Shown here piece by piece: positions 1-64,000 of a stretch of 64,000 bases of DNA (positions within the stretch are counted from its first letter, which is position 1; the number at the start of each line of letters is the position of its first letter). The DNA is from Rickettsiella grylli (GTDB lineage Bacteria > Pseudomonadota > Gammaproteobacteria > Diplorickettsiales > Diplorickettsiaceae), in assembly GCF_000168295.1 (NCBI RefSeq), contig NZ_AAQJ02000001.1, positions 1,451,001 to 1,515,000 on the forward strand, in the 5' to 3' direction. Under the pieces are notes generated by a model. The model had not been told where the DNA came from and ran no database searches. It saw only the letters and a program-made list of their open reading frames with translations. A program made the translations under genes and the position numbers.

Positions 1-419
1 AAATTATCATAGACATCCTGAGAATGGGGATAAGGTGATTTAATACCATGATAAACACAAATGGGAAGAACAATGGGTAATTTCTTGTTTCCTTGTCTAC
101 AATATTGGTCCATCGCTGAAATCGTATATTGTAATTGCCTAAAAGCCATTAATTCGACATGGGCTGTCGATTCATGTTCAAGAATAAAAAAAATGTATCC
201 CTTTTTTTCATTGATTTGGCATTGATAAACAATATCCGAATGAATTTCACGGAATTCAGGCAAGACGAAACTTTTATCCGTTAATTGCAGCGTTTCTATA
301 TTGATTAATTTATAAATTTCAGAAGATAGCCTTGATTTAAGAAAGCTAATCGCTATGGTTTTTTTAGAGAGTGAATATTTAAACAACTTATCGTGCGCTT
401 GATGAATGGTCATGGCCAT
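1..419 (-). CDS. Rpn family recombination-promoting nuclease / putative transposase (YhgA-like), 3' end cut off by the window
   Basis: The frame encodes at least 139 residues beginning MAMTIHQAHDKLFKYSL and runs off the left edge. The opening (AHDKLFKYSL), the later ILEHESTAHVELMAFRQLQY and the segment LPIVLPICVYHG are typical of the YhgA/Rpn family, PD-(D/E)XK-fold nucleases that promote RecA-independent recombination. I chose the ATG at 419 over the in-frame ATG at 413 because AAGGA lies 9 bases upstream of it. A C-terminal fragment of the same family lies at 38348-38519, and sequence like this gene's leader recurs at 39056-39131 and perhaps 18541-18582. The product was read by hand translation; the catalytic residues were not individually checked. 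Confidence 0.8.
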   Translation of the reverse strand, partial: MAMTIHQAHDKLFKYSLSKKTIAISFLKSRLSSEIYKLINIETLQLTDKSFVLPEFREIHSDIVYQCQINEKKGYIFFILEHESTAHVELMAFRQLQYTISAMDQYCRQGNKKLPIVLPICVYHGIKSPYPHSQDVYDN

Positions 420-420
420 T

Positions 421-496
421 TCTTGTTATCCTTATTATAATGTAGTTCAAAGAAGTTTATCGAAATATATCATAAATGATAATAGTTAATCTATAT
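421..496 (-). repeat. Leader of the Rpn gene, copy 1 of a dispersed repeat
   Basis: Read on the minus strand, this untranslated leader contains GATAAACTTC (461-452) and AATAAGGATAACAAGA (436-421). Both blocks recur in the same order at 39091-39100 and 39113-39128, and the flanking A/T-rich bases also align. The rest of the gap up to 611 shows no gene. Confidence 0.6.
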
Positions 497-611
497 CTTG
501 AATAAGACATTTCTTCTTTATATGTATTATGCAATCAAGCCGCTCTTGTTCACTTAATTGACTTAACTTCAGGATGTTTTTTCAGGAACTAACCGATTAT
601 GAGGCGTAAAC

Positions 612-1235
612 TTAATCTTTTACAATCTCGATATTTTTGTCTTTGGGTATAACAAAACGAAATGTTTGTTTAGGTAGGATGGGATTGAGTTCAATGTGAG
701 AAAAATTTATCACGGTCTGTTGATCCAATTTATCGATTAAGTGCATTTCATATAATAGGTTATTTTTAAAAATTAACGTAATGTTTTGAAATAATGCATT
801 TTTATTTTTGGGAAATAATGTAAATCCTTGGATAGTTTTTAAAGGCTGGATAATAAAGCGTTGCGATAAATTTTTAGAAGATTCACTGAGCAAAGCTTGA
901 GGAGAATCAGGATCAGCTTTTGTTTGTTTTTGAACAGTTATTTGCTGTAAATTAATATCATAAAACCAAATATGCTGGCCATCTGCGATTAATAACTGTT
1001 TTGTAGGTTGATAAATTTCCCAACGAAAATGGCCGGGTCGCTGTAAGGTCATCTCTCCATTCGCTGTCTGCAAAATCTGACCTCGTGGATCGAATACGGT
1101 TTGGGTAAAATGAGCGCGGTAGGTTTGTATGTTATTTAATAACTGACTCAGCGGTTCATCGGCTAACGCGCGTTCGACGCCAAAACAAAGTAAAACGATT
1201 ATAAAGAATACTTTTAATGGATTAAAAAAGTTCAT
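612..1235 (-). CDS. lolA: Outer-membrane lipoprotein carrier protein LolA
   Basis: LolA is the periplasmic chaperone that takes lipoproteins from the LolCDE transporter to LolB at the outer membrane. The 207-residue product has a signal peptide with a hydrophobic core at residues 8-18 and likely cleavage after ALA at about 25. The mature part has the family pattern: YRAHFTQTVFDPRG, then GEMTLQRPGHFRWE, then a WFYD strand, and a C-terminal FSHIELNP. Length is normal for LolA. Its start overlaps the bioD stop by 4 bases, so it is probably translated as the last gene of the biotin operon. Confidence 0.9.
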   Translation of the reverse strand: MNFFNPLKVFFIIVLLCFGVERALADEPLSQLLNNIQTYRAHFTQTVFDPRGQILQTANGEMTLQRPGHFRWEIYQPTKQLLIADGQHIWFYDINLQQITVQKQTKADPDSPQALLSESSKNLSQRFIIQPLKTIQGFTLFPKNKNALFQNITLIFKNNLLYEMHLIDKLDQQTVINFSHIELNPILPKQTFRFVIPKDKNIEIVKD

Positions 1236-1906
1236 ACGGTATTGATCAAACGCGACCAGTCAATGTCTATATCAATTTTTTTTTCCTGATAAGGAACCAA
1301 ACTAAAAAAAGGTATTTTCATCGATCGGCTTAAATATAACCCATTCTCTTCGTAAAATTGCATTTTTGGATCAATTTGATTCGCTATACAAGCGACAATC
1401 GAAATATTTCTTTTTTTTAACACTTCATAAGTCAAGAGTGCGTGATTTAAACAACCTAAACGAAGACCCACAACAAGAATGACAGGTAAATCGAATACTT
1501 GCAACAAATCGAGCATCGTTTCTTTTCTATTTAAAGGGACTGCCGCTCCTCCAAAACCTTCTATAATGTAATAATCTTTTTTTAGGTTTAATAAAGGCCC
1601 AATTTCTCCTGCAATACGAGAAACGGTCGGTTGAAGCGCCGACTGAACAACAGCAATAGGGGGAGCCGTTGCCAATCTAAAACAAAAAGGGTTCACTTGG
1701 CTATACGAAAGCGAATGTGTTGCTGCGGTTTGGAGCGCTACCGCATCCGCATTTCGCAGTCCATCCGTTGTCCATTTTGCGCCACTCGAAACGGGTTTTA
1801 AACCCACCGTCGAATAACCACGCGTTTTCAAAAAAGATAATAAATTTAAAGCGATTGTGGTTTTGCCACTATTCGTATCGGTTCCTACAATGAAAAAACC
1901 TTTCAT
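1232..1906 (-). CDS. bioD: ATP-dependent dethiobiotin synthetase BioD
   Basis: BioD closes the ureido ring of dethiobiotin from 7,8-diaminopelargonate, CO2 and ATP in the cytoplasm. The 224-residue protein opens with FIVGTDTNSGKTT, which contains the P-loop of the family (about residues 5-17). It continues with GLKPVSSG, holding the lysine that contacts substrate, and IIEGFGGAAVPL, the BioD form of Walker B. It is fourth in the order bioB-bioF-bioC-bioD-lolA, with a 47-base gap after bioC and a 4-base overlap with lolA. Start and length are normal. Confidence 0.95.
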   Translation of the reverse strand: MKGFFIVGTDTNSGKTTIALNLLSFLKTRGYSTVGLKPVSSGAKWTTDGLRNADAVALQTAATHSLSYSQVNPFCFRLATAPPIAVVQSALQPTVSRIAGEIGPLLNLKKDYYIIEGFGGAAVPLNRKETMLDLLQVFDLPVILVVGLRLGCLNHALLTYEVLKKRNISIVACIANQIDPKMQFYEENGLYLSRSMKIPFFSLVPYQEKKIDIDIDWSRLINTV

Positions 1907-1953
1907 ATATTTTTATAACATTAAAAAACTAGAAAAATGATGTTCAAACACGC

Positions 1954-2823
1954 TTAACCACGAATAATGCTTTTCAAAGGAATCTTAATCTCATGAAGAC
2001 TATTCTGCTTCGGTTTTTTTTCAATTGACCACGCATGACCGTAAATAATTTCCCAAGTGGCTGGCAATTTCCCCGTTGAGTTCCGGAAAGCTTCGTAGGC
2101 ATCTAATAATTTGTTTAAACTTCCTTTTGAAGTCAGGCTACGTCGACGATCATGACTAAGATTTTGTACGCCTAGTTTTTTTAATTCTTTTAATAAATCT
2201 AAAACTTCTGAATACAATAAAGTAAAATATTCAAGATCGACCACAGAATCTAAAAAAGAAGCTTGTAATAAATGATCGCCTAGATCGTGCATATCTAAAA
2301 ATAAATGCACATGCGTGTAATGATCAATAGTTTTCCAACAATCTCTTAATTCTTTTAATGTATCAGGCCCGACCATCGAAAAAAGCAATAATCCTCCCGG
2401 TTTGAGTATGCGACGAATTTCATTCAAACTCCTCTTTAAATCGTAGCTCCAATGCAACATCAAATTAGAATAGACCAATTCAAAACGATGATCATTAAAA
2501 GGTAAATATTCAGCCGTTCCATTAATCCAATGCGTATCAGACCATTGATATTTTTTTTCTTTAATTTGAGCTTGTTTTAACATCCCATTCGATTTATCAA
2601 GGCCTATTATTTTAGCCGTAGGATATAATTTCTTTAAAAGTGCTGTGAAATAGCCTGTCCCGCAACCTAAATCTAATACGGTTTGTGGCTGTAAACGAAT
2701 TCCTCTCAAACGATCGAGCAACGCTTCTCCTACCCGTTGTTGTAGTATAGCGACTTCATCATACGTTTTTGCCGCTTTATTAAAACGACAAGCGATTTGG
2801 ATCTCATCTAACGTGTTTATCAT
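1954..2823 (-). CDS. bioC: Malonyl-ACP O-methyltransferase BioC
   Basis: BioC methylates malonyl-ACP so that fatty-acid synthesis can build a pimeloyl-ACP methyl ester. The 289-residue product has a class I SAM-binding core: VLDLGCGTGYFTALL at about residues 49-63, IIGLDKS, and ILKPGGLLLFSMVGPDTLKE, the last typical of BioC. It overlaps bioF by 4 bases. The usual partner, the esterase BioH that removes the methyl group, is not found next to it or elsewhere in the window. Confidence 0.93.
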   Translation of the reverse strand: MINTLDEIQIACRFNKAAKTYDEVAILQQRVGEALLDRLRGIRLQPQTVLDLGCGTGYFTALLKKLYPTAKIIGLDKSNGMLKQAQIKEKKYQWSDTHWINGTAEYLPFNDHRFELVYSNLMLHWSYDLKRSLNEIRRILKPGGLLLFSMVGPDTLKELRDCWKTIDHYTHVHLFLDMHDLGDHLLQASFLDSVVDLEYFTLLYSEVLDLLKELKKLGVQNLSHDRRRSLTSKGSLNKLLDAYEAFRNSTGKLPATWEIIYGHAWSIEKKPKQNSLHEIKIPLKSIIRG

Positions 2824-3980
2824 TTATTTTTTATCATTTTTAATCCCAGCGCTATTTGTTTTAACAGCCGATTAATTTCACTTTTAGAGTGTAATATACT
2901 CAAATTAATTCGTAAACGAGACGTCTTTTCAGCAACCGTGGGGGGGCGGATTGCGTGAACTAAAAAGCCTTTTTGCAATAAATAGGCAGATAGCGCCATG
3001 GTTTGTTTCGTATCTTTCACTAAAATCGGTTGTATGGGGGTATTAGACGGTAATAATGGCAATTCTAATTGTTTTGCCACTTGTTTAAACGTATGAATTA
3101 AATCCCACAATTTTTCTCTCCGCCACGTTTCTTTTTGCAATAACAATAAGCTCGTATAGGCCGCCTTCACGAAAGCGGCGGGTAACGCTGTGGTATACAT
3201 ATAAGGTCGTGCAAATTGAATCAGATTCTCTATAATGGCTGCGTTCGAGGCTACAAATCCACCAAAACATCCAAATGCTTTACCAAACCCTCCGGATAAA
3301 ATATCGGGTTTACAGCCAAAGTGTTCACACGTCCCTGCGCCGTTTTCCCCTAATACCCCTATACCATGGGCATCATCAACGAGCAAGAGGGATGAAAAAT
3401 GTTGGGCTATTTCAATTAAAGCGGGTAGGGGAGCAATATCCCCATCCATGCTAAATACACCATCGGTCATAATAAATTTGTATGGAGCAGAAGACTGTGT
3501 GAGGTGTTTTTTTAAGCTAGCCAGATTATTATGCTTATAACGTTTCAATAGGGCATCACTTAATTTTGCTCCATCCAGTAAAGAAGCGTGGCTTAATTTG
3601 TCTGCAAATAATGCGGTTCCTCGCTGTAATAAGCCGCCTAATAAACCTAAATTAGCCATATACCCTGTAGAAAATACAAGCACTTTAGGAAAATTAAGAA
3701 ATTCAGCTAACGCCAATTCGAGTTCCTGATGGAATCGATTATAGGCGCCAAGAAGATAAGATGAACCGCTACCGACCCCAAAATCATCGACAGCTTGTTT
3801 AAACGCTTTTATTACCGCGGAATGTTGAGCTAAACCTAAATAATCATTCGAAGAAAAAAAACTAACGTATTTCTGTTGATAACACCGCTGCATTCCGTGT
3901 TGTCTTTGTAAAACTTGACGTTCTCTCAATAAACCTTTTTCTTTATGTTGTGATAATAATTTCTGGAAAATCAAAGACAT
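2820..3980 (-). CDS. bioF: 8-amino-7-oxononanoate synthase BioF
   Basis: BioF is a PLP enzyme that condenses pimeloyl-ACP with L-alanine to 8-amino-7-oxononanoate. The 386-residue protein shows [13 protein letters not shown] near the start, [26 protein letters not shown] around residue 200, and [13 protein letters not shown], which carries the PLP-binding lysine. These are the ordered motifs of the alpha-oxoamine synthase family. It overlaps bioB by 10 bases and bioC by 4 bases, so translation of the three genes is likely coupled. Confidence 0.95.
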
Positions 3981-4951
3981 GTTTGCAATTGGGTATCAAA
4001 CAAAACCGGTTCTAAACCTAATTTTTTTAATAATGTAATATCCTGCTGAGGAGAAACATTTTCTGTCGTTAATAATTTTTCACCATAATGGAGAGAATTC
4101 GCCCCTGCGAAAAAACATAATGTTTGTGCTTCTTCACTTAAGCTATCCCGACCTGCCGATAAACGAATCATACTACGTGGTAACATAATACGCGCAACAG
4201 CAATGACGCGTATAAATTCAATCGTGTCAATAGGCGATTTGTGGGCTAACGGGGTTCCGGGAATAGGAATTAATTTATTTAATGTCACACTTTTAGGTTG
4301 CTCCGGTAAATTAGCCAATTGTTGGAGAAGACCCACGCGATCATCTTGTGTTTCCCCCATGCCCAAAATTCCTCCACAACAGACCTTTATCCCTGCCTCT
4401 CGAACGCGTGATAACGTTTCTAAACGTTCTTGATAGGTTCGTGTTGAAATAATGGTCTCATAATATTCGGGAGAGGTATCTAAATTGTGATTATAATAAT
4501 CTAAACCAACCTCAGATAATTGCTTTGCTTGTTCTTTATTTAACATACCTAATGTAGCGCAAGCCTCTAAGTCAAGGGCTTTGATTGCGACGATCATTTC
4601 GAGAATATTCATAAACGCTTTTTTAGGGGGACTACGCCATGCAGCGGCAATACAAAATCGACCTACTCCTTTTTCTTTTGCTTTTTTTGCGGCCTTTTTT
4701 ACTTCTTCTAGCGACATTAAAGGCTCTTTTTTCAAGCCGGTATTATAATGTCCGCTCTGGGGACAATAGGCGCAATCCTCGGGGCATAAACCGGTTTTAA
4801 TATTCAGTAAGCTACTCACCTGGATTGCGTTAGACTGAAAAGATTGACGGTGAATGGTCTGTGCTTGATAAATTAAATCGTTGAAAGGAGACTGGAAAAG
4901 AATACGAATTTGATCAGAGGTCCAATCATGGCGGATTACAAAATTCGACAT
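3971..4951 (-). CDS. bioB: Biotin synthase BioB (radical SAM)
   Basis: BioB inserts sulfur into dethiobiotin to make biotin. The 326-residue protein has the radical-SAM cluster motif [12 protein letters not shown] at about residues 56-67 (CxxxCxxC), then [25 protein letters not shown] and [11 protein letters not shown], the usual BioB signatures, and the conserved arginine segment MIRLSAGR. It is the first gene of the operon bioB-bioF-bioC-bioD-lolA and has a good promoter just upstream (4979-5007). Confidence 0.96.
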
Positions 4952-4978
4952 AATAATTTCTTACATCATAAAATTGCC

Positions 4979-5007
4979 AACATAAAGTGAATAGCCATTA
5001 TTGTCAA
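4979..5007 (-). promoter_or_regulatory. Predicted sigma-70 promoter of the bioBFCD-lolA operon
   Basis: On the minus strand TTGACA (5007-5002) is followed after 17 bases by TATGTT (4984-4979), 28 bases before the bioB start codon. GTTGACAAT around the -35 is echoed as GTTGGCAAT after the -10, a direct repeat that could bind a regulator. No classical BirA operator palindrome is visible here. Confidence 0.5.
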
Positions 5008-5024
5008 CTTTTCCCTAAACGCCC

Positions 5025-5948
5025 TTAATGAGGGAAATGAAACCCCGTGGCTAATACGGTCATGAATACAATGACGATTAAAAAAATCCAACTCAAACGA
5101 TCCTTTACTGTAATCACAACGGGATCATCATCTATTTTTCCTTCTCGTGCTAATTGCCACATATGATGAAGCCACATAAAAAGACAAGGACAAATGAACC
5201 ATAATAATAATGGACTCGAATAAAAAAACTGTGCTTTTGGTGAATAAATATAAAAAATAAAAATCAAAATGGATAAAATTCCGCTACTCCGTCCCAACAC
5301 AGCCAAACGGGTTTTATCGTTTAATTGGTAAGCACGTCCTGGTATTGAAAATTTATTTTTTAGTCCTAAAAGAGCAAGCTCTGCATAACGCTTCAGTAAC
5401 GCTAAACTGAAAAATAAAGATAAAACAAAAAAAATCAGCCACCATGAAAATCCATTTTTAATCAACGTCATCCCTGCAAATACACGTAATGAATATAAAC
5501 TCGCCAATAAAAAAGCATCTATCCATTTTATTTTTTTAATAAAAAAAGTATAGATTAATGTCAAACTATAATAACTTAAAGCAGTCATTAAAAAACGATA
5601 AGGTAAAAAAATTGAAAAACTCAATGCGATTAAAGCGAATAAAGGTGAAAAAATATAGCCTACGTTAAGTGGTAATGTACCGGAAGCAAAAGGTCTTTTT
5701 TGTTTTTTTATATCCTGCTGATCCGTTTTTAAATCAGCTAGATCATTGATTAAATAAGCACTCGAAGCAAACAAACAAAAAACGATACTCCCTAAAAATA
5801 CATTTCCTATCGCAATCGTATTAAAATATTGATGCCCTACCAGAAGAGGAATAAATAATAAACCATTTTTTATGGCATGATAGGGTCTTATCGCTTTGAA
5901 GCAGGCGCTTATTTTACTGTTTTTTTTACTATTAATTTTTTTGCTCAA
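5025..5948 (-). CDS. UbiA-family prenyltransferase, decaprenyl-phosphate phosphoribosyltransferase (DPPR synthase) type
   Basis: The 307-residue integral membrane protein has about nine hydrophobic segments. The first aspartate-rich motif is NDLADLKTDQQD (68-79), followed by KKQKRPFASG. The opening RPYHAIKNGLLFIPLL, with its KN pair, is typical of the subgroup that transfers phosphoribose to polyprenyl phosphate, not of ubiquinone UbiA. In many bacteria this domain follows an N-terminal HAD domain; here it stands alone. It lies between bioB and bioA but has no evident link to biotin. A DprE1-like oxidase at 48933-50276 may act on its product. The substrate is an inference from family. Confidence 0.75.
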   Translation of the reverse strand: MSKKINSKKNSKISACFKAIRPYHAIKNGLLFIPLLVGHQYFNTIAIGNVFLGSIVFCLFASSAYLINDLADLKTDQQDIKKQKRPFASGTLPLNVGYIFSPLFALIALSFSIFLPYRFLMTALSYYSLTLIYTFFIKKIKWIDAFLLASLYSLRVFAGMTLIKNGFSWWLIFFVLSLFFSLALLKRYAELALLGLKNKFSIPGRAYQLNDKTRLAVLGRSSGILSILIFIFYIYSPKAQFFYSSPLLLWFICPCLFMWLHHMWQLAREGKIDDDPVVITVKDRLSWIFLIVIVFMTVLATGFHFPH

Positions 5949-6043
5949 AATTTTTGTTTTTTAAATAGAATGTATCCCAATAAAAATAGATTTTTACACT
6001 TCATGGATAAATAAAAATTGGCTCTCGCCCCAATGGATTAACG

Positions 6044-6094
6044 CGTTTTAATCGATGAATGCCTTTCCATTTCCAATGCATATGAATTAAAACG
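6044..6094. promoter_or_regulatory. Spaced inverted repeat upstream of bioA
   Basis: CGTTTTAAT (6044-6052) and its exact complement ATTAAAACG (6086-6094) are separated by 33 bases in the 196-base gap between the divergent UbiA-type gene and bioA. It could be an operator or a chance pair in AT-rich DNA. No BirA box was recognised in this gap. Confidence 0.25.
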
Positions 6095-6144
6095 TACATT
6101 TTTAGCCATTTTTGTGATTAACTGTTTCTTTTTTACCCTATTTT

Positions 6145-7491
6145 ATGAATCTAATCAATCGCGACTTACAATGTATTTGGCATCCGTGCTCTCAAATGAA
6201 GGATTATGAAACGTTCCCGCCTTTAATAATCAAAAAAGCCTATGGTTCTTATATAGAGCTTAAAGAGGGTAGGAAAATAATAGACGCTATCTCAAGTTGG
6301 TGGTGTAAGTCATTAGGTCATAACCATCCCCGCTTAAAATCAGCACTTAAAGCGCAATGTGATGACTTCGAGCATGTCATATTTGCCAATTCTACGTATG
6401 AGATTATCATCCAACTGTCTGAAAAATTAAGCCAAATTTGCCAAGGTTTAAACAAAGTATTTTATGCCAACGAAGGTTCTTCAGCGGTTGAAATTGCGCT
6501 AAAAATGAGTCTACATGCGCAACGATTATGCGGTCAAACTCAACGTATTCAATTTACAGCATTACAAAATGGCTACCATGGTGAAACGTTTATGGCATTA
6601 GGCCTCAGTGATCTTGGTCTTTATCGTAGCGCTTATGAAGCCCATTTAATACAACCAAAATTTATACAAAACCTCCCTTATGTCCATTCTACGACTGATC
6701 CACTCTGGCGCGATTGTTCAAGTGTCTGGCCATCTATTGAGGAACAGCTTGAAAAACAAGCCAAAAATTTAGCGGCTATTATTGTCGAGCCGATAGTCCA
6801 GGGGGCTGGGGGCATGAAAATCTACAGTCAAGATTTTCTTTATCGGTTAAGAAAATGGACCAAAGCACACGGTATTTATTTAATTGCCGACGAAATAATG
6901 ACAGGACTCGGTAGAACCGGTCGAATTTTAGCCTGTGAATATGCAAAAATAAAACCTGATTTTATCTGTTTAAGCAAAGGACTCACCTCCGGTTGGTTGC
7001 CGATGAGTGTCGTACTCACACACGATAGAATTTATAATTTATTTTACGATGATTACAATACTGGAAAAAGTTTTTTGCATTCTCACACATTCAGCGGCAA
7101 TGCGTTAGCCGCTGCTATCGCTTTAGAATGCTTCGCTATCTTAGAAGATGAAAAAATAATAAAACAGGTCAATGAAAAAGAAATTATTTTAAGGAAATTC
7201 ATGGAAGAAGTGAATCAAAAAACTCATCGTTTAGTGAATATCCGGGGCATTGGCGCCATCGTCGCTGCCGATTTAGCATTAAAAGAAAATGAAAAAAACC
7301 AACGCATAGGCTATCGAATTTTCCAGCATGCCTTAGATTTAGGCGCATGGCTTCGCCCTTTAGGAAACACAATCTACTGGCTTCCTCCTTTGAATATAAC
7401 CCTATCGACCCTTGAGGAATTAAGGGACATTACTACACTTTCTATAAAACGAGTATTTAATAAAAAAATAGATCTTAAAATTAAAAATTAA
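6145..7491 (+). CDS. bioA: Adenosylmethionine-8-amino-7-oxononanoate aminotransferase BioA
   Basis: BioA uses S-adenosylmethionine as amino donor to make 7,8-diaminopelargonate, the step between BioF and BioD. The 448-residue class III aminotransferase shows IWHPCSQMKDYE at the start, ISSWWCKSLGHNHP, YHGETFMALGLSD, IADEIMTGLGRTG and LSKGLTSGWLPM, where the lysine binds PLP. It is divergent from the bioB operon with the UbiA-type gene between them. Its 3' end overlaps that of the convergent VUT gene by 4 bases. Confidence 0.95.
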   Translation: MNLINRDLQCIWHPCSQMKDYETFPPLIIKKAYGSYIELKEGRKIIDAISSWWCKSLGHNHPRLKSALKAQCDDFEHVIFANSTYEIIIQLSEKLSQICQGLNKVFYANEGSSAVEIALKMSLHAQRLCGQTQRIQFTALQNGYHGETFMALGLSDLGLYRSAYEAHLIQPKFIQNLPYVHSTTDPLWRDCSSVWPSIEEQLEKQAKNLAAIIVEPIVQGAGGMKIYSQDFLYRLRKWTKAHGIYLIADEIMTGLGRTGRILACEYAKIKPDFICLSKGLTSGWLPMSVVLTHDRIYNLFYDDYNTGKSFLHSHTFSGNALAAAIALECFAILEDEKIIKQVNEKEIILRKFMEEVNQKTHRLVNIRGIGAIVAADLALKENEKNQRIGYRIFQHALDLGAWLRPLGNTIYWLPPLNITLSTLEELRDITTLSIKRVFNKKIDLKIKN

Positions 7492-8015
7492 CGCTGATTA
7501 ATGGCAACCATTGTTAGATGAGTTAAACGACGTCTTTCTCGATTTCGCCAGGCATACCAAACAATGAATACCCCTATAATTTTAGCCAGTGATAAAATCA
7601 TGACAGCAAGCCCATTTAATTGATGAACAATCCACAAAAATACGCTGCTATCGATAGGCGCACTTAAGGTCGCAGACCACAGTATACGTTGTGACAAAGC
7701 GCGTTTCGTAAACGTATACACCGACCAATCCATCAACTCCGCAATTAAAAACGCACTCATACTCGCAATTGCTAAAGTCTTACTGGCTAAAAAGTAGCTG
7801 ATTAAACTACCCACAAACATGGTCAAAATAACTTTATGTTCTATTTCCCGCTGAGCAAAATCTCTTAACACATAAACGATTCCCACCGTCCAATCCATTG
7901 GAGAAATTTCGGTGTTCATCACTTGCATTAACGGAACATACGCAAATAATGTATTCACAAGGACGATTAAACTAACGTAAGCCACATTATATTTGTAATT
8001 CAATAAACCTTTCAT
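7488..8015 (-). CDS. VUT-family transporter (YhhQ-like, possible queuosine-precursor transporter)
   Basis: The 175-residue protein is mostly hydrophobic, with five or six membrane segments. GIVYVLRDFAQREIEHK at about residues 45-61 and the later FLIAELMDWSVYTFTKR are signatures of the vitamin-uptake/YhhQ family (PF02592). YhhQ of E. coli imports preQ0/preQ1, so a queuosine-precursor role is likely but not proven. It is slightly shorter than YhhQ (about 220 residues). It is convergent with bioA and lies 20 bases downstream of rpoS on the same strand. Confidence 0.8.
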   Translation of the reverse strand: MKGLLNYKYNVAYVSLIVLVNTLFAYVPLMQVMNTEISPMDWTVGIVYVLRDFAQREIEHKVILTMFVGSLISYFLASKTLAIASMSAFLIAELMDWSVYTFTKRALSQRILWSATLSAPIDSSVFLWIVHQLNGLAVMILSLAKIIGVFIVWYAWRNRERRRLTHLTMVAINQR

Positions 8016-8035
8016 ATTTCTTCGTTTTTTAAAAA

Positions 8036-9028
8036 TTAATCGTAGAGTAAATTGGAAAAAAATCCTTGTTTTTCCATTATTTTTCGTAATGTTTTCAAGC
8101 CTTCCACCTGAATTTGGCGAACGCGCTCTCGTGTTAAACCAATCACTTCACCCACTTCTTCAAGGGTCATGCGATCACAACCTAATAAACCATAGCGCCG
8201 GGCAATCACTTCTCGTTGATTCGTGGATAATTGTTTAAGCCAGCCCTCTAAACGTTTACGCAAATTTTCACCTTCTAAAATATGTTCAGGATCATTTTCG
8301 CGATTATCGGACAAGGTTTCAAGCAAAGGTTTATCTGCCTCGCTGCTCGCAGGTGCATCAACAGACGTAATATGCTCATTCAATCCGAGCATTCGTTCCA
8401 CTTCTTCAAAAGGTCTATCAAGCCATTTAGCAATTTCATCTGAAGTGGGTTTATGATCCAATTTTTGAGTCAATTCTCTTGCGGCTTGTAAATAAACATT
8501 AAGCTCTTTCACCACATGGATCGGTAAACGAACCGTTCGTGCTTGGTTCATAATGGCCCGTTCAATGGCTTGGCGCACCCACCACGTTGCATACGTCGAA
8601 AAACGAAAGCCTCTTTCCGGATCGAATTTTTCTACGGCATGCATTAAACCTAAATTACCTTCTTCTATCAAATCCAAAAATTGTAATCCACGATTATTAT
8701 AATGTCTGGCTATTTTTACAACTAAACGTAAATTACTTTCTATCATTCGTTTTCGAGCATCTTGATCCCCTTTTGCAATGAGTCGTGCGTAATAAACTTC
8801 TTCTTCAGCGGATAATAAAGGAGAAAAACCTATTTCATTTAAATACAACTGCGTAGCACCTAATGTCTCATCACGTCTCACATATTTGTGAGGTGTTGAG
8901 ATTTCATTTTCATTTAGTTCACGATGCGCTAAAATTTTTTCTTTATTTTCAAAAACGCATTCAGATACTGGATGATTTTTCTGTTTTCTACTTCCTTTCT
9001 TTTTAAATGCATTCCCTTTTTTTCCCAT
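8036..9028 (-). CDS. rpoS: RNA polymerase sigma factor RpoS
   Basis: RpoS is the stationary-phase/general stress sigma factor. The 330-residue product has a basic N-terminal tail. Region 1.2 reads [19 protein letters not shown]. Region 2 contains [39 protein letters not shown] and [17 protein letters not shown]. Region 4 has [18 protein letters not shown]. Spacing matches RpoS rather than RpoD (no long non-conserved region). GGGAGAG upstream supports the start. The neighbouring surE and yqaA are the usual company of rpoS, but nlpD and pcm are absent. Confidence 0.93.
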
Positions 9029-9246
9029 AGATGAACTCTCCCTAAGTTAATTAATTGAGATATTTAAGCAATGTGTTACGCGCTATTTTTAGTGTAATTA
9101 AGCGTCTATATATTAGAATCAGAATGAATTGAAAATTTTTTTATCGACGATATAAGTACAACTGCCAAACAATCCCGTTGAGCATCGAATAGGTTATTTT
9201 TAATTATGAAATTAAATAGAAAACGTTTATACGATTGGTTCCTTCC

Positions 9247-9831
9247 CTAACTCCATCGTTTAAGAAAAGCGAAAATAACAACTGCCAGTAATAATACACA
9301 CCCCACGAACCGGCCAATATAACCCCGTAATAATTTATCAAGATGAGTGCCGCCACAACGCATTAAAAAAGCAACGATAAAAAACCGACCACCACGACCC
9401 ACCCATGACCCCAAGATAAAGGGTAATAATGCAACATGCAAGGCCCCGGCCGCTATCGTAAATAACTTATAAGGAATCGGTGTAAACCCTACCAAAAAAA
9501 GTATCCAAAAATTCCAGTGGTTAAATCCTTGTTCAATTTGTTGATAAAATTTTTCATATCCAAATTGTAAAATATAGGGATGTATCCAATCAAATGCGAT
9601 ATTTCCTATCCAATAACCCAACAATCCTCCCAAAACGGAAGCAACGGTCGTCAAAAACGCATATCGCCACGCATATTCAGGTTTAGCTAAAGACATGGGC
9701 GCTAACATAACATCGGGTGGGATAGGAAAAAATGAAGACTCGGCAAAACTTAAAATGAATAGATAATAAGGGGCACATTTATGCTGAGCCAATGCAAGCA
9801 TTTTGTCATAACGCTTTGAAAAATACTTCAT
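9247..9831 (-). CDS. YqaA family membrane protein (DedA/SNARE-associated superfamily)
   Basis: Read from the ATG at 9831 the product is 194 residues. A longer frame opens at 9921 inside surE, but AAAAGG lies 8 bases before the 9831 start and the family normally begins near MKYFSKRYDKMLAL. Several membrane segments surround ESSFFPIPPDVMLAPM and GFTPIPYKLFTIAAGAL, the DedA-type re-entrant loop motifs seen in YqaA. In many gammaproteobacteria yqaA lies in the surE-pcm-yqaA-nlpD-rpoS cluster, which matches its place here. Lipid scrambling or transport is the family role; the specific substrate is unknown. Confidence 0.8.
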   Translation of the reverse strand: MKYFSKRYDKMLALAQHKCAPYYLFILSFAESSFFPIPPDVMLAPMSLAKPEYAWRYAFLTTVASVLGGLLGYWIGNIAFDWIHPYILQFGYEKFYQQIEQGFNHWNFWILFLVGFTPIPYKLFTIAAGALHVALLPFILGSWVGRGGRFFIVAFLMRCGGTHLDKLLRGYIGRFVGCVLLLAVVIFAFLKRWS

Positions 9832-9883
9832 GGCTTGAACCTTTTCAACTAAAAATACCGATAAAGTTTTACAAAAAAACAAT

Positions 9884-10648
9884 TTAAAGCTTAGCGTCCC
9901 TATTCGCAATCCAATTTTCAATTTGACTTCGCACAGTATGATGCGTTAAATCGAGCTGTAACGGTGTAATACTTACTTGCTGTTGACTCAGTGCATAAAA
10001 ATCGGTGCCTTTTCCCGCATCATTTTCTTTTCCCGAACTTCCTATCCAATAAATAGTATGTCCTCTTGGATCTTTACTCGGACGCATTCTATCTGCGTTA
10101 TGTCGTGTCCCTAAACGCGTCACTTCATACCCTTTTAAATCGTCAAATGCAACGTCAGGAATATTTACATTCAAAATAGTTTTAGATGGAATCGGTTTTT
10201 CATGCAAAAGAGTGACCAGTCTTTTTGCAACCTCTGCTGCTGTAGAATAATACATCGGTTCGTTTCCAGTGATTGAAAACGCAATCGCGGGTAACCCTAA
10301 AAAACGACCTTCCATCGCAGCCGCCACAGTCCCGGAATAAAAAACATCTTCGCCTAAATTAGCGCCGGCATTAATCCCTGATACAACCATATCCGGCAAT
10401 TTATCGTCAGTCAGTAAGCCCGTTAACGCAAGATGAACGCAATCGGTCGGTGTTCCTTGAACACTAATCATCCCTTTATCTAAATATCTTAATCGTAACG
10501 GTTGCTGCAAAGTCAGCGAATTACTGGCCCCGCTGCGATCCCTATCCGGAGCAACGACAGTCACTTCTGCAATTTGGCTTAAAGCCTTCGCTAAAATAGA
10601 TAGACCCGGTGCATGTACACCATCGTCATTGCTGATGAGAACCTTCAT
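9884..10648 (-). CDS. surE: 5'/3'-nucleotidase SurE
   Basis: SurE is a metal-dependent survival phosphatase acting on nucleoside monophosphates and polyphosphate. The 254-residue protein starts MKVLISNDDGVHAPG (metal-binding DD). It continues with APDRDRSGASNSLT, VQGTPTDCVHLAL and VVSGINAGANLGEDVFYSGT, the full ordered family signature. Length is normal. It lies directly 3' of a small membrane-protein gene with a 1-base gap. Confidence 0.95.
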   Translation of the reverse strand: MKVLISNDDGVHAPGLSILAKALSQIAEVTVVAPDRDRSGASNSLTLQQPLRLRYLDKGMISVQGTPTDCVHLALTGLLTDDKLPDMVVSGINAGANLGEDVFYSGTVAAAMEGRFLGLPAIAFSITGNEPMYYSTAAEVAKRLVTLLHEKPIPSKTILNVNIPDVAFDDLKGYEVTRLGTRHNADRMRPSKDPRGHTIYWIGSSGKENDAGKGTDFYALSQQQVSITPLQLDLTHHTVRSQIENWIANRDAKL

Positions 10649-10649
10649 G

Positions 10650-10970
10650 TTAAATCACTCTTGAAACTAAAAGCGCACTTTCAGAAAATTTGGTCAATAG
10701 CGGCAATACAACCAACACTACGCCAAAGACCAACAACGTTATAGGCCGACTCAAGGGAACCTGAGAAGGATTATCTCGATAATTTTTATATTGGATAAGC
10801 GAACCAAAGAGTAAAGCTATTCCAATCACTAAACTCATATTATAAAGCGCATGGGTTAATAGGGACATCGGTAACAATAATTTATCCGATAAATCACCCA
10901 GCGAACCTGGAATTAAGCTAAAGGCATTCCTTGAAAATAAAAGTAAAACCGATGAAACAATTTTTTTCAT
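10650..10970 (-). CDS. Small membrane protein resembling Dot/Icm IcmC/DotE/IcmD-type components
   Basis: The 106-residue product has a hydrophobic N-terminal segment that may be a signal sequence, then two strong membrane segments (about residues 41-60 and 76-92). Between them lies the short charged loop QYKNYRDNPSQVPLSRP. A two-helix layout with a K/R-x2-NPSQVPLS loop is what I know from the small inner-membrane Dot/Icm type IV secretion proteins IcmC (DotE), IcmD (DotP) and DotV. No other Dot/Icm gene is in the window, so the assignment rests on pattern alone. It may be a paralog outside the main clusters. Confidence 0.5.
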   Translation of the reverse strand: MKKIVSSVLLLFSRNAFSLIPGSLGDLSDKLLLPMSLLTHALYNMSLVIGIALLFGSLIQYKNYRDNPSQVPLSRPITLLVFGVVLVVLPLLTKFSESALLVSRVI

Positions 10971-11104
10971 AGCATTTTATACGTGTCCAAAATTCAAATG
11001 GGTCATTCTTAACGGAAGATACGAATTTTTTTAATGGATTGCAAGAAAAAAGAAATGGGGATTATTTATAATTTTAAGCTTATATTAAAAATGATGGCCT
11101 TTTT

Positions 11105-11692
11105 TTAATTGCAATCCCTCTCTTGAGCGTTTTCTTTATCTATTCTTTTTCTTCCTGTCTGACTAATCTGAATAAGCCAGACCATTTTTTTGGATAATGA
11201 ATGAATACACACAATAAAACTCCCATTTTGACTCATAGAACCATCCGGATACAGTTGCAAATAATCATCCGATCGAAACCCATGCCATTCTAAAAACTCA
11301 TTTCCTGATAATGCTGGATAAACATGTAATAATTCCTTATTTTGAAACGATGTTGTTGAATGGTTAACAAAGACTATCCAGCCCTCTCTCCACGTACCGG
11401 AGCAAGTTTGGCCATCTTTACTTTTACATAATGTAATCACATTCTGTCGTCTAATGGCCTCATTTTGTGCGTAATCCAATGTGGAATTCATTCGTTCCGT
11501 TAAAATAAATAAACGCAACCCTACGATTAAAGAATTAAAAATCGGAAAAGCGAGTCCTAATAAAATACTACTGATAACCAACGTAAATAATATCTCGATG
11601 AAACTAAAACCCCATTGAGATAAATAATTTTTATCACCGCGACTTATACCGCTTGTTCGATCACTTCCCCATCGAGTTGTTTTTTTACGCAT
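11105..11692 (-). CDS. GspH/FimT-like type IV pseudopilin
   Basis: From the ATG at 11692 the product has 195 residues. AGGA six bases upstream supports this start over an ATG 15 bases earlier. After a basic leader of 27 residues comes the prepilin peptidase site and pilin helix GFSFIEILFTLVISSILLG, with the expected Glu at +5. The later CSGTWREGWIVFVNH is the usual GspH/FimT C-terminal motif. Such minor pilins prime type IV pili or type II secretion. It overlaps the end of the uracil-DNA glycosylase gene by 49 bases. No other pilus gene is nearby. Confidence 0.8.
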   Translation of the reverse strand: MRKKTTRWGSDRTSGISRGDKNYLSQWGFSFIEILFTLVISSILLGLAFPIFNSLIVGLRLFILTERMNSTLDYAQNEAIRRQNVITLCKSKDGQTCSGTWREGWIVFVNHSTTSFQNKELLHVYPALSGNEFLEWHGFRSDDYLQLYPDGSMSQNGSFIVCIHSLSKKMVWLIQISQTGRKRIDKENAQERDCN

Positions 11693-12366
11693 CGCATATC
11701 CTGCCAAGCTTTACGCTTTTCACGCGGAGAACGAAGTAAGTAAGCCGGATGATACGTGACTAGCAAAGGAATTTTTCTCTCTCCAAAATAAAACAAATTC
11801 CCTCGTAAACGAGCCATCGTGGACTCTGTTGATAGTAAATAATGCGCCGCAATTCGTCCTACCGCTAAAATTAACTTGGGTTTAATTAAATTGATTTGTC
11901 TCAATAAATAAGGGGTGCATGCGCTGACTTCTTCCAGAGAGGGATCCCGATTATTCGGTGGGCGCGATTTTAAAATATTAGCAATATAATAGTCTTCACG
12001 CTTAAAACCAATCGAAGACAACATATTTGTTAATAATTGTCCCCCTCGTCCCACAAAAGGTTCCCCTTGTTTATCTTCGTGTGCACCCGGCGCTTCACCC
12101 ACCACCAATAAATCGGCATGAGGATTTCCTACACCAAAAACAGGATTACTTCGCGTTTTATAAAGATCACACGCTTTGCAGTGATTAACGGCTAATTTTA
12201 ATTCCTGCCAATTCATTGTGGAAATTTTTTGCTGACGAGTCATTGGTTTTTCAGACATATCCTCATCCTTAACGCGTGCTTCAGAACCGCAAGACGCGCA
12301 CTCTCGTGAGATCCAAAGCGGAATTTTCATTTTTTTTAAATAATGTCTCTTTTGTTTATCGATCAT
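11644..12366 (-). CDS. Family 4-type uracil-DNA glycosylase
   Basis: The 240-residue protein removes uracil from DNA. It shows VVGEAPGAHEDKQGEPFVG (about 88-106), the catalytic motif of family 4, and VTYHPAYLLRSP near the C-terminus. The family normally holds a 4Fe-4S cluster through four cysteines. Here C63, C66 and C150 are present, but the third ligand, normally in a KCRPP motif, is Ser134 (codon TCG). The N-terminal extension carries another CxxC pair at C23/C26. The start at 12366 fits the N-terminus common in gammaproteobacterial members and overlaps the upstream gene by 4 bases. Confidence 0.88.
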   Translation of the reverse strand: MIDKQKRHYLKKMKIPLWISRECASCGSEARVKDEDMSEKPMTRQQKISTMNWQELKLAVNHCKACDLYKTRSNPVFGVGNPHADLLVVGEAPGAHEDKQGEPFVGRGGQLLTNMLSSIGFKREDYYIANILKSRPPNNRDPSLEEVSACTPYLLRQINLIKPKLILAVGRIAAHYLLSTESTMARLRGNLFYFGERKIPLLVTYHPAYLLRSPREKRKAWQDMRCVKKQLDGEVIEQAV

Positions 12367-12674
12367 TTTTTCTCTGCTTTACACAAATAAATAATCAAAT
12401 TTTTATTGGGTAATTGTGCAAAACAGTAGTGGGTTCCCCTTCTTTTTTCAGGGAGATAGAATTGGCTTCGTTTACAAACCCCTCTCAAATAACTCCATTC
12501 TCCACAATAACTTTTATCACGAAATACACAAATCCCCCTACTGGACAGTATCCCCAATTCTGATCGTCCGCCATGATTCTCGCAATACACAGAAGCGGGA
12601 TTCGGCATTGAAAAAGCTGGGGATTGGATTAAACATAAAGGAACGATAAGCCATGCAATTAAACTCTTTTTCAT
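12363..12674 (-). CDS. Exported DUF333 domain protein
   Basis: The 103-residue product has a signal peptide (residues 1-22, cleavage likely after AFS), then MPNPASVYCENHGG and RGICVFRDKSYCGEWSYLRG, which match the DUF333 domain found in small exported proteins often misnamed putative hemolysin. Six cysteines in the mature part suggest disulfides. The function of the domain is not known. It overlaps the glycosylase start by 4 bases and so probably shares its transcript. Confidence 0.75.
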   Translation of the reverse strand: MKKSLIAWLIVPLCLIQSPAFSMPNPASVYCENHGGRSELGILSSRGICVFRDKSYCGEWSYLRGVCKRSQFYLPEKRRGTHYCFAQLPNKNLIIYLCKAEKK

Positions 12675-12781
12675 AATACATCCTAATTTATATGAGAATA
12701 AGTAAATAGTTTATCAGAAATTTAAGTTGATTTAGAGCATAATCGTACAGTGCATGCAACGTTTTTTTACTTTTTTATCCG

Positions 12782-12810
12782 TTCAACAATGCGTTGTGAT
12801 CCCGTATACT
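12782..12810 (+). promoter_or_regulatory. Predicted lipB promoter, possibly giving a leaderless mRNA
   Basis: TTCAAC (12782-12787), a 17-base spacer and TATACT (12805-12810) precede the lipB ATG at 12818 by only 7 bases, so the expected transcription start is at or next to the start codon. No Shine-Dalgarno sequence is seen. Confidence 0.45.
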
Positions 12811-12817
12811 TCACACG

Positions 12818-13441
12818 ATGACGCACGCAAAACTTATCATAAAAAAACTTCAACAAGCTGACTATCAAACGATTGCCCATGCGATGCGAACGTTTACTGA
12901 TAAACGTACGCCAGAAACGCCCGATGAAGTTTGGCTCATTGAACACAATTCCGTTTATACGTTAGGGCAAGCAGGAAAACGGGAACACATCCTTAATCCC
13001 GGAAACATTCCCGTTGAAAGAACGGATCGTGGCGGACAAGTGACCTATCACGGACCGGGTCAATTGGTCGTGTATCCGCTTTTGAATCTTCGTCGACTTC
13101 ATCTGGGTGTCCGTGAATTAGTTACTTTCTTAGAAAACACATTAATCCATTTGTTAGCCACTTATGGCATTAAAGCCGAGGCAAAAAAAGAAGCGCCGGG
13201 CGTTTATGTGAACACCGCAAAAATAGCATCCATAGGCTTACGGATTCGGCGGGGTTGCTGTTATCATGGATTAGCTTTCAATGTGTCCATGGATCTAAAA
13301 CCTTTTAAAGGGATTAATCCGTGTGGTATGCGTCAGCTTGAAATCACTCAGCTTGCTGATTTAGGGGGCCCTCATGATTTGAATCAAGTCGCGCAGGACT
13401 TTAGCACGCAATTTCAACACGAAATTTTGAATTTAAACTAA
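12818..13441 (+). CDS. lipB: Octanoyl-ACP:protein octanoyltransferase LipB
   Basis: LipB moves octanoyl groups from ACP to the lipoyl domains of 2-oxoacid dehydrogenases and the glycine cleavage H protein. The 207-residue protein has [38 protein letters not shown] at about residues 69-88 with the family [12 protein letters not shown] motif, then GVYV and [19 protein letters not shown] with the catalytic lysine, and FKGINPCGM with the catalytic cysteine. It is followed by lipA on the same strand after 119 bases. Confidence 0.95.
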
Positions 13442-13560
13442 AATACCGACGCTTCGACAATCACTGACTTGACAAAATCATCTAAAAAAATAAATTGGAT
13501 AGCTTACGTCTTTTCACACTATGTTAACATTGCTTTTTTTATGACACCTTTTTAAACGCT

Positions 13561-14511
13561 ATGGAAATAAAACGACTGGATCCGACACAAAAACAACGCG
13601 GCGCCGAAAAAATGGCTCGCATCCCCATAAAAATTAAATCGGCCCCTCCTTTACGTAAACCGGATTGGATTCGCATTAAATTACCGCTCACAAACGGCAT
13701 AGACCAACTTAAAACCATGATTCGGAAAAATCGTCTTCATACCGTTTGTGAAGAAGCGGCTTGCCCTAATTTAAGTGAATGTTTTAGCCAGGGTACCGCG
13801 ACGTTTATGATTATGGGCGATAAATGCACACGGCGCTGTACCTTTTGCGATGTCGGCCACGGCCGACCGGATCCACTGGATCCAGATGAACCCTTTAATT
13901 TAGCCAATACGGTCCAGCAAATGGGGCTTCGTTATGTCGTCATTACGTCGGTCGACCGCGATGATCTGCGTGATGGCGGAGCCGGTCACTTTACGGCCTG
14001 CTTACAGGCATTACGGAAACAGTGTCCAGCACTCACTATAGAAGTACTTGTCCCTGACTTTCGAGGCCGGATGGAGCTTGCTTTACAGGCCATAGCACCT
14101 GAATTACCGGATGTTTTTAATCATAACATCGAAACGATACCTCGCTTATATAAACAAGTCCGTCCCGGTTCTGATTATCAATGGTCACTCCAACTCTTGC
14201 TGGAATTTAAACAACGCTTTCCAGGGATTCCGACTAAATCGGGTCTCATGCTCGGGTTGGGAGAAACACGGGATGAAGTTGAAAACGTCCTGCACGATCT
14301 TCGTCGACATCACGTTGATATGATAACTATTGGTCAATATCTTGCCCCGAGCCCTCATCATTTTCCGGTTGCGCGTTACGTTTCTCCACAAGAATTCAAT
14401 GACCTGGGTCGTTTAGCGAAAGACATGGGATTTATTCGTGTAGCCAGCGGACCCTTGGTCCGCTCTTCCTATCACGCGGATAAACAAGCTGCGGGGGAGA
14501 ACGTCGCCTAA
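13561..14511 (+). CDS. lipA: Lipoyl synthase LipA (radical SAM)
   Basis: LipA inserts two sulfurs into protein-bound octanoyl groups. The 316-residue protein has both cluster motifs: [13 protein letters not shown] (auxiliary cluster) and [15 protein letters not shown] (radical SAM CxxxCxxC), followed by [17 protein letters not shown] and [12 protein letters not shown]. The C-terminal [11 protein letters not shown] carries the RSSY serine that binds the auxiliary cluster. Its last base overlaps the next gene's ATG, suggesting coupled translation with the DedA/PAP2 fusion. Confidence 0.96.
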
Positions 14512-16508
14512 TGACGCTTCCTGATCTCAAACCTTTTTTCGATTGGCTCCAAATTCATCCGTATTTAGCCGGTTTAATGACCTATTTTATTTCCTTTCTC
14601 GAATGTCTGCTCCTCATCGGTTTTTTAGTCCCCGGGACTGTTTTCATGACAGCGATTGGCACCTTAATCGGAATAGGCGTTTTACCCTTTACCTCCATTG
14701 TTTTATGGGCCATTGCGGGTGCTATCACAGGTGATGCACTGAGTTTTTGGATCGGTCAGCATTACCATCTGCACACAAAAGATTTTTGGTTATTCCGCCG
14801 TTATCCACAACTTCTATCGAAAGGAGAAGCTTTTTTTAATAAACAGGGTGGGAAAAGTATTTTTTTTGGTCGTTTTATTGGTCCTATTCGCGCTATTTTA
14901 CCGTTTATTGCGGGGATGGTGCGCATGCCTTGGGGTCAATTTTTAGTAGCGGATAGTATTTCTGCTATCGCCTGGGCTCCTCTTTATATGCTGCCCGGCA
15001 TCCTTTTAGGCCAAGCCTCTCAGCAATTACCACCCGAAATTGCAACTAAATTAATTATCTTTGTTGTATTACTTTTATTATTCTTTTGGCTTGTGTATGC
15101 CTTCTTAAAAGCCTGTTACGCCGGGTTGAGTCGTTTACTTGATAAACAGGTTGCACAGCTTTGGCGTTTCACGCGTCATCACCCACGGCTCAAAACAATT
15201 GCTTCACTTCTGACGGACACGCGACATCCTCATTCCCATGAGCAATTAGCCCTTGCGTTAACCTGTGTGTTTTCCGCTTTAGGATTTTTAGTCGTTGCCT
15301 TAAGTGTTTTCCACCATGGTTTCGCAACGGATTTAAACGAACCTATTTATCACTTCATGCGTAGTTTACGTCAAGACAATGTCGATGCGTTTTTTGTGGC
15401 GATGGCAGAATTGAGCCCAAAAGTGCTGACTGTATTTTGGATAGTACTGTTGGCCTTTTTTTTAATAAAAAGGAATTTTTGGTTAAGCGTGCATTGGGGC
15501 TTAGCAGGATTACTCAGTTATGGTTTAGGTGATCTGTTTAAACAGATGCTTCACATCACGCGTCCCGATGGTTTAATCCAGATACCGGCAGGTCCTTCTT
15601 TTCCGAGCGGTCATACCGTCAGCAGCATTGCTCTTTTAGGCTTTTTTGCAGTGATTATTGGGATAGAAAAACCAAAACCACAGCGCGTGCTAATTTATGG
15701 ATTAACGAGCGCCATTATATTTTTAGTCCTCTTTTCACGCATTTATTTAACTGCGCATTGGTTTAGTGATGTGGTGGGCGGCGCTTTACTCGGAATCAGT
15801 ATTCTTGCAGGTCTCACCTTTTCGTATCGTAGAAAAATTCAATTCACAACAATTTCTTCCGGTAAGATAGCCGTAATCGGGATTCTAACGTTATTATTCG
15901 TGTGGGGTGCACATCTAAACGACGGTTATAAAAAATTACTTTCTAATTCTCAACTCCGCTTTCCCAATCAAACCATTGATTTAAAGGAATGGTGGAATCA
16001 TGCGGGATCTCAAACACCTCTTTATCGGCTCGGTTATTTCGGCCAAAAAATTGAAGCGCTCAATATTCAATGGGTAGGAAAACTTTCAGATATTCAACAT
16101 CATTTAGAAAAAAAAGGCTGGCATCGGCTACCCAAAACAAACCTTGTCACCACACTTTACCGATTAAGCTTGCATACTCAGGATCCGAATACTCCTTTGT
16201 TTGTTTCTTCTAATGCGGGCCGAGCGCCCGTATTAACGATGACAAAATATATTCCAGCAACCCATCATTTGATCGTTTTAAATCTTTGGGATTCACATCA
16301 ACGGCTCAGTAACGGCGTTCCTCTCTGGTTCGGTTTGGTCCATTATCATCAAACCTGGCGCTTACAATTTCAACCCATAAAAAAACAGCCTACTTTGCAA
16401 AACCTTGTTCCAGCGAGTACGCTATTACAACAGGATCTTAAATCATACGCCGTAAAAAATGTGAGTTACACTCCTTTACAGGCCAATGTATTGTTTATTC
16501 AAAATTAG
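14511..16508 (+). CDS. DedA / PAP2 phosphatase fusion with a C-terminal LssY-like domain
   Basis: The 665-residue membrane protein joins three parts. Residues about 20-190 are DedA-like, with ECLLLIGFLVPGTVF and FFGRFIGPIRAILPFIAGM. Residues about 245-445 are a PAP2 phosphatase with KQMLHITRP (342), PSFPSGHT (about 362) and SRIYLTAHWFSDVVGG (about 408), the three lipid-phosphatase motifs. Residues about 475-665 match the LssY C-terminal domain seen in Legionella. A role in recycling undecaprenyl or other lipid phosphates is likely. The last 82 codons, about 250 bases, are repeated at 19373-19621. Confidence 0.85.
   Translation: MTLPDLKPFFDWLQIHPYLAGLMTYFISFLECLLLIGFLVPGTVFMTAIGTLIGIGVLPFTSIVLWAIAGAITGDALSFWIGQHYHLHTKDFWLFRRYPQLLSKGEAFFNKQGGKSIFFGRFIGPIRAILPFIAGMVRMPWGQFLVADSISAIAWAPLYMLPGILLGQASQQLPPEIATKLIIFVVLLLLFFWLVYAFLKACYAGLSRLLDKQVAQLWRFTRHHPRLKTIASLLTDTRHPHSHEQLALALTCVFSALGFLVVALSVFHHGFATDLNEPIYHFMRSLRQDNVDAFFVAMAELSPKVLTVFWIVLLAFFLIKRNFWLSVHWGLAGLLSYGLGDLFKQMLHITRPDGLIQIPAGPSFPSGHTVSSIALLGFFAVIIGIEKPKPQRVLIYGLTSAIIFLVLFSRIYLTAHWFSDVVGGALLGISILAGLTFSYRRKIQFTTISSGKIAVIGILTLLFVWGAHLNDGYKKLLSNSQLRFPNQTIDLKEWWNHAGSQTPLYRLGYFGQKIEALNIQWVGKLSDIQHHLEKKGWHRLPKTNLVTTLYRLSLHTQDPNTPLFVSSNAGRAPVLTMTKYIPATHHLIVLNLWDSHQRLSNGVPLWFGLVHYHQTWRLQFQPIKKQPTLQNLVPASTLLQQDLKSYAVKNVSYTPLQANVLFIQN
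16257..16500 (+). repeat. lssY-like 3' end, copy 1 of a 244-base repeat
   Basis: This part of the DedA/PAP2 gene is copied at 19373-19616 with a constant offset of 3116 bases and only three substitutions that I can find by eye. The two copies diverge abruptly on both sides. Confidence 0.9.
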
Positions 16509-16517
16509 CTATATTTG

Positions 16518-18338
16518 TTATGAGCAGACTACACTACCGCCATTGATACTACATATTACTCCATCAAAAGTGACGGTACTTCCATCAGATCTAAATGTGA
16601 TTGCATTACTGCCTCCCGAATTTAAAACTATTTCTCTTCCAGTCATTGTAACAGCTGTTCCAGCACCGTTTGTTTGTATTCCGATTGCACTTGCCGAGGG
16701 AATATTGTTTACTGAAATTAAAGAATTAGTTATATCAACTATACTGCCCCCATTAGCAAAAACCCCATTTGAAGAGCCGCCAGCAGCGGAATCATTTTCT
16801 AAAAAGATATCTGTGTTTACAATCGAACCGCTCGTATTTTCAAATCTAACACCATCAATGCTATTAAATTCATTGTTAGCTACATTTATTTCACTGTTTT
16901 GTATCACCAAATTTGAACTACCTCGCCCTGTAACGCCTACTCTCAAGGCATTAAGAACGGAGTTATCAATCAATGTGTTTGTTGCTCCTAAATCAAACAC
17001 GGCAACTCTGTTTAATCCAGGTCCTGAAGAATTACCAATATCACTTCCTCGGATAATATTATTACCACCCGTCACAATAACACTTGAATCTGTTGGTTGA
17101 TTTGATAACAAAATAATATTTTCTAAGGTATTATTACCCTGAAGGGAAATTGTAGGGAGGATAAGTGTCGAACGTGCAGGATCAGTTGCTAGTTGACTAT
17201 AATCAGCGGTTCGTGACTGTACACTTTGACCAGGAAAAAGATTTACACTACTGGCGGTGGTATAAGTCCCTCCATTGAAATAAAATTGTGTATTAGGAAT
17301 TAAGTCATTTAAGGTTGTGACATTAGCTTGTGTAAAATCTGCAGGCCCGCACGGATTTTCAAATGTACAGCTCCCTAAAGTTAAATTTACCACATTTGCA
17401 TCATTTGGCTGACCCGTTTGACTGAAAAAAGCAATATTACTTCTTAAGGGAATATCATCTATTACCAACATCCCGCCCCTCGGCACCAATAACGGTTTTG
17501 CTTTTAAGCGCGTCGGAATGGTCGAACCACGGCCCAATTCCGCTACATGGCGCTCAACCGGGTCGGTGAGCCGTTCTTCAAGTTCTGGGTCGGCACGATG
17601 GGCTCTCAACCCTCCCCATTCCAAACCAATACCAAAGGCATAGGTACTGTGATGGAGGTTATCATACGAATAACTGCCTATCAGTTTTACGCCTTGCGTT
17701 AACCAATATTCTAAACCGGCCGCGCCTCCCCACACATTGTTGGTTTCTGCAGGGGAAAAATAATAGCTGCCGAGATATCCCTTCAACGAAGAATGTGGAA
17801 ACAATTGATAACCGGCCTTGATGTCCGCACCACTACCTGCATATTGATGCATTAAAAATACACGACCAAATTCAGAGTGACCGGTAAAAAAATGAACTAT
17901 TTCTGTGCCCGCTGTATAATGCCGATCACCCATCGGGATATAAGCATTGAGATGGGCGTCCCAACGGGAGCCGAAGGCTTCGATTCCTGGGTTGGCAATC
18001 CACAAGCGGGCATTATTATCAACACGACTGTAACCACCAAAAAAATAACCGCCCACAATCGCTGCTTGATTCGTGATCCAACGATAACCTAAACCTACAT
18101 CGAATTGGTTTTGATTATCGGTGCCATAAGACAACGCTGGATCCACATAAAGATTACGACTCATATCACCCGATAAGGGGAACATCGCGTCTGCTTGTCC
18201 GACCGTATAATCACTGGCAAGCACGAGACCAGATAGACGAGGGGGTAATGGAAAAGCCCCATAAGCCGGGTTCATCAACCCACTGAGCCCAGCAACTAAA
18301 AGGCTACTGAATAACCATCCTTGTCTTTTTCGGCTCAT
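16518..18338 (-). CDS. Inverse autotransporter with right-handed beta-helix passenger (copy A)
   Basis: The 606-residue protein has a signal peptide (1-27, cleavage after AYG), then an intimin/invasin-type beta-barrel domain (about 30-245) with alternating strands such as FDVGLGYRWI, AAIVGGYFFGGYSR and SYDNLHHSTYAFGIGLEW. A linker (DPVERHVAELGRGS) leads to a passenger with CTFENPCGP, FYFNGGTYT and QGNNTLENI followed by N/G/T-rich beta-helix coils. It ends in the motif CSINGGSVVCS. Residues 1-282 match copy B. AAAGGAG five bases before the ATG is a strong ribosome site. It is likely a surface protein with its passenger outside the cell; the ligand is unknown. Confidence 0.85.
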   Translation of the reverse strand: MSRKRQGWLFSSLLVAGLSGLMNPAYGAFPLPPRLSGLVLASDYTVGQADAMFPLSGDMSRNLYVDPALSYGTDNQNQFDVGLGYRWITNQAAIVGGYFFGGYSRVDNNARLWIANPGIEAFGSRWDAHLNAYIPMGDRHYTAGTEIVHFFTGHSEFGRVFLMHQYAGSGADIKAGYQLFPHSSLKGYLGSYYFSPAETNNVWGGAAGLEYWLTQGVKLIGSYSYDNLHHSTYAFGIGLEWGGLRAHRADPELEERLTDPVERHVAELGRGSTIPTRLKAKPLLVPRGGMLVIDDIPLRSNIAFFSQTGQPNDANVVNLTLGSCTFENPCGPADFTQANVTTLNDLIPNTQFYFNGGTYTTASSVNLFPGQSVQSRTADYSQLATDPARSTLILPTISLQGNNTLENIILLSNQPTDSSVIVTGGNNIIRGSDIGNSSGPGLNRVAVFDLGATNTLIDNSVLNALRVGVTGRGSSNLVIQNSEINVANNEFNSIDGVRFENTSGSIVNTDIFLENDSAAGGSSNGVFANGGSIVDITNSLISVNNIPSASAIGIQTNGAGTAVTMTGREIVLNSGGSNAITFRSDGSTVTFDGVICSINGGSVVCS

Positions 18339-18356
18339 TGCAACTCCTTTGCGTTA
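17491..18356 (-). repeat. 866-base repeat, copy A: RBS, signal peptide and beta-barrel of the inverse autotransporter
   Basis: This block matches 20752-21617 at an offset of 3261 bases with no difference found in the lines I compared. It covers codons 1-282 plus 18 bases upstream including the ribosome site. The flanks diverge at once on both sides. Such identity points to recent duplication or gene conversion. Confidence 0.93.
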
Positions 18357-18374
18357 GTATGCACTTATTTTGCC

Positions 18375-18443
18375 TTAAAAAATTAAACCGAGAATATTTA
18401 AATAAAAAATTTTATAGACCAATTTCGTAACTAAAAAATCACA
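18375..18443 (-). pseudogene. Remnant of the speB 3' end upstream of autotransporter copy A
   Basis: Read on the minus strand this piece encodes CDFLVTKLVYKI followed by ten more codons and a stop. The intact speB ends CDFLVAKLVYKI followed by ten codons and a stop, so both tails have the same 22-codon length. The distance from this stop to the autotransporter start (36 bases) also matches the intact locus (30 bases). DNA matches are strong around 18408-18443 and weaker beyond. I infer an older duplicate of the speB-autotransporter junction that has since drifted. Confidence 0.7.
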
Positions 18444-18540
18444 TGCTTTTTAATTAGGTCAATAGATAGTTAGAAAATCCTTGATTTAAATTAGCTAAAA
18501 AATTTCTAAAGTCAAGTATGGGGGTAAAATTTAATGGTCA

Positions 18541-18582
18541 CTTTGTCTTCTTATGTGATCTAATACGAGAGGTTTATCTCAC
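18541..18582 (-). repeat. Possible remnant of an Rpn-gene leader
   Basis: On the minus strand GTGAGATAAAC (18582-18572) is followed by ATCACATAAGAAGACAA (18559-18543). The copy at 39087-39127 has GTGAGATAAAC followed by ATCACAATAAGGATAACAA. It lies directly downstream of the Doc toxin stop. The match is short and gapped, so this is tentative. Confidence 0.35.
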
Positions 18583-18584
18583 TC

Positions 18585-19004
18585 TCATTGAATTATTTGT
18601 TTTCTAATTATCTTCGTTAAGACATTTTCTTTTATCCATTTTGAAAGCTCTTTTTTAGTTAATTTTTTTTCAGCAACTTTCAACATAACATCTACTATGA
18701 TTTTTGATTTTGCTTCAAGTTCATAGCCATTTATTTCTAAAAAATTATACATTACAGAAAAAGCCGTACGTTTATTTCCATCATTAAATAAATGACCTTG
18801 CGCTATCGCAATACAATATATAGATGCTATTTCAAATAGATCGTTAACCTCTTCATAAAACGAGTAATTTTCTGCGCGGTTTAAGGCGGCTTCTAAGGAT
18901 TTGTAAAGTGAAAGACCCGCTAGACCTCCTGAGTTATTAAGTATATCATCGTGAATTTTAATGACCTCTTCAATGGTTAGCATTTTTATTTTACGCATAT
19001 CCAT
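18585..19004 (-). CDS. Doc-type (Fic/DOC family) toxin of a toxin-antitoxin pair
   Basis: The 139-residue protein carries the Fic core HLFNDGNKRTAF (residues 71-82), close to the Doc form HxFx(N/D)xNKR of phage P1. Doc uses it to phosphorylate EF-Tu, whereas most Fic enzymes have HxFx(D/N)GNGR and AMPylate. The N-terminal LTIEEVIKIHDDILNNSGGLAGL also fits the death-on-curing family. Its ATG overlaps the stop of a 47-codon upstream frame (TAATG), the usual antitoxin-toxin coupling. It sits between the duplicated autotransporter genes, probably as an acquired or stabilising module. Confidence 0.85.
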   Translation of the reverse strand: MDMRKIKMLTIEEVIKIHDDILNNSGGLAGLSLYKSLEAALNRAENYSFYEEVNDLFEIASIYCIAIAQGHLFNDGNKRTAFSVMYNFLEINGYELEAKSKIIVDVMLKVAEKKLTKKELSKWIKENVLTKIIRKQIIQ

Positions 19005-19147
19005 TAACGCTTAGCTAATTCTTTAAACACATCTGGATATTTTTTTAAGCATTTTTTTGTCGCTCTATCGACTTCAGCTTTTGAAGCGTAAACCATTTTA
19101 AATGTTACTTGTTTTTTTTCATTCAAAATTTTATTCTTTTTCATCAT
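19004..19147 (-). CDS. Small antitoxin partner of the Doc-type toxin
   Basis: The frame encodes 47 residues, MMKKNKILNEKKQVTFKMVY followed by a charged helix-like tail ending FKELAKR. AGGAG five bases before the ATG is a clear ribosome site, and the stop overlaps the toxin start by one base. I do not recognise a Phd-type DNA-binding domain. The assignment rests on position, coupling and size. Confidence 0.65.
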   Translation of the reverse strand: MMKKNKILNEKKQVTFKMVYASKAEVDRATKKCLKKYPDVFKELAKR

Positions 19148-19217
19148 CCAATCTCCTCCAACTCAATTTTTTTATCAACATAAGGTTAGAAAGCCCTTTT
19201 TATTTAACTTCGCATTG

Positions 19218-19376
19218 TTATGAACAGGATACGCCTATGCCATCGATGGTACACATTGTCCCGCCTTGGAACATAACCGAACCCCCATCATTCGATGCTG
19301 AAATTTCGTCCCCTCGCCCTACTTGTATTGCACCGCCAGTCATTGTAATGGTTGATCCAGAACCGTCCGCTTGCAA
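19218..19376 (-). pseudogene. C-terminal fragment of a third beta-helix passenger
   Basis: The frame encodes GLQADGSGSTITMTGG and ends CTIDGIGVSCS with a stop. The first stretch resembles GIQTNGAGTAVTMTGR of copy A, and the ending matches the C-terminal cysteine motif of copies A (CSINGGSVVCS) and B (CLINGANVLC). It has no start or barrel. It joins the duplicated lssY 3' end at GCAACCCA (19373-19380), where the two sequences share bases. This is the tail of a third autotransporter gene cut by recombination. Confidence 0.75.
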
Positions 19377-19621
19377 CCCATCATTTGATCGTTTTAAATC
19401 TTTGGGATTCACATCAACGGCTCAGTAACGGCGTTCCTCTCTGGTTCGGTTTGGTCCATTATCATCAAACCTGGCGCTTACAATTTCAACCCATAAAAAA
19501 ACAGCCTACTTTGCAAAACCTTGTTCCAGCGAGTACGCTATTACAACAGGATCTTAAATCATACGCCGTAAAAAATGTGAGGTACGCTCCTTTACAGGCC
19601 AATGTATTGTTTATCCAATAA
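19373..19621 (+). pseudogene. Duplicated 3' end of the DedA/PAP2/LssY gene
   Basis: This fragment reproduces 16257-16500 with three substitutions and keeps the reading frame to a stop at 19619-19621. It has no start or upstream domains, so it cannot make the full enzyme. It occupies the same position relative to autotransporter copy B as the intact gene does to copy A, showing that the duplicated unit included this end. Confidence 0.9.
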
Positions 19622-19670
19622 GAATTAGACTTGTTTTCTTAATTCTATTTTGCTTTAGTTTTCATCGTTA

Positions 19671-21599
19671 TTAACAGAGCACGTTAGCACCATTGATTAA
19701 ACACTTAACCCCTGTAGTGGCTAAAGAAGTTGGGGATTTACCATGAAAACCGAAAATATGGGGGTTGGGCCCAATTACGTTTATAGTACCTCCCACAAGT
19801 TTGATTGAAGAAGGAACGTCGAAGTTTGCTGTTAGTATTCCCTCAGTTTCCTCTCCAGCCCCTGAGAGAAAAATGTTCGTATTTGTTGCATTAATCGTAC
19901 CTCCTGCCGTGCCTAGTCCAGCCGAAGCTCCTGGATGTTTTGTTTCTCTTATATCTACTATTGACGATACGACTTGAAGGTATACATTGTTAAGCGTAAG
20001 TATTGCCCCCTCGTCAGCATATGCTCCGAGAGGGAATACAGTTTCAGGAGGAAATAATACTGGAGTTGTTAGTACTTTTATTTTGCTATTTTGTATTGTT
20101 GTATTGGTAAAAACGCTTCCATAAAAACCGAATACGCTACCTAAATTGTTTTTTTCTATCAACAAACTGCTACTATCAATAAGTAGGTTGTTATCACTTT
20201 CATTAAATACACTAACCCCATCTCCAACGACAATATCACCTGGCAGACCAATTTGGCTACCCTTAATCACGTTATTATTCCCCTGTACACGAACATGCAC
20301 TTCATTAATAAAGCCACCTACTAACGTTAGGTTTTCTAGACTATTATTACCCTGTTCAATACTTCCTCCCACTATCATGTTTTCTAAGGTATTGTTACCT
20401 TGGAACGTAAGACTAGGGATGAAAAGCGTCGATCGTGCTGAACCGGTTGCCAATTGACTATAATCTACTGTTCGTCCTTGTAAACTTTGGCCAGGAACAA
20501 GGCTTATTGATTGGCCGTTGCTGGTATAATTACCGCCATTGAAATAGAATCGCGTATTAGGTAGAGGTAGCAACTCCCCTAAAGTATTAACACTGGCTTG
20601 TGAAAAGTCGGTGGGTCCACACGGGTTCTCAAATGTGCAATTAGCCAAACTTAAACCCACTCCACCATTGTTAGGCCCACCAGCTTCACTAAAAAATGCA
20701 ATATTATTTCCTAAGAGAATAATAACTCCAGTCGGTTGATCTCCTGTTATCAACGGTTTTGCTTTTAAGCGCGTCGGAATGGTCGAACCACGGCCCAATT
20801 CCGCTACATGGCGCTCAACCGGGTCGGTGAGCCGTTCTTCAAGTTCTGGGTCGGCACGATGGGCTCTCAACCCTCCCCATTCCAAACCAATACCAAAGGC
20901 ATAGGTACTGTGATGGAGGTTATCATACGAATAACTGCCTATCAGTTTTACGCCTTGCGTTAACCAATATTCTAAACCGGCCGCGCCTCCCCACACATTG
21001 TTGGTTTCTGCAGGGGAAAAATAATAGCTGCCGAGATATCCCTTCAACGAAGAATGTGGAAACAATTGATAACCGGCCTTGATGTCCGCACCACTACCTG
21101 CATATTGATGCATTAAAAATACACGACCAAATTCAGAGTGACCGGTAAAAAAATGAACTATTTCTGTGCCCGCTGTATAATGCCGATCACCCATCGGGAT
21201 ATAAGCATTGAGATGGGCGTCCCAACGGGAGCCGAAGGCTTCGATTCCTGGGTTGGCAATCCACAAGCGGGCATTATTATCAACACGACTGTAACCACCA
21301 AAAAAATAACCGCCCACAATCGCTGCTTGATTCGTGATCCAACGATAACCTAAACCTACATCGAATTGGTTTTGATTATCGGTGCCATAAGACAACGCTG
21401 GATCCACATAAAGATTACGACTCATATCACCCGATAAGGGGAACATCGCGTCTGCTTGTCCGACCGTATAATCACTGGCAAGCACGAGACCAGATAGACG
21501 AGGGGGTAATGGAAAAGCCCCATAAGCCGGGTTCATCAACCCACTGAGCCCAGCAACTAAAAGGCTACTGAATAACCATCCTTGTCTTTTTCGGCTCAT
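19671..21599 (-). CDS. Inverse autotransporter with right-handed beta-helix passenger (copy B)
   Basis: The 642-residue protein shares residues 1-282 (signal peptide and beta-barrel) with copy A and then diverges. The passenger head keeps NIAFFS, CTFENPCGP, FYFNGGNYT, DYSQLAT and QGNNTLENM, but the following beta-helix coils differ in sequence and number. It ends CLINGANVLC, again with a terminal cysteine pair. It starts 30 bases after the speB stop on the same strand, so it may be read through from the polyamine operon. It is predicted to be an outer-membrane protein with a displayed passenger. Confidence 0.85.
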   Translation of the reverse strand: MSRKRQGWLFSSLLVAGLSGLMNPAYGAFPLPPRLSGLVLASDYTVGQADAMFPLSGDMSRNLYVDPALSYGTDNQNQFDVGLGYRWITNQAAIVGGYFFGGYSRVDNNARLWIANPGIEAFGSRWDAHLNAYIPMGDRHYTAGTEIVHFFTGHSEFGRVFLMHQYAGSGADIKAGYQLFPHSSLKGYLGSYYFSPAETNNVWGGAAGLEYWLTQGVKLIGSYSYDNLHHSTYAFGIGLEWGGLRAHRADPELEERLTDPVERHVAELGRGSTIPTRLKAKPLITGDQPTGVIILLGNNIAFFSEAGGPNNGGVGLSLANCTFENPCGPTDFSQASVNTLGELLPLPNTRFYFNGGNYTSNGQSISLVPGQSLQGRTVDYSQLATGSARSTLFIPSLTFQGNNTLENMIVGGSIEQGNNSLENLTLVGGFINEVHVRVQGNNNVIKGSQIGLPGDIVVGDGVSVFNESDNNLLIDSSSLLIEKNNLGSVFGFYGSVFTNTTIQNSKIKVLTTPVLFPPETVFPLGAYADEGAILTLNNVYLQVVSSIVDIRETKHPGASAGLGTAGGTINATNTNIFLSGAGEETEGILTANFDVPSSIKLVGGTINVIGPNPHIFGFHGKSPTSLATTGVKCLINGANVLC

Positions 21600-21617
21600 T
21601 GCAACTCCTTTGCGTTA
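20752..21617 (-). repeat. 866-base repeat, copy B
   Basis: Partner of 17491-18356. It begins at AACGGTTTTG within the codons following RLKAKP and ends at GCGTTA upstream of the ribosome site. Beyond it, copy B runs into intact speB while copy A runs into a speB remnant. Confidence 0.93.
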
Positions 21618-21629
21618 ACGACATTAAGA

Positions 21630-22523
21630 TTATAACCGCTCGTCGAGAGCGAATAAAGAAAGAATTTTATAGACTAGCTTTGCAACTAAAAAATCACAAC
21701 TAGGTAATTGAGGAATCGGCGCGAGCTCATTGATATCTGCTCCAACTATCCGTCCTACTTGACTTGCTGCCGTAATAATTTCGAGTGCGTCTTCCCAAAA
21801 TAAACCACCGGGTTCAGGAGTTCCTGTAGCTGGCATCACACTGGAATCAAATGCGTCAACATCAAATGTTAAATAAATAGGCCGGTTTTTTAAATGGGAG
21901 ACGATCGTGTTGATATCCCATTTTTTTTTATCTTTTCCCCAATATAGATGAATTCTATCACGGTTTTCTTCAATGAAAGGAATTTCTTCTCTTGAAACAT
22001 TACGAATTCCCACGGAAACAACATTCAATGAGTCATGATCTAAACAACGTCTTATCGCGGAAGCATGGGAATAATGTTGTCCTTGGTAACCATCGCGTAA
22101 ATCAGCATGGGCATCAAAATGCAGTAAGATCAGATCATTATATTTTTTTAAATAAGGACGAATGGCACCTATCGTAATTGCGTGTTCTCCGCCCAAAACA
22201 AATGGAAATTTTTTATCCTTTAATACTTTTTCAACAATCGTTTCTAATTGTTGTAAAGCCTTCGGCATTTCAGCATCAATTTTAGGTTCGTTTAATGTAA
22301 CAATGCCAATTTGACGAAAAGGTTCACACCATAATTGTTCATCAAACAATTCAACTTCATAAGAGGCGCGAATAATGGCAGCCGGTCCTTTAGCCGTCCC
22401 TTTACCATACGTAACCGAATTTTCTAGACCAAACGGGATGATCACGGCTTTCGCCTTTTCATAATCAACGGCATCTTCTTGCGCTAAGCCTAAAAAGGCT
22501 TTTTTGGGTTCTATGCAATGCAT
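21630..22523 (-). CDS. speB: Agmatinase-family ureohydrolase SpeB
   Basis: Ureohydrolases of this group release urea from agmatine or a related guanidino compound. The 297-residue protein has all manganese ligands: GGEHAI (H114), FDAHADLRD (D137, H139, D141) and TFDVDAFDSS (D221, D223), with ATGTPEPGG after them. It is the third gene of an apparent operon after a PLP decarboxylase and a deoxyhypusine-synthase-like gene, with a 14-base gap. The true substrate may be aminopropylagmatine or agmatine. Its last 22 codons are echoed as a remnant at 18375-18443. Confidence 0.88.
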   Translation of the reverse strand: MHCIEPKKAFLGLAQEDAVDYEKAKAVIIPFGLENSVTYGKGTAKGPAAIIRASYEVELFDEQLWCEPFRQIGIVTLNEPKIDAEMPKALQQLETIVEKVLKDKKFPFVLGGEHAITIGAIRPYLKKYNDLILLHFDAHADLRDGYQGQHYSHASAIRRCLDHDSLNVVSVGIRNVSREEIPFIEENRDRIHLYWGKDKKKWDINTIVSHLKNRPIYLTFDVDAFDSSVMPATGTPEPGGLFWEDALEIITAASQVGRIVGADINELAPIPQLPSCDFLVAKLVYKILSLFALDERL

Positions 22524-22537
22524 ATGGATAAACCTTT

Positions 22538-23584
22538 TTATTGATTCAATAATTTAGAAAAATTTCGTCGACTACGCCTTTTCCAATAACCGCGATGATA
22601 TGCATCACTTGCTAAAAGTGGCAAAACTGAACTCGCTTCCGCATATACCATTTGTTCATAGGCTCTGTCCACTTTACCCCAGGAACACGCTTCCTTTAAC
22701 GTAGAGCTTGAACACGCTCCATCTCGTACATCTGCGACCGTCACTTGAATTGCATATTTATGCATATCTACTGGTTTTCCAAGAATTTCAGCACACACGA
22801 CGGTATCCTGAACAAAATTTTTTGGCACGCCGCCACCTATCATCAGCAAACCCGTAGTACCCGCTTTAATTTTGATGTCCGTGAGTTCACGAAAATCACG
22901 TATCGCATCGATGGTTATATGTTGATTTGGATTTTTTACCTGGTGTAGCACTAAACCGAAGCCCGCAGAAGAGTCTGTAAACGCAGGACAAAAAATAGGA
23001 ACATGATGTTCATAAGCTAACTGCACTAAAGAATCTTGTTTTTTAGCCTGTCCGCGCGATAAATAACTCCCCATCGCCTGAATAAATTCTCGCGAACTAT
23101 AGGCTTTCGGTTCAAGCGTATTGGCTATTTCGAAAATAACGTGATCACACTGTTGTAGTTGTTCTTCGTCAATATACGTGTCATAAATACGATCGATCTG
23201 TAAATCGCGTAATTTTCCATCATCAATCGATGAACTTCCTTGATAATGCCGAAAACCTAAGGCTTCAAAAAAATCCATATCAACAATGCTTGCGCCTGTA
23301 GCTACTATCGCATCAACCATATTATAGTGAATTAAATCAGCATATAATTTCATGCAGCCGCCTGCTGAAGTGGAGCCTGCAATGGACAAAATAATGCTAC
23401 ACTGATCATCTTGAAGCATGGCATTAAAAATGCGTGTTGCCCGTGCCAAATCACGTGAAGTGAATGACATCGCCGCCATTGAATCAATAATCGGACGTGC
23501 ATCAAATTGTGTAATATCAATATGCTCAACACATTTATTCAATAATTTTTCTTTCAATGAATTTTTACAAACAGGTGTTTCCAT
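22538..23584 (-). CDS. Deoxyhypusine synthase-like protein
   Basis: The 348-residue protein belongs to the NAD-dependent deoxyhypusine synthase family. SIAGSTSAGGCMKLYADLI, NMVDAIVATGASIVDMDFFE, IKAGTTGLLMIGGGVPKNF and EACSWGKVDRAY are visible; the last contains the catalytic lysine (K304). Bacteria have no eIF5A, so bacterial members are thought to transfer the aminobutyl group to a small amine, for example to make homospermidine or a related triamine. Its place between a decarboxylase and an agmatinase supports a polyamine role. The product is not known from sequence. Confidence 0.85.
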   Translation of the reverse strand: METPVCKNSLKEKLLNKCVEHIDITQFDARPIIDSMAAMSFTSRDLARATRIFNAMLQDDQCSIILSIAGSTSAGGCMKLYADLIHYNMVDAIVATGASIVDMDFFEALGFRHYQGSSSIDDGKLRDLQIDRIYDTYIDEEQLQQCDHVIFEIANTLEPKAYSSREFIQAMGSYLSRGQAKKQDSLVQLAYEHHVPIFCPAFTDSSAGFGLVLHQVKNPNQHITIDAIRDFRELTDIKIKAGTTGLLMIGGGVPKNFVQDTVVCAEILGKPVDMHKYAIQVTVADVRDGACSSSTLKEACSWGKVDRAYEQMVYAEASSVLPLLASDAYHRGYWKRRSRRNFSKLLNQ

Positions 23585-23608
23585 GAGTTTTTCCTCATCA
23601 ATAAAGTA

Positions 23609-24796
23609 TTATTTTGTTGCCAATTCTTGTTTTTTTTCCAAATTAAGTGCAGAAAACATGCTCATGATAGGCTTATCTGAAACAGCAATAACGCCTTCTT
23701 CATGCTTAAAACCATTAAATCCTGTTGAAAGCGTTCTACCATAAGCGCCTACTTGACCAATTTCAATATAGTTTCCTTCTTTAATATCACTCGGTAAATA
23801 AAAAGGTCCTTGCATATAATCCAAACAATCACACGTTGGGCCGTAAAAACTATAGGGGATGAGGTCTTTATTTTTTCGATATGATTTTTTTATTAAACGC
23901 ACCGGAAAAATAAAATGAGGAATTCCCGCATCGAAAAGACTACCGTAGGTTCCATCATTAATATACAACTGGTTCTTTTTTCTTGATTCTACGCGTACGA
24001 TAACGGACGTACTTTCTGCGACTAAACAACGACCCGGCTCACACAGTAATTCTATAGTAGGAAATTTTTTACTAATTTCTTTAAATTCTTCGTGAATCAC
24101 ATTAAAATAAATCTCCAGTGGTGGGGGCGTCATTCCAGGATATATCGACGGAAATCCTCCCCCCACATCAAAATATTCTATTGCAATTTTTGACTGGCCA
24201 ATCAATTTATTGGCTAATCGTATTGCAATTCGATACGCATCAGGATGCATACATTGTGATCCGACATGAAAGGTAATACCCAGCTTGTAAGCAACTTTTC
24301 TGACTTTTTTTAATAATTCAGGTGCTTCATCTAAATGAATACCAAATTTTGCAGATAAATTAAACTCAGCAAATGTATTGGGAATTGCTAAACGTAAATG
24401 CAAACATAAATCCTTTGCATTATTCGTATAACGAACAATTTTTTTAAGTTCATCCAAACTATCTAATGCAAAATGTCTCACGCCATAATTAAAATAAGCC
24501 TCTTGAATGGCAAAAGAAGATTTCACTGGATGCATAAAATAGAGTCCCGCATCCGGCAAGATTGATTTAATCATACGAATTTCTTCGTATGAAGCGACGT
24601 CAAAATCATGAATACCTTGATGATGTAAAAGATGAATGACTTGTCTTTCGGGATTCGTTTTAACCGCATATAAAATTCGACCCTGAAATCGCGTGCGAAA
24701 ATAATTAATCGCACATTCCATGATGTTTGGTCTAAAAACGAAAACGGGCTGCGGTGGTTGGCTATCCACAACGGACGCAATGGTTTGTAAATTCAT
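23609..24796 (-). CDS. Ornithine/lysine/arginine-type PLP decarboxylase (alanine-racemase fold)
   Basis: The 395-residue protein has the PLP lysine in ILYAVKTNPE (K46), LRLAIPNTFAEFNLSAKFG, EYFDVGGGFPSIYPG, LLCEPGRCLVAES and, near the C-terminus, YGPTCDCLDYM with the active-site cysteine C322. This is the fold IV family of eukaryotic-type ornithine decarboxylases and bacterial relatives. It heads a three-gene polyamine operon, 24 bases before the next gene. Exact substrate among ornithine, lysine and others cannot be told from motifs. A 35-codon frame lies in its leader. Confidence 0.87.
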   Translation of the reverse strand: MNLQTIASVVDSQPPQPVFVFRPNIMECAINYFRTRFQGRILYAVKTNPERQVIHLLHHQGIHDFDVASYEEIRMIKSILPDAGLYFMHPVKSSFAIQEAYFNYGVRHFALDSLDELKKIVRYTNNAKDLCLHLRLAIPNTFAEFNLSAKFGIHLDEAPELLKKVRKVAYKLGITFHVGSQCMHPDAYRIAIRLANKLIGQSKIAIEYFDVGGGFPSIYPGMTPPPLEIYFNVIHEEFKEISKKFPTIELLCEPGRCLVAESTSVIVRVESRKKNQLYINDGTYGSLFDAGIPHFIFPVRLIKKSYRKNKDLIPYSFYGPTCDCLDYMQGPFYLPSDIKEGNYIEIGQVGAYGRTLSTGFNGFKHEEGVIAVSDKPIMSMFSALNLEKKQELATK

Positions 24797-25116
24797 TTTT
24801 CACATACCTCTTTATCTTCAAAAATACTTTTCAGTTAAAAGCAAATAAGTGCTTTAAAAAATTTCAAAGAGGTATTGTTTTTATAATCCGACACCCGGAT
24901 GAAAACAGATAGTTGAGTAATCGTCATAAGGAAAAATTTCATCTAAAACCAACCTTTTATTTATAGGTTATTTTAACAATACTATTGTTATCTAACGGCA
25001 TGATACTTTACCTTATGAATTAAATAAGGGATATTTAATTTTAAACTACTCTATTTATAAGAAGTAAGAACCATTCGCAATTGACATTACTCAGACTCAA
25101 TTCAGTGCCTACAACG
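24797..25116. other. Intergenic region between apaH and the polyamine operon
   Basis: This 320-base AT-rich gap holds a possible 35-codon minus-strand frame (24942-24835) beginning MKFFLMTITQLSVF and ending 38 bases before the decarboxylase start. AAAGG lies 10 bases before its ATG. ATCCG and CGGAT within it (24885-24899) can form a short hairpin. No sure promoter, RNA gene or other coding frame was recognised. Confidence 0.3.
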
Positions 25117-25920
25117 CTACGCACAATCAACACTCATTCGGACCTTATCTTCTAGGCGCATTGCAGTTAAGCAGTGACCCCATACACAACCGGTATCTAA
25201 CGCGTATACGTTGGGTTCATCCGTTTGACCCTGCAAGGCTGCCCAATGCCCAAACAAAATAGCTAATGATTGGCTACGTCGATGAGGTACCTTAAACCAA
25301 GGAAAATAATCGCTCGAAATAGCATGAACTCCTTTAGCCGTCAGCTCTAAATTTCCCTTAATATCACAAAATCTTAAACGGGTCAAACAATTTGTAATGT
25401 ACCTTAATCGCCCCCAACCGGTCAGATTATCCCGCCATTGGCAAGGCGCATTACCCCGCATATTTTTAAAAAACTCCGTATAATTCTCTCCCCGTAATAC
25501 AGCCTCAACTTCATGCGCGCAAGCCATTGCCTTCTGAAGATCCCATTGAGGGGGCAATCCTGCATGAACCAACGTATAACCGGAGTGAGCATCATGGTAT
25601 AAAAGTGGTTGGTTCCGTAACCACGTGCATAATTCATCTTTATCGGGTGCATTTAAAACGGCCTGTAAGCTGTTTTCAGGATCGCGCTGTAAACCGCGAT
25701 AGACTATCGATAAAAGGTGTAAATCATGATTACCTAATACAATATGCGTATTTTTTAATTTTTTTACGAACCGGAGCACTTCTAATGATTGAGGTCCCCG
25801 ATTGACGAGATCACCTGTAAACCATAACGTATCCTGATACGCGTCAAAATTAATTTTATCTAACAATCGTAGTAAAGAATCAAAACAACCTTGAATATCT
25901 CCAATCGCGTAAGTTGGCAT
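25117..25920 (-). CDS. apaH: Symmetrical bis(5'-nucleosyl)-tetraphosphatase ApaH
   Basis: ApaH hydrolyses Ap4A to two ADP and also removes Np4 caps from RNA. The 267-residue protein shows the metallophosphatase motifs in order: AIGDIQGCFDSL (residues 5-16), FTGDLVNRGPQSLE, VLGNHDLHLL and LVHAGLPPQW, followed by GHWAALQG and ALDTGCVWG. Length and start are normal. It lies 10 bases after a TraI_2-like gene on the same strand. Confidence 0.95.
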   Translation of the reverse strand: MPTYAIGDIQGCFDSLLRLLDKINFDAYQDTLWFTGDLVNRGPQSLEVLRFVKKLKNTHIVLGNHDLHLLSIVYRGLQRDPENSLQAVLNAPDKDELCTWLRNQPLLYHDAHSGYTLVHAGLPPQWDLQKAMACAHEVEAVLRGENYTEFFKNMRGNAPCQWRDNLTGWGRLRYITNCLTRLRFCDIKGNLELTAKGVHAISSDYFPWFKVPHRRSQSLAILFGHWAALQGQTDEPNVYALDTGCVWGHCLTAMRLEDKVRMSVDCA

Positions 25921-25930
25921 AATGTAATTG

Positions 25931-27193
25931 TCACGTTAAATGAGGTGAAGTAAATTTTTTTGTAATATCCTGAAAGGAATTGATATTGATCATTTTCTGT
26001 AGTGAATGACAGGATGTAATAAGAGAAATTAAACGAATATCGCCTTGTAAAACGCGCGGGAAAGGTTTTTTTTGATTTTCAATTGCAGTCGATATTCCAC
26101 CCACCGTTCGGTATCGTTTACTTAAATCGCCCATTCCTGACAAACCACCCAATGCTCTATAGCGTTGATCGAGTTCGCTAATAGAAATTTGATAAAGTTT
26201 AGCGACATCGATAAATTGTTTTTCTATCATTTCTGGATGTTTGTAATTTGGATTTATCGTCGCAAACTCCTGAAAAAGCTCCGTAGATATCAATATTTTT
26301 CCATCCACTATGTTTATTTTAGCTTCTTTTTCATTAATTAAAATTTTTTCATCTGCAATTTCTTTACGCAGCCATTGTAAAAAAGCTTCACCGCTTGGCT
26401 CCGTTGTCTCAATTTGCGCGCTTAATCTCGAATGTTCAATGAGTTCTATTTCTGCGCGTGGAACCATCGACATAAACGATGTCATCGGAATTCGCTCTTC
26501 GTTTCCTGATAATAAATGTAACCACATTTCTAATATTTTTAAATCGCTTGCAATCCAATGAAAACCTTCTGTTTCTAACGAACGAGGATAGGCACACTCC
26601 AAAATCTGTCGTGCTAAAATGGGTGTGATCAATGGCTGGAGATTGTTATAATTTTCTTTTATAAAATCGGTTTTATAATAATAGCCCAGCCCAAGCATGG
26701 ATCCAGTAAAAGGACTCCAGTTTTTTAGTGGGTAGGATTTTTTATTACAAAGCACCGTATTATATTCAACCACTAATTGACCGACATCTAAAAATAATGC
26801 GGCAGTAAATGTCGCATAAAGTGATAAATCATCACGACAAGATAGTCCCATTAAATTATTTTTTTCCGAAAAAAAATAATTTAAGCATAACGAAAGTGAT
26901 CGCGCACTTCGTTCCAAACCTCTTTCTAAAAAATTAATTTTATGATTAAAAAATCCAGGTTGCATTAAAGGAATCTCCTGGACAAATTCGGAAAATTTTT
27001 TTATCACCGGTAAATATAAATTTTTAAATTGATTCGAAGACGGAATGAATGATTTTATTGTTTCTACCCTTTCTAAGGTATTTTTTTTATTTAATAAATC
27101 ATCCGCTGATTGAATACGATTTAGATCGGTTTTTATTTTTTTAGCGTGATTGACTTTTTTAAATGCGGAATTTAACCCTTTGAACATAACCAT
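25931..27193 (-). CDS. TraI_2-like (MOBH relaxase/HD-type) domain protein, unknown function
   Basis: The 420-residue protein has no signal peptide. Its middle (about 75-250) resembles the TraI_2 helicase/relaxase domain of integrative elements: LMQPGFFNHKINFLERGLER, then ATFTAALFLDVGQLVVEYNT, and KNWSPFTGSMLGLGYYY. The HD-type metal motif normally expected as LHDxG reads FLDVG here, so nuclease activity may be lost. No other conjugation gene is near. It is upstream of apaH on the same strand with a 10-base gap. It may be a domesticated remnant of a mobile element; I am moderately sure of the family only. Confidence 0.5.
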   Translation of the reverse strand: MVMFKGLNSAFKKVNHAKKIKTDLNRIQSADDLLNKKNTLERVETIKSFIPSSNQFKNLYLPVIKKFSEFVQEIPLMQPGFFNHKINFLERGLERSARSLSLCLNYFFSEKNNLMGLSCRDDLSLYATFTAALFLDVGQLVVEYNTVLCNKKSYPLKNWSPFTGSMLGLGYYYKTDFIKENYNNLQPLITPILARQILECAYPRSLETEGFHWIASDLKILEMWLHLLSGNEERIPMTSFMSMVPRAEIELIEHSRLSAQIETTEPSGEAFLQWLRKEIADEKILINEKEAKINIVDGKILISTELFQEFATINPNYKHPEMIEKQFIDVAKLYQISISELDQRYRALGGLSGMGDLSKRYRTVGGISTAIENQKKPFPRVLQGDIRLISLITSCHSLQKMININSFQDITKKFTSPHLT

Positions 27194-27419
27194 TTTTCAA
27201 TACCCATCGTTTTGTATCGCATAATAAAGACGATTTAATCATAGAACTGAACGATCAGTTGATATAAAATTATGAATAAACTAAATTATAGCGTAGTTAA
27301 AAATACCTAATTTGAATGAATGTTTTATAAACTCAGCCATTCCCTATTTTCTATTTAGAAAAATTTATATGCAGTTTATCATGAAGCTGACAAAATGAAC
27401 GTAAACGTAGAGGTTTTTT

Positions 27420-27614
27420 ATGACATTACCCTTAAAACGCAGTCAAACGAAAAATTACTATGAAATCAAGCGTCAAAACCTCCCTCTCTCATGCCCATTA
27501 AAAAGAAGCACGTTGTGGGATTCCCATCCTCGGGTTTATTTACCACTTGGAAAAACGGGCTCTATAACGTGTCCTTATTGCGGAACTGAATATCTTTTAA
27601 AAGATGAAGACTAA
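27420..27614 (+). CDS. CHCC-type zinc-finger domain protein
   Basis: The 64-residue protein matches the zf-CHCC family (PF10276), related to the respiratory complex I subunit NDUFS6. LPLSCPLKRSTLWDSHPRVYL and CPYCGTEYLL give the zinc ligands C25, H36, C51 and C54. The bacterial role is not settled. It lies 64 bases before waaF on the same strand. The 226-base gap upstream shows no other gene. Confidence 0.88.
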   Translation: MTLPLKRSQTKNYYEIKRQNLPLSCPLKRSTLWDSHPRVYLPLGKTGSITCPYCGTEYLLKDED

Positions 27615-27678
27615 CTCGTTTTTCCGGAATTCATCGATTTTTTTAGCGACAGGGGATTAAAATTACTGAGAACTTTTT

Positions 27679-28710
27679 ATGAACCGCTCTAAAAAAATTC
27701 TAATTATTAGTCCCGCATGGATAGGCGATATTATCCTCGCCCAGTCTCTCTTTAAATATCTAAAATATCGCAACTCAAAGACAATAATCGATGTATTAGC
27801 GCCCGATTGGAGCCAAGAACTTTATTCTTGCATGCCAGAAATGAATCACTTCTTTGTCATGCCTTTAGGGCATGCTCAATTTCAATTCATAAAACGTTGG
27901 CAACTCGGGAAGGAACTGCGAGAAAAAAAATACGATCAAGCCATTATTCTTCCCAATTCTTGGAAATCTGCCATTATTCCTCTCGCCGCTCATATTCCTG
28001 TAAGAACAGGTTGGCTCGGTGAAATGCGCGTTAAATTACTCAATGATTGGCGCGTTTTAAATAAAAAAATGTATCCGATGATGGTTCAACGTTTTGTAGC
28101 ATTAGGGGATGCTCAATCCTTCATTAAAAATAAGGTTGATTGGTTCAATTTTAAGCCACATCTAACCATTCCTTCTGAACATAAACATTTAAAAGACAAA
28201 AAATTATCTTCGATGACAAACAAGCCTTATCTGATCGTTTGTCCTGGTGCGGCGTATGGGCCAGCAAAACGTTGGCCTACAAACTATTTTGCAGATATTA
28301 TAAACAGTAAAAAATCCAACGACGGATCCATTGTATTACTGGGTGCTGCTGCTGATACCCCGATAGGGATCGAAATACAAAAGTTAACTAAAAATGCCTG
28401 CATCAATCTCATTGGAAAAACGTCTTTAATGGAAGCAATCGCTCTTTTATCGTTTGCGACTTTGGTGATTAGTAACGATTCTGGACTGATGCATATTGCT
28501 GCAGCTTTAGATAGACCCTTAATTGCAATCTATGGTTCAACGAACCCAAAATTCACACCCCCTTTATCAGAAAAGGCTAAAATAGTTTATTTAAATCTTC
28601 ATTGCAGTCCGTGCTTCAAAAGAAAATGTCCCTTCACCCATTTAAACTGTTTAAAACAATTAACACCACAAATGGTTTTAAAGACCATTGATGATTTAAC
28701 AAAAAATTGA
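27679..28710 (+). CDS. waaF: ADP-heptose:LPS heptosyltransferase II WaaF
   Basis: WaaF adds the second L-glycero-D-manno-heptose to the LPS inner core. The 343-residue GT9 enzyme begins KKILIISPAWIGDIILAQSL with the family's WIGD motif. It has ILPNSWKSAIIPL, the nucleotide-binding CPGAAYGPAKRWP (about residue 191) and VISNDSGLMHIAAAL. It ends with the CSPCFKRKCPF cysteine cluster usual in WaaF. Donor supply comes from HldE and HldD, whose genes are also in the window. Confidence 0.93.
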   Translation: MNRSKKILIISPAWIGDIILAQSLFKYLKYRNSKTIIDVLAPDWSQELYSCMPEMNHFFVMPLGHAQFQFIKRWQLGKELREKKYDQAIILPNSWKSAIIPLAAHIPVRTGWLGEMRVKLLNDWRVLNKKMYPMMVQRFVALGDAQSFIKNKVDWFNFKPHLTIPSEHKHLKDKKLSSMTNKPYLIVCPGAAYGPAKRWPTNYFADIINSKKSNDGSIVLLGAAADTPIGIEIQKLTKNACINLIGKTSLMEAIALLSFATLVISNDSGLMHIAAALDRPLIAIYGSTNPKFTPPLSEKAKIVYLNLHCSPCFKRKCPFTHLNCLKQLTPQMVLKTIDDLTKN

Positions 28711-28721
28711 ATTATTTATCT

Positions 28722-30110
28722 TTATTTACCAATACAAAAATTTGAAAAAATTTTCCCTAATAAATCATGTGTTGTAAAATGGCCAGTAATTTCACCTAAA
28801 AAATTTTGTGCCATCGCTAAATCCTCAGCAATTAATTCAGAAAAAGTGTTTTCTTTTATTTTTTTTAATGCTTTATTTAAAGTCATTTGTGTATGCGATA
28901 AAGCGTCTAAATGTCGACGCCTTGCGCTAAAATTACTTTCAGAGGAATTCGTATAGCCCGCATAGTTTTTTAAATAGTTATAAAGCAACGAAAAACCTTC
29001 TCCTGTTTTTGCAGACAATTTAATAACGTTAAAATTTAATTCTTTTTCTATACGTGCATTTTCTTGACTCAGATCAATTTTATTTCTGATGATAAGGATA
29101 CGGTTATCAAGAAAAATATTTTTAAGAAACAATTCTTGTTCTTTCCAGAATATTAAATCCTCATGACGTGTTGTGTTGTGATCAACCACCCATAGAATTA
29201 AGTTTGCTTTCGCTATTTCAGCCAATGTTCTTTTTATCCCTTCTTTTTCGATTTCATCTATCGTTATTCTTAATCCTGCAGTATCAACAATATGAATTAA
29301 TAAGCCTTCAATTTGAATTTTTTCCCGAATGACGTCACGCGTCGTGCCGGCAAAAGAAGTGACTATTGAAGCTTCTTTTAAACTCAATCTATTTAATAAA
29401 CTTGATTTTCCTGCGTTGGGAGGACCCACGATCGCTAAATTGATTCCTTCTTGCAATAGAGTACCTTGTTTGGCTAAATTTTTAATATTTTGTATATCCG
29501 TTAAAATTGAATTTAACCGTGTTAAAACGTCTCCATCTTTTAAACAATCGATGTTTTCGTCTGAAAAGTCTATTGATGCTTCTAACCACATCCTCAATTC
29601 GATTATAGAATCTCGGATCTGGTTAATCCGTAATGAAAAATCACCTTGCAATGAGCGCATTGCAGCACGTGCGGCTTGCTCTGATTCAGCATTAATTAAA
29701 TCAGCAATCGCTTCAGCTTGTACCAGATCAAGTTTCGCATTTAAAAACGCACGTTCTGTAAATTCTCCGGGTCTAGCCAATCGAGCTCCCAACTGTAGGA
29801 CGCGTTTTAGCAAACAATCGACAACAATAGGTCCTCCATGACATTGCAACTCAAGAACATCTTCACCGGTAAAAGAATGTGGAGCGGGGAAATATAAAGC
29901 GAGACCTTGGTCGATAAGCGATCCATCTTTTGCTAAAAAGGAACAATATTCTGCATATCTTTTTCTAGGTGCCCGTCGCAATAATTGATTAGCAATACGT
30001 TTAATCGTTGAGCCTGAAATACGAATTACAGCAATTCCGCCTCTACCTTGTGGGGTAGCCAGCGCTACAATCGTTTCATTGGCTTTAGTGGTTACTTCAA
30101 TATCATTCAC
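28722..30110 (-). CDS. mnmE: tRNA modification GTPase MnmE
   Basis: MnmE works with MnmG to place carboxymethylaminomethyl groups on U34 of certain tRNAs. The 462-residue protein has an N-terminal folate-binding domain (GGIAVIRISG, FTGEDVLELQCHGGP), a G domain with GPPNAGKSSLLN and VDTAGLR, and the C-terminal FCIGK carrying the essential cysteine. It is the usual last gene of the rpmH-rnpA-yidD-yidC-mnmE cluster read away from the origin. mnmG (gidA) does not follow in this window. Confidence 0.96.
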   Translation of the reverse strand: MNDIEVTTKANETIVALATPQGRGGIAVIRISGSTIKRIANQLLRRAPRKRYAEYCSFLAKDGSLIDQGLALYFPAPHSFTGEDVLELQCHGGPIVVDCLLKRVLQLGARLARPGEFTERAFLNAKLDLVQAEAIADLINAESEQAARAAMRSLQGDFSLRINQIRDSIIELRMWLEASIDFSDENIDCLKDGDVLTRLNSILTDIQNIKNLAKQGTLLQEGINLAIVGPPNAGKSSLLNRLSLKEASIVTSFAGTTRDVIREKIQIEGLLIHIVDTAGLRITIDEIEKEGIKRTLAEIAKANLILWVVDHNTTRHEDLIFWKEQELFLKNIFLDNRILIIRNKIDLSQENARIEKELNFNVIKLSAKTGEGFSLLYNYLKNYAGYTNSSESNFSARRRHLDALSHTQMTLNKALKKIKENTFSELIAEDLAMAQNFLGEITGHFTTHDLLGKIFSNFCIGK

Positions 30111-30122
30111 GTCTACATACGA

Positions 30123-31739
30123 TCACTGTTTTTTTTTAGATAACTCGACGCTTAATCGTCGCATAATAAACCACTGTTGTAAAATGGAAAGCGTATTATT
30201 TACAATCCAATAGAGGACTAAACCAGAAGGAAAGTTCAAAAATAATGCTGTAAAAAAAATAGGTAAAAACTGCATTACCTTGGCTTGTGTAGGGTCTGGT
30301 GGTGGTGGGTTCAGACGTTGTTGGACAAACATCGTAATCCCCATTAAAACAGGTAAGATATAGTACGGATCTTTAGCGGACAGATCATGAATCCAAAGGA
30401 TGAAGGGCGCCTGTCTTAATTCCACACTTTCTAATAACATCCAATAAAGTGCAATAAATACTGGAATTTGTACTAATATGGGCAAACACCCTCCCAAAGG
30501 ATTCACTTTCTCGGTCTTATATAGCGCCATGGTGGCTTGTGTTAATTTTTGTTTATCATCACCATAACGCTCCCTTAAAGCCTGTAGGCGAGGTTGTAAG
30601 CTACGCATACTCGCCATTGATCGATAACTTTTAGCCGATAAATGATAAAAAGCTAATTTTATTAATACCGTTACAATAACGATTGACCATCCCCAATTCC
30701 CGACATAATGGTGAATAAATTTTAGTAGCGAAAAAAGGGCCATGGAGATGAACCATAAAATGCCATAATCCACTGTCAAATCTAAATGAGGCGCTACTGC
30801 TTTTAAGCGATCCATACTTTCAGGACCTAGATAAAGCTTACTTTCACTGACAAATTCCATTCCGGGCTGAATTTGAAAAGGCGCTCCTAACATACCCAGC
30901 GTATAAATATCGTCCTTTGCGTAGCTATAAAAGTGAAATTCCTGACCTGCTGGAGGTATCCAAGCACTTAAAAAATAATGTTGCAACATGGCTACCCAAC
31001 CGTCTTGAGTGGCCAACGACAGAGTTCCCTGTTTCATTTTATCGAAGCTAATTTTTTGGTAAGGTTTATTTTGTGTCGAAATTGCTCCACCTGTATATGA
31101 ACTAATATTAAATAAGCTATGGGCTTTATCAATTTTCCGTTGTTGAAATTGAACATAAAAACGACCTTCAAAAATAGAAGGCGCGACATTCGATATCTGA
31201 TAACGCACAGGGATTAAATAATCATTTCTTTTAAAGGTAAATTGTTTTTGAACTTTTATTTTTCCGCACGTATTACAAACTAAAGAAACTTTTAATACGG
31301 ATTCCTCTGGATTCAATGTATAGTTGTTTTTATTACTCTGATAGTGGAATACCTGCTTTTTCTCCGTTGAAATCAATCCATTTTGCGCGACGTAATAATG
31401 AGCGTTATCATTATTTAATAATTGAAACGGGGTTGAACGGGGTTGATTGGGATACTGTGGATAGTGTAAAAGATTTGCTTTGACAATATTTCCCCCTACA
31501 GTATCTATCCAAACATCAAGCACATCCGTTTTAACATGAATAAAACGATTTTTGTTTCTATTTTCAACGGGAATTGTTTTCATGGCCGGTAAGTTTATTT
31601 TGTTATCCGGCTGTTCTGTTATAACATTCGCAGAACCTATTTCTTGATGATGAGACGGATATTCATTTTGCCATGCATTCCATAACATAAATGCTACTAA
31701 AAACAAAGCACCTAATAAAAAAACGCGGGCTAGTTCCAT
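30123..31739 (-). CDS. yidC: Membrane protein insertase YidC
   Basis: YidC inserts proteins into the inner membrane alone or with SecYEG. The 538-residue protein has an N-terminal membrane anchor, a large periplasmic beta domain (about 60-330), and a C-terminal Oxa1-type region with NWGWSIVIVTVLIKLAFY, the cytoplasmic loop LRERYGDDKQKLTQ, and VNPLGGCLPILVQIPVFIAL. Length is typical of gram-negative YidC. It begins 5 bases after yidD. Confidence 0.96.
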   Translation of the reverse strand: MELARVFLLGALFLVAFMLWNAWQNEYPSHHQEIGSANVITEQPDNKINLPAMKTIPVENRNKNRFIHVKTDVLDVWIDTVGGNIVKANLLHYPQYPNQPRSTPFQLLNNDNAHYYVAQNGLISTEKKQVFHYQSNKNNYTLNPEESVLKVSLVCNTCGKIKVQKQFTFKRNDYLIPVRYQISNVAPSIFEGRFYVQFQQRKIDKAHSLFNISSYTGGAISTQNKPYQKISFDKMKQGTLSLATQDGWVAMLQHYFLSAWIPPAGQEFHFYSYAKDDIYTLGMLGAPFQIQPGMEFVSESKLYLGPESMDRLKAVAPHLDLTVDYGILWFISMALFSLLKFIHHYVGNWGWSIVIVTVLIKLAFYHLSAKSYRSMASMRSLQPRLQALRERYGDDKQKLTQATMALYKTEKVNPLGGCLPILVQIPVFIALYWMLLESVELRQAPFILWIHDLSAKDPYYILPVLMGITMFVQQRLNPPPPDPTQAKVMQFLPIFFTALFLNFPSGLVLYWIVNNTLSILQQWFIMRRLSVELSKKKQ

Positions 31740-31744
31740 ATCAA

Positions 31745-32011
31745 TTAACTCATTTTTTTGGGTAGTTTAGAAACTGAAAATGGTGGGACAGGATCATACC
31801 CACCGGGATGCCAAGGATGGCAACATAATAACCGGCATATACTGAGATACATGCCTTTACAAACACCATAACGAACAATCGCAATCTGCGTATATTTTGA
31901 ACAAGTTGGATGAAATCGACAACAGCTACCAATTACAGGGCTGATAAAATAACTGTAAACCTGTACTAAAAAGATCAGGCTCTGTTGTAAGAAATTGCTA
32001 AGCTTGACCAT
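31745..32011 (-). CDS. yidD: Membrane protein insertion efficiency factor YidD
   Basis: The 88-residue protein matches the YidD family: YFISPVIGSCCRFHPTCSKY at about residues 21-40 and CRLLCCHPWHPGGYDPVP, with the conserved cysteines. YidD is a membrane-associated factor that aids insertion through YidC. Its start lies 37 bases inside the end of rnpA, a usual arrangement. Confidence 0.95.
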   Translation of the reverse strand: MVKLSNFLQQSLIFLVQVYSYFISPVIGSCCRFHPTCSKYTQIAIVRYGVCKGMYLSICRLLCCHPWHPGGYDPVPPFSVSKLPKKMS

Positions 32012-32337
32012 TGTTTATCTAAATCACACAAAAAAACTTGATTATTATATAAAGATCGACGCGTAACGACGACGATAATATCCACATCAGGCAGCCGTTG
32101 CTGATTAAGTCTAAAACTCTCACGTATAAGACGTTTGAGTCGATTTCTATTAATAGCGTTTGGAACTATCTTTTTTGAAATGACTAACCCCACCCTTGCG
32201 AAGCCCAAATCATTAGGTTTCACATAAACAACTAATCCACCCCGTTTTTGTTTTTCTCCTTGTTGAAATGTCTTTCGGAAATCCTCTGCCCGTTGAATAC
32301 GGGATGATTTAATGAATTTTTGACTAATTTTTATCAA
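31975..32337 (-). CDS. rnpA: Ribonuclease P protein component RnpA
   Basis: RnpA is the protein cofactor of RNase P, which trims the 5' ends of tRNAs. The 120-residue basic protein has RAEDFRKTFQQGEKQKRGG, FARVGLVISKKIVPNAINRN and the RNR motif NRNRLKRLIRESFR (about residues 57-70). It follows rpmH by 13 bases and overlaps yidD. Confidence 0.95.
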   Translation of the reverse strand: MIKISQKFIKSSRIQRAEDFRKTFQQGEKQKRGGLVVYVKPNDLGFARVGLVISKKIVPNAINRNRLKRLIRESFRLNQQRLPDVDIIVVVTRRSLYNNQVFLCDLDKQWSSLAISYNRA

Positions 32338-32350
32338 ATGAGATAAAAAT

Positions 32351-32485
32351 TTAAGCTGTTAAGCGAAAACGACCTTTCGCACGTCGTCGTTTAATGATTA
32401 AACGACCCTTTTTTGTGGCCATGCGTGCCCTAAATCCGTGGGTTCTTTTTCGTTTTAGATTACTGGGTTGATATGTTCTTTTCAT
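32351..32485 (-). CDS. rpmH: 50S ribosomal protein L34 RpmH
   Basis: A 44-residue frame beginning [20 protein letters not shown] and ending in an arginine/lysine-rich tail is L34. It is too short for a standard gene search but unmistakable by sequence and position. It is the first gene of the rpmH-rnpA-yidD-yidC-mnmE run and has a strong promoter 47 bases upstream. Confidence 0.97.
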
Positions 32486-32531
32486 AGTTACAATGCCTCT
32501 AAGAGCCTGTTATCTCATTAAAGAAGGACGT

Positions 32532-32560
32532 ATCTTAGGGTAGCCTATTTAAATTGTCAA
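32532..32560 (-). promoter_or_regulatory. Predicted rpmH operon promoter
   Basis: On the minus strand a perfect TTGACA (32560-32555) is followed after 17 bases by TAAGAT (32537-32532), 46 bases before the rpmH ATG. This is one of the clearest sigma-70 promoters in the window. Confidence 0.65.
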
Positions 32561-33067
32561 TTATAATTCCAGAAAAACGCTTCTCTGGCCTTTAAAATCA
32601 TGCGATTTAAATAGATTAGATTGTATTGATGCGTGTTTTATTGTTTTTTTTTACTGTTTATAGAAAAAGTACGATTATTCCTCTTTCAATTCGATTATGT
32701 CTACGAATGCTCATTTTAGATTCTTTAGGTCTCATTAGATCACTATGCTTCTATCATAATTATAATTTATTTTAGATAAATAGGAGTGATGATAACGTAC
32801 GGCTATTTCTGTTCTAAACACAATTTTTATTATATTTTTCATGCGATTAACAAAAAGGTTAATTGGGGATAAGTTGGGATTAGATGTGCACGAAGCAACC
32901 TTGTTTTAAGGGCAAGCTCATTTATATTTTTTTTTAACAGTTATATGCACACGTTTATTCGTTATTATTAACAGATTTTAGATGAGATTGGGTATATAAT
33001 TGACCCGCTTGTTACCTAATGAATCATTTTTTATAGATAATTATTTATAAACTGTTCTCATATTTTG

Positions 33068-33095
33068 TTGCTTACAAAAATTTGTTTCATATGAT
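33068..33095 (+). promoter_or_regulatory. Candidate dnaA promoter
   Basis: TTGCTT (33068-33073), a 16-base spacer and TATGAT (33090-33095) lie about 100 bases before the dnaA GTG start. Both hexamers are imperfect. Confidence 0.35.
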
Positions 33096-33198
33096 TTACA
33101 AAATATCCAGTTTTTTTTAAATGTCCTTAGGCTAGATAAGCTATAAAAATTGTGATATGAACTTAGGTCGGTTTATTTTAGATAATAGAGGAATTATT

Positions 33199-34551
33199 GT
33201 GACAACTGCTTTAGCAACGTTTGTTTGGCAAAAATGTTTGGATCGACTTCAAGATTATATCTCACTCCAAGATTTTAATACGTGGATACGACCGTTGCAG
33301 GCAGAACAAAAAGAAGATCAACTTGTTTTATGGGCGCCTAATCAATTTGTGTTGCATTGTGTTAATGAGAGATTTTTAGTTCATATTAATCAAATTTTGA
33401 CTCAATTAGATGAAGCACCTCCTGAGGTTATACTTCGAGTGGGTAGTCGTGATAATCAAACCTCTCAAATATCACCCATACTTAGAAATGCTCAAGGTAT
33501 AAAAGGAAAATCGAGAGTAGTAAAAACTTCGTCAACGCATATCAATTCAAATTTTACATTTATTAATTTTGTTGAAGGTAAATCGAATCAATTAGCGCGA
33601 GCAGCATCCGTTCAAGTGGCAGAAAATCCAGGGGAAGCCTATAACCCGTTATTACTTTACGGAGGAGTTGGATTAGGAAAAACACATTTAATGCACGCCA
33701 TTGGTAACGCTATTTTACTTAAGAATCCACATGCAAAGGTGTTATATCTCCATTCGGAACGTTTTGTTGCGGATATGATAAAAGCGTTGCAAACCAATAC
33801 AATTAATGATTTTAAAACGTATTATCGTTCATTAGACGCACTATTAATTGACGATATTCAATTTTTTGCAGGGAAAGATCGTTCTCAAGAGGAGTTTTTT
33901 CATACCTTTAATACATTATTGGAAAGTCAACAACAAATCGTATTAACCTGTGATCGATATCCAAAAGAAATGTCGGGTGTAGAGGAGCGATTAAAATCAC
34001 GTCTCGGTTGGGGATTGACTATTGCCATTGAACCCCCGGATCTGGAAACTCGGGTTGCTATTTTAATTAGTAAAGCTGAGCAAACCAAAATAAGTTTACC
34101 TCAGGAAGTCGCTTTTTTTATTGCTAAACGAATTCATTCCAATGTGAGAGAGCTTGAAGGCGTATTAAAAAGGGTTGTTGCCTATGCGCAATTTACAGGA
34201 CTACAAATCACACTCGAATTAGTGCGCGAGGCAATAAAAGATGTGCTTGCTTTACAAGATAAATTAGTTACGGTAGATAATATTATTAAAACGGTTGCTG
34301 AATATTATAAAATTAAGGTTTCTGATTTACTTTCTAAACGACGTACATCTTCTTTAGCACGTGCGCGCCAAATTGCAATGGCATTGGCAAAAGAATTGAC
34401 TAATCATAGTTTACCGGAATTAGGCCGCGCTTTTGGTGGACGCGACCATACAACTGTGTTACATGCTTTTCGAAAAATACAAGAATTAAAAAAAACAAAT
34501 ACTGGGGTTGCGGAAGATTTTATAAATTTGTTGCGTACTTTATCGAGTTGA
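33199..34551 (+). CDS. dnaA: Chromosomal replication initiator DnaA
   Basis: DnaA binds the origin and opens it in its ATP form. I start it at the GTG at 33199 (450 residues), because AGAGGA lies six bases before it and the following [20 protein letters not shown] is the family N-terminus. An ATG at 33157 would add 14 residues without a ribosome site. Domain III has [17 protein letters not shown] and [12 protein letters not shown]. Domain IV ends with [14 protein letters not shown] and [12 protein letters not shown], the DnaA-box-binding signature. dnaN follows after 7 bases. Confidence 0.95.
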
Positions 34552-34558
34552 GGAAAAA

Positions 34559-35671
34559 ATGCAATTTACAATTAATCGTGAAATTTTATTGAAACCTTTA
34601 CAATTAGTAACCGCCGTGATCGAGCGCCGCCAAACGTTACCTATACTTTCTAATCTATTAATACGGTTGAATGATAGAAATTTGTCGTTGTTAGGAACCG
34701 ATATGGAAGTGGAGTTAGCGGGTCGTATCACGTTAGAAAAACCAGGTCAATCAGGAACAACGACTGCTCCTGCGAGAAAGCTAATGGATATTTGTCGAAG
34801 TTTACCTGAAGAGAGTGAATTAAAATTCCAGCAAAAAGGTGATAAGTTATATCTGCAATCCGGCCGTTGTCGATTTAATTTATCGACGTTGCCTGCGACA
34901 GATTTTCCAATAAGTGAAGCGTTAGATAATCATCCAGAGCAGGCAAAATTTGTTTTATCACCCAAAGGGTTACGTTCTTTGATAGAATCTACCAATTTTG
35001 CAATGGCACATCAAGATGTACGTTATTTTTTAAACGGAATGCTATGGGAATTAGATCGAGGAAGTTTGCGGGCGGTTGCAACGGACGGTCATCGTTTAGC
35101 ACTAAATGTAAAAGAAGCCAATATAACGGTTGATAATAACCAAATTATAGTTCCTAGGAAGGCTATTTATGAACTTTCACGCTTATTAAGCGATGAAGAA
35201 AATGATAGTTTAACCATATTTTTAACTAAAAATCAGTTAAAGGTAGCGATGCAGGATTATACATTTACTTCTAAACTGATTGATGGCACGTTCCCTGATT
35301 ATGATCGCGTTATTCCGAAAAGTGGAGATAAAATTTTTGAAATCGATCGTGACTTATTCAAAGCCTCTTTGTTACGCGTAAGCGTTTTATCAAATGATAA
35401 GCATAAAAGCGTTTGCCTCGAGTTAAGAAGAAATCTTTTACGTATTTTTGCCAACAACCTTGAACAAGAAGATGCCGAAGATTATTTAGACATCGCTTAT
35501 CATGGAAAAGACATCAGCATCGCTTTTAATATTAATTATCTTATCGATGTATTAAACAGTTTACCGGCTGGGCCTGTTAAGATTACATTAACATCTGCGG
35601 AAGCCAGTGTAAGGCTTGAATCTAAAGAAAAAGATGCTGGTCTCTACGTTATTATGCCTATGCGTATATAA
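34559..35671 (+). CDS. dnaN: DNA polymerase III sliding clamp DnaN
   Basis: The beta clamp tethers the replicase to DNA. The 370-residue protein shows the three repeated clamp domains. It begins MQFTINREILLKPLQLVTAV and contains ERRQTLPILSNLLI, RYFLNGMLWELD and AVATDGHRLA, with VIMPMRI at the end, which is the usual clamp C-terminus. Length is normal. It lies between dnaA and recF with short gaps, likely in one operon. Confidence 0.96.
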   Translation: MQFTINREILLKPLQLVTAVIERRQTLPILSNLLIRLNDRNLSLLGTDMEVELAGRITLEKPGQSGTTTAPARKLMDICRSLPEESELKFQQKGDKLYLQSGRCRFNLSTLPATDFPISEALDNHPEQAKFVLSPKGLRSLIESTNFAMAHQDVRYFLNGMLWELDRGSLRAVATDGHRLALNVKEANITVDNNQIIVPRKAIYELSRLLSDEENDSLTIFLTKNQLKVAMQDYTFTSKLIDGTFPDYDRVIPKSGDKIFEIDRDLFKASLLRVSVLSNDKHKSVCLELRRNLLRIFANNLEQEDAEDYLDIAYHGKDISIAFNINYLIDVLNSLPAGPVKITLTSAEASVRLESKEKDAGLYVIMPMRI

Positions 35672-35677
35672 TGTTTT

Positions 35678-36769
35678 ATGCATTTATTTCGGTTAAAAAC
35701 AAATTATTTCCGAAATCTTGCCGAATTAGATCTTGAGTTTTCTCCGCATTTTAATTTTATTTATGGGAAAAATGGTAGTGGCAAATCGAGTCTACTTGAG
35801 GCCATTTATTTTTTAAGCCTAGGTCGATCATTTCGAAGTCGATTGGCTAGTCGCGCGATTCAATATGACGCTGAGCGTTTCAATTTATTTTCAGTTCTCT
35901 TAGGGACCAGTTCCACAACGATGAAAACAATCGGTTTAGAAAAAATACGACAAGGTAAAACCAAAATAAAGATTGATAATAATACAAATCCAGTGAGCGA
36001 ATTGGCCAAATTATTGCCATTACAGTTTATAAACCCCAATAGTTATCTTTTATTAAGCGGAGGTCCTCGTGCGCGCAGAGGATTTATTGATTGGGGTGTG
36101 TTTCACGTGGAACCGCAATTTTTTCAGATATGGCAGCGATATCAGCACATATTAAAACAGCGTAATGCTGCGCTGCAACGACAAGTGCCGTGGAATCAAA
36201 TAAAAATATGGGATTTAGCATTAATAGAGGCTGCCGATGAAATAACGTCATTTCGAGAAAACTATTTACATCAATTAGTTCCTTTAATCATAGAGTTAAT
36301 CAATAAATTAGTTAATTTACAAGGCTTAAATCTTGTTTTTTACCAGGGGTGGGATAAAAAATTAAATTTAGCTTCAATTTTAAGCGGTTCACTGGAGAGA
36401 GATTACAAATTATTATATACACAGTTTGGACCGCATAGAGCAGATTTATTACTGAGCTTAAATGGAATTTCTGTTCATGAAATCTTATCACGCGGCGAGC
36501 AAAAATTATTGATCTGTGCATTACAGTTGGCACAAGGCCTATTATTAAAAAAAATAGCGCAAAAATCGTGTATTTACCTATTTGATGATTTATTTTCAGA
36601 ACTTGATCCTACAAAGCAAAATGCACTTATGCAGCTACTTAATACGTTGGAAGCGCAAGTTTTTATTACGACAATAGAAAAAACGTTGATAAAAAGCGTA
36701 GAAACCCATAGGCTAGGTAAAATATTTCACGTGGATGATGGTCAGGTTATAGAAAAGAATTTAATATAA
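35678..36769 (+). CDS. recF: DNA replication and repair protein RecF
   Basis: RecF helps load RecA at gaps with RecO and RecR. The 363-residue SMC-like ATPase has FIYGKNGSGKSSLLEAIYFL (Walker A, about residues 28-47), SLGRSFRS, GPRARRGFIDWGVFHVEP, the signature LSRGEQKLLICALQLAQG and Walker B YLFDDLFSELD. It follows dnaN by 6 bases. gyrB, usually next, is absent. Two CACGTG-centred parS-like sites lie inside the coding sequence. Confidence 0.95.
   Translation: MHLFRLKTNYFRNLAELDLEFSPHFNFIYGKNGSGKSSLLEAIYFLSLGRSFRSRLASRAIQYDAERFNLFSVLLGTSSTTMKTIGLEKIRQGKTKIKIDNNTNPVSELAKLLPLQFINPNSYLLLSGGPRARRGFIDWGVFHVEPQFFQIWQRYQHILKQRNAALQRQVPWNQIKIWDLALIEAADEITSFRENYLHQLVPLIIELINKLVNLQGLNLVFYQGWDKKLNLASILSGSLERDYKLLYTQFGPHRADLLLSLNGISVHEILSRGEQKLLICALQLAQGLLLKKIAQKSCIYLFDDLFSELDPTKQNALMQLLNTLEAQVFITTIEKTLIKSVETHRLGKIFHVDDGQVIEKNLI
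36099..36114. promoter_or_regulatory. parS-like site in recF
   Basis: TGTTTCACGTGGAACC matches the chromosomal parS consensus TGTTNCACGTGRAACA at 15 of 16 positions. It encodes part of the conserved RecF motif FHVEP, so part of the match may be forced by the protein. Confidence 0.5.
36723..36738. promoter_or_regulatory. Weaker parS-like site near the recF end
   Basis: TATTTCACGTGGATGA keeps the TTTCACGTGGA core and agrees at 13 of 16 positions with TGTTTCACGTGGAACA. Alone it would not be convincing, but it lies between two better sites. Confidence 0.3.
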
Positions 36770-36781
36770 TGAGTAAGTCAT

Positions 36782-37105
36782 ATGAATCCTTGGTTGATTT
36801 TAATAATAGCTGGTTTATTTGAGGTCGGTTTTACAACCTGTATGAAGCTATCTGAAGGATTTACACAGCTCAAATATACGCTGGGTTTTTTATTATTTGC
36901 AACCTTAAGCTTGTTTTGCTTAAATAAAGCGATTGAGCAAATACCATTAGGGACAGCCTATGCAGTATGGACAGGAGTGGGTGCTTTCGGAACAGCGTTA
37001 GTAGGGATATTTTATTTTAAAGATCCATTAACCTGTTTAAGATTATTTTTCTTGATTTTATTGGTTAGTTCAATATTTGGGTTAAAGCTGGTTTCAAGTC
37101 GATAA
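36782..37105 (+). CDS. SMR-family exporter of the SugE/Gdx (guanidinium) type
   Basis: The 107-residue protein has four membrane helices. Its first helix has the family glutamate in LIIAGLFEVGFTTCMKLSEG (E14). GTAYAVWTGVGAFGTALVG in the third helix is the small-multidrug-resistance signature, and the K-x-S-EGF context after helix 1 is typical of SugE/Gdx, now known as guanidinium/proton antiporters. It lies 12 bases after recF, where gyrB is normally found. Confidence 0.87.
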   Translation: MNPWLILIIAGLFEVGFTTCMKLSEGFTQLKYTLGFLLFATLSLFCLNKAIEQIPLGTAYAVWTGVGAFGTALVGIFYFKDPLTCLRLFFLILLVSSIFGLKLVSSR

Positions 37106-37114
37106 TGGAATGTA

Positions 37115-37130
37115 GGTTTCACGTGGAACT
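37115..37130. promoter_or_regulatory. Intergenic parS-like site
   Basis: GTTTCACGTGGAAC (37116-37129) is a near-palindrome and matches the 14-base parS core of the ParB consensus. It sits in the 37-base gap between convergent gdx and trhO, outside any coding sequence, about 4 kb from the proposed origin. Confidence 0.6.
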
Positions 37131-37142
37131 TCTAAACTAAAT

Positions 37143-37874
37143 TTACGTTGGATTAGAAACTTCTAGACTTGAAGTTAAGCTTTCTCGGTCGTCGAACACA
37201 AAGCAAGATCCTTCAAAGTGATTTTTTCCGCATTTTTCAAAATAATTTAATATCCCTCCTTTTAACTGGTAGACTTCAGTAAAGGCTTCTTCTAAAAGAT
37301 ACGCTGCAGCTTTTTCACAACGAATCCCTCCGGTACAAAAAGTAACAATGGGTAATTTTTTTAGTTTTTTAGGTAATTTTTTAATTGCATTAGGAAAATC
37401 TCTAAACTTTTTAAGGTTCAAGTCTAAAGCGTTTTTAAAACTACCCATTTTAACTTCAAAAGAATTTCGTGTATCCAGAAGGACTAAATCTGATTTTTTT
37501 TCTAACCAAAGGTTAAGTTTTTCAGGTGTAACGTAAGGAGCAGTCAATAAATCAGGTTGAATACGATCAATACCAAACGATATGATTTCTTTTTTTAACT
37601 TAACTAACATTTTTTTAAACGGTTGAAAATTAGAAAAACTTTTTTTGATCTCTAAATTGATAAAATAGGGGTACGTATTTAGAAAGTTTTGAAAAGAGGT
37701 AATAGCGTCCTGTTTACCGGAGATAAATAAATTAATTCCTTCTTCACTTAATAATAGGGTTCCTTTTAAATCCAATTCCGTTACTTTTAATTTAAAAGAA
37801 GTCTGCAGTTGAGTTAATAGATGTTTAGGTAATCTCACAAAACGATAAGCAGCGATATTGATAATAGATAACAT
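37143..37874 (-). CDS. trhO: tRNA uridine(34) hydroxylase TrhO (rhodanese-type)
   Basis: TrhO makes 5-hydroxyuridine at tRNA position 34, using molecular oxygen. The 243-residue protein has an N-terminal acylphosphatase-like domain with GTLLLSEEGINLFISG, then a rhodanese domain with LLDTRNSFEVKMGSFKNAL and the active loop FCTGGIRCEKAAAYL (catalytic C180, with C186). It is convergent with gdx and lies just downstream of tRNA-Thr on the same strand. It is somewhat shorter than E. coli YceA because it lacks the usual C-terminal tail. Confidence 0.92.
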   Translation of the reverse strand: MLSIINIAAYRFVRLPKHLLTQLQTSFKLKVTELDLKGTLLLSEEGINLFISGKQDAITSFQNFLNTYPYFINLEIKKSFSNFQPFKKMLVKLKKEIISFGIDRIQPDLLTAPYVTPEKLNLWLEKKSDLVLLDTRNSFEVKMGSFKNALDLNLKKFRDFPNAIKKLPKKLKKLPIVTFCTGGIRCEKAAAYLLEEAFTEVYQLKGGILNYFEKCGKNHFEGSCFVFDDRESLTSSLEVSNPT

Positions 37875-37915
37875 AGTATCATTTTAGATATTTTTGATAG
37901 TAAATAGGCCATCTC

Positions 37916-37991
37916 TGGTGCTGGAACCAGGAGTCGAACCCGGGACCTACTGATTACAAATCAGTTGCTCTACCAGCTGAGCTATTCCAGC
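37916..37991 (-). tRNA. tRNA-Thr (anticodon TGT)
   Basis: The 76-base minus-strand sequence folds as a full cloverleaf. The acceptor is GCTGGAA/TTCCAGC, the D arm is AGCTCAGCTGGTAGAGC, and the anticodon arm ACTGATTTGTAATCAGT gives anticodon TGT. The T arm is CGGGTTCGACTCCTG, followed by A and an encoded CCA. It lies between trhO and the toxin-antitoxin island. Confidence 0.96.
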
Positions 37992-38008
37992 GATGAATAG
38001 AAGTGCCA

Positions 38009-38043
38009 AATTGTAAACGGTTTAAGTTAAATTAGCAATTTAG
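38009..38043. repeat. 35-base direct repeat, left copy (birA 3' end)
   Basis: This sequence, beginning AATTGTAAACGGTTTAAG, is exactly repeated at 39151-39185. The right copy is the last 12 bases of birA plus 23 bases downstream. The left copy is the end of the 1.1-kb island next to tRNA-Thr. It also supplies the last codons of the ribbon-helix-helix gene. Confidence 0.93.
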
Positions 38044-38293
38044 TCTTTGAACTATTCATGCCGGATGTACCAATTTTGTACCCGTCCAAGCCAAGGTCTT
38101 TTCTCATCTTTTTGTAAGGTATTCGATCATTTTTTTCTTCTAGTCGAGCGGCTGCTATCAAATAGTCTTCTCTATCTTCAAAAAAATTCTCTAAAGCTTT
38201 TCTGATATAATAGCTTTTGGAGCGATGAGTTATAGTGGCCATTTGATCTAGCTTAATTTCTAATTCTTTTGGTAAACGAACTGCTATTGTCAT
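38027..38293 (-). CDS. Ribbon-helix-helix antitoxin of RelB type, orphan
   Basis: The 88-residue protein begins MTIAVRLPKELEIKLDQMA, a ribbon-helix-helix strand and helix, continues SKSYYIRKALENFFEDREDY and ends its toxin-binding part with YKKMRKDLGLDG, as in RelB/DUF6290 antitoxins. The last few codons come from the 35-base repeat, so the natural C-terminus may have been changed. The toxin gene expected downstream is missing; a tRNA gene lies there instead. It may still regulate its own promoter or act as an anti-addiction factor. Confidence 0.75.
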   Translation of the reverse strand: MTIAVRLPKELEIKLDQMATITHRSKSYYIRKALENFFEDREDYLIAAARLEEKNDRIPYKKMRKDLGLDGYKIGTSGMNSSKTKLLI

Positions 38294-38347
38294 AAAGCAC
38301 CTAAATATTTATATTGTAATACAAGTATAACATATTAAGCGAAAATT

Positions 38348-38519
38348 ATGACTCTAGCACAGCAATTAGAACAAAAAGGCTTAAAAAAAGGCCTAGAACA
38401 GGGCCGAAGAGAAGAAGTTAAAGATTGCTAAGAAGATGCTGGCTAAACGAATTAATCCTCCACTTATCAAAGAAATAACGGGTCTATCCGATCAGGATTT
38501 ACTGATTCTAGAAGAGTAG
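38348..38519 (+). pseudogene. C-terminal fragment of an Rpn (YhgA-like) nuclease with a frameshift
   Basis: From ATG 38348 the frame reads MTLAQQLEQKGLKKGLEQGR and stops at GATTGC-TAA. Shifting frame restores KIAKKMLAKRINPPLIKEIT, then GLSDQDLLILEE and a stop at 38517-38519. This is the typical glycine/lysine-rich tail of Rpn proteins. The N-terminal nuclease domain is missing. It belongs to the same family as the gene at 1-419. Confidence 0.75.
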
Positions 38520-38555
38520 TTATTTTTTTCTTCTCACTATTTAATAGGGCATTAT

Positions 38556-38708
38556 GTGGCCCTAGCCATACCTCCAAGTAATCATTTAGAAAAATTACGT
38601 GGAAATCTGGAAGAATTTTGGAGCATAAGAATCAATAAACAATGGAGAATTATATTTAAATGGAATAATGGTAATGCAGAAGAAGTAGACATTATAGATT
38701 ACCACTAG
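38556..38708 (+). pseudogene. Truncated HigB (RelE-family) toxin
   Basis: The frame ending at 38708 encodes LEKLRGNLEEFWSIRINKQW followed by RIIFKWNNGNAEEVDIIDYH, which is the C-terminal half of a HigB toxin including the basic RNase face. About 40 N-terminal residues are missing; a GTG at 38556 is the only plausible in-frame start. The frame is open back to the stop of the Rpn fragment. The intact antitoxin follows after 11 bases. Confidence 0.7.
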
Positions 38709-38719
38709 GAGAATTTTTT

Positions 38720-39019
38720 ATGTTACCTACAAACAGAGAGCCCACTCACCCAGGCGAAATGCTTTTAAAGGAATTTTTAGAACCTTTAGGGTTGAGCCAA
38801 AAATCCTTTAGCGACCATATAGGATGGACTTACACGCGTCTCAATGAAATTATTAATAAGCACAGAGGAATTACTGCTGATTCAGCCTTAACACTTGCAG
38901 AAGCTTTTCAAACTGAACCGGAGTTTTGGTTAAATTTACAATCAAGTTGGGACTTATGGCATAGCCTAAAAAAACATCGTAAAGTTAAACCATTAAATTT
39001 AACTCGTAGAGCTGCTTGA
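38720..39019 (+). CDS. higA: HigA-type antitoxin (XRE family)
   Basis: The 99-residue protein starts MLPTNREPTHPGEMLLKEFL, the usual HigA opening. Its helix-turn-helix covers about residues 25-55 (GLSQKSFSDHIGWTYTRLNE), and the end EPEFWLNLQSSWDLWHSLK is the family tail. HigA binds and blocks the HigB toxin and represses the operon. Here the upstream toxin is truncated, so this may be an orphan antitoxin. A ribosome site AGGAG precedes it by 9 bases. Confidence 0.9.
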   Translation: MLPTNREPTHPGEMLLKEFLEPLGLSQKSFSDHIGWTYTRLNEIINKHRGITADSALTLAEAFQTEPEFWLNLQSSWDLWHSLKKHRKVKPLNLTRRAA

Positions 39020-39055
39020 TTAGTAAAATATATAAAAAATAATACACTTATTCAA

Positions 39056-39131
39056 AATATCGATTAATTATTACCGTTTTAGACGTGTGAGATAAACTTC
39101 CTACTCAATCACAATAAGGATAACAAGACGT
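39056..39131 (+). repeat. Remnant of an Rpn-gene leader
   Basis: GATAAACTTC (39091-39100) and AATAAGGATAACAAGA (39113-39128) occur in the same order and at nearly the same spacing as in the leader of the Rpn gene at 1-419. Upstream A/T-rich bases also align at roughly three in four positions. No Rpn coding sequence follows; the birA repeat starts 20 bases later. Confidence 0.65.
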
Positions 39132-39150
39132 GAGAACTATTAAAGTTCAG

Positions 39151-39185
39151 AATTGTAAACGGTTTAAGTTAAATTAGCAATTTAG
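39151..39185. repeat. 35-base direct repeat, right copy (native birA 3' end)
   Basis: Exact partner of 38009-38043 at an offset of 1142 bases. It spans the birA stop codon and 23 bases beyond it, so this is the copy in its original context. Confidence 0.93.
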
Positions 39186-40157
39186 AAGGTTGCTTAATTT
39201 TACGCTAATTTCTCCGTTATTAAAATAATGTAATGTATTTTTAACTTGTACGCAGAGTTGACCACGGCTATTTATTCCTTTTCCGATACCTTCAACACGA
39301 TCATTTTTATTTTGTATCAAAAGTAATTTGTCCATAAAACCGTCAAGTCGTTGCCATTCGCTCATAAAATAATTTAAACCTTTCACTTCATAAAGTTTAA
39401 GTGTTTGAAGCAAATTTTTTAAAATGAGCATAGCCAGTACGTTACGTTTTGGCGGTAATCTACTGATTGAAAAGATACTGGTAACGAGTTGTTCATTAAT
39501 AGGAAAAAAAGTGGATGGGTTGTAAAGATTTAAGCCAATACCAATAACCACTTTCTGTCGTTTCGTATTTATTAATCGCGACTCAATTAAAATGCCTGCT
39601 AATTTTTTTCCCTCATAAATAATGTCATTCGGCCATTTGAGTTGTATTTTTTTTAATCCATATTCTTCCAGCGCGTTAACTACAGCAATTCCGACAATTA
39701 AAGTGAGTCCTTCTAATTGCTTCTGTAAATTTGAAAAGGACCATAGAAGTGATAAAGCAATATTTTTCCCAAAAACGGAATACCACGGACGTTGAAATTG
39801 TCCACGAGCGGCGGTTTGTTGTTCGGCAAATACAGCATAATTCCCTTTCGTGATGATTCGTTTGTTGAGTAAATAATTATTCGTAGAATCAATAGACATC
39901 AGTATTTTTACGTGAGAAAGTAATTGATTCAGCGTACCTAATTCATTCGTGATAGAGGACGTATTCAGTAGTTCTAATCCACCTATAATTCGAAAAAATT
40001 TATCATTTAAACGGTCTAAATTTATGGAAGGGTCTAGACTATTTTTTAATACCTGAGGGACTCGTTTACAAGAAATACCTAAACATTGGCTGATTTCCTT
40101 ATCAGAATGAAAGTTACCGTCTGCCAACAAAGTTAATATCGACTTTAAAAAAGACAT
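39174..40157 (-). CDS. birA: Biotin--protein ligase and biotin operon repressor BirA
   Basis: BirA attaches biotin to the BCCP subunit of acetyl-CoA carboxylase and, in forms with a DNA-binding domain, represses bio genes. The 327-residue protein has a winged-helix N-terminus (SDKEISQCLGISCKRVPQVL), then IDSTNNYL, the biotinyl-AMP loop AARGQFQRPWYS, LKWPNDIIYEGKKLAGIL and GIGLNL. Class II length suggests a role in controlling the bio operon here, but no clear operator was recognised at bioA or bioB. Its last 12 bases are part of the 35-base repeat. Confidence 0.94.
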   Translation of the reverse strand: MSFLKSILTLLADGNFHSDKEISQCLGISCKRVPQVLKNSLDPSINLDRLNDKFFRIIGGLELLNTSSITNELGTLNQLLSHVKILMSIDSTNNYLLNKRIITKGNYAVFAEQQTAARGQFQRPWYSVFGKNIALSLLWSFSNLQKQLEGLTLIVGIAVVNALEEYGLKKIQLKWPNDIIYEGKKLAGILIESRLINTKRQKVVIGIGLNLYNPSTFFPINEQLVTSIFSISRLPPKRNVLAMLILKNLLQTLKLYEVKGLNYFMSEWQRLDGFMDKLLLIQNKNDRVEGIGKGINSRGQLCVQVKNTLHYFNNGEISVKLSNLLNC

Positions 40158-40226
40158 TTTAAATTCTCTTATGCATTATTAGATTTTTCAATAATCTGGG
40201 CTAATTTATCATTTTTTATAAAATTA

Positions 40227-41105
40227 TTAAATTAAATGACGTCCGACTAGTTTCTCTAAAATGTGAAGCGGCGCTCTCTGCGGATTTGCCATAGCCTTTA
40301 TAGGTAAATAAAAAGTTTGTTCTAATAAATATTGTCCTGAAATAACCGCGTGTGATACTTGATCGGTTGAAGCAATCCAAGTCGTGTCGGGTGGAAAACG
40401 GAGTTCTTTATAATTGACTTTTTTTTGATAAATGGTATCGAGCTTCATCGTATCATGAATTTTTAACATAATATGATCGTAATCAGTGCGGATACTTTTT
40501 GTAATACCTAACCAATGTAGAAATTGAGCACTACCTGGAAAGGGTTTCCTAATTTTTGGTAAAAAACGTTGAGCAATTGCTTCAAAGTTTTCACCGATAC
40601 GCCAAATGTGTCGTTCACCATACGGATTTATATTACAAAATAGGCGAATAATGCGGCATCCTTGATTGGGATTTGAAGCAAAAGCGTCGATATGGAATAG
40701 CCTATCATCGCGGCGAACGGAAATCGTCCGATTTTTTATTTGTATCGGATGGAAATGAGTATGGCCTAAAGTCAGTGAATGTGCATATCGTGAAAATAAT
40801 GCATTCATGAAATAGTGAGCCCGTTTAGAAAAATGAGCGAGCAACGCTTTTAATTGGAGACGATGACGCCGATTGGTTTTTATTCCTTTTAAGCAATTAT
40901 TTTTTGAATGAAAGCCGATGTTTTTCGTTTTTTTGTTTATCAAATAAGGAATAAAAAGTGTTTTTTCATAAGCGTGGATGTTAAATGAAAGTTGTGGACA
41001 AACAATAATTTTACCAGATTCAAGATCAGAAATTGCGGTTTCTTGCTCTTGTTTTTTAAATTTTTTATTCCAATCATAAACAGTGCAAATAGAGAATGTA
41101 TCCAT
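40227..41105 (-). CDS. kdoO: Kdo hydroxylase KdoO
   Basis: KdoO is an Fe(II)/2-oxoglutarate oxygenase that hydroxylates C3 of the outer Kdo sugar in LPS, turning it to Ko. The 292-residue protein matches that family (PF11004): RRDDRLFHIDAFASNPNQGC with the iron ligands H138 and D140, RLFCNINPYGERHIWRIGE, and a distal histidine likely at H252 (STDQVSHAVISGQ). Length is normal. The gene is followed by birA 69 bases downstream on the same strand. It fits the other LPS core genes in the window. Confidence 0.88.
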   Translation of the reverse strand: MDTFSICTVYDWNKKFKKQEQETAISDLESGKIIVCPQLSFNIHAYEKTLFIPYLINKKTKNIGFHSKNNCLKGIKTNRRHRLQLKALLAHFSKRAHYFMNALFSRYAHSLTLGHTHFHPIQIKNRTISVRRDDRLFHIDAFASNPNQGCRIIRLFCNINPYGERHIWRIGENFEAIAQRFLPKIRKPFPGSAQFLHWLGITKSIRTDYDHIMLKIHDTMKLDTIYQKKVNYKELRFPPDTTWIASTDQVSHAVISGQYLLEQTFYLPIKAMANPQRAPLHILEKLVGRHLI

Positions 41106-41208
41106 TTTTGATAAATCCGTCTAAAAAATATTTTATTCTATAGCGTTTCAGTTTTTTTCTTGGATCAGTTTAGTGTTAAAATGATTAGATCGCGAATTTT
41201 AAACCGCT

Positions 41209-42705
41209 TTATTTTTTTATAATCCGATAATTCAAAGCTTCCATTAAATGCGATATTTTAATTTGTTGAGATTCTGTTAAATCAGCAATAGTTCGTGCAA
41301 TACGTAGAATTCGATAATAAGCACGTGTTGAAAGTTGGAATTTTTCTAACGCATGTTCTAATATTTTATGTTCTTTTTTTGACAATTTGCAAGCAATTTT
41401 TAAATTATTTCCATTTAAATTATGGTTAAGTTTTCCAAAATTTTTGAGTTGTTTAATTTGCGCTTGTTTAACTCTTTTTCGAATAGTAAGGCTATTTTCT
41501 TCTTGGTTTAATTGATACAAATAACTTTTTGATAAAGGATTCACTTCAATACACATATCAATGCGATCTAAAAATGGGCCCGATAATTTTTTGCGATATT
41601 GTTGGACTTGTTGTGTTGTACATACACACGTTTGGGTTAAACTACCAAAATAACCACAGGGGCAGGGATTCATTGCTGCAATTAACTGAAAATTTGCTGG
41701 AAATTCTGTTTGTCGTGCTGCTCGCGAAATCGTTATATTTCCTGACTCTAACGGTTCGCGAAGCGCTTCTAATGCTTGTCGATTAAATTCAGGTAATTCA
41801 TCTAAAAATAAAATGCCATGATGGGCGAGTGATATCTCCCCCGGGCGAGGTGGATTTCCACCACCGACTAACGCGATGCTTGAAGCCGTGTGATGTGGTT
41901 TGCGAAAAGGGGGAAATTTCCAGGCGTTTAACGCTATAGATTGCCCACAAATAGAATATATTGCCGCACGTTCTAGTGCTGCTTCGTCACTTAACAAAGG
42001 AAGTAAGCTTATCAATCGGGAAGCAAGCATTGTTTTCCCACTACCCGGAGGGCCTATCATTAATAGACTGTGTCTTCCGGCTGCGCAAATTTCTAAAGCA
42101 CGTTTTGCATGCACTTGCCCATGTACCTCCGATAGGTCAGGTAAATTTCGAGATTCATCTTGAAGATACGTTCCATGGTAATTTGATAAAGTGGCTTGTC
42201 CATGTAAATGTGCGCAAATTTGTAAAATATTTTTAGCCGGTAAAATGTTAGCCTTTTTATTAAGGCTTGCTTCTTGTGCGTTTTCTGAGGGAATGATAAT
42301 CGAATGATTTGCTTTTTGTGCAGCTAAAGCAAAAGGGAGTATCCCTGAAACAGGCCGAAGTTCACCGGATAACCCCAATTCGCCGATAAATTCATACGAT
42401 TCAAGTGAATGAATGGGTATTTGTTGAGATGCCGCTAAAATACTTAACGCGATGGGTAAATCGAAACGACCCCCTTGTTTTGGGAGATCAGCAGGAGCCA
42501 GATTGATCGTTATGCGTCGTGCAGGGAATTCAAATTGCGCGTTAATGATAGCGCTTCGTACACGACCACGAGAACCTTTAACGGTCGTTTCAGGAAGTCC
42601 AACAATCGATAAACTGGATAGACCGTTGGATATATGCGTTTCGACACTCACAGGAACTGCTTGAATTCCAATGTTTGCTCGCGTTTGTACACTCGCAAAT
42701 GTCAT
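41209..42705 (-). CDS. comM: YifB/ComM family Mg-chelatase-like AAA+ ATPase
   Basis: ComM is a helicase that promotes branch migration during natural transformation in some gammaproteobacteria. The 498-residue protein has an N-terminal Lon-like ChlI domain (SSLSIVGLPETTVKGSRGRV), an AAA+ core with MIGPPGSGKTMLASRL (about 213-228) and LFLDELPEFNRQALEALREP, a CPCG zinc-like motif in NPCPCGYFG, and a C-terminal helical domain with LSTRAYYRILRIARTIADL. Length and order are standard. Confidence 0.93.
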   Translation of the reverse strand: MTFASVQTRANIGIQAVPVSVETHISNGLSSLSIVGLPETTVKGSRGRVRSAIINAQFEFPARRITINLAPADLPKQGGRFDLPIALSILAASQQIPIHSLESYEFIGELGLSGELRPVSGILPFALAAQKANHSIIIPSENAQEASLNKKANILPAKNILQICAHLHGQATLSNYHGTYLQDESRNLPDLSEVHGQVHAKRALEICAAGRHSLLMIGPPGSGKTMLASRLISLLPLLSDEAALERAAIYSICGQSIALNAWKFPPFRKPHHTASSIALVGGGNPPRPGEISLAHHGILFLDELPEFNRQALEALREPLESGNITISRAARQTEFPANFQLIAAMNPCPCGYFGSLTQTCVCTTQQVQQYRKKLSGPFLDRIDMCIEVNPLSKSYLYQLNQEENSLTIRKRVKQAQIKQLKNFGKLNHNLNGNNLKIACKLSKKEHKILEHALEKFQLSTRAYYRILRIARTIADLTESQQIKISHLMEALNYRIIKK

Positions 42706-42757
42706 GATTAGCTCCTTCTAATTTTTTATTATTCGTTATTTAAAACCCAGTATGGAT

Positions 42758-43027
42758 TTATTTTATTTTTTTATTTTTAGGCTTAATTAAATGATTTTCT
42801 AAATAAATTATTTGTTTTTCTAATGCATTTATTTTATGACGTGTTTTTAGTAAAACTTTTTTTTGTACATCAAATTCTTCACGAGTCACTAATTCAAGTT
42901 TTGAAAATACACTTTGCAAAATGGCACGAAAATTTTTTTCTAACTCTTTTTTAAATTTGTTTAACCCGGGAGGTAAACTTTCTGTTAATCGCTTTACAGT
43001 ATCTTCAATAAATTTTGTATCAAACAT
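42758..43027 (-). CDS. ubiK: Ubiquinone biosynthesis accessory factor UbiK
   Basis: From the ATG at 43027 the product has 89 residues. GAGGAA seven bases upstream supports this start over a longer frame opening with TTG. It begins MFDTKFIEDTVKRLTESLPP and has a central TREEFDVQKKVLLKTRHKIN coiled-coil segment, the pattern of the YqiC/BMFP family. UbiK assists the aerobic ubiquinone complex with UbiJ. Upstream of comM on the same strand. Confidence 0.85.
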   Translation of the reverse strand: MFDTKFIEDTVKRLTESLPPGLNKFKKELEKNFRAILQSVFSKLELVTREEFDVQKKVLLKTRHKINALEKQIIYLENHLIKPKNKKIK

Positions 43028-43087
43028 ATCAACATTCCTCATCAAATGCTTATTTTAACCGAAATACTCCAAAAGTGCATGGCAACC

Positions 43088-44662
43088 TTAATGTGAAGAA
43101 AAAATTTTATCTACGTTCATTTTAAATCCGCTTAATTTTTTATCGATCATCAATGTGTGTTTTTGTTCTGATGTTGACAAAGGTTCGATGATCTCTTTTT
43201 GTAACGTTAAAATAGACAAATTTGCTTCCGAAATAGAATTTTTTTGCCGACTACGATTTTTAAGTTGTTGATTTATTTTGGAATCGGCTATTTGGCAATG
43301 AAAAATATAAAATGGCACGCTTAATCGTTTAGCTAATTTATAGAATAAGTCACGTTGACGATGGAGAAGAAAGGTAGCATCAATTAATGTAATAAATCCA
43401 GCATTAATCACTATTTCAGCCAAATCAAGAAGTTTAGCGTAAGTTTTTTCGGTGGCTTCTGAAGTGTAAATCCCTTTAAAAGGGGGAGAGAAGGAATTTT
43501 CGTAAAGTGATAGATTAAATAATTCTTTTCGGATAATGTCAGAACTTATTTGTATGCCACCATAGTTCATCGCTATTTTTTTTGCGAGAGTTGACTTTCC
43601 TGAACCCACAAGCCCATGCATAATAATTAAACAGGGTTTGTGAGGCTGGGTATAGGATTCTGCTAAATTTATGAAATTGTAATAATCACAAAGAATATCA
43701 CGTTTCTCATTACTCGTTAAATTTTTCTGATTTAATCGAAATAAAGCAATTTTGGCACGAACGACTGCACGATAAGAAAGATAATAAGCCAATATACAAA
43801 GTCCTTCATAATCTCCCGTGAATTGGAGATAGGTATTGATGAGTTGATTCGCATGTTTTGTTTTTTTTTTTCCTGATAAATCCATTACTAAAAAGGCAAG
43901 ATCAGCAATCACGTCTGTCCATCTCAAATCTTTATTAAACTCTAAGCGATCAAAAAGAATAAGTTTTCCATGATAAAGAATGATATTAGCAAGATGTAAG
44001 TCACCATGACAATCACGAATAAAGCCTTGTTTTTTACGCATTTCAAACATTTTTTGATGTATCTTAAATTGCTTATTAGCCCATTTTTGTATCCTTTTTA
44101 TTTGTTCTATATCATTCGATTTTTTAAGCAAAGGGAGAATTTGTTCAAAATTTTGCTGTGTTGGAGCATGGACTTCATTGGGAAGACCAAAGCGAGATTT
44201 TTTAGGTGCAATCGGTGTTTTTTTATGAAAATCTGCGATTAATTGGCCTAATTGATCAATCAGTGTGGTATTTAATTTCCCTTTTTTAAGAAGCGCGCTG
44301 AGTAAACTTTTTTGAGGAAATTCGCACATCTTGATAGCATATTCTAAAATGGGTCCTGTACTTCCATTCATTTGAGGCTGTTTCATGGTTCCAGTAATAG
44401 GGACGACAGCGAGGTAAATTTCAGGTGCAAACAATTGACCTAACCGCAATTCTTCTTCGCAAAAATATTTACGTTTTTCTAACGTTGAAAAATCTAAAAA
44501 ACCAAAATCGACCGATTTTTTTATTTTATAGGCATATTTTCCTGTCAATATAATCCAAGAAACATGGGTTTCAATAAGTCCAAGTTGCGGAGTTGGGTGA
44601 TTAAAGGCTCGATGAGAGAGAAGTTTTTTAATTGAAGAAGAATTAAACATAACTAAAAACAA
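43088..44662 (-). CDS. Bifunctional aminoglycoside-phosphotransferase-like and P-loop kinase-like protein
   Basis: The 524-residue protein joins a kinase-like N-terminal half with a P-loop ATPase. The first half has KYAYKIKKSVDFGFLDFST, then FIRDCHGDLHLANIILYHGK with the catalytic HGDLH, and ILFDRLEFNKDLRWTDVIADL. The second half (about 343-524) has LIIMHGLVGSGKSTLAKKIA, ISSDIIRKELF and LIDATFLL. This pairing is common in bacteria, but its substrate is not known to me. Confidence 0.8.
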   Translation of the reverse strand: MFLVMFNSSSIKKLLSHRAFNHPTPQLGLIETHVSWIILTGKYAYKIKKSVDFGFLDFSTLEKRKYFCEEELRLGQLFAPEIYLAVVPITGTMKQPQMNGSTGPILEYAIKMCEFPQKSLLSALLKKGKLNTTLIDQLGQLIADFHKKTPIAPKKSRFGLPNEVHAPTQQNFEQILPLLKKSNDIEQIKRIQKWANKQFKIHQKMFEMRKKQGFIRDCHGDLHLANIILYHGKLILFDRLEFNKDLRWTDVIADLAFLVMDLSGKKKTKHANQLINTYLQFTGDYEGLCILAYYLSYRAVVRAKIALFRLNQKNLTSNEKRDILCDYYNFINLAESYTQPHKPCLIIMHGLVGSGKSTLAKKIAMNYGGIQISSDIIRKELFNLSLYENSFSPPFKGIYTSEATEKTYAKLLDLAEIVINAGFITLIDATFLLHRQRDLFYKLAKRLSVPFYIFHCQIADSKINQQLKNRSRQKNSISEANLSILTLQKEIIEPLSTSEQKHTLMIDKKLSGFKMNVDKIFSSH

Positions 44663-44739
44663 TATTAACCCGTTACACTATAGCGTAACCTATTCTGAGT
44701 TGTAAGTGGTAATAAGTAAAGAAGGAAAAGGGATATTCT

Positions 44740-45885
44740 ATGAGATTACTTGATGCTAAAAAATTAGTCCAGCAATTATTAGCGGAAGCAAAAATTAAGA
44801 TGAATGGAAAAAATCCAAGAGATATCCAAATTCATAACGAAAAATTTTATAAACGACTCTTAAAAAATCCTATTTTAGCGTTGGGAGAATCGTATGTAGA
44901 GGGATGGTGGGATTGTGAAAAGCTGGATGAGTTCTTTTTTTATTTATTACATACAAAATTACCGGAAAATATAAAAAAAAATAAATATTTTATTTATTAT
45001 TTTTTAAAAGAGAAAATTCGAACCATTTTTTTATCTTGTTTTAACTTGCAAGCCAAGTCACGTGCGTTTGAAGTCGGTGAACATCATTACGATAAAGGGA
45101 ATTCACTATACCAAGCGATGTTGGATAAAGATTTAATTTATAGCTGCGCCTATTGGAAAAAAAGTAATAATTTAGATGACGCTCAACGTGCAAAATTGGC
45201 ATTGGTTTGTGAAAAGCTAAAACTAAAACCAGGGATGAAAATATTGGATATAGGATGTGGATGGGGAGGTTTTGCACGCTATGTAGCAGAAAATTATGGG
45301 TGTTCAGTTCTCGGATTAACGGTATCCAAAGAACAATATCATTACGCAAAAAAGTGTTGTCAAGGCTGGCCTATTAAAATTTTTTTTAAAGACTATCGAG
45401 ATATTACAGGCCTATTTGATCGCATTTGTTCTATAGGGATGTTTGAGCATGTAGGACCAAAAAATCATAAAACCTATATGAAAATAGTTCATCGTTGTTT
45501 AAAAGACTCGGGATTATTTTTATTACATACTATCGGAAGTAATACCTCTAAATATTATCCTAATCCATGGATACATAAATATATCTTTCCTAATGGAATT
45601 TTGCCTTCTATTCGTCAAATAGGGAAAGCAAGTGAGGGTTTGTTTATTATGGAAGATTGGCATAATTTTGGCGCTGATTACGATAAAACGCTGATGGCTT
45701 GGTTTGAAAATTTTGATAAGGCTTGGTTTTTCTTGAAAAAAGATTACGATGACGCGTCTTTCTATCGAATGTGGAAATATTACTTATTAGCGTGCGCCGG
45801 TGCTTTTAGAGCCCGCGATCTTCAGCTATGGCAAATTATTTTTTCTAAAGGGGGTCTCGTCAACGGTTATCAATCTATTCGCTGA
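44740..45885 (+). CDS. cfa: Cyclopropane-fatty-acyl-phospholipid synthase
   Basis: Cfa adds a methylene from SAM across double bonds of membrane phospholipid acyl chains. The 381-residue protein has an N-terminal lipid-binding part, HHYDKGNSLYQAMLDKDLIY (about 113-132) and SCAYWKK. The SAM site is MKILDIGCGWGGFARYVAE (about 167-185), with SIGMFEHVGPKNHKTYM and the later IFPNGILPS. It matches E. coli Cfa in length. Genes on its left point the other way. Confidence 0.94.
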   Translation: MRLLDAKKLVQQLLAEAKIKMNGKNPRDIQIHNEKFYKRLLKNPILALGESYVEGWWDCEKLDEFFFYLLHTKLPENIKKNKYFIYYFLKEKIRTIFLSCFNLQAKSRAFEVGEHHYDKGNSLYQAMLDKDLIYSCAYWKKSNNLDDAQRAKLALVCEKLKLKPGMKILDIGCGWGGFARYVAENYGCSVLGLTVSKEQYHYAKKCCQGWPIKIFFKDYRDITGLFDRICSIGMFEHVGPKNHKTYMKIVHRCLKDSGLFLLHTIGSNTSKYYPNPWIHKYIFPNGILPSIRQIGKASEGLFIMEDWHNFGADYDKTLMAWFENFDKAWFFLKKDYDDASFYRMWKYYLLACAGAFRARDLQLWQIIFSKGGLVNGYQSIR

Positions 45886-46003
45886 ATTTTAACTGTTTTT
45901 AAGCTGAATTTTTCTCTGAATTAATTTAAAAAATGAAGTTATAATGGTTTACCCTCTAATTGTTTTATGAAACAATGTAAGCCTAAATTATGTGGAGAAT
46001 CGT

Positions 46004-46543
46004 GTGATTGATGAGGAAGGTTTTCGAATAGGCGTTGGTATTATTGTGGCGAATAGGGAAGGAAAAGTTCTTTGGGCGAGACGCATTGGTCAACATGCCT
46101 GGCAATTTCCGCAGGGGGGGCTTCAACTGAATGAAACACCTGAACAGGCATTATTTAGAGAACTTTATGAAGAATTAGGATTAGAGGATTCAGATGTTGA
46201 ACTACTCGGGGAAACTAGGAATTGGTTATATTATTGGTTACCTTCTCATTTGAGACGTTCACATATACAGCCATTATGTATTGGACAAAAGCAAAAGTGG
46301 TTTTTACTTTGTTTGAGAGGTAATCCAGAAAAAATTTGTTTTGATAAGACCAGTTCACCCGAGTTTGATCGTTGGCGTTGGACGCATTATTGGTATCCTA
46401 TTAAACAAGTCATTACATTTAAGAGACATGTTTACCGGCGCGCGCTAGAAGAATTAGCGATATTACTTCCCTCTGAAGCTATACAATCAAGACGAGTTAG
46501 TAAATTGTGTAGCAACTTAACGTTGGTAGAAAAAGTCGAATAG
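46004..46543 (+). CDS. rppH: RNA pyrophosphohydrolase RppH
   Basis: RppH removes pyrophosphate from mRNA 5' ends and starts decay. I place the start at the GTG at 46004 (179 residues), because GGAG lies seven bases upstream and the family begins with VIDxxGxR. The Nudix box is [20 protein letters not shown] followed by LGL. It is preceded by [16 protein letters not shown], the RppH signature. It is followed by ptsP, as in other gammaproteobacteria. Confidence 0.93.
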
Positions 46544-46653
46544 TCAAATAAATATAAACTTATTTGAGCATGCTTACGGACTTGAGAATGGTTAGATCTT
46601 TTATTTAAAACCGTAATGATAGATGCCAAATACGAATGAGTTAGGTGTTTGCT

Positions 46654-48927
46654 ATGTTGAAAATGCTTCGTCGTATTGTTCAAGAAATAAGCTCAGTCCA
46701 GGGTTTTGAAAAAGCATTACGAATATTAGTAAGACGTATTCGTGAAGCGCTGAATATCCAATCGTGCACTGTTTTTATTCTTGATGATGAAAAAAATTAT
46801 GTTTTACTCGCAACAGAAGGTTTAAACCCTCATTGTATAAGAAAAATACGTTTTAATTTTAATCAGGGTTTAGTCGGTTTAGTTGGGCAAACGAGGGAAC
46901 TCATTAACATTGAAAATGCACCTGAACATCCTGATTTTTTATATATTACGGATGTCGGTGAAGAACGTTATAAGGCTTTTCTAGGTGTACCGATTATTCA
47001 TAATCGTGCTTTATTGGGTGTATTGGTCGCCCAGCAAGAGGAGCAGCGTTGTTTCGATGAAACCGAAGAAGCTTTTTTGGTGACTATGGCGGCTCAGTTA
47101 GGAGGGGTATTAGCACACGCTGAAGCAACAGGAGAAATACTTTCGTTATTTAAAGAAAATAAAAAAAAATTACAACAGGATATTTTTTTTCAAGGAATTG
47201 CAAGCGCCCCTGGTATTGCTATCGGTGAAGCTGTTGTTGTTTTTCCGTTTGCTGATTTAGAAGCGGTTCCTTGTAAAAAAGTAGATAACCTGTCTGCAGA
47301 AATAATCCAATTAAAGAAGGCGTTTAAAGCTGCGCGAGATGATATTCATCGTTTAAAAAAACATATGATGGTTGTTTTACCCGAAGAGGAACAAGCATTA
47401 TTTGATGTTTATTTAGCGATTTTAAATAAAGCGAGTTTAGAAAAAGAGGTCATAACGACTATTAAAACGACCCATCAGTGGGCACAGGCTGCTTTACAAT
47501 TAGTGATTAACAAACATGTGCAGCAATTTGAGAAAGTTGATGATGATTATTTACGCGAAAGGGCTTCGGATTTAAGGGATTTAGGTCGTCGAATATTAAT
47601 GCATTTGCAGAATAATCCGTTTAGACCACCGCGTTACCCTGAAAATACAATTTTGATTGGTGAAGAAGTAAGCCCTTCTGCTTTAGCAGAAGTGCCAGAG
47701 GGTCGATTAATAGGTATTGTTTCTGTAAAAGGATCAAGCCATTCTCATTTCTCCATTTTAGCACGTTCATTAGGTATTCCTGCAGTCACTGGCGTGGAAA
47801 ATTTACCGGTAAATCAACTTGAAGCGCAAACATTGATTGTAGATGGTTCTCAAGGACGCATTATTATTGCACCTTCAGAACGCGTTAAAAAAAGCTTTAC
47901 AACCTTGATGCGACAGCAAAGTGAAATTACGAATAGTTTAGAGGCATTACGCGAGTTACCTGCTCAAACATTGGATGGTTATAATATAGCACTTTGGGTT
48001 AATACGGGTTTAATGGCTGATGCAAGCCTTTCCTTAACAGCCGGCGCAGAAGGTATAGGACTTTATCGCACAGAGGTGCCTTTTCTTATTCGTGATTGTT
48101 TTCCTGCTGAGGATGAACAATACGGTTTGTATCGTCAATTATTAGCTGCATTTTCGCCTCGTCCTGTGGTTATGCGAACACTCGATATCGGCGGGGATAA
48201 AGCTTTACCTTATTTCCCTATTAAGGAAGATAATCCATTTTTAGGATGGCGTGGTATTCGTGTGACATTGGATCATCCGGAAATATTTTTAATACAAATT
48301 CGTGCCATGCTACGTGCTAATTTAGAATTTAATAATTTGCGTATCATGTTACCCATGGTGAGTTGCATTGCAGAAGCCGATCATGCTTTGCGTTTAATTG
48401 ATCAAGCGTACGAAAAAGTGGTGAGTGAAGATTCACAAGCGTGCAAACCGCCTATTGGAATTATGATAGAAGTACCGTCAGCAATTTATCAAGTCAGAGG
48501 ATTAGCAGAACGCGTTGAATTTTTATCCGTAGGGAGTAATGATCTAACGCAATATATGTTAGCAGTGGATAGGAACAATCCGCGCGTCGCTAATTTATAT
48601 GATCCATTTCAACCGGCTGTTTTAAAGGCGTTAGTACACATTGTAGAAGCTGCGCATCTTGCAAAAAAGCCTATTAGTATTTGTGGCGAAATGGCCAGTG
48701 ACCCTTTAGCCGTACCTTTACTTTTAGCAATGGGGTTTGATGCGTTGAGTATGAATTCTTTTTCTATTCCTCGAATAAAATCAGTGATTCGACAAACGAG
48801 TTTAAGTCAAGCGAAGAATACATTAATACACATTTTAGCGATGGATAATGCGGCGGATATAAGAAAATATTTAAGTGAAGCCGTACCACAGTTTAATGTA
48901 GATTGTTTAATGCCTGTTACTGGATAG
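46654..48927 (+). CDS. ptsP: Phosphoenolpyruvate-protein phosphotransferase PtsP (nitrogen PTS enzyme I)
   Basis: PtsP passes phosphate from PEP to NPr and then EIIANtr, a regulatory chain linked to nitrogen and virulence. From ATG 46654 the protein has 757 residues: a GAF domain (about 15-165), the linker GIASAPGIAIGEAVV, the phosphohistidine domain with KGSSHSHFSILARSLGIPAV, and the PEP-binding barrel with GLYRTEVPFL, MRTLDIGGDKALPYFP, VGSNDLTQYMLAVDR and ISICGEMASDP. A GTG at 46645 is an alternative start. No NPr or EIIANtr gene is in the window. Confidence 0.93.
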   Translation: MLKMLRRIVQEISSVQGFEKALRILVRRIREALNIQSCTVFILDDEKNYVLLATEGLNPHCIRKIRFNFNQGLVGLVGQTRELINIENAPEHPDFLYITDVGEERYKAFLGVPIIHNRALLGVLVAQQEEQRCFDETEEAFLVTMAAQLGGVLAHAEATGEILSLFKENKKKLQQDIFFQGIASAPGIAIGEAVVVFPFADLEAVPCKKVDNLSAEIIQLKKAFKAARDDIHRLKKHMMVVLPEEEQALFDVYLAILNKASLEKEVITTIKTTHQWAQAALQLVINKHVQQFEKVDDDYLRERASDLRDLGRRILMHLQNNPFRPPRYPENTILIGEEVSPSALAEVPEGRLIGIVSVKGSSHSHFSILARSLGIPAVTGVENLPVNQLEAQTLIVDGSQGRIIIAPSERVKKSFTTLMRQQSEITNSLEALRELPAQTLDGYNIALWVNTGLMADASLSLTAGAEGIGLYRTEVPFLIRDCFPAEDEQYGLYRQLLAAFSPRPVVMRTLDIGGDKALPYFPIKEDNPFLGWRGIRVTLDHPEIFLIQIRAMLRANLEFNNLRIMLPMVSCIAEADHALRLIDQAYEKVVSEDSQACKPPIGIMIEVPSAIYQVRGLAERVEFLSVGSNDLTQYMLAVDRNNPRVANLYDPFQPAVLKALVHIVEAAHLAKKPISICGEMASDPLAVPLLLAMGFDALSMNSFSIPRIKSVIRQTSLSQAKNTLIHILAMDNAADIRKYLSEAVPQFNVDCLMPVTG

Positions 48928-48932
48928 CCTTC

Positions 48933-50276
48933 ATGAGTTGGTGTAAAAAATATCAATCGAGTTTTAATGGATATCCTATAGAGCGGCCGGGGAAAGTATC
49001 ACGTCCTGAGCGTTATGCCGAATTGAAACCGGGCCAATTAACGTCAATAGCGCGTGGTTTAGGTGCGAGTTATGGCGATGCTGCTTTAAATGCACACGGA
49101 GAGATCATTTTAACCCATCGTCTGGATCGTCTTCTGAAATTTGATACGCATCAGGGAATACTTTCTGTTGAGGCGGGAATAACGTTAGAAAAAATATTAA
49201 AATGGAGTGTTAAGCAGGGTTGGTTTTTACCGGTCATACCCGGAACAGCAGAAGTGACTTTAGGGGGATGTATTGCAACGGATATACATGGAAAAAATCA
49301 TAAGGATGCAGGTTCTTTAGGCCAGCATATCCTTCATTTACAACTGATTACTGCGAGTGGAAAAAAGATAAATTGCTCTCCTCAAGTAATGCCTGAATTA
49401 TTTTGGGCGACGATTGGTGGTATGGGTTTAACAGGAATTATTGGCGAAGCGACGTTACAATTAAAACGAATTGAAACCGCTTATATGAAGGTACAGGTTC
49501 AAGCCATCTCTCGTTTAAAGCAAATAATAGAGAAGTTAGGACAGGGGGAAAACGAATTTGATTATAACGTCGCTTGGTTAGACATGTTAAACAAACCATT
49601 TTTTCATGGTCTTCTCATAAAAGCGAAGCATGCAACGTTATCAGAACTTTCTGATGCGCAGCAAAAAAAACCTTTTTTAACTTCAAAGTATGCCCGATTG
49701 AATTGTCCGTCTTTATTTTCGTATTCTGTTTTACATCCTCGATTCGTTCAATGGTTTAATAAGGCGTATTACCATTTAGCTAAAAAAAACCAATTTTTTT
49801 TACAAGCCTATCACGATTATTTTTTTCCATTGGATCGTTTAAAAAACTGGCCCCGTCTATATGGTAAAAGAGGGTTTATTCAATATCAATGTGTAATACC
49901 CACAAAATTTTCTTACGTTGCAATTCATGAAATTTTGGAAATTTTGCAGAGGAATAAGCAACCTATTTATCTTGCCGTATTAAAATATTTTGGCCAGGAA
50001 AATTTAGCGCCATTGTCATTCCCATTACCAGGATTTACTTTAGCGCTTGATATTCCTATAAGGGGAGATCAATTATTTGAATGCTTAAATAAATTGGACG
50101 AAATAGTTATTCAGACTGGTGGGAGGATTTATTTAGCAAAAGATGCACGTTTAAACCCCGAAGCCTTTCGAGCGATGTATAAAAGATATCCCGAATGGTT
50201 AACGGTTAAACGGCATTGGGATCCACAGGATAAAATGAGTTCAAGTTTATCAAGGCGTTTAAATTTGGGTTTCTAG
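48933..50276 (+). CDS. FAD-binding oxidoreductase of the DprE1 type
   Basis: Read from the ATG at 48933, five bases after ptsP, the product has 447 residues. The FAD-binding region shows ARGLGASYGDAALNAHG, IPGTAEVTLGGCIATDIHGK followed by NHKDAGSLGQHI, close to the mycobacterial DprE1 motif with its GKNHxxAGSxGxH. DprE1 oxidises decaprenyl-phosphoryl ribose, the first half of its conversion to the arabinose form. The DprE2-type reductase partner is not adjacent. A possible supplier of the substrate is the UbiA-family enzyme at 5025-5948. Family fairly sure, substrate inferred. Confidence 0.8.
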   Translation: MSWCKKYQSSFNGYPIERPGKVSRPERYAELKPGQLTSIARGLGASYGDAALNAHGEIILTHRLDRLLKFDTHQGILSVEAGITLEKILKWSVKQGWFLPVIPGTAEVTLGGCIATDIHGKNHKDAGSLGQHILHLQLITASGKKINCSPQVMPELFWATIGGMGLTGIIGEATLQLKRIETAYMKVQVQAISRLKQIIEKLGQGENEFDYNVAWLDMLNKPFFHGLLIKAKHATLSELSDAQQKKPFLTSKYARLNCPSLFSYSVLHPRFVQWFNKAYYHLAKKNQFFLQAYHDYFFPLDRLKNWPRLYGKRGFIQYQCVIPTKFSYVAIHEILEILQRNKQPIYLAVLKYFGQENLAPLSFPLPGFTLALDIPIRGDQLFECLNKLDEIVIQTGGRIYLAKDARLNPEAFRAMYKRYPEWLTVKRHWDPQDKMSSSLSRRLNLGF

Positions 50277-50277
50277 A

Positions 50278-52293
50278 CTAATCCATTAAATCTAAACTTT
50301 TTAAGAAAGCATGTATTTTTGGCGCGCGGCCACGAAATTTTTTAAATAACTCGATTGCATCCATGGCACCACCTTGTTCTAAAATACTCTGTAGAAAAGC
50401 GTTTCCAGTTTCCGCATTAAAAATTCCATCTTTTTGAAATTTAGAAAAAACATCACACGCTAAAACTTCTGACCAAAGATAACTATAATACCCAGCCGCA
50501 TAGCCGCCCGAAAAAATATGTGAAAAGCCATGTTGAAATCGATTAAATGGAGCGATGGGTATAATATCAATACGTTGACGTATCGAATCCAATAATTCTT
50601 GAATTTGTTCATAACCTTTTTCGGGATCAAATTCTACATGCAATCGAAAATCAAATAAGGATAATTCAATCTGTCTTAATAATTGCAAACCCGATTGAAA
50701 ATTTTTAGCTGCGCGCATTTTTTTAATTAATGTGCTGGGTAAGCGTCTATTTGTTTTATAATGACGACTTATTAAATTTAAAATTGATTTTTCCCAAGCG
50801 AAATATTCTAAAAATTGACTGGGCAATTCGACGGCATCCCAAGCAACTCCATTAATGCCTGAAACAGCGGGGTAATCAATTAACGTTAAAAGATGCTGTA
50901 GACCATGACCAAATTCATGAAATAAGGTTAATACTTCTTCGTGGGTTAATAAGGACGCGGTAGAATCGGTAGAGGCAGAAAAATTACAGGTTAGAAAAGC
51001 AATAGGAGTCTGAATAGAACCATTACTTAAATAACGTCGTGATTGATAGTCATCCATCCATGCGCCTTCACGTTTCCCCGGCCTTGCATAGAGATCTAAA
51101 TAAAATTGGCCTCGTAATTGATGTTGCTTATCAGTAATCGTAAAAAAACGAACACTGGGATCCCACACCTCAATATCTTTCACTTCTTTGATTTGCATGC
51201 CCCATAAACGTTCAATGAGGTTAAAAAGACCGGAAAGTACTTTATCTATAGGAAAATAACAGCGTAGGGTATCGTCGCAAATACCAAATTTTTTTTCTTG
51301 TAATTTTTCGCGATAATACAAAATATCCCATGCTTCTAAGTTATCAATTTGATCGCGGTATTTGGCAAAAGTAGAAAGTGCTTCCCATTCTTTTTTCGCT
51401 TTGGGTTGTGAATAAGCCAGTAGATTTTCTAGAAACTCGAGAACTTCTTCAGGATTTTTTGCCATTTTATTCGCGGCTAAACTTTTTTGAGCATAATTTT
51501 TGAAGCCTAATAATTGGCTTAATTCATGGCGTAATTTAAGGATATTGAAAATTATTTTACTATTATCGAGGGTGGGATTACCCAGCTCTGATGCGCGGGT
51601 AATATGTGCCTTATAGATTAATTCTCGTAAACTACGATTATCCGCGTACGTGAGTAATGGAAAATAAGAAGGAGAATCCAGTGTAATGAGATAACCTATG
51701 AGATTTTTATCTTTTGCTGCTTTTTCTGCGTTGGTGATCACATAAGCAGGGACTCCTTTTAGTTCCGATTTATTTTTAATACAGGTTGACCATTCAGCCG
51801 TAGCGTCCAGTAAATTTTCTTCAAATTGATTTGAGAGTTGCAATAATTGCGTTTCAATGTCTTCATATCTTTTTTGTTTGTCTTCGGGTAAATCAACGCC
51901 ACCGAGATGAAAATCGCGTAACGCATTATGTAGACATTTTTCTTGTGCATAATTGAATTGATAATCACTATTGGCTAACGTTTTAATCGCCTGATAAATC
52001 GCCTGATTTTGACTTAGTTCTGAATGATAGACACTTAATTTTGGAAGGCACTCATTATAAGCAACTCTTAATTCGGGTGTTTGTCTAACGGCGTGTAAAT
52101 GATTAATGGGAGACCAAAAATGTTGGATTCGATCATCCAAATCATCTAATTTCTGAATAAAACTCCAATCCAGAGGAATGATTTCAGCTAATAATTGGGT
52201 TAATTCTGATTTGTTTTTTGCAAGTAGCGCATCCAGTTCTCTGACAATCGTTTTCGGATTAATTTCATTAAATTGAGGCAATGTATTTATCAT
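50278..52293 (-). CDS. prlC: Oligopeptidase A (M3 family metallopeptidase)
   Basis: PrlC degrades short peptides, including signal peptides, in the cytoplasm. The 671-residue protein has the zinc motif LFHEFGHGLQHLL (HExxH, about residue 454-466) followed by the second glutamate in WDAVELPSQFLEYF. The region RPGKREGAWMDDYQSR and the late FSHIFSGGYAAGYYSYLWSE are typical of this subfamily. Length is normal. It is convergent with the DprE1-like gene, one base apart. Confidence 0.94.
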   Translation of the reverse strand: MINTLPQFNEINPKTIVRELDALLAKNKSELTQLLAEIIPLDWSFIQKLDDLDDRIQHFWSPINHLHAVRQTPELRVAYNECLPKLSVYHSELSQNQAIYQAIKTLANSDYQFNYAQEKCLHNALRDFHLGGVDLPEDKQKRYEDIETQLLQLSNQFEENLLDATAEWSTCIKNKSELKGVPAYVITNAEKAAKDKNLIGYLITLDSPSYFPLLTYADNRSLRELIYKAHITRASELGNPTLDNSKIIFNILKLRHELSQLLGFKNYAQKSLAANKMAKNPEEVLEFLENLLAYSQPKAKKEWEALSTFAKYRDQIDNLEAWDILYYREKLQEKKFGICDDTLRCYFPIDKVLSGLFNLIERLWGMQIKEVKDIEVWDPSVRFFTITDKQHQLRGQFYLDLYARPGKREGAWMDDYQSRRYLSNGSIQTPIAFLTCNFSASTDSTASLLTHEEVLTLFHEFGHGLQHLLTLIDYPAVSGINGVAWDAVELPSQFLEYFAWEKSILNLISRHYKTNRRLPSTLIKKMRAAKNFQSGLQLLRQIELSLFDFRLHVEFDPEKGYEQIQELLDSIRQRIDIIPIAPFNRFQHGFSHIFSGGYAAGYYSYLWSEVLACDVFSKFQKDGIFNAETGNAFLQSILEQGGAMDAIELFKKFRGRAPKIHAFLKSLDLMD

Positions 52294-52355
52294 GTAATAT
52301 CCTAGGTTTTGCAGTTATTTTTAAGAAAAATTACAAAGGAAGCAAGTTACAATAG

Positions 52356-52811
52356 CTAAATTTTTTGTGAAACTTTTATCTGATCCAGCTTAAAACCGCG
52401 ATGTTGAAGATAACGTATTTGACGTAACGGCGATTTAAGAAAATCATTAGATTTAGATTTTTTTTTCAGAATTTTTTGTATAATCGCAACCCAAAACGTT
52501 TCATCCTGAGGAAGTTGATCTAAAATAATAGTATCAGCTATACCATATTGATGACATTCAGCAATGATGCGTAGAGGCCCATACCCTTGCCTTATGCGCT
52601 TTTGAATAAAACTTTCACAAAAACGAACGTCATCTAAAAGTTTTTGTTGACTTAAATTATCCAAAACAACATTTATTGATTGTTGCAAAAACCCCTTTTG
52701 TATCAGTTTTTTTCGAAGTGTACAACGAGAATGTTCTTTTTGCGCGAGATAACGCAAGGCAATGTGGTAAATGTTTTTGTCAATTTCTGAAGCATTCTTT
52801 TCACTTAACAT
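52356..52811 (-). CDS. recX: RecA regulator RecX
   Basis: RecX binds RecA filaments and limits their activity. The 151-residue protein has the tandem three-helix repeats of the family: ALRYLAQKEHSRCTLRKKLI near the N-terminus, LLDDVRFCESFIQKRIRQGY and GPLRIIAECHQYGI in the middle, and RQIRYLQHRGFKLDQIK at the end. It lies 8 bases downstream of recA, its usual place. Confidence 0.9.
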   Translation of the reverse strand: MLSEKNASEIDKNIYHIALRYLAQKEHSRCTLRKKLIQKGFLQQSINVVLDNLSQQKLLDDVRFCESFIQKRIRQGYGPLRIIAECHQYGIADTIILDQLPQDETFWVAIIQKILKKKSKSNDFLKSPLRQIRYLQHRGFKLDQIKVSQKI

Positions 52812-52819
52812 ATTTAAGT

Positions 52820-53875
52820 TTAAGGTTCAATGATTTCAGTTTCCAATTCTGGCGTTTCACGTCGACTCTCTTTAGTGGAGTTACCCAATAAATTTTTTCG
52901 GATTTCTGTTTCTATTTGTTGACAAAGTTCAATGCGATCGCGTAAAAACTGCTTTACATTGTCCTTACCTTGACCAATCCGTTCCCCTTGATAGCTATAC
53001 CATGCGCCGGCTTTATCAATTAACCCTTGCGCGACACCCAGATCAACGATTTCTCCTCTGTGACAGATACCTTGATTATAAAGAATTTCAAATTCAGCTT
53101 GTTTGAAGGGGGGAGCCACTTTATTTTTAACGACTTTGACTCGTGTTTCATTCCCGATGACTTCGTCACTTTTTTTGATTGAACCCGTACGACGTATATC
53201 AAGACGTACTGACGCATAAAATTTTAATGCATTTCCACCTGTTGTTGTTTCAGGGTTACCAAACATAACGCCAATTTTCATACGAATTTGATTAATAAAA
53301 ATAACGAGCGTATTGGAGCGTTTAATATTTCCTGCAAGTTTACGTAACGCTTGTGACATTAAACGCGCTTGCAAACCCATGTGCGAATCGCCCATCTCTC
53401 CTTCAATTTCAGCCCGCGGAGTAAGTGCGGCAACCGAGTCAACGACAATAATGTCAATTGCATTAGAACGAACTAACATATCAACAATTTCTAATGCCTG
53501 TTCTCCGGTATCCGGCTGAGAAACAAGAAGATCATCTTTTTTTACGCCTAATTTTTCGGCATAATTCGCATCAAGTGCATGTTCAGCATCAACGAATGCG
53601 GCGACCCCCCCCATTTTTTGGCATTCCGCAATGGTTTGTAAGGTCAGTGTTGTTTTCCCCGAAGATTCAGGACCATAGATTTCAACGATACGCCCGCGTG
53701 GTAGCCCTCCTATTCCTAAAGCAATATCGAGTCCTAAAGATCCGGTGGAGATTACATCGACAGAAACCCGACTTGAATCACCCAAGCGCATAACAGCACC
53801 TTCACCATGCTGCTTTTTAATCTGACTTAATGCCATTTTAAGGGCTTTTTCTCGTGAATTAGTTGCATCACTCAT
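52820..53875 (-). CDS. recA: Recombinase RecA
   Basis: RecA drives homologous strand exchange. The 351-residue protein has [36 protein letters not shown] (Walker A, about 65-80), [30 protein letters not shown] and [21 protein letters not shown], all standard. The C-terminal tail is acidic. No LexA-type box (CTGT-N8-ACAG) is visible upstream. A TGCGATAAT extended -10 element lies about 45 bases before the start. Confidence 0.97.
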
Positions 53876-53920
53876 AGCGCAGGATACCTTTTTAGCATGT
53901 AAAAATAGACTCGAGTAAAC

Positions 53921-53929
53921 ATTATCGCA
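53921..53929 (-). promoter_or_regulatory. Candidate recA extended -10 element
   Basis: On the minus strand TGCGATAAT combines a TGn extension with a GATAAT hexamer, 45 bases before the recA ATG. A good -35 is not present. The surrounding region carries no recognisable SOS operator. Confidence 0.35.
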
Positions 53930-53997
53930 TAAAATAAGCGGTCGTCTCTATATGCTTTATAGCGATTTATTGAAAAGAAACAAATTTTGTTTAAAAT

Positions 53998-54016
53998 TTT
54001 GACAATTAATGTCAAA
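53998..54016. promoter_or_regulatory. Inverted repeat upstream of hldE
   Basis: TTTGACA (53998-54004) and its exact complement TGTCAAA (54010-54016) flank five bases, and a third related half-site TTTGACG follows at 54024-54030. It lies between divergent recA and hldE, so a regulator could act on either gene. It may also be chance in this AT-rich gap. Confidence 0.35.
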
Positions 54017-54024
54017 TACTCTAT

Positions 54025-54053
54025 TTGACGACGCTTTATTAAAAGGATTATAG
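54025..54053 (+). promoter_or_regulatory. Predicted hldE promoter
   Basis: TTGACG (54025-54030), a 17-base spacer and TTATAG (54048-54053) lie 38 bases before the hldE ATG. Confidence 0.4.
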
Positions 54054-54091
54054 CGGCTTGAATGTGAAAAGAAGATATTGTAAGAGGTTTA

Positions 54092-55534
54092 ATGAAACTA
54101 CAAATCCCTTCATTTGAATTAATCCGCGTTTTAGTCATCGGCGATGTCATGTTGGATCGTTATTGGTCTGGTGATACGTCTCGAATTTCCCCAGAGGCGC
54201 CGGTACCTATTGTGCATGTAAAAAATTGTGATGAACGTCCAGGCGGCGCAGGAAATGTCGCGCTTAATATAGCTGCATTAGGTGCAAAGGTTGATTTACT
54301 TAGTTTTTGTGGTGATGACGAGGAAGGTATTCTACTCGAGAAAAAATTAAGTCAAGCAGGTGTCAATTGTTATTTGTGCAAGCTGCCAAAGTCACGTACG
54401 GTAACTAAACTGCGTATACTCAGTTTACATCAGCAATTGATACGGCTCGATTTTGAAGAGGCATTATATCCCGTTGATGATGATTATTTAAAGCAATTAT
54501 TTGAGCAAAGAATAACTCATTGTGATGTTGTTATCATTTCTGATTATGCAAAAGGCTGTTTGACAGAGATTCAGCATTTTATTCAATGCGCACAAAAAGC
54601 CAATAAGCCCGTATTTGTTGATCCTAAACGTAAGGATTTTATGGCTTATTACGGTGCTACGGTATTAACACCCAATCTGCGAGAATTTGAGTCCGTTGCT
54701 GGAAAATGTGAAAACGAGCATGCCTTATTAACGAAAGGTAAACAGCTTTTAAAAAAATATAATTTCAAAGGGTTACTCGTGACTCGTGGTGAAGCGGGTA
54801 TGATATTAATACAAGAAAATCAACCTGAGCTTTCTTTACAAGCTTTTGCGAAGCAAGTCTACGATGTTACGGGGGCAGGTGATACAGCAATAGCCTGTTT
54901 AGCGCTCACTTTTGCTGTACAAAGGGATTTAGTTTGTTCAGCGCAGCTTGCTAATATTGCAGCGAGTATTGTTGTGGGGAAGCTTGGCGCTGCTACGGTG
55001 AGTCGAGCTGAGCTCAGACGAGCCATGCAAACTCAACAAAGCGCATTCCGTCGCGGTATTGTGACTGAAGAGGCGCTTAAAATAAATGTTGCAGATGCAA
55101 AAGCGAATAATGAAAAAATAGTGATGACAGGGGGTTGTTTCGATATTTTACATGCAGGTCATGTTGCCTATTTAGAGCAGGCAAAAGGTTTAGGTGATCG
55201 GTTAATCGTTGCGGTTAATGATGATAATTCCATAACGAGCTTAAAAGGTTCGGGGAGACCCATCAATAAATTAGCGCATCGAATGGCTGTATTAGCAGGA
55301 TTAAGCGCAGTCGATTGGGTAGTGGCATTGAGTGACATAACCCCTGAGCGGCTTATTCAGCGAATATTACCGGATATTTGGGTTAAGGGAAATGACTATC
55401 AAGTGAATGATCTTCCTGAAGCGAAAACAGTACACGCGTACGGAGGTCAAATTAAGTTAATTGATTTTGTTAAAGGATGTTCCACAAGTGCTATGATTTC
55501 TAGAATTCAAGAACAAGAAAGAGAATCTTTATGA
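54092..55534 (+). CDS. hldE: Bifunctional heptose 7-phosphate kinase / heptose 1-phosphate adenylyltransferase HldE
   Basis: HldE makes ADP-D-glycero-D-manno-heptose for the LPS core through two of its domains. The 480-residue protein has a ribokinase-type N-terminal domain (VIGDVMLDRYWSGDTSRISP at about 10-29, DVTGAGDTAIACLAL around 255) and a C-terminal nucleotidyltransferase with GGCFDILHAGHVAYLEQAKG (about 349-368) and VAVNDDNSI. It overlaps hldD by 4 bases, so the two are coupled. Confidence 0.96.
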   Translation: MKLQIPSFELIRVLVIGDVMLDRYWSGDTSRISPEAPVPIVHVKNCDERPGGAGNVALNIAALGAKVDLLSFCGDDEEGILLEKKLSQAGVNCYLCKLPKSRTVTKLRILSLHQQLIRLDFEEALYPVDDDYLKQLFEQRITHCDVVIISDYAKGCLTEIQHFIQCAQKANKPVFVDPKRKDFMAYYGATVLTPNLREFESVAGKCENEHALLTKGKQLLKKYNFKGLLVTRGEAGMILIQENQPELSLQAFAKQVYDVTGAGDTAIACLALTFAVQRDLVCSAQLANIAASIVVGKLGAATVSRAELRRAMQTQQSAFRRGIVTEEALKINVADAKANNEKIVMTGGCFDILHAGHVAYLEQAKGLGDRLIVAVNDDNSITSLKGSGRPINKLAHRMAVLAGLSAVDWVVALSDITPERLIQRILPDIWVKGNDYQVNDLPEAKTVHAYGGQIKLIDFVKGCSTSAMISRIQEQERESL

Positions 55535-56484
55535 TTATTATTACAGGCGGAGCAGGTTTTATTGGAAGCAATTTAGTGAAACAGGTTAATATTAATTATC
55601 CTGATATGCCGATTATCGTCGTTGACGATCTAACAGAGGGTACGAAATTTAGAAATATTGCAAATTGTTCGATTACCGATTATTTAGATCAGAGTGAATT
55701 TTTAGATAAAATTAAACAGAATACGCTTTTTCCTAAATTAAAAGCTATTTTCCATCAAGGTGCTTGTTCAGTGACTACTGAATGGAATGGGCGTTATATG
55801 ATGAATAATAACTACGACTATTCTAAACATTTATTGCATTATTGTTTAAGGTGGAAAATTCCATTCATTTATGCTTCAAGTGCATCGGTGTATGGTTTAG
55901 GGAGTATTTTTAAAGAAGAATTAGTTTATGAAAAACCGATTAATGTTTATGCGTATTCTAAGTATTTATTTGATCACTATGTAAGAAATAGTTTAAGTGA
56001 GATAAAAAGCCAAGTGGTCGGTTTACGCTATTTTAATGTTTATGGCCCTAATGAAAACCATAAAGGCGCCATGGCGAGTATGGTATTACATGCAGATAAG
56101 CAACTTAAAAATACGGGCATTATAAAATTATTCGAAGGAACAGATGGATATGCGAATGGTGAACAACGGAGAGATTTTATCTATGTTGATGACGTTGTCG
56201 CGATTAATCTTTGGTTTTTAAAATCTAAAAAAAGCGGAATTTATAATGTGGGAACTGGAAATAGTGAAAGTTTTAATACACTGGCTCAGTCAGTTATTGA
56301 TTTTTATGGTTACGGAAAGATCCATTATATTCCATTCCCAGAACATTTAAAAAGCAGTTATCAAAATTTTACACAGGCGGACCTTTCAAAGTTGCGTAAT
56401 GCAGGTTACCAAGGTGTTTTTCGTAATATTACGTGCGGAGTGAAAGATTATCTTTCAATTATCCATAAAAATATTACCAATTAA
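55531..56484 (+). CDS. hldD: ADP-L-glycero-D-manno-heptose 6-epimerase HldD
   Basis: HldD converts the D,D form of ADP-heptose made by HldE to the L,D form used by the heptosyltransferases. The 317-residue extended SDR protein has IITGGAGFIGSNLVKQ (residues 2-17), HQGACSVTTEWNGRYMMNNN, YASSASVYG and NVYAYSKYLFD with the YxxxK catalytic pair, plus RYFNVYGPNE and RRDFIYVDDV. All are typical of HldD. Confidence 0.95.
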   Translation: MIIITGGAGFIGSNLVKQVNINYPDMPIIVVDDLTEGTKFRNIANCSITDYLDQSEFLDKIKQNTLFPKLKAIFHQGACSVTTEWNGRYMMNNNYDYSKHLLHYCLRWKIPFIYASSASVYGLGSIFKEELVYEKPINVYAYSKYLFDHYVRNSLSEIKSQVVGLRYFNVYGPNENHKGAMASMVLHADKQLKNTGIIKLFEGTDGYANGEQRRDFIYVDDVVAINLWFLKSKKSGIYNVGTGNSESFNTLAQSVIDFYGYGKIHYIPFPEHLKSSYQNFTQADLSKLRNAGYQGVFRNITCGVKDYLSIIHKNITN

Positions 56485-56557
56485 TTCATTGAAACATTTA
56501 TTTTTTATCCATACAATATAAATTCCGATAAAAAAATTTTAAAAAGGAGTTTTGTTT

Positions 56558-56893
56558 ATGAGTACTTCTTCTTTATTCGCTACTATTTTTCTGTTCTTGA
56601 TGGTAGCGACTCAAACATTAGCCGTTACTCATCCGTTTATTTCGCATAATAATACAACGTTAGCTTCTTCCCCAACCAAAACGGCTGAGTCAGTCTCAGC
56701 GCGCATTAATATTAATACCGTTGATGAAGCCACTTTAGTTGACGAATTAAAGGGAATTGGGATTAAACGAGCGAAAGCAATTATTGCTTATCGTGACGTA
56801 CACGGGCCTTTTAAATCCATTGATGATTTAATTAAAATCAAAGAAATAAGCAAACGGATAGTCGATTTAAATCGTGAAAAAATAACTGTTTAA
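56558..56893 (+). CDS. ComEA-like helix-hairpin-helix protein
   Basis: From the ATG at 56558, eight bases after AAGGAG, the product has 111 residues. A signal peptide (about 1-21) is followed by a short linker and the helix-hairpin-helix domain ININTVDEATLVDELKGIGI with KRAKAIIAYRDVHGPF. The domain binds DNA in the periplasm in ComEA, part of DNA uptake. Together with comM and the pseudopilin this hints at natural transformation, but the main uptake genes are not in the window. Confidence 0.85.
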   Translation: MSTSSLFATIFLFLMVATQTLAVTHPFISHNNTTLASSPTKTAESVSARININTVDEATLVDELKGIGIKRAKAIIAYRDVHGPFKSIDDLIKIKEISKRIVDLNREKITV

Positions 56894-56963
56894 TGCGCTT
56901 TCAGATGAACTATAAAAATATAAATAACAAATAGAAAGATTATTACTTAATTATTTAAACGCT

Positions 56964-57010
56964 ATTCATTGTACTTGAAAAAATAAAAAATTTTTTCAGG
57001 TACAATGAAT
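56964..57010. terminator. Long palindrome, likely bidirectional terminator
   Basis: Arms of 21 bases (56964-56984 and 56990-57010) pair fully apart from one G-T and leave a 5-base A loop. The arms start ATTCATTGTACTTG and include a run of A that pairs with a run of T. It sits between the convergent ComEA-like and cytochrome genes and can stop transcription from both sides. Confidence 0.7.
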
Positions 57011-57020
57011 TTATAATTCT

Positions 57021-57452
57021 TTATAACTGATCTAACATGTAATGGATAGCTTTTTCTAAATCGGTTATGGAGCACTCTAAACAGGCTCCTTTAGGCGGCA
57101 TCGCTCGATAGCCTATCATTGCATGTTTTAACAAAAGTGAAAATTTTTTTTTAATCCGTGGTGCCCAATCTAAATGATTGCCCAAACGAGGTGCACCCCC
57201 TATTCCATTTTTATGGCATAAGATGCATTTATTTTCAAATATAATTTTACCCGAACGGTTATTATTAATAACTTTTAAAGTGGATTGGTTGACTTTTGAA
57301 GGCGCTATTTTTAATTTTCCAATAGGCGCAATGCGATCTTCAAGTGCTATTAAGGAACTATCAAATGAATCGGCGTAACCAGACCGCATAAAACCAAAAA
57401 ATAAAATAAAAAAAACGATAGTTGAAACTTTTTTAATTTTTAAAATAAACAC
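57021..57452 (-). CDS. Periplasmic class I cytochrome c (cytochrome c5-like)
   Basis: The 143-residue protein has a signal peptide (about 1-27, cleavage after YA), and one heme site CILCH (C76, C79, H80). GAPRLGNHLDWAPR and the AMPPKGACLEC segment follow; M118 is the likely axial ligand and the C124/C127 pair is typical of cytochrome c5. It probably shuttles electrons to a terminal oxidase. It is convergent with the ComEA-like gene across a palindrome. Confidence 0.87.
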   Translation of the reverse strand: MFILKIKKVSTIVFFILFFGFMRSGYADSFDSSLIALEDRIAPIGKLKIAPSKVNQSTLKVINNNRSGKIIFENKCILCHKNGIGGAPRLGNHLDWAPRIKKKFSLLLKHAMIGYRAMPPKGACLECSITDLEKAIHYMLDQL

Positions 57453-57511
57453 GTTCTTTTTAATTTACATAAACATTATCGTGATCTCTCTTATAAATAA
57501 TTTACAAAGCG

Positions 57512-58555
57512 TTAAACAAAATTTGTTTCTACTTCTTTTTCTTCTTTTTCCATACTTGACTGATAGTGACCTTTGCAAGCTGCAGCATTAAGTTTTGCAC
57601 GTTTGTAAAAAGCACGCTGGGCCGCTTTGATATTATGTGCTTTGCCATTCCAAATTTTTAATGCGGGTTCTTGTAAAGCGCGGGCGTAAGAAAAACTTAA
57701 GCGCCAAGGATGACGTGAGGGTTGTAGTTTATTCATCGTATTTAAATGAGCGGTTGCTGCTTCAGGTGACTGCCCTCCCGAAAGAAAATTAATGCTTGGT
57801 ACGGCTGCAGGAACTGTTCGACGTAATATCTTTAAAGTAGCTGCTGCAACTTCAGCAATATGGGGCTGGGGCGTATATTGATTTCCAGCGATGACCATAC
57901 TGGGCTTTAATAACATACATTCCAGCAAGATATGGTGTTTATGAAGTTCTTCAAAGACAGAATAAAGAACAGTTTCTGTTGCTTCAGCACATCGAGATAA
58001 ACTGTGATCACCCTCTATTAATAATTCGGGTTCTACAATGGGTACAACGCCATTGTGTTGACAAATCGATGCATAGCGCGCGAGGGCTTGGGTATTCGCA
58101 GTGATGGCTAAAGAGGAAGGCAAAGTATTTGATATGGAAAAAACAGCTCTCCATTTGGCAAAACAAGCACCGAGATTTTTATAAGTGAGAAGACGTTCAG
58201 CGAGACCATCGAGACCTTGAGTCATTTTTTCTTCAGTATTTAAAGAAATAAGCCCTTTATCTACTTTTATTCCAGGAACAATCCCTTCATTGTCTAAATA
58301 ATCCGAGAATAATAACCCATCCTTCGTTTTTTGCCCTAACGTTTCTTCGTGAAGAATAACACCGCTGATAAAGGCTTCAATGCCAGGTGTCGTAAAAAGG
58401 AGTTCACGATAATGACGACGGTTTTCTGCAGTTGATTCTATATGTAAAGGGGAAAACCGTTTGGCAATAGTCGCTTGACTTTCATCTGCTGCTAGAATTC
58501 CTTTCCCGTGTATCGTTAATCGTTGAATTGTTCCTTCAAGCTCATGAGTGGCCAT
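57512..58555 (-). CDS. Class I fructose-bisphosphate aldolase
   Basis: This enzyme splits fructose 1,6-bisphosphate through a Schiff base. I use the ATG at 58555 (347 residues), preceded by AAGGAG at 10 bases; the longer frame begins with TTG. It shows GKGILAADESQATIAKRF, EEKMTQGLDGL, GVVPIVEPELLIEGDHS and ECMLLKPSMVIAGNQY, where the lysine in LLKP forms the Schiff base, plus INFLSGGQSPEAATAHLN. Class I aldolase is animal-like and less common in bacteria but is known from Legionella relatives. Confidence 0.93.
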   Translation of the reverse strand: MATHELEGTIQRLTIHGKGILAADESQATIAKRFSPLHIESTAENRRHYRELLFTTPGIEAFISGVILHEETLGQKTKDGLLFSDYLDNEGIVPGIKVDKGLISLNTEEKMTQGLDGLAERLLTYKNLGACFAKWRAVFSISNTLPSSLAITANTQALARYASICQHNGVVPIVEPELLIEGDHSLSRCAEATETVLYSVFEELHKHHILLECMLLKPSMVIAGNQYTPQPHIAEVAAATLKILRRTVPAAVPSINFLSGGQSPEAATAHLNTMNKLQPSRHPWRLSFSYARALQEPALKIWNGKAHNIKAAQRAFYKRAKLNAAACKGHYQSSMEKEEKEVETNFV

Positions 58556-58784
58556 AAATGAGTTGCTCCTTATATTTTGAGGTGAAGCCAAGTTTGAATC
58601 ACTATAATTTTGTAAAACTTAATACTATATAGAACAATTAAAATAATTTCTAGTAAAGTTTTCCATCGATAAATTGAAAAATGAGAGGATAGAACGAAGA
58701 AATAAAATTCATCGCATGAGCATTGCATAAACGGGTTGTGATTATTATACTGTCCGACATTTCAAATAAAGTGGGTGACTTAAG

Positions 58785-60346
<1,562 letters not shown>

Positions 60347-60371
60347 ATGATAATAAACTTGAGAAAATATT

Positions 60372-60842
60372 GTGGAAATTAATATAACTTTATTAGGCCA
60401 GTTAATTACATTTTCTGTTTTTGTATGGTTTACCATGAAGTTTGTATGGCCACCCATACTCAACGCAATGAAAGAACGAGAACGACGAATTGCTGAGGGT
60501 TTAGCGGCTGCAGAGCGTGGGCAACAGGCTTTAGAATTAGCTCAATTAAAGGCCAATGAATATTTACAGAAAGCGAAACACGAGGCGGCTGATATTATTG
60601 AACAAGCGAATAAACGCGCTAACCAATTGTCTGAAGAGTCTAAGGAACAAATAAGACTCGAAAATGAGCGGTTATTAGCGATAGCTCGAGCTGACATCCA
60701 ACAAGAATGGCAGGCTGCACAACAGAAATTGCGTGCGGAAGTTGCTAATTTAGTGATTATAGCCACGGAGAAAATTTTGGCGCAATCGCTGGATAGTGTT
60801 GCTCAGCATGCCCTCGTTAAACAATCGTTGGAAGAAATTTAA
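60372..60842 (+). CDS. atpF: ATP synthase F0 subunit b
   Basis: Subunit b is part of the peripheral stalk. The 156-residue protein starts at a GTG and has one N-terminal membrane helix ([20 protein letters not shown]). The rest is a long charged coiled coil rich in A, E, K and Q. Size matches E. coli AtpF. It shares one base with atpH. Confidence 0.95.
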
Positions 60843-61378
60843 TGACTGATTTCGTATCCATTGCTAGACCTTATGCCGAAGCAGCATTTCACTGTGCGCT
60901 GGATAAAAATGACCTGTCCGCGTGGTCTCTTTTACTTAAGCAGGCTGTGCGTGTTATTAAAGAAAAGTCGATGCAAACGCTATTAAAAAATCCATGTATC
61001 GATAAAAAAATGGCCTATGAATGTTTGTTGGAATTATGTAAGCCAGTTATTTTCCCTTTTGGGAAAAACTTTTTAAAACTGATGGCGGTTAATCAACGAT
61101 TATTAGTACTTCCAACGGTTGAAGATTTATTTAAGCAATATAAGGCTCGAGAAGCGAAGGAAGTTAGCGCTTATGCTTTTTCCACTGTACCGTTAACTAA
61201 ACTGGAAGAACAAACATTAGAAAAAAAATTATCCGCGCGGTTACAGCGTCATATAAAATTAACCCATCGCATTGATAAAAGTTTATTGGGTGGATTGATC
61301 GTTCGAGTCGGAGATTTAGTCATCGACGGATCTGTACGTGGCAAATTAGAACGCTTACATGCAATATTAGTGAATTAA
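60842..61378 (+). CDS. atpH: ATP synthase F1 subunit delta
   Basis: Delta joins the peripheral stalk to the top of F1. The 178-residue protein has ARPYAEAAFHCALDKNDLSA near the start and the C-terminal LLGGLIVRVGDLVIDGSVRG, the family signature. It overlaps atpF by one base and is followed by atpA after 15 bases. Confidence 0.95.
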   Translation: MTDFVSIARPYAEAAFHCALDKNDLSAWSLLLKQAVRVIKEKSMQTLLKNPCIDKKMAYECLLELCKPVIFPFGKNFLKLMAVNQRLLVLPTVEDLFKQYKAREAKEVSAYAFSTVPLTKLEEQTLEKKLSARLQRHIKLTHRIDKSLLGGLIVRVGDLVIDGSVRGKLERLHAILVN

Positions 61379-61393
61379 GGGGCGGTATAGGCT

Positions 61394-62938
61394 ATGCAAC
61401 AATTAACCACATCTGAAATTAATGAAATAATCAAAGAACGTATTCAGAAATTTGATATTTCTACAGAAACGCGAACAGAAGGAACTATTGTCAGCCTGCG
61501 TGATGGGATTGTACGTATTTATGGCTTGAATGACGTAATGCTGGGCGAAATGATTGAGTTTTCATCTCAATGTTATGGACTTGCTTTAAATTTAGAGCGA
61601 GATTCTGTCGGCGCGGTTGTTTTAGGAGACTATGAAGGATTAAGTGAGGGTCAAACGGTTAAATGTACCGGGCGTATTTTGGAAGTTCCGGTCGGCGAAG
61701 CGTTGTTAGGTCGGGTTGTTAATGCTTTAGGGCATCCTATCGACGGTCGCGGAACTATTGAAACTGAAAAAAAATCGCCGATTGAACAAATTGCGCCCGG
61801 TGTTATTTGGCGTCAAAGTGTCTCGCAACCGCTGCAAACAGGAATATTGGCTATTGATAGTATGGTACCTATCGGTCGTGGTCAGCGCGAATTAATTATA
61901 GGCGATAGACAAACAGGAAAAACGGCCTTGGCCATTGATGCAATTATTAATCAAAAAGACACGGGCGTAAAATGTATTTATGTGGCGATAGGCCAAAAAG
62001 CGTCATCGATTGCTGCTGTCGTGCGTAAGTTAGAAGAACAAGATGCGTTAAAACATACGATTATTATCTCCGCCAACGCGGCTGATTCTGCCGCATTACA
62101 GTTTATTGCTCCTTATGCGGGATGTGCGATGGGAGAGTATTTTCGTGACCAAGGTGAAGATGCACTGATTATTTATGATGATTTAACAAAACAAGCGTGG
62201 GCTTATCGGCAAATATCATTATTATTGAGACGTCCACCAGGTAGAGAAGCTTATCCAGGAGACATTTTTTATTTACATTCACGTTTGCTTGAGCGCGCAG
62301 CGCGAGTTAATGAAGCGTTTGTCGAAAAAGCGACGAATGGCCGTGTAAAGGGAAAAACAGGTTCGTTAACCGCTTTACCCATTATCGAAACGCAAGCGGG
62401 AGATGTTTCAGCTTTTGTTCCGACCAATGTTATTTCCATTACAGATGGTCAAATTTTTTTAGAAACTGATTTATTTAATTCGGGGATACGCCCTGCAATT
62501 AATGCCGGCTTATCGGTCTCTCGAGTAGGTTCCGCGGCACAAACCAAAATTATAAAAAAATTAGGTGGAGGTGTTCGCTTAAGTTTAGCTCAATATCGCG
62601 AACTTGCTGCGTTCTCGCAGTTTATGTCTGATTTAGATGAAGTGACCCGTAAACAGCTTGAACGGGGGCAGCGTGTTACTGAAATTTTAAAACAAAAGCA
62701 ATATTCGCCGTTAAGTGTTGCTGAAATGGCTGTGTTGTTGTTTGCTGTGGATAAAGGTTATTTAGATGATATTGAATTGACTAAAATAGTCGCTTTTTCT
62801 GAAGGGTTGTTAGCTTATATGCATTCAGAAGAAATGGCCTGCTTAGAACAAATTAATCAAAAAGACGATTATAATGAGACGATAGTGAACGCGTTAAATC
62901 GTGCTATTACTGCCTTTAAAACGACACAAACGTGGTGA
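61394..62938 (+). CDS. atpA: ATP synthase F1 subunit alpha
   Basis: The alpha subunit carries the non-catalytic nucleotide sites. The 514-residue protein has [31 protein letters not shown] (P-loop, about 170-187), [20 protein letters not shown] and the signature [17 protein letters not shown]. It is full length and standard. It ends 7 bases before atpG. Confidence 0.98.
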
Positions 62939-62945
62939 TCAACTG

Positions 62946-63806
62946 ATGAGTTTTGCGCAAGAAATACGTGGTAAAATCTCGAGCATTAAAGGGACTCAGA
63001 AAATAACCCGAGCCATGGAGATGGTCGCTGCGAGTAAAATGAGAAAGGCACAGGATCGTATGACGCTTTCCCGGCCCTATGCGCATAAAATGCTTGATTT
63101 AGTCAATCATGTTGCAAGTAGTCATGCCGAATATAAACATCCCTATTTACAAATGAGGGAGTTAAAACGGTCTGGCTTTCTTATCATTACAACCGATAAA
63201 GGCTTGTGCGGTGGATTGAATACCAACTTACTGAAGTTAGTTTTACAAGAGTTTCGAATATGTCAATCTAAAGGGATGGATGTCGATTTGGCGATTATCG
63301 GCGGAAAAGGAGAAGCGTTTTTTAAACGTGTCGGTGGTCATATTGTTGCACAGGCCAGTCATTTGGGGGATACACCACAATTACACGATTTAATTGGTGT
63401 TATTAAAGTTTTATTGGATGCATATAAACAAAATAAATTAGATAGCGTAACTATTTTTTATAATGAATTTATTAATACGATGACGCAAAAAGCACAGAAG
63501 CTATCCTTATTACCTATTTTACCTTCTGAAAAATCAGAAATTAATTATCGTTGGGACTATCTTTATGAGCCGGATGCGAAGCCCTTATTGGAATTAGTCC
63601 TGACACGTTATATTGAATCACAAGTCTATCAAAGCGTAGTAGAAAATACTGCGTGCGAGCAAGCGGCCAGGATGGTCGCGATGAAAAGCGCGACAGATAA
63701 TGCCGGTGAATTAATAAATGATTTACAGTTAGCTTATAATAAAGCGCGTCAGGCTGCTATTACCAAAGAATTAGCTGAAATAGTGGCGGGTGCTGAAGCT
63801 GTTTAG
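62946..63806 (+). CDS. atpG: ATP synthase F1 subunit gamma
   Basis: Gamma is the rotating central shaft. From the ATG at 62946 the product has 286 residues, beginning [20 protein letters not shown], the family N-terminus. A frame opening at 62901 within atpA would add residues not found in Atp[14 protein letters not shown]-like (here [19 protein letters not shown]), [14 protein letters not shown] and the C-terminal [20 protein letters not shown] followed by VAGAEAV are diagnostic. Confidence 0.97.
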
Positions 63807-63843
63807 ATAAATTTTATATGAATAAATAATGAAGAGTAATCTT

Positions 63844-64000
63844 ATGATGAAGTCAATCAAACCCATTGGGTCTATCGTCGAAATTATTGGTGCCGTTATC
63901 GATGTCGAATTTCCAAGAGGCGAGATTCCCAAAGTTTTTGATGCGTTAACCGTTGATGGCCATGATTTAGTGTTAGAGGTCCAACAACAGCTAGGTGACG
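63844..64000 (+). CDS. atpD: ATP synthase F1 subunit beta, cut off by the window end
   Basis: The frame starts [20 protein letters not shown] and continues [20 protein letters not shown] up to the edge, the N-terminal beta-barrel domain of the catalytic beta subunit. GAAGAG seven bases or so upstream is the ribosome site. It completes the order atpI-B-E-F-H-A-G-D, with atpC presumably beyond the window. Confidence 0.95.

Follow-up and report, generated by a model that had tools for sequence, protein, structure and literature searches.

A leader of an Rpn-family toxin gene left without its gene, and the probable exchange of Rpn bodies between leaders and antitoxin tails

The sequence at positions 39027-39129 (plus strand) of the window, i.e., of the whole 64-kb stretch of DNA that was analysed, C1:1451001-1515000, most likely represents what remains of an Rpn-family toxin gene that has lost its body, namely its putative promoter with the ribosome-binding sequence. 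In the bacterial family, this leader forms a 5' module common to two types of Rpn-family genes that differ strongly in other respects, and comparisons within the genome and between relatives make it probable that these genes undergo a recombinational swapping of cassettes which leaves leaders and antitoxin tails behind. Conserved patches are expected to serve as crossover points at the two gene ends: at the 5' end the final ca. 26 bases of the leader, and at the other end the region where the antitoxin tail, with its four-residue repeats, begins. Recombination at both patches would exchange the catalytic bodies, so that the displaced genes would leave their leaders and tails at the site. The exchange presumably proceeds by homologous or short-homology recombination.

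The orphan leader is located in a 1,107-bp insertion (38044-39150) between a tRNA-Thr gene (TGT; 37916-37991, minus strand), whose promoter is duplicated, and birA on the other side (39174-40157, minus strand), the product of which shows 66% identity to BirA of a Coxiellaceae metagenome bin, suggesting a Rickettsiella-like intracellular gammaproteobacterium as the source. The sequence-only reading had described the place as rearranged and as containing a 35-base repeat, and both statements are borne out. The repeat (AATTGTAAACGGTTTAAGTTAAATTAGCAATTTAG) is found at 38009-38043, adjoining tRNA-Thr, and at 39151-39185 on the birA side, where it includes the birA stop codon and the tRNA-Thr promoter. 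In the seven same-genus genomes with a readable site, the tRNA-Thr promoter occurs just once after birA and leads to the tRNA; the insertion and the 35-bp repeat are present only in the genome of the window. The repeat should therefore be regarded as a duplicated tRNA-Thr promoter bounding a wider insertion, which consists of toxin-antitoxin debris. The first component is an ORF of 88 amino acids on the minus strand (38027-38293), which resembles RelB-family antitoxins (NF048017, 62 bits at a cut-off of 50) and whose end reads into the repeat. It is followed on the plus strand by an orphan, frameshifted C-terminal Rpn tail similar to RpnS antitoxins (38349-38519, from tail searches), by the C-terminal part of a HigB-like toxin frame with a missing 5' end (38556-38708), which was named by eye and from its position before HigA and yielded no match in the profile library, and by an intact gene for a HigA antitoxin of 99 amino acids (38720-39019; TIGR02607, 100 bits). 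The leader with its AAGGA motif comes next, as recognized in genome, profile and family searches, and leads into ca. 21 bases from the start of an Rpn-family coding sequence that is otherwise lost (GTGAGAACTATTAAAGTTCAG; 39130-39150, plus strand); these bases match the start of a hybrid gene at 981.8 kb of contig C1 and are cut at the repeat. No Rpn gene follows, and the nuclease-core body is absent from the 38-39 kb region, which retains just the leader, these ca. 21 bases and the frameshifted tail; the locus is a remnant and not a gene. The leader points at the 3' end of birA with no intact gene behind it, and is probably a non-functional relic. In the window the tail precedes the leader, an order that a single event would not produce and that weighs against the exchange model.

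The homologous region of the orphan leader comprises ca. 103 bases, extends up to the GTG at 39130, and exceeds the two sequence blocks quoted earlier. Its counterpart in the window is the leader of an intact Rpn gene (420-523, minus strand; genome, profile and family searches), which leaves the window at 1-419. That the leader of this gene recurs at 39 kb, just before the 35-base repeat, had been proposed from the sequence and is confirmed here: a profile of leaders from elsewhere, with both window copies left out, matches 39025-39149 with an E value of 1.9e-24 and 539-397 on the minus strand with 1.4e-25; the next-best match in the 64-kb window has an E value of 0.83. The genome-wide search recommended at the same time was carried out with the 76 bases at 39056-39131 against the 1.58-Mb genome, and further copies preceding Rpn genes were indeed obtained. 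Eight matches were found at E<2e-4, including the query itself, at positions 981830-981909 (85%, E 1.6e-18), 351393 (E 1.1e-7), 1451421-1451496 (leader of the Rpn gene in the window; E 1.6e-5, with 74% identity over 72 bases), 466971, 1254191, 794196 and 1172551, and the best match after these eight had an E value of 0.2. An Rpn-family gene, pseudogene or fragment is located 3' of every leader in the genome except the orphan in the window. The pattern CAATCACAATAAGGATAACAA, with up to three mismatches, likewise occurs seven times, each time 5' of an Rpn-family 5' end or its remnant, as compared to a single occurrence of the reversed control. The aligned leaders are ca. 105 bases long and carry AATAAGGATAACAAGA immediately 5' of the start codon; AAGGA is a ribosome-binding sequence. 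The leader presumably acts as an active promoter. An obvious sigma-70 promoter was rejected, as a scan of the leader yielded no more sites than were found in shuffled sequences, and a structured RNA was discarded as well, with no consensus pairs predicted.

A search model built from sequence only and applied to 16 genomes of the bacterial family recovered 22 leader matches at E<=2e-4, of which 18 directly precede an Rpn-family gene (11 of the PF04754 type, six of a second type termed WKD, and one fusion of both). Note that 12 of the 22 matches are part of the search model by construction; among the ten outside the model, seven precede an Rpn-family gene. The four orphan leaders are those of the window, G015, G005 (contig C188) and G001. 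A small gene of ribbon-helix-helix-like type (Pfam assignment below the cut-off) often ends within the 5' part of the leader (..KEYIKK stop), which suggests that it may be the ancestral neighbour of the leader. The orphan leader of G015 lies 3' of a ribbon-helix-helix-like gene. No leader can be recognised at about half of the Rpn-family loci of the bacterial family, which weighs against the exchange model. As a separate observation, the orphan leader of G001 (C50:4831-4936; L153 1501-1606) directly follows a ribbon-helix-helix-like gene and directly precedes what resembles a HigB/RelE-type toxin gene with its antitoxin, the toxin being named by eye.

Two types of bodies are found behind the leader. 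PF04754 (Transposase_31) bodies are present in leader-bearing loci such as the 467 kb copy (E 4.8e-63), and the WKD type, named for a conserved WKD..LD.YF motif, also contains a HIEVQ motif and an RpnS tail and was found in 12 of the 16 family genomes (e.g., L113 4142-5104 and L116 5364-6284). No Pfam family matches the WKD-type body above the cut-off, and TIGR01784 stays below it. As to a possible PD-(D/E)XK nuclease fold of the WKD type, HHalign pairs its ExQ motif with that of PF04754-type bodies, but with a probability of 1.4%. The structure model of the WKD type is of low confidence (pLDDT 61.8) and gave no significant fold matches. The two gene types could share their leader partly because the arrangement as a whole was inherited from a common ancestor and the bodies then diverged fast.

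The larger finding concerns the boundaries of identity among the Rpn copies, with the reading of the genome covering the regions around database or leader matches. As shown by pairwise identity profiles, five Rpn bodies in the genome are about 95-99.5% identical, but only from about -26 to about +740 relative to the gene start, and identity outside these limits is at background unless the copies share a type of flank (467/1254 kb; 351/794 kb) or of tail (351/1254 kb; 467/1172 kb in part). The copies at 1172 and 1254 kb, for example, are 99.5% identical over 788 bases and have unrelated upstream sequences. This pattern shows that upstream flank, body and tail combine independently, the joints being the leader core and the repeats with which the tail begins. 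In the window, the core corresponds to 39104-39129 (plus strand), ca. 26 bases which, as judged from copy comparisons and the pattern search, stay with the body when upstream flanks differ and mark the 5' boundary of exchange. The earlier notion of a conserved leader as part of a mobile unit is refined in that only these last ca. 26 bases travel with the body, the other ca. 80 remaining at the site or being swapped on their own. In the hybrid gene at 981 kb, an Rpn start is joined to a WKD fragment at ATAACAAGTG, as would be expected from an incomplete replacement.

Two cross-locus comparisons in relatives show the gene changing while the leader stays put. Between G006 (L111) and G008 (L113), the upstream flank is conserved at 90-100%, the leader at 82-85% and a downstream orphan tail at 82-100%, whereas the gene in between is of the PF04754 type in one and of the WKD type in the other, with similarity resuming at an ATG. 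Two loci of G011 share the leader and upstream region (88-98%) and the orphan tail (80-98%) and have unrelated bodies. Together with the five bodies of the genome, these swaps answer the question, raised in the sequence-only reading, of whether the boundaries are constant: they are. An ordinary decay of paralogues, in which genes were duplicated with their promoters, bodies and tails were lost by deletion and insertion of insertion sequences (IS), and short leaders and tails persisted with no special exchange, appears rather unlikely in view of these data. It agrees with the large number of pseudogenes among the Rpn copies and with the interruption of several of them by IS, and would explain the window orphan, taken alone, well enough. 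It does not account for 99.5% identical bodies between unrelated flanks, for unrelated bodies at loci where leader and orphan tail are both conserved, or for tails matching other loci. The loci of G005, G006 and G008 adjoin a gene for a phage-type exonuclease VIII, which is a plausible candidate for a helper of exchange. This location of the leader-Rpn locus beside an exonuclease VIII gene and phage-like neighbours was seen in several loci of the relatives (L111 1127-3535, L112, L113, L114 and L115), and the arrangement is present twice in G006.

The swapping of cassettes also bears on the antitoxin tails. A tail profile detected second, unattached tails 3' of genes that have a tail of their own, and all 12 orphan tails tested scored better against a tail elsewhere than against that of their own gene, three of them being 86-98% identical to such a tail; two orphan tails are arranged in series in L117. 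The orphan-tail profile matches the antitoxin RpnA-S, the structure of which has been solved (7TH0), with an E value of 6.6e-8, and RpnA-S is also matched by the tail profiles of the PF04754 and WKD types (E 0.0012 each). A dN/dS value of about 0.3 for the two orphan-tail pairs comparable between loci, and the presence of AACAAGGA 5' of the ATG in the G011 orphan tails, are consistent with orphan tails being translated genes. The ATG is conserved at the start of the tail in most genes, which is only suggestive of an internal translation start that would give rise to RpnS. The tails that were kept presumably still neutralise the displaced toxins. More tentatively, the exchange may be a two-point process, in which incoming toxins of the Rpn class, even with unrelated bodies, slot in between a fixed leader and the tail of the predecessor, which is kept as an intact translated immunity gene; serial orphan tails would then be a record of past toxins.

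For the window itself, a site-specific integration at tRNA-Thr has to be considered, with the 35-bp repeats as attachment sites and the Rpn, HigBA and RelB pieces as passengers of the integrated element. The perfect direct repeat next to a tRNA gene and the empty site in relatives fit such a remnant, as does the recurrence of the same ca. 40 bp upstream of the promoter at the second tRNA-Thr. We regard it as unlikely, since the insert contains no integrase, the repeats lie at the promoter and not at the 3' end of the tRNA, the second tRNA-Thr has no second repeat, and the model accounts for the site, not for the leader. Apart from this, the promoters of the tRNA-Thr genes TGT and CGT were seen to be immediately preceded by the same ca. 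40 bp (GGTACAAAATTGGTACATCYGGCATGAATARYTCAAAGA), at 38044-38083 of the window and at L221 5855-5893 (C1 145.9 kb). Relatives are without this sequence at the birA site, and it may be one end of an element that targets tRNA-Thr promoters. The ca. 40-bp GGTACAAAATTGG beside tRNA-Thr was rejected as a viral attachment site, with no exact match in viral contigs and no repeat at the second tRNA-Thr.

The sequence-only reading had attributed the orphan leader to a movement of the Rpn gene itself. In the case of a self-mobile Rpn gene, with the leader as an end of the element, the nuclease would cut, the gene would move together with the leader, and orphans would be scars of such events. The abrupt ends of near-identical copies and the direct repeat adjoining the orphan speak for this idea, as do the stimulation of RecA-independent recombination by Rpn proteins and the possible double entry of rpnC into one enterobacterial site (PMC5350276). 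It is nevertheless very unlikely: the 35-base repeat consists of duplicated tRNA-Thr promoter sequence, exact flanking direct repeats of at least 13 bases were found at none of the 12 other Rpn loci in the genome (within 700 bases on each side), the 3' boundary falls inside the gene, the gene changes while the leader stays, and published work describes neither defined ends nor autonomous transposition (PMC10327210). The 35-bp repeat was thus rejected as a general signature of Rpn insertion, the window remnant alone having it and the 12 loci lacking a target-site duplication within the same range. Rpn loci resemble insertion sequences in their multiple near-identical copies with abrupt ends, but differ from them in the lack of flanking direct repeats at these 12 loci and in having one end inside a coding sequence. 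A 1.3-kb IS is present in 16 full-length copies on the chromosome (at C1 310974, 349199, 460872, 463469, 980056 and other positions), at least four to five of which lie inside or abut Rpn-family genes, a number above that expected from the small part of the genome taken up by these genes (binomial P roughly 1e-4, in a test chosen post hoc).

Rpn proteins are known as intragenic toxin-antitoxin systems acting against phages (PMC10327210) and were studied earlier as recombination-promoting nucleases (PMC5350276). The genes described here share with the known Rpn proteins (YhgA-like, PF04754/TIGR01784; RpnL/RpnS) the PF04754 body, a variable C-terminal tail with four-residue repeats, the separate rpnS-like tail genes downstream, and the gain or loss of one gene at a time with no transposon ends (PMC10327210; PMC5350276). 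The downstream rpnS copies of E. coli group with the gene to which they belong (PMC10327210), whereas each of the 12 orphan tails tested here is closer to another locus. Unlike in known Rpn systems, entire bodies appear to be exchanged between the conserved leader and the tail, and a second type of body shares both. A similar arrangement is known from the orphan modules of CDI/Rhs systems, where a new toxin stands behind a conserved upstream region and older immunity-type pieces remain downstream, sometimes serially (PMC4927057). The remnants downstream of the Rpn genes likewise stem from a displaced gene other than the one now present (in 12 of 12 orphan tails), but the antitoxin resides within the toxin gene and the toxin body is swapped, not the C-terminal tip, so that the likeness is one of gene arrangement only and the Rpn loci are not members of those systems. 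We know of no route by which Rpn proteins would be delivered to other cells. As to the spread of rpn genes, terminal repeats and target duplications were not found around them, and recombination or hitch-hiking was suggested with no defined ends (PMC10327210). In the bacterial family studied here, the ends of exchange are defined, one falling on the promoter leader and the other on the antitoxin tail, which turns rpn diversification into a testable model of cassette exchange. Such an exchange explains why leaders and antitoxin tails occur without a toxin, and the orphan of the window clearly illustrates a leader that stayed after its gene was lost.

A weaker copy of the leader had also been proposed at 18582-18543, just after the Doc gene, which is not upheld: the segment was missed by the profile and by the 76-base genome search, and was equalled or surpassed against the Rpn leader by 226 of 500 shuffles, i.e., at chance level. 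When compared to the orphan leader alone, it was matched by 1 of 500 shuffles and by 1 to 5 of 1049 window tiles, so that it may conceivably be a badly decayed leader copy. Chance similarity in AT-rich sequence, which accounts for the resemblance of this segment to the Rpn leader, is hardly conceivable for the 39 kb site, where it is ruled out by the genome search, the pattern control and the profile. The leader of the window Rpn gene is preceded by a C-terminal remnant of HigA (533-586, minus strand), in which FLKKHPEVKSIK*TRAA* aligns with LKKHRKVKPLNLTRRAA at a score reached by 0 of 1000 shuffles. Since this remnant lies 5' of the leader at 420-523, a HigA-leader-Rpn order must have been ancestral to the two sites in the window, which suffered reciprocal loss, one having kept Rpn and the other HigA. 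The Doc region (18585-19004) is flanked by two large paralogous ORFs (16518-18338 and 19671-21599) with DNA blocks of 96-100% identity, which indicates a recent duplication or exchange around this toxin-antitoxin site.
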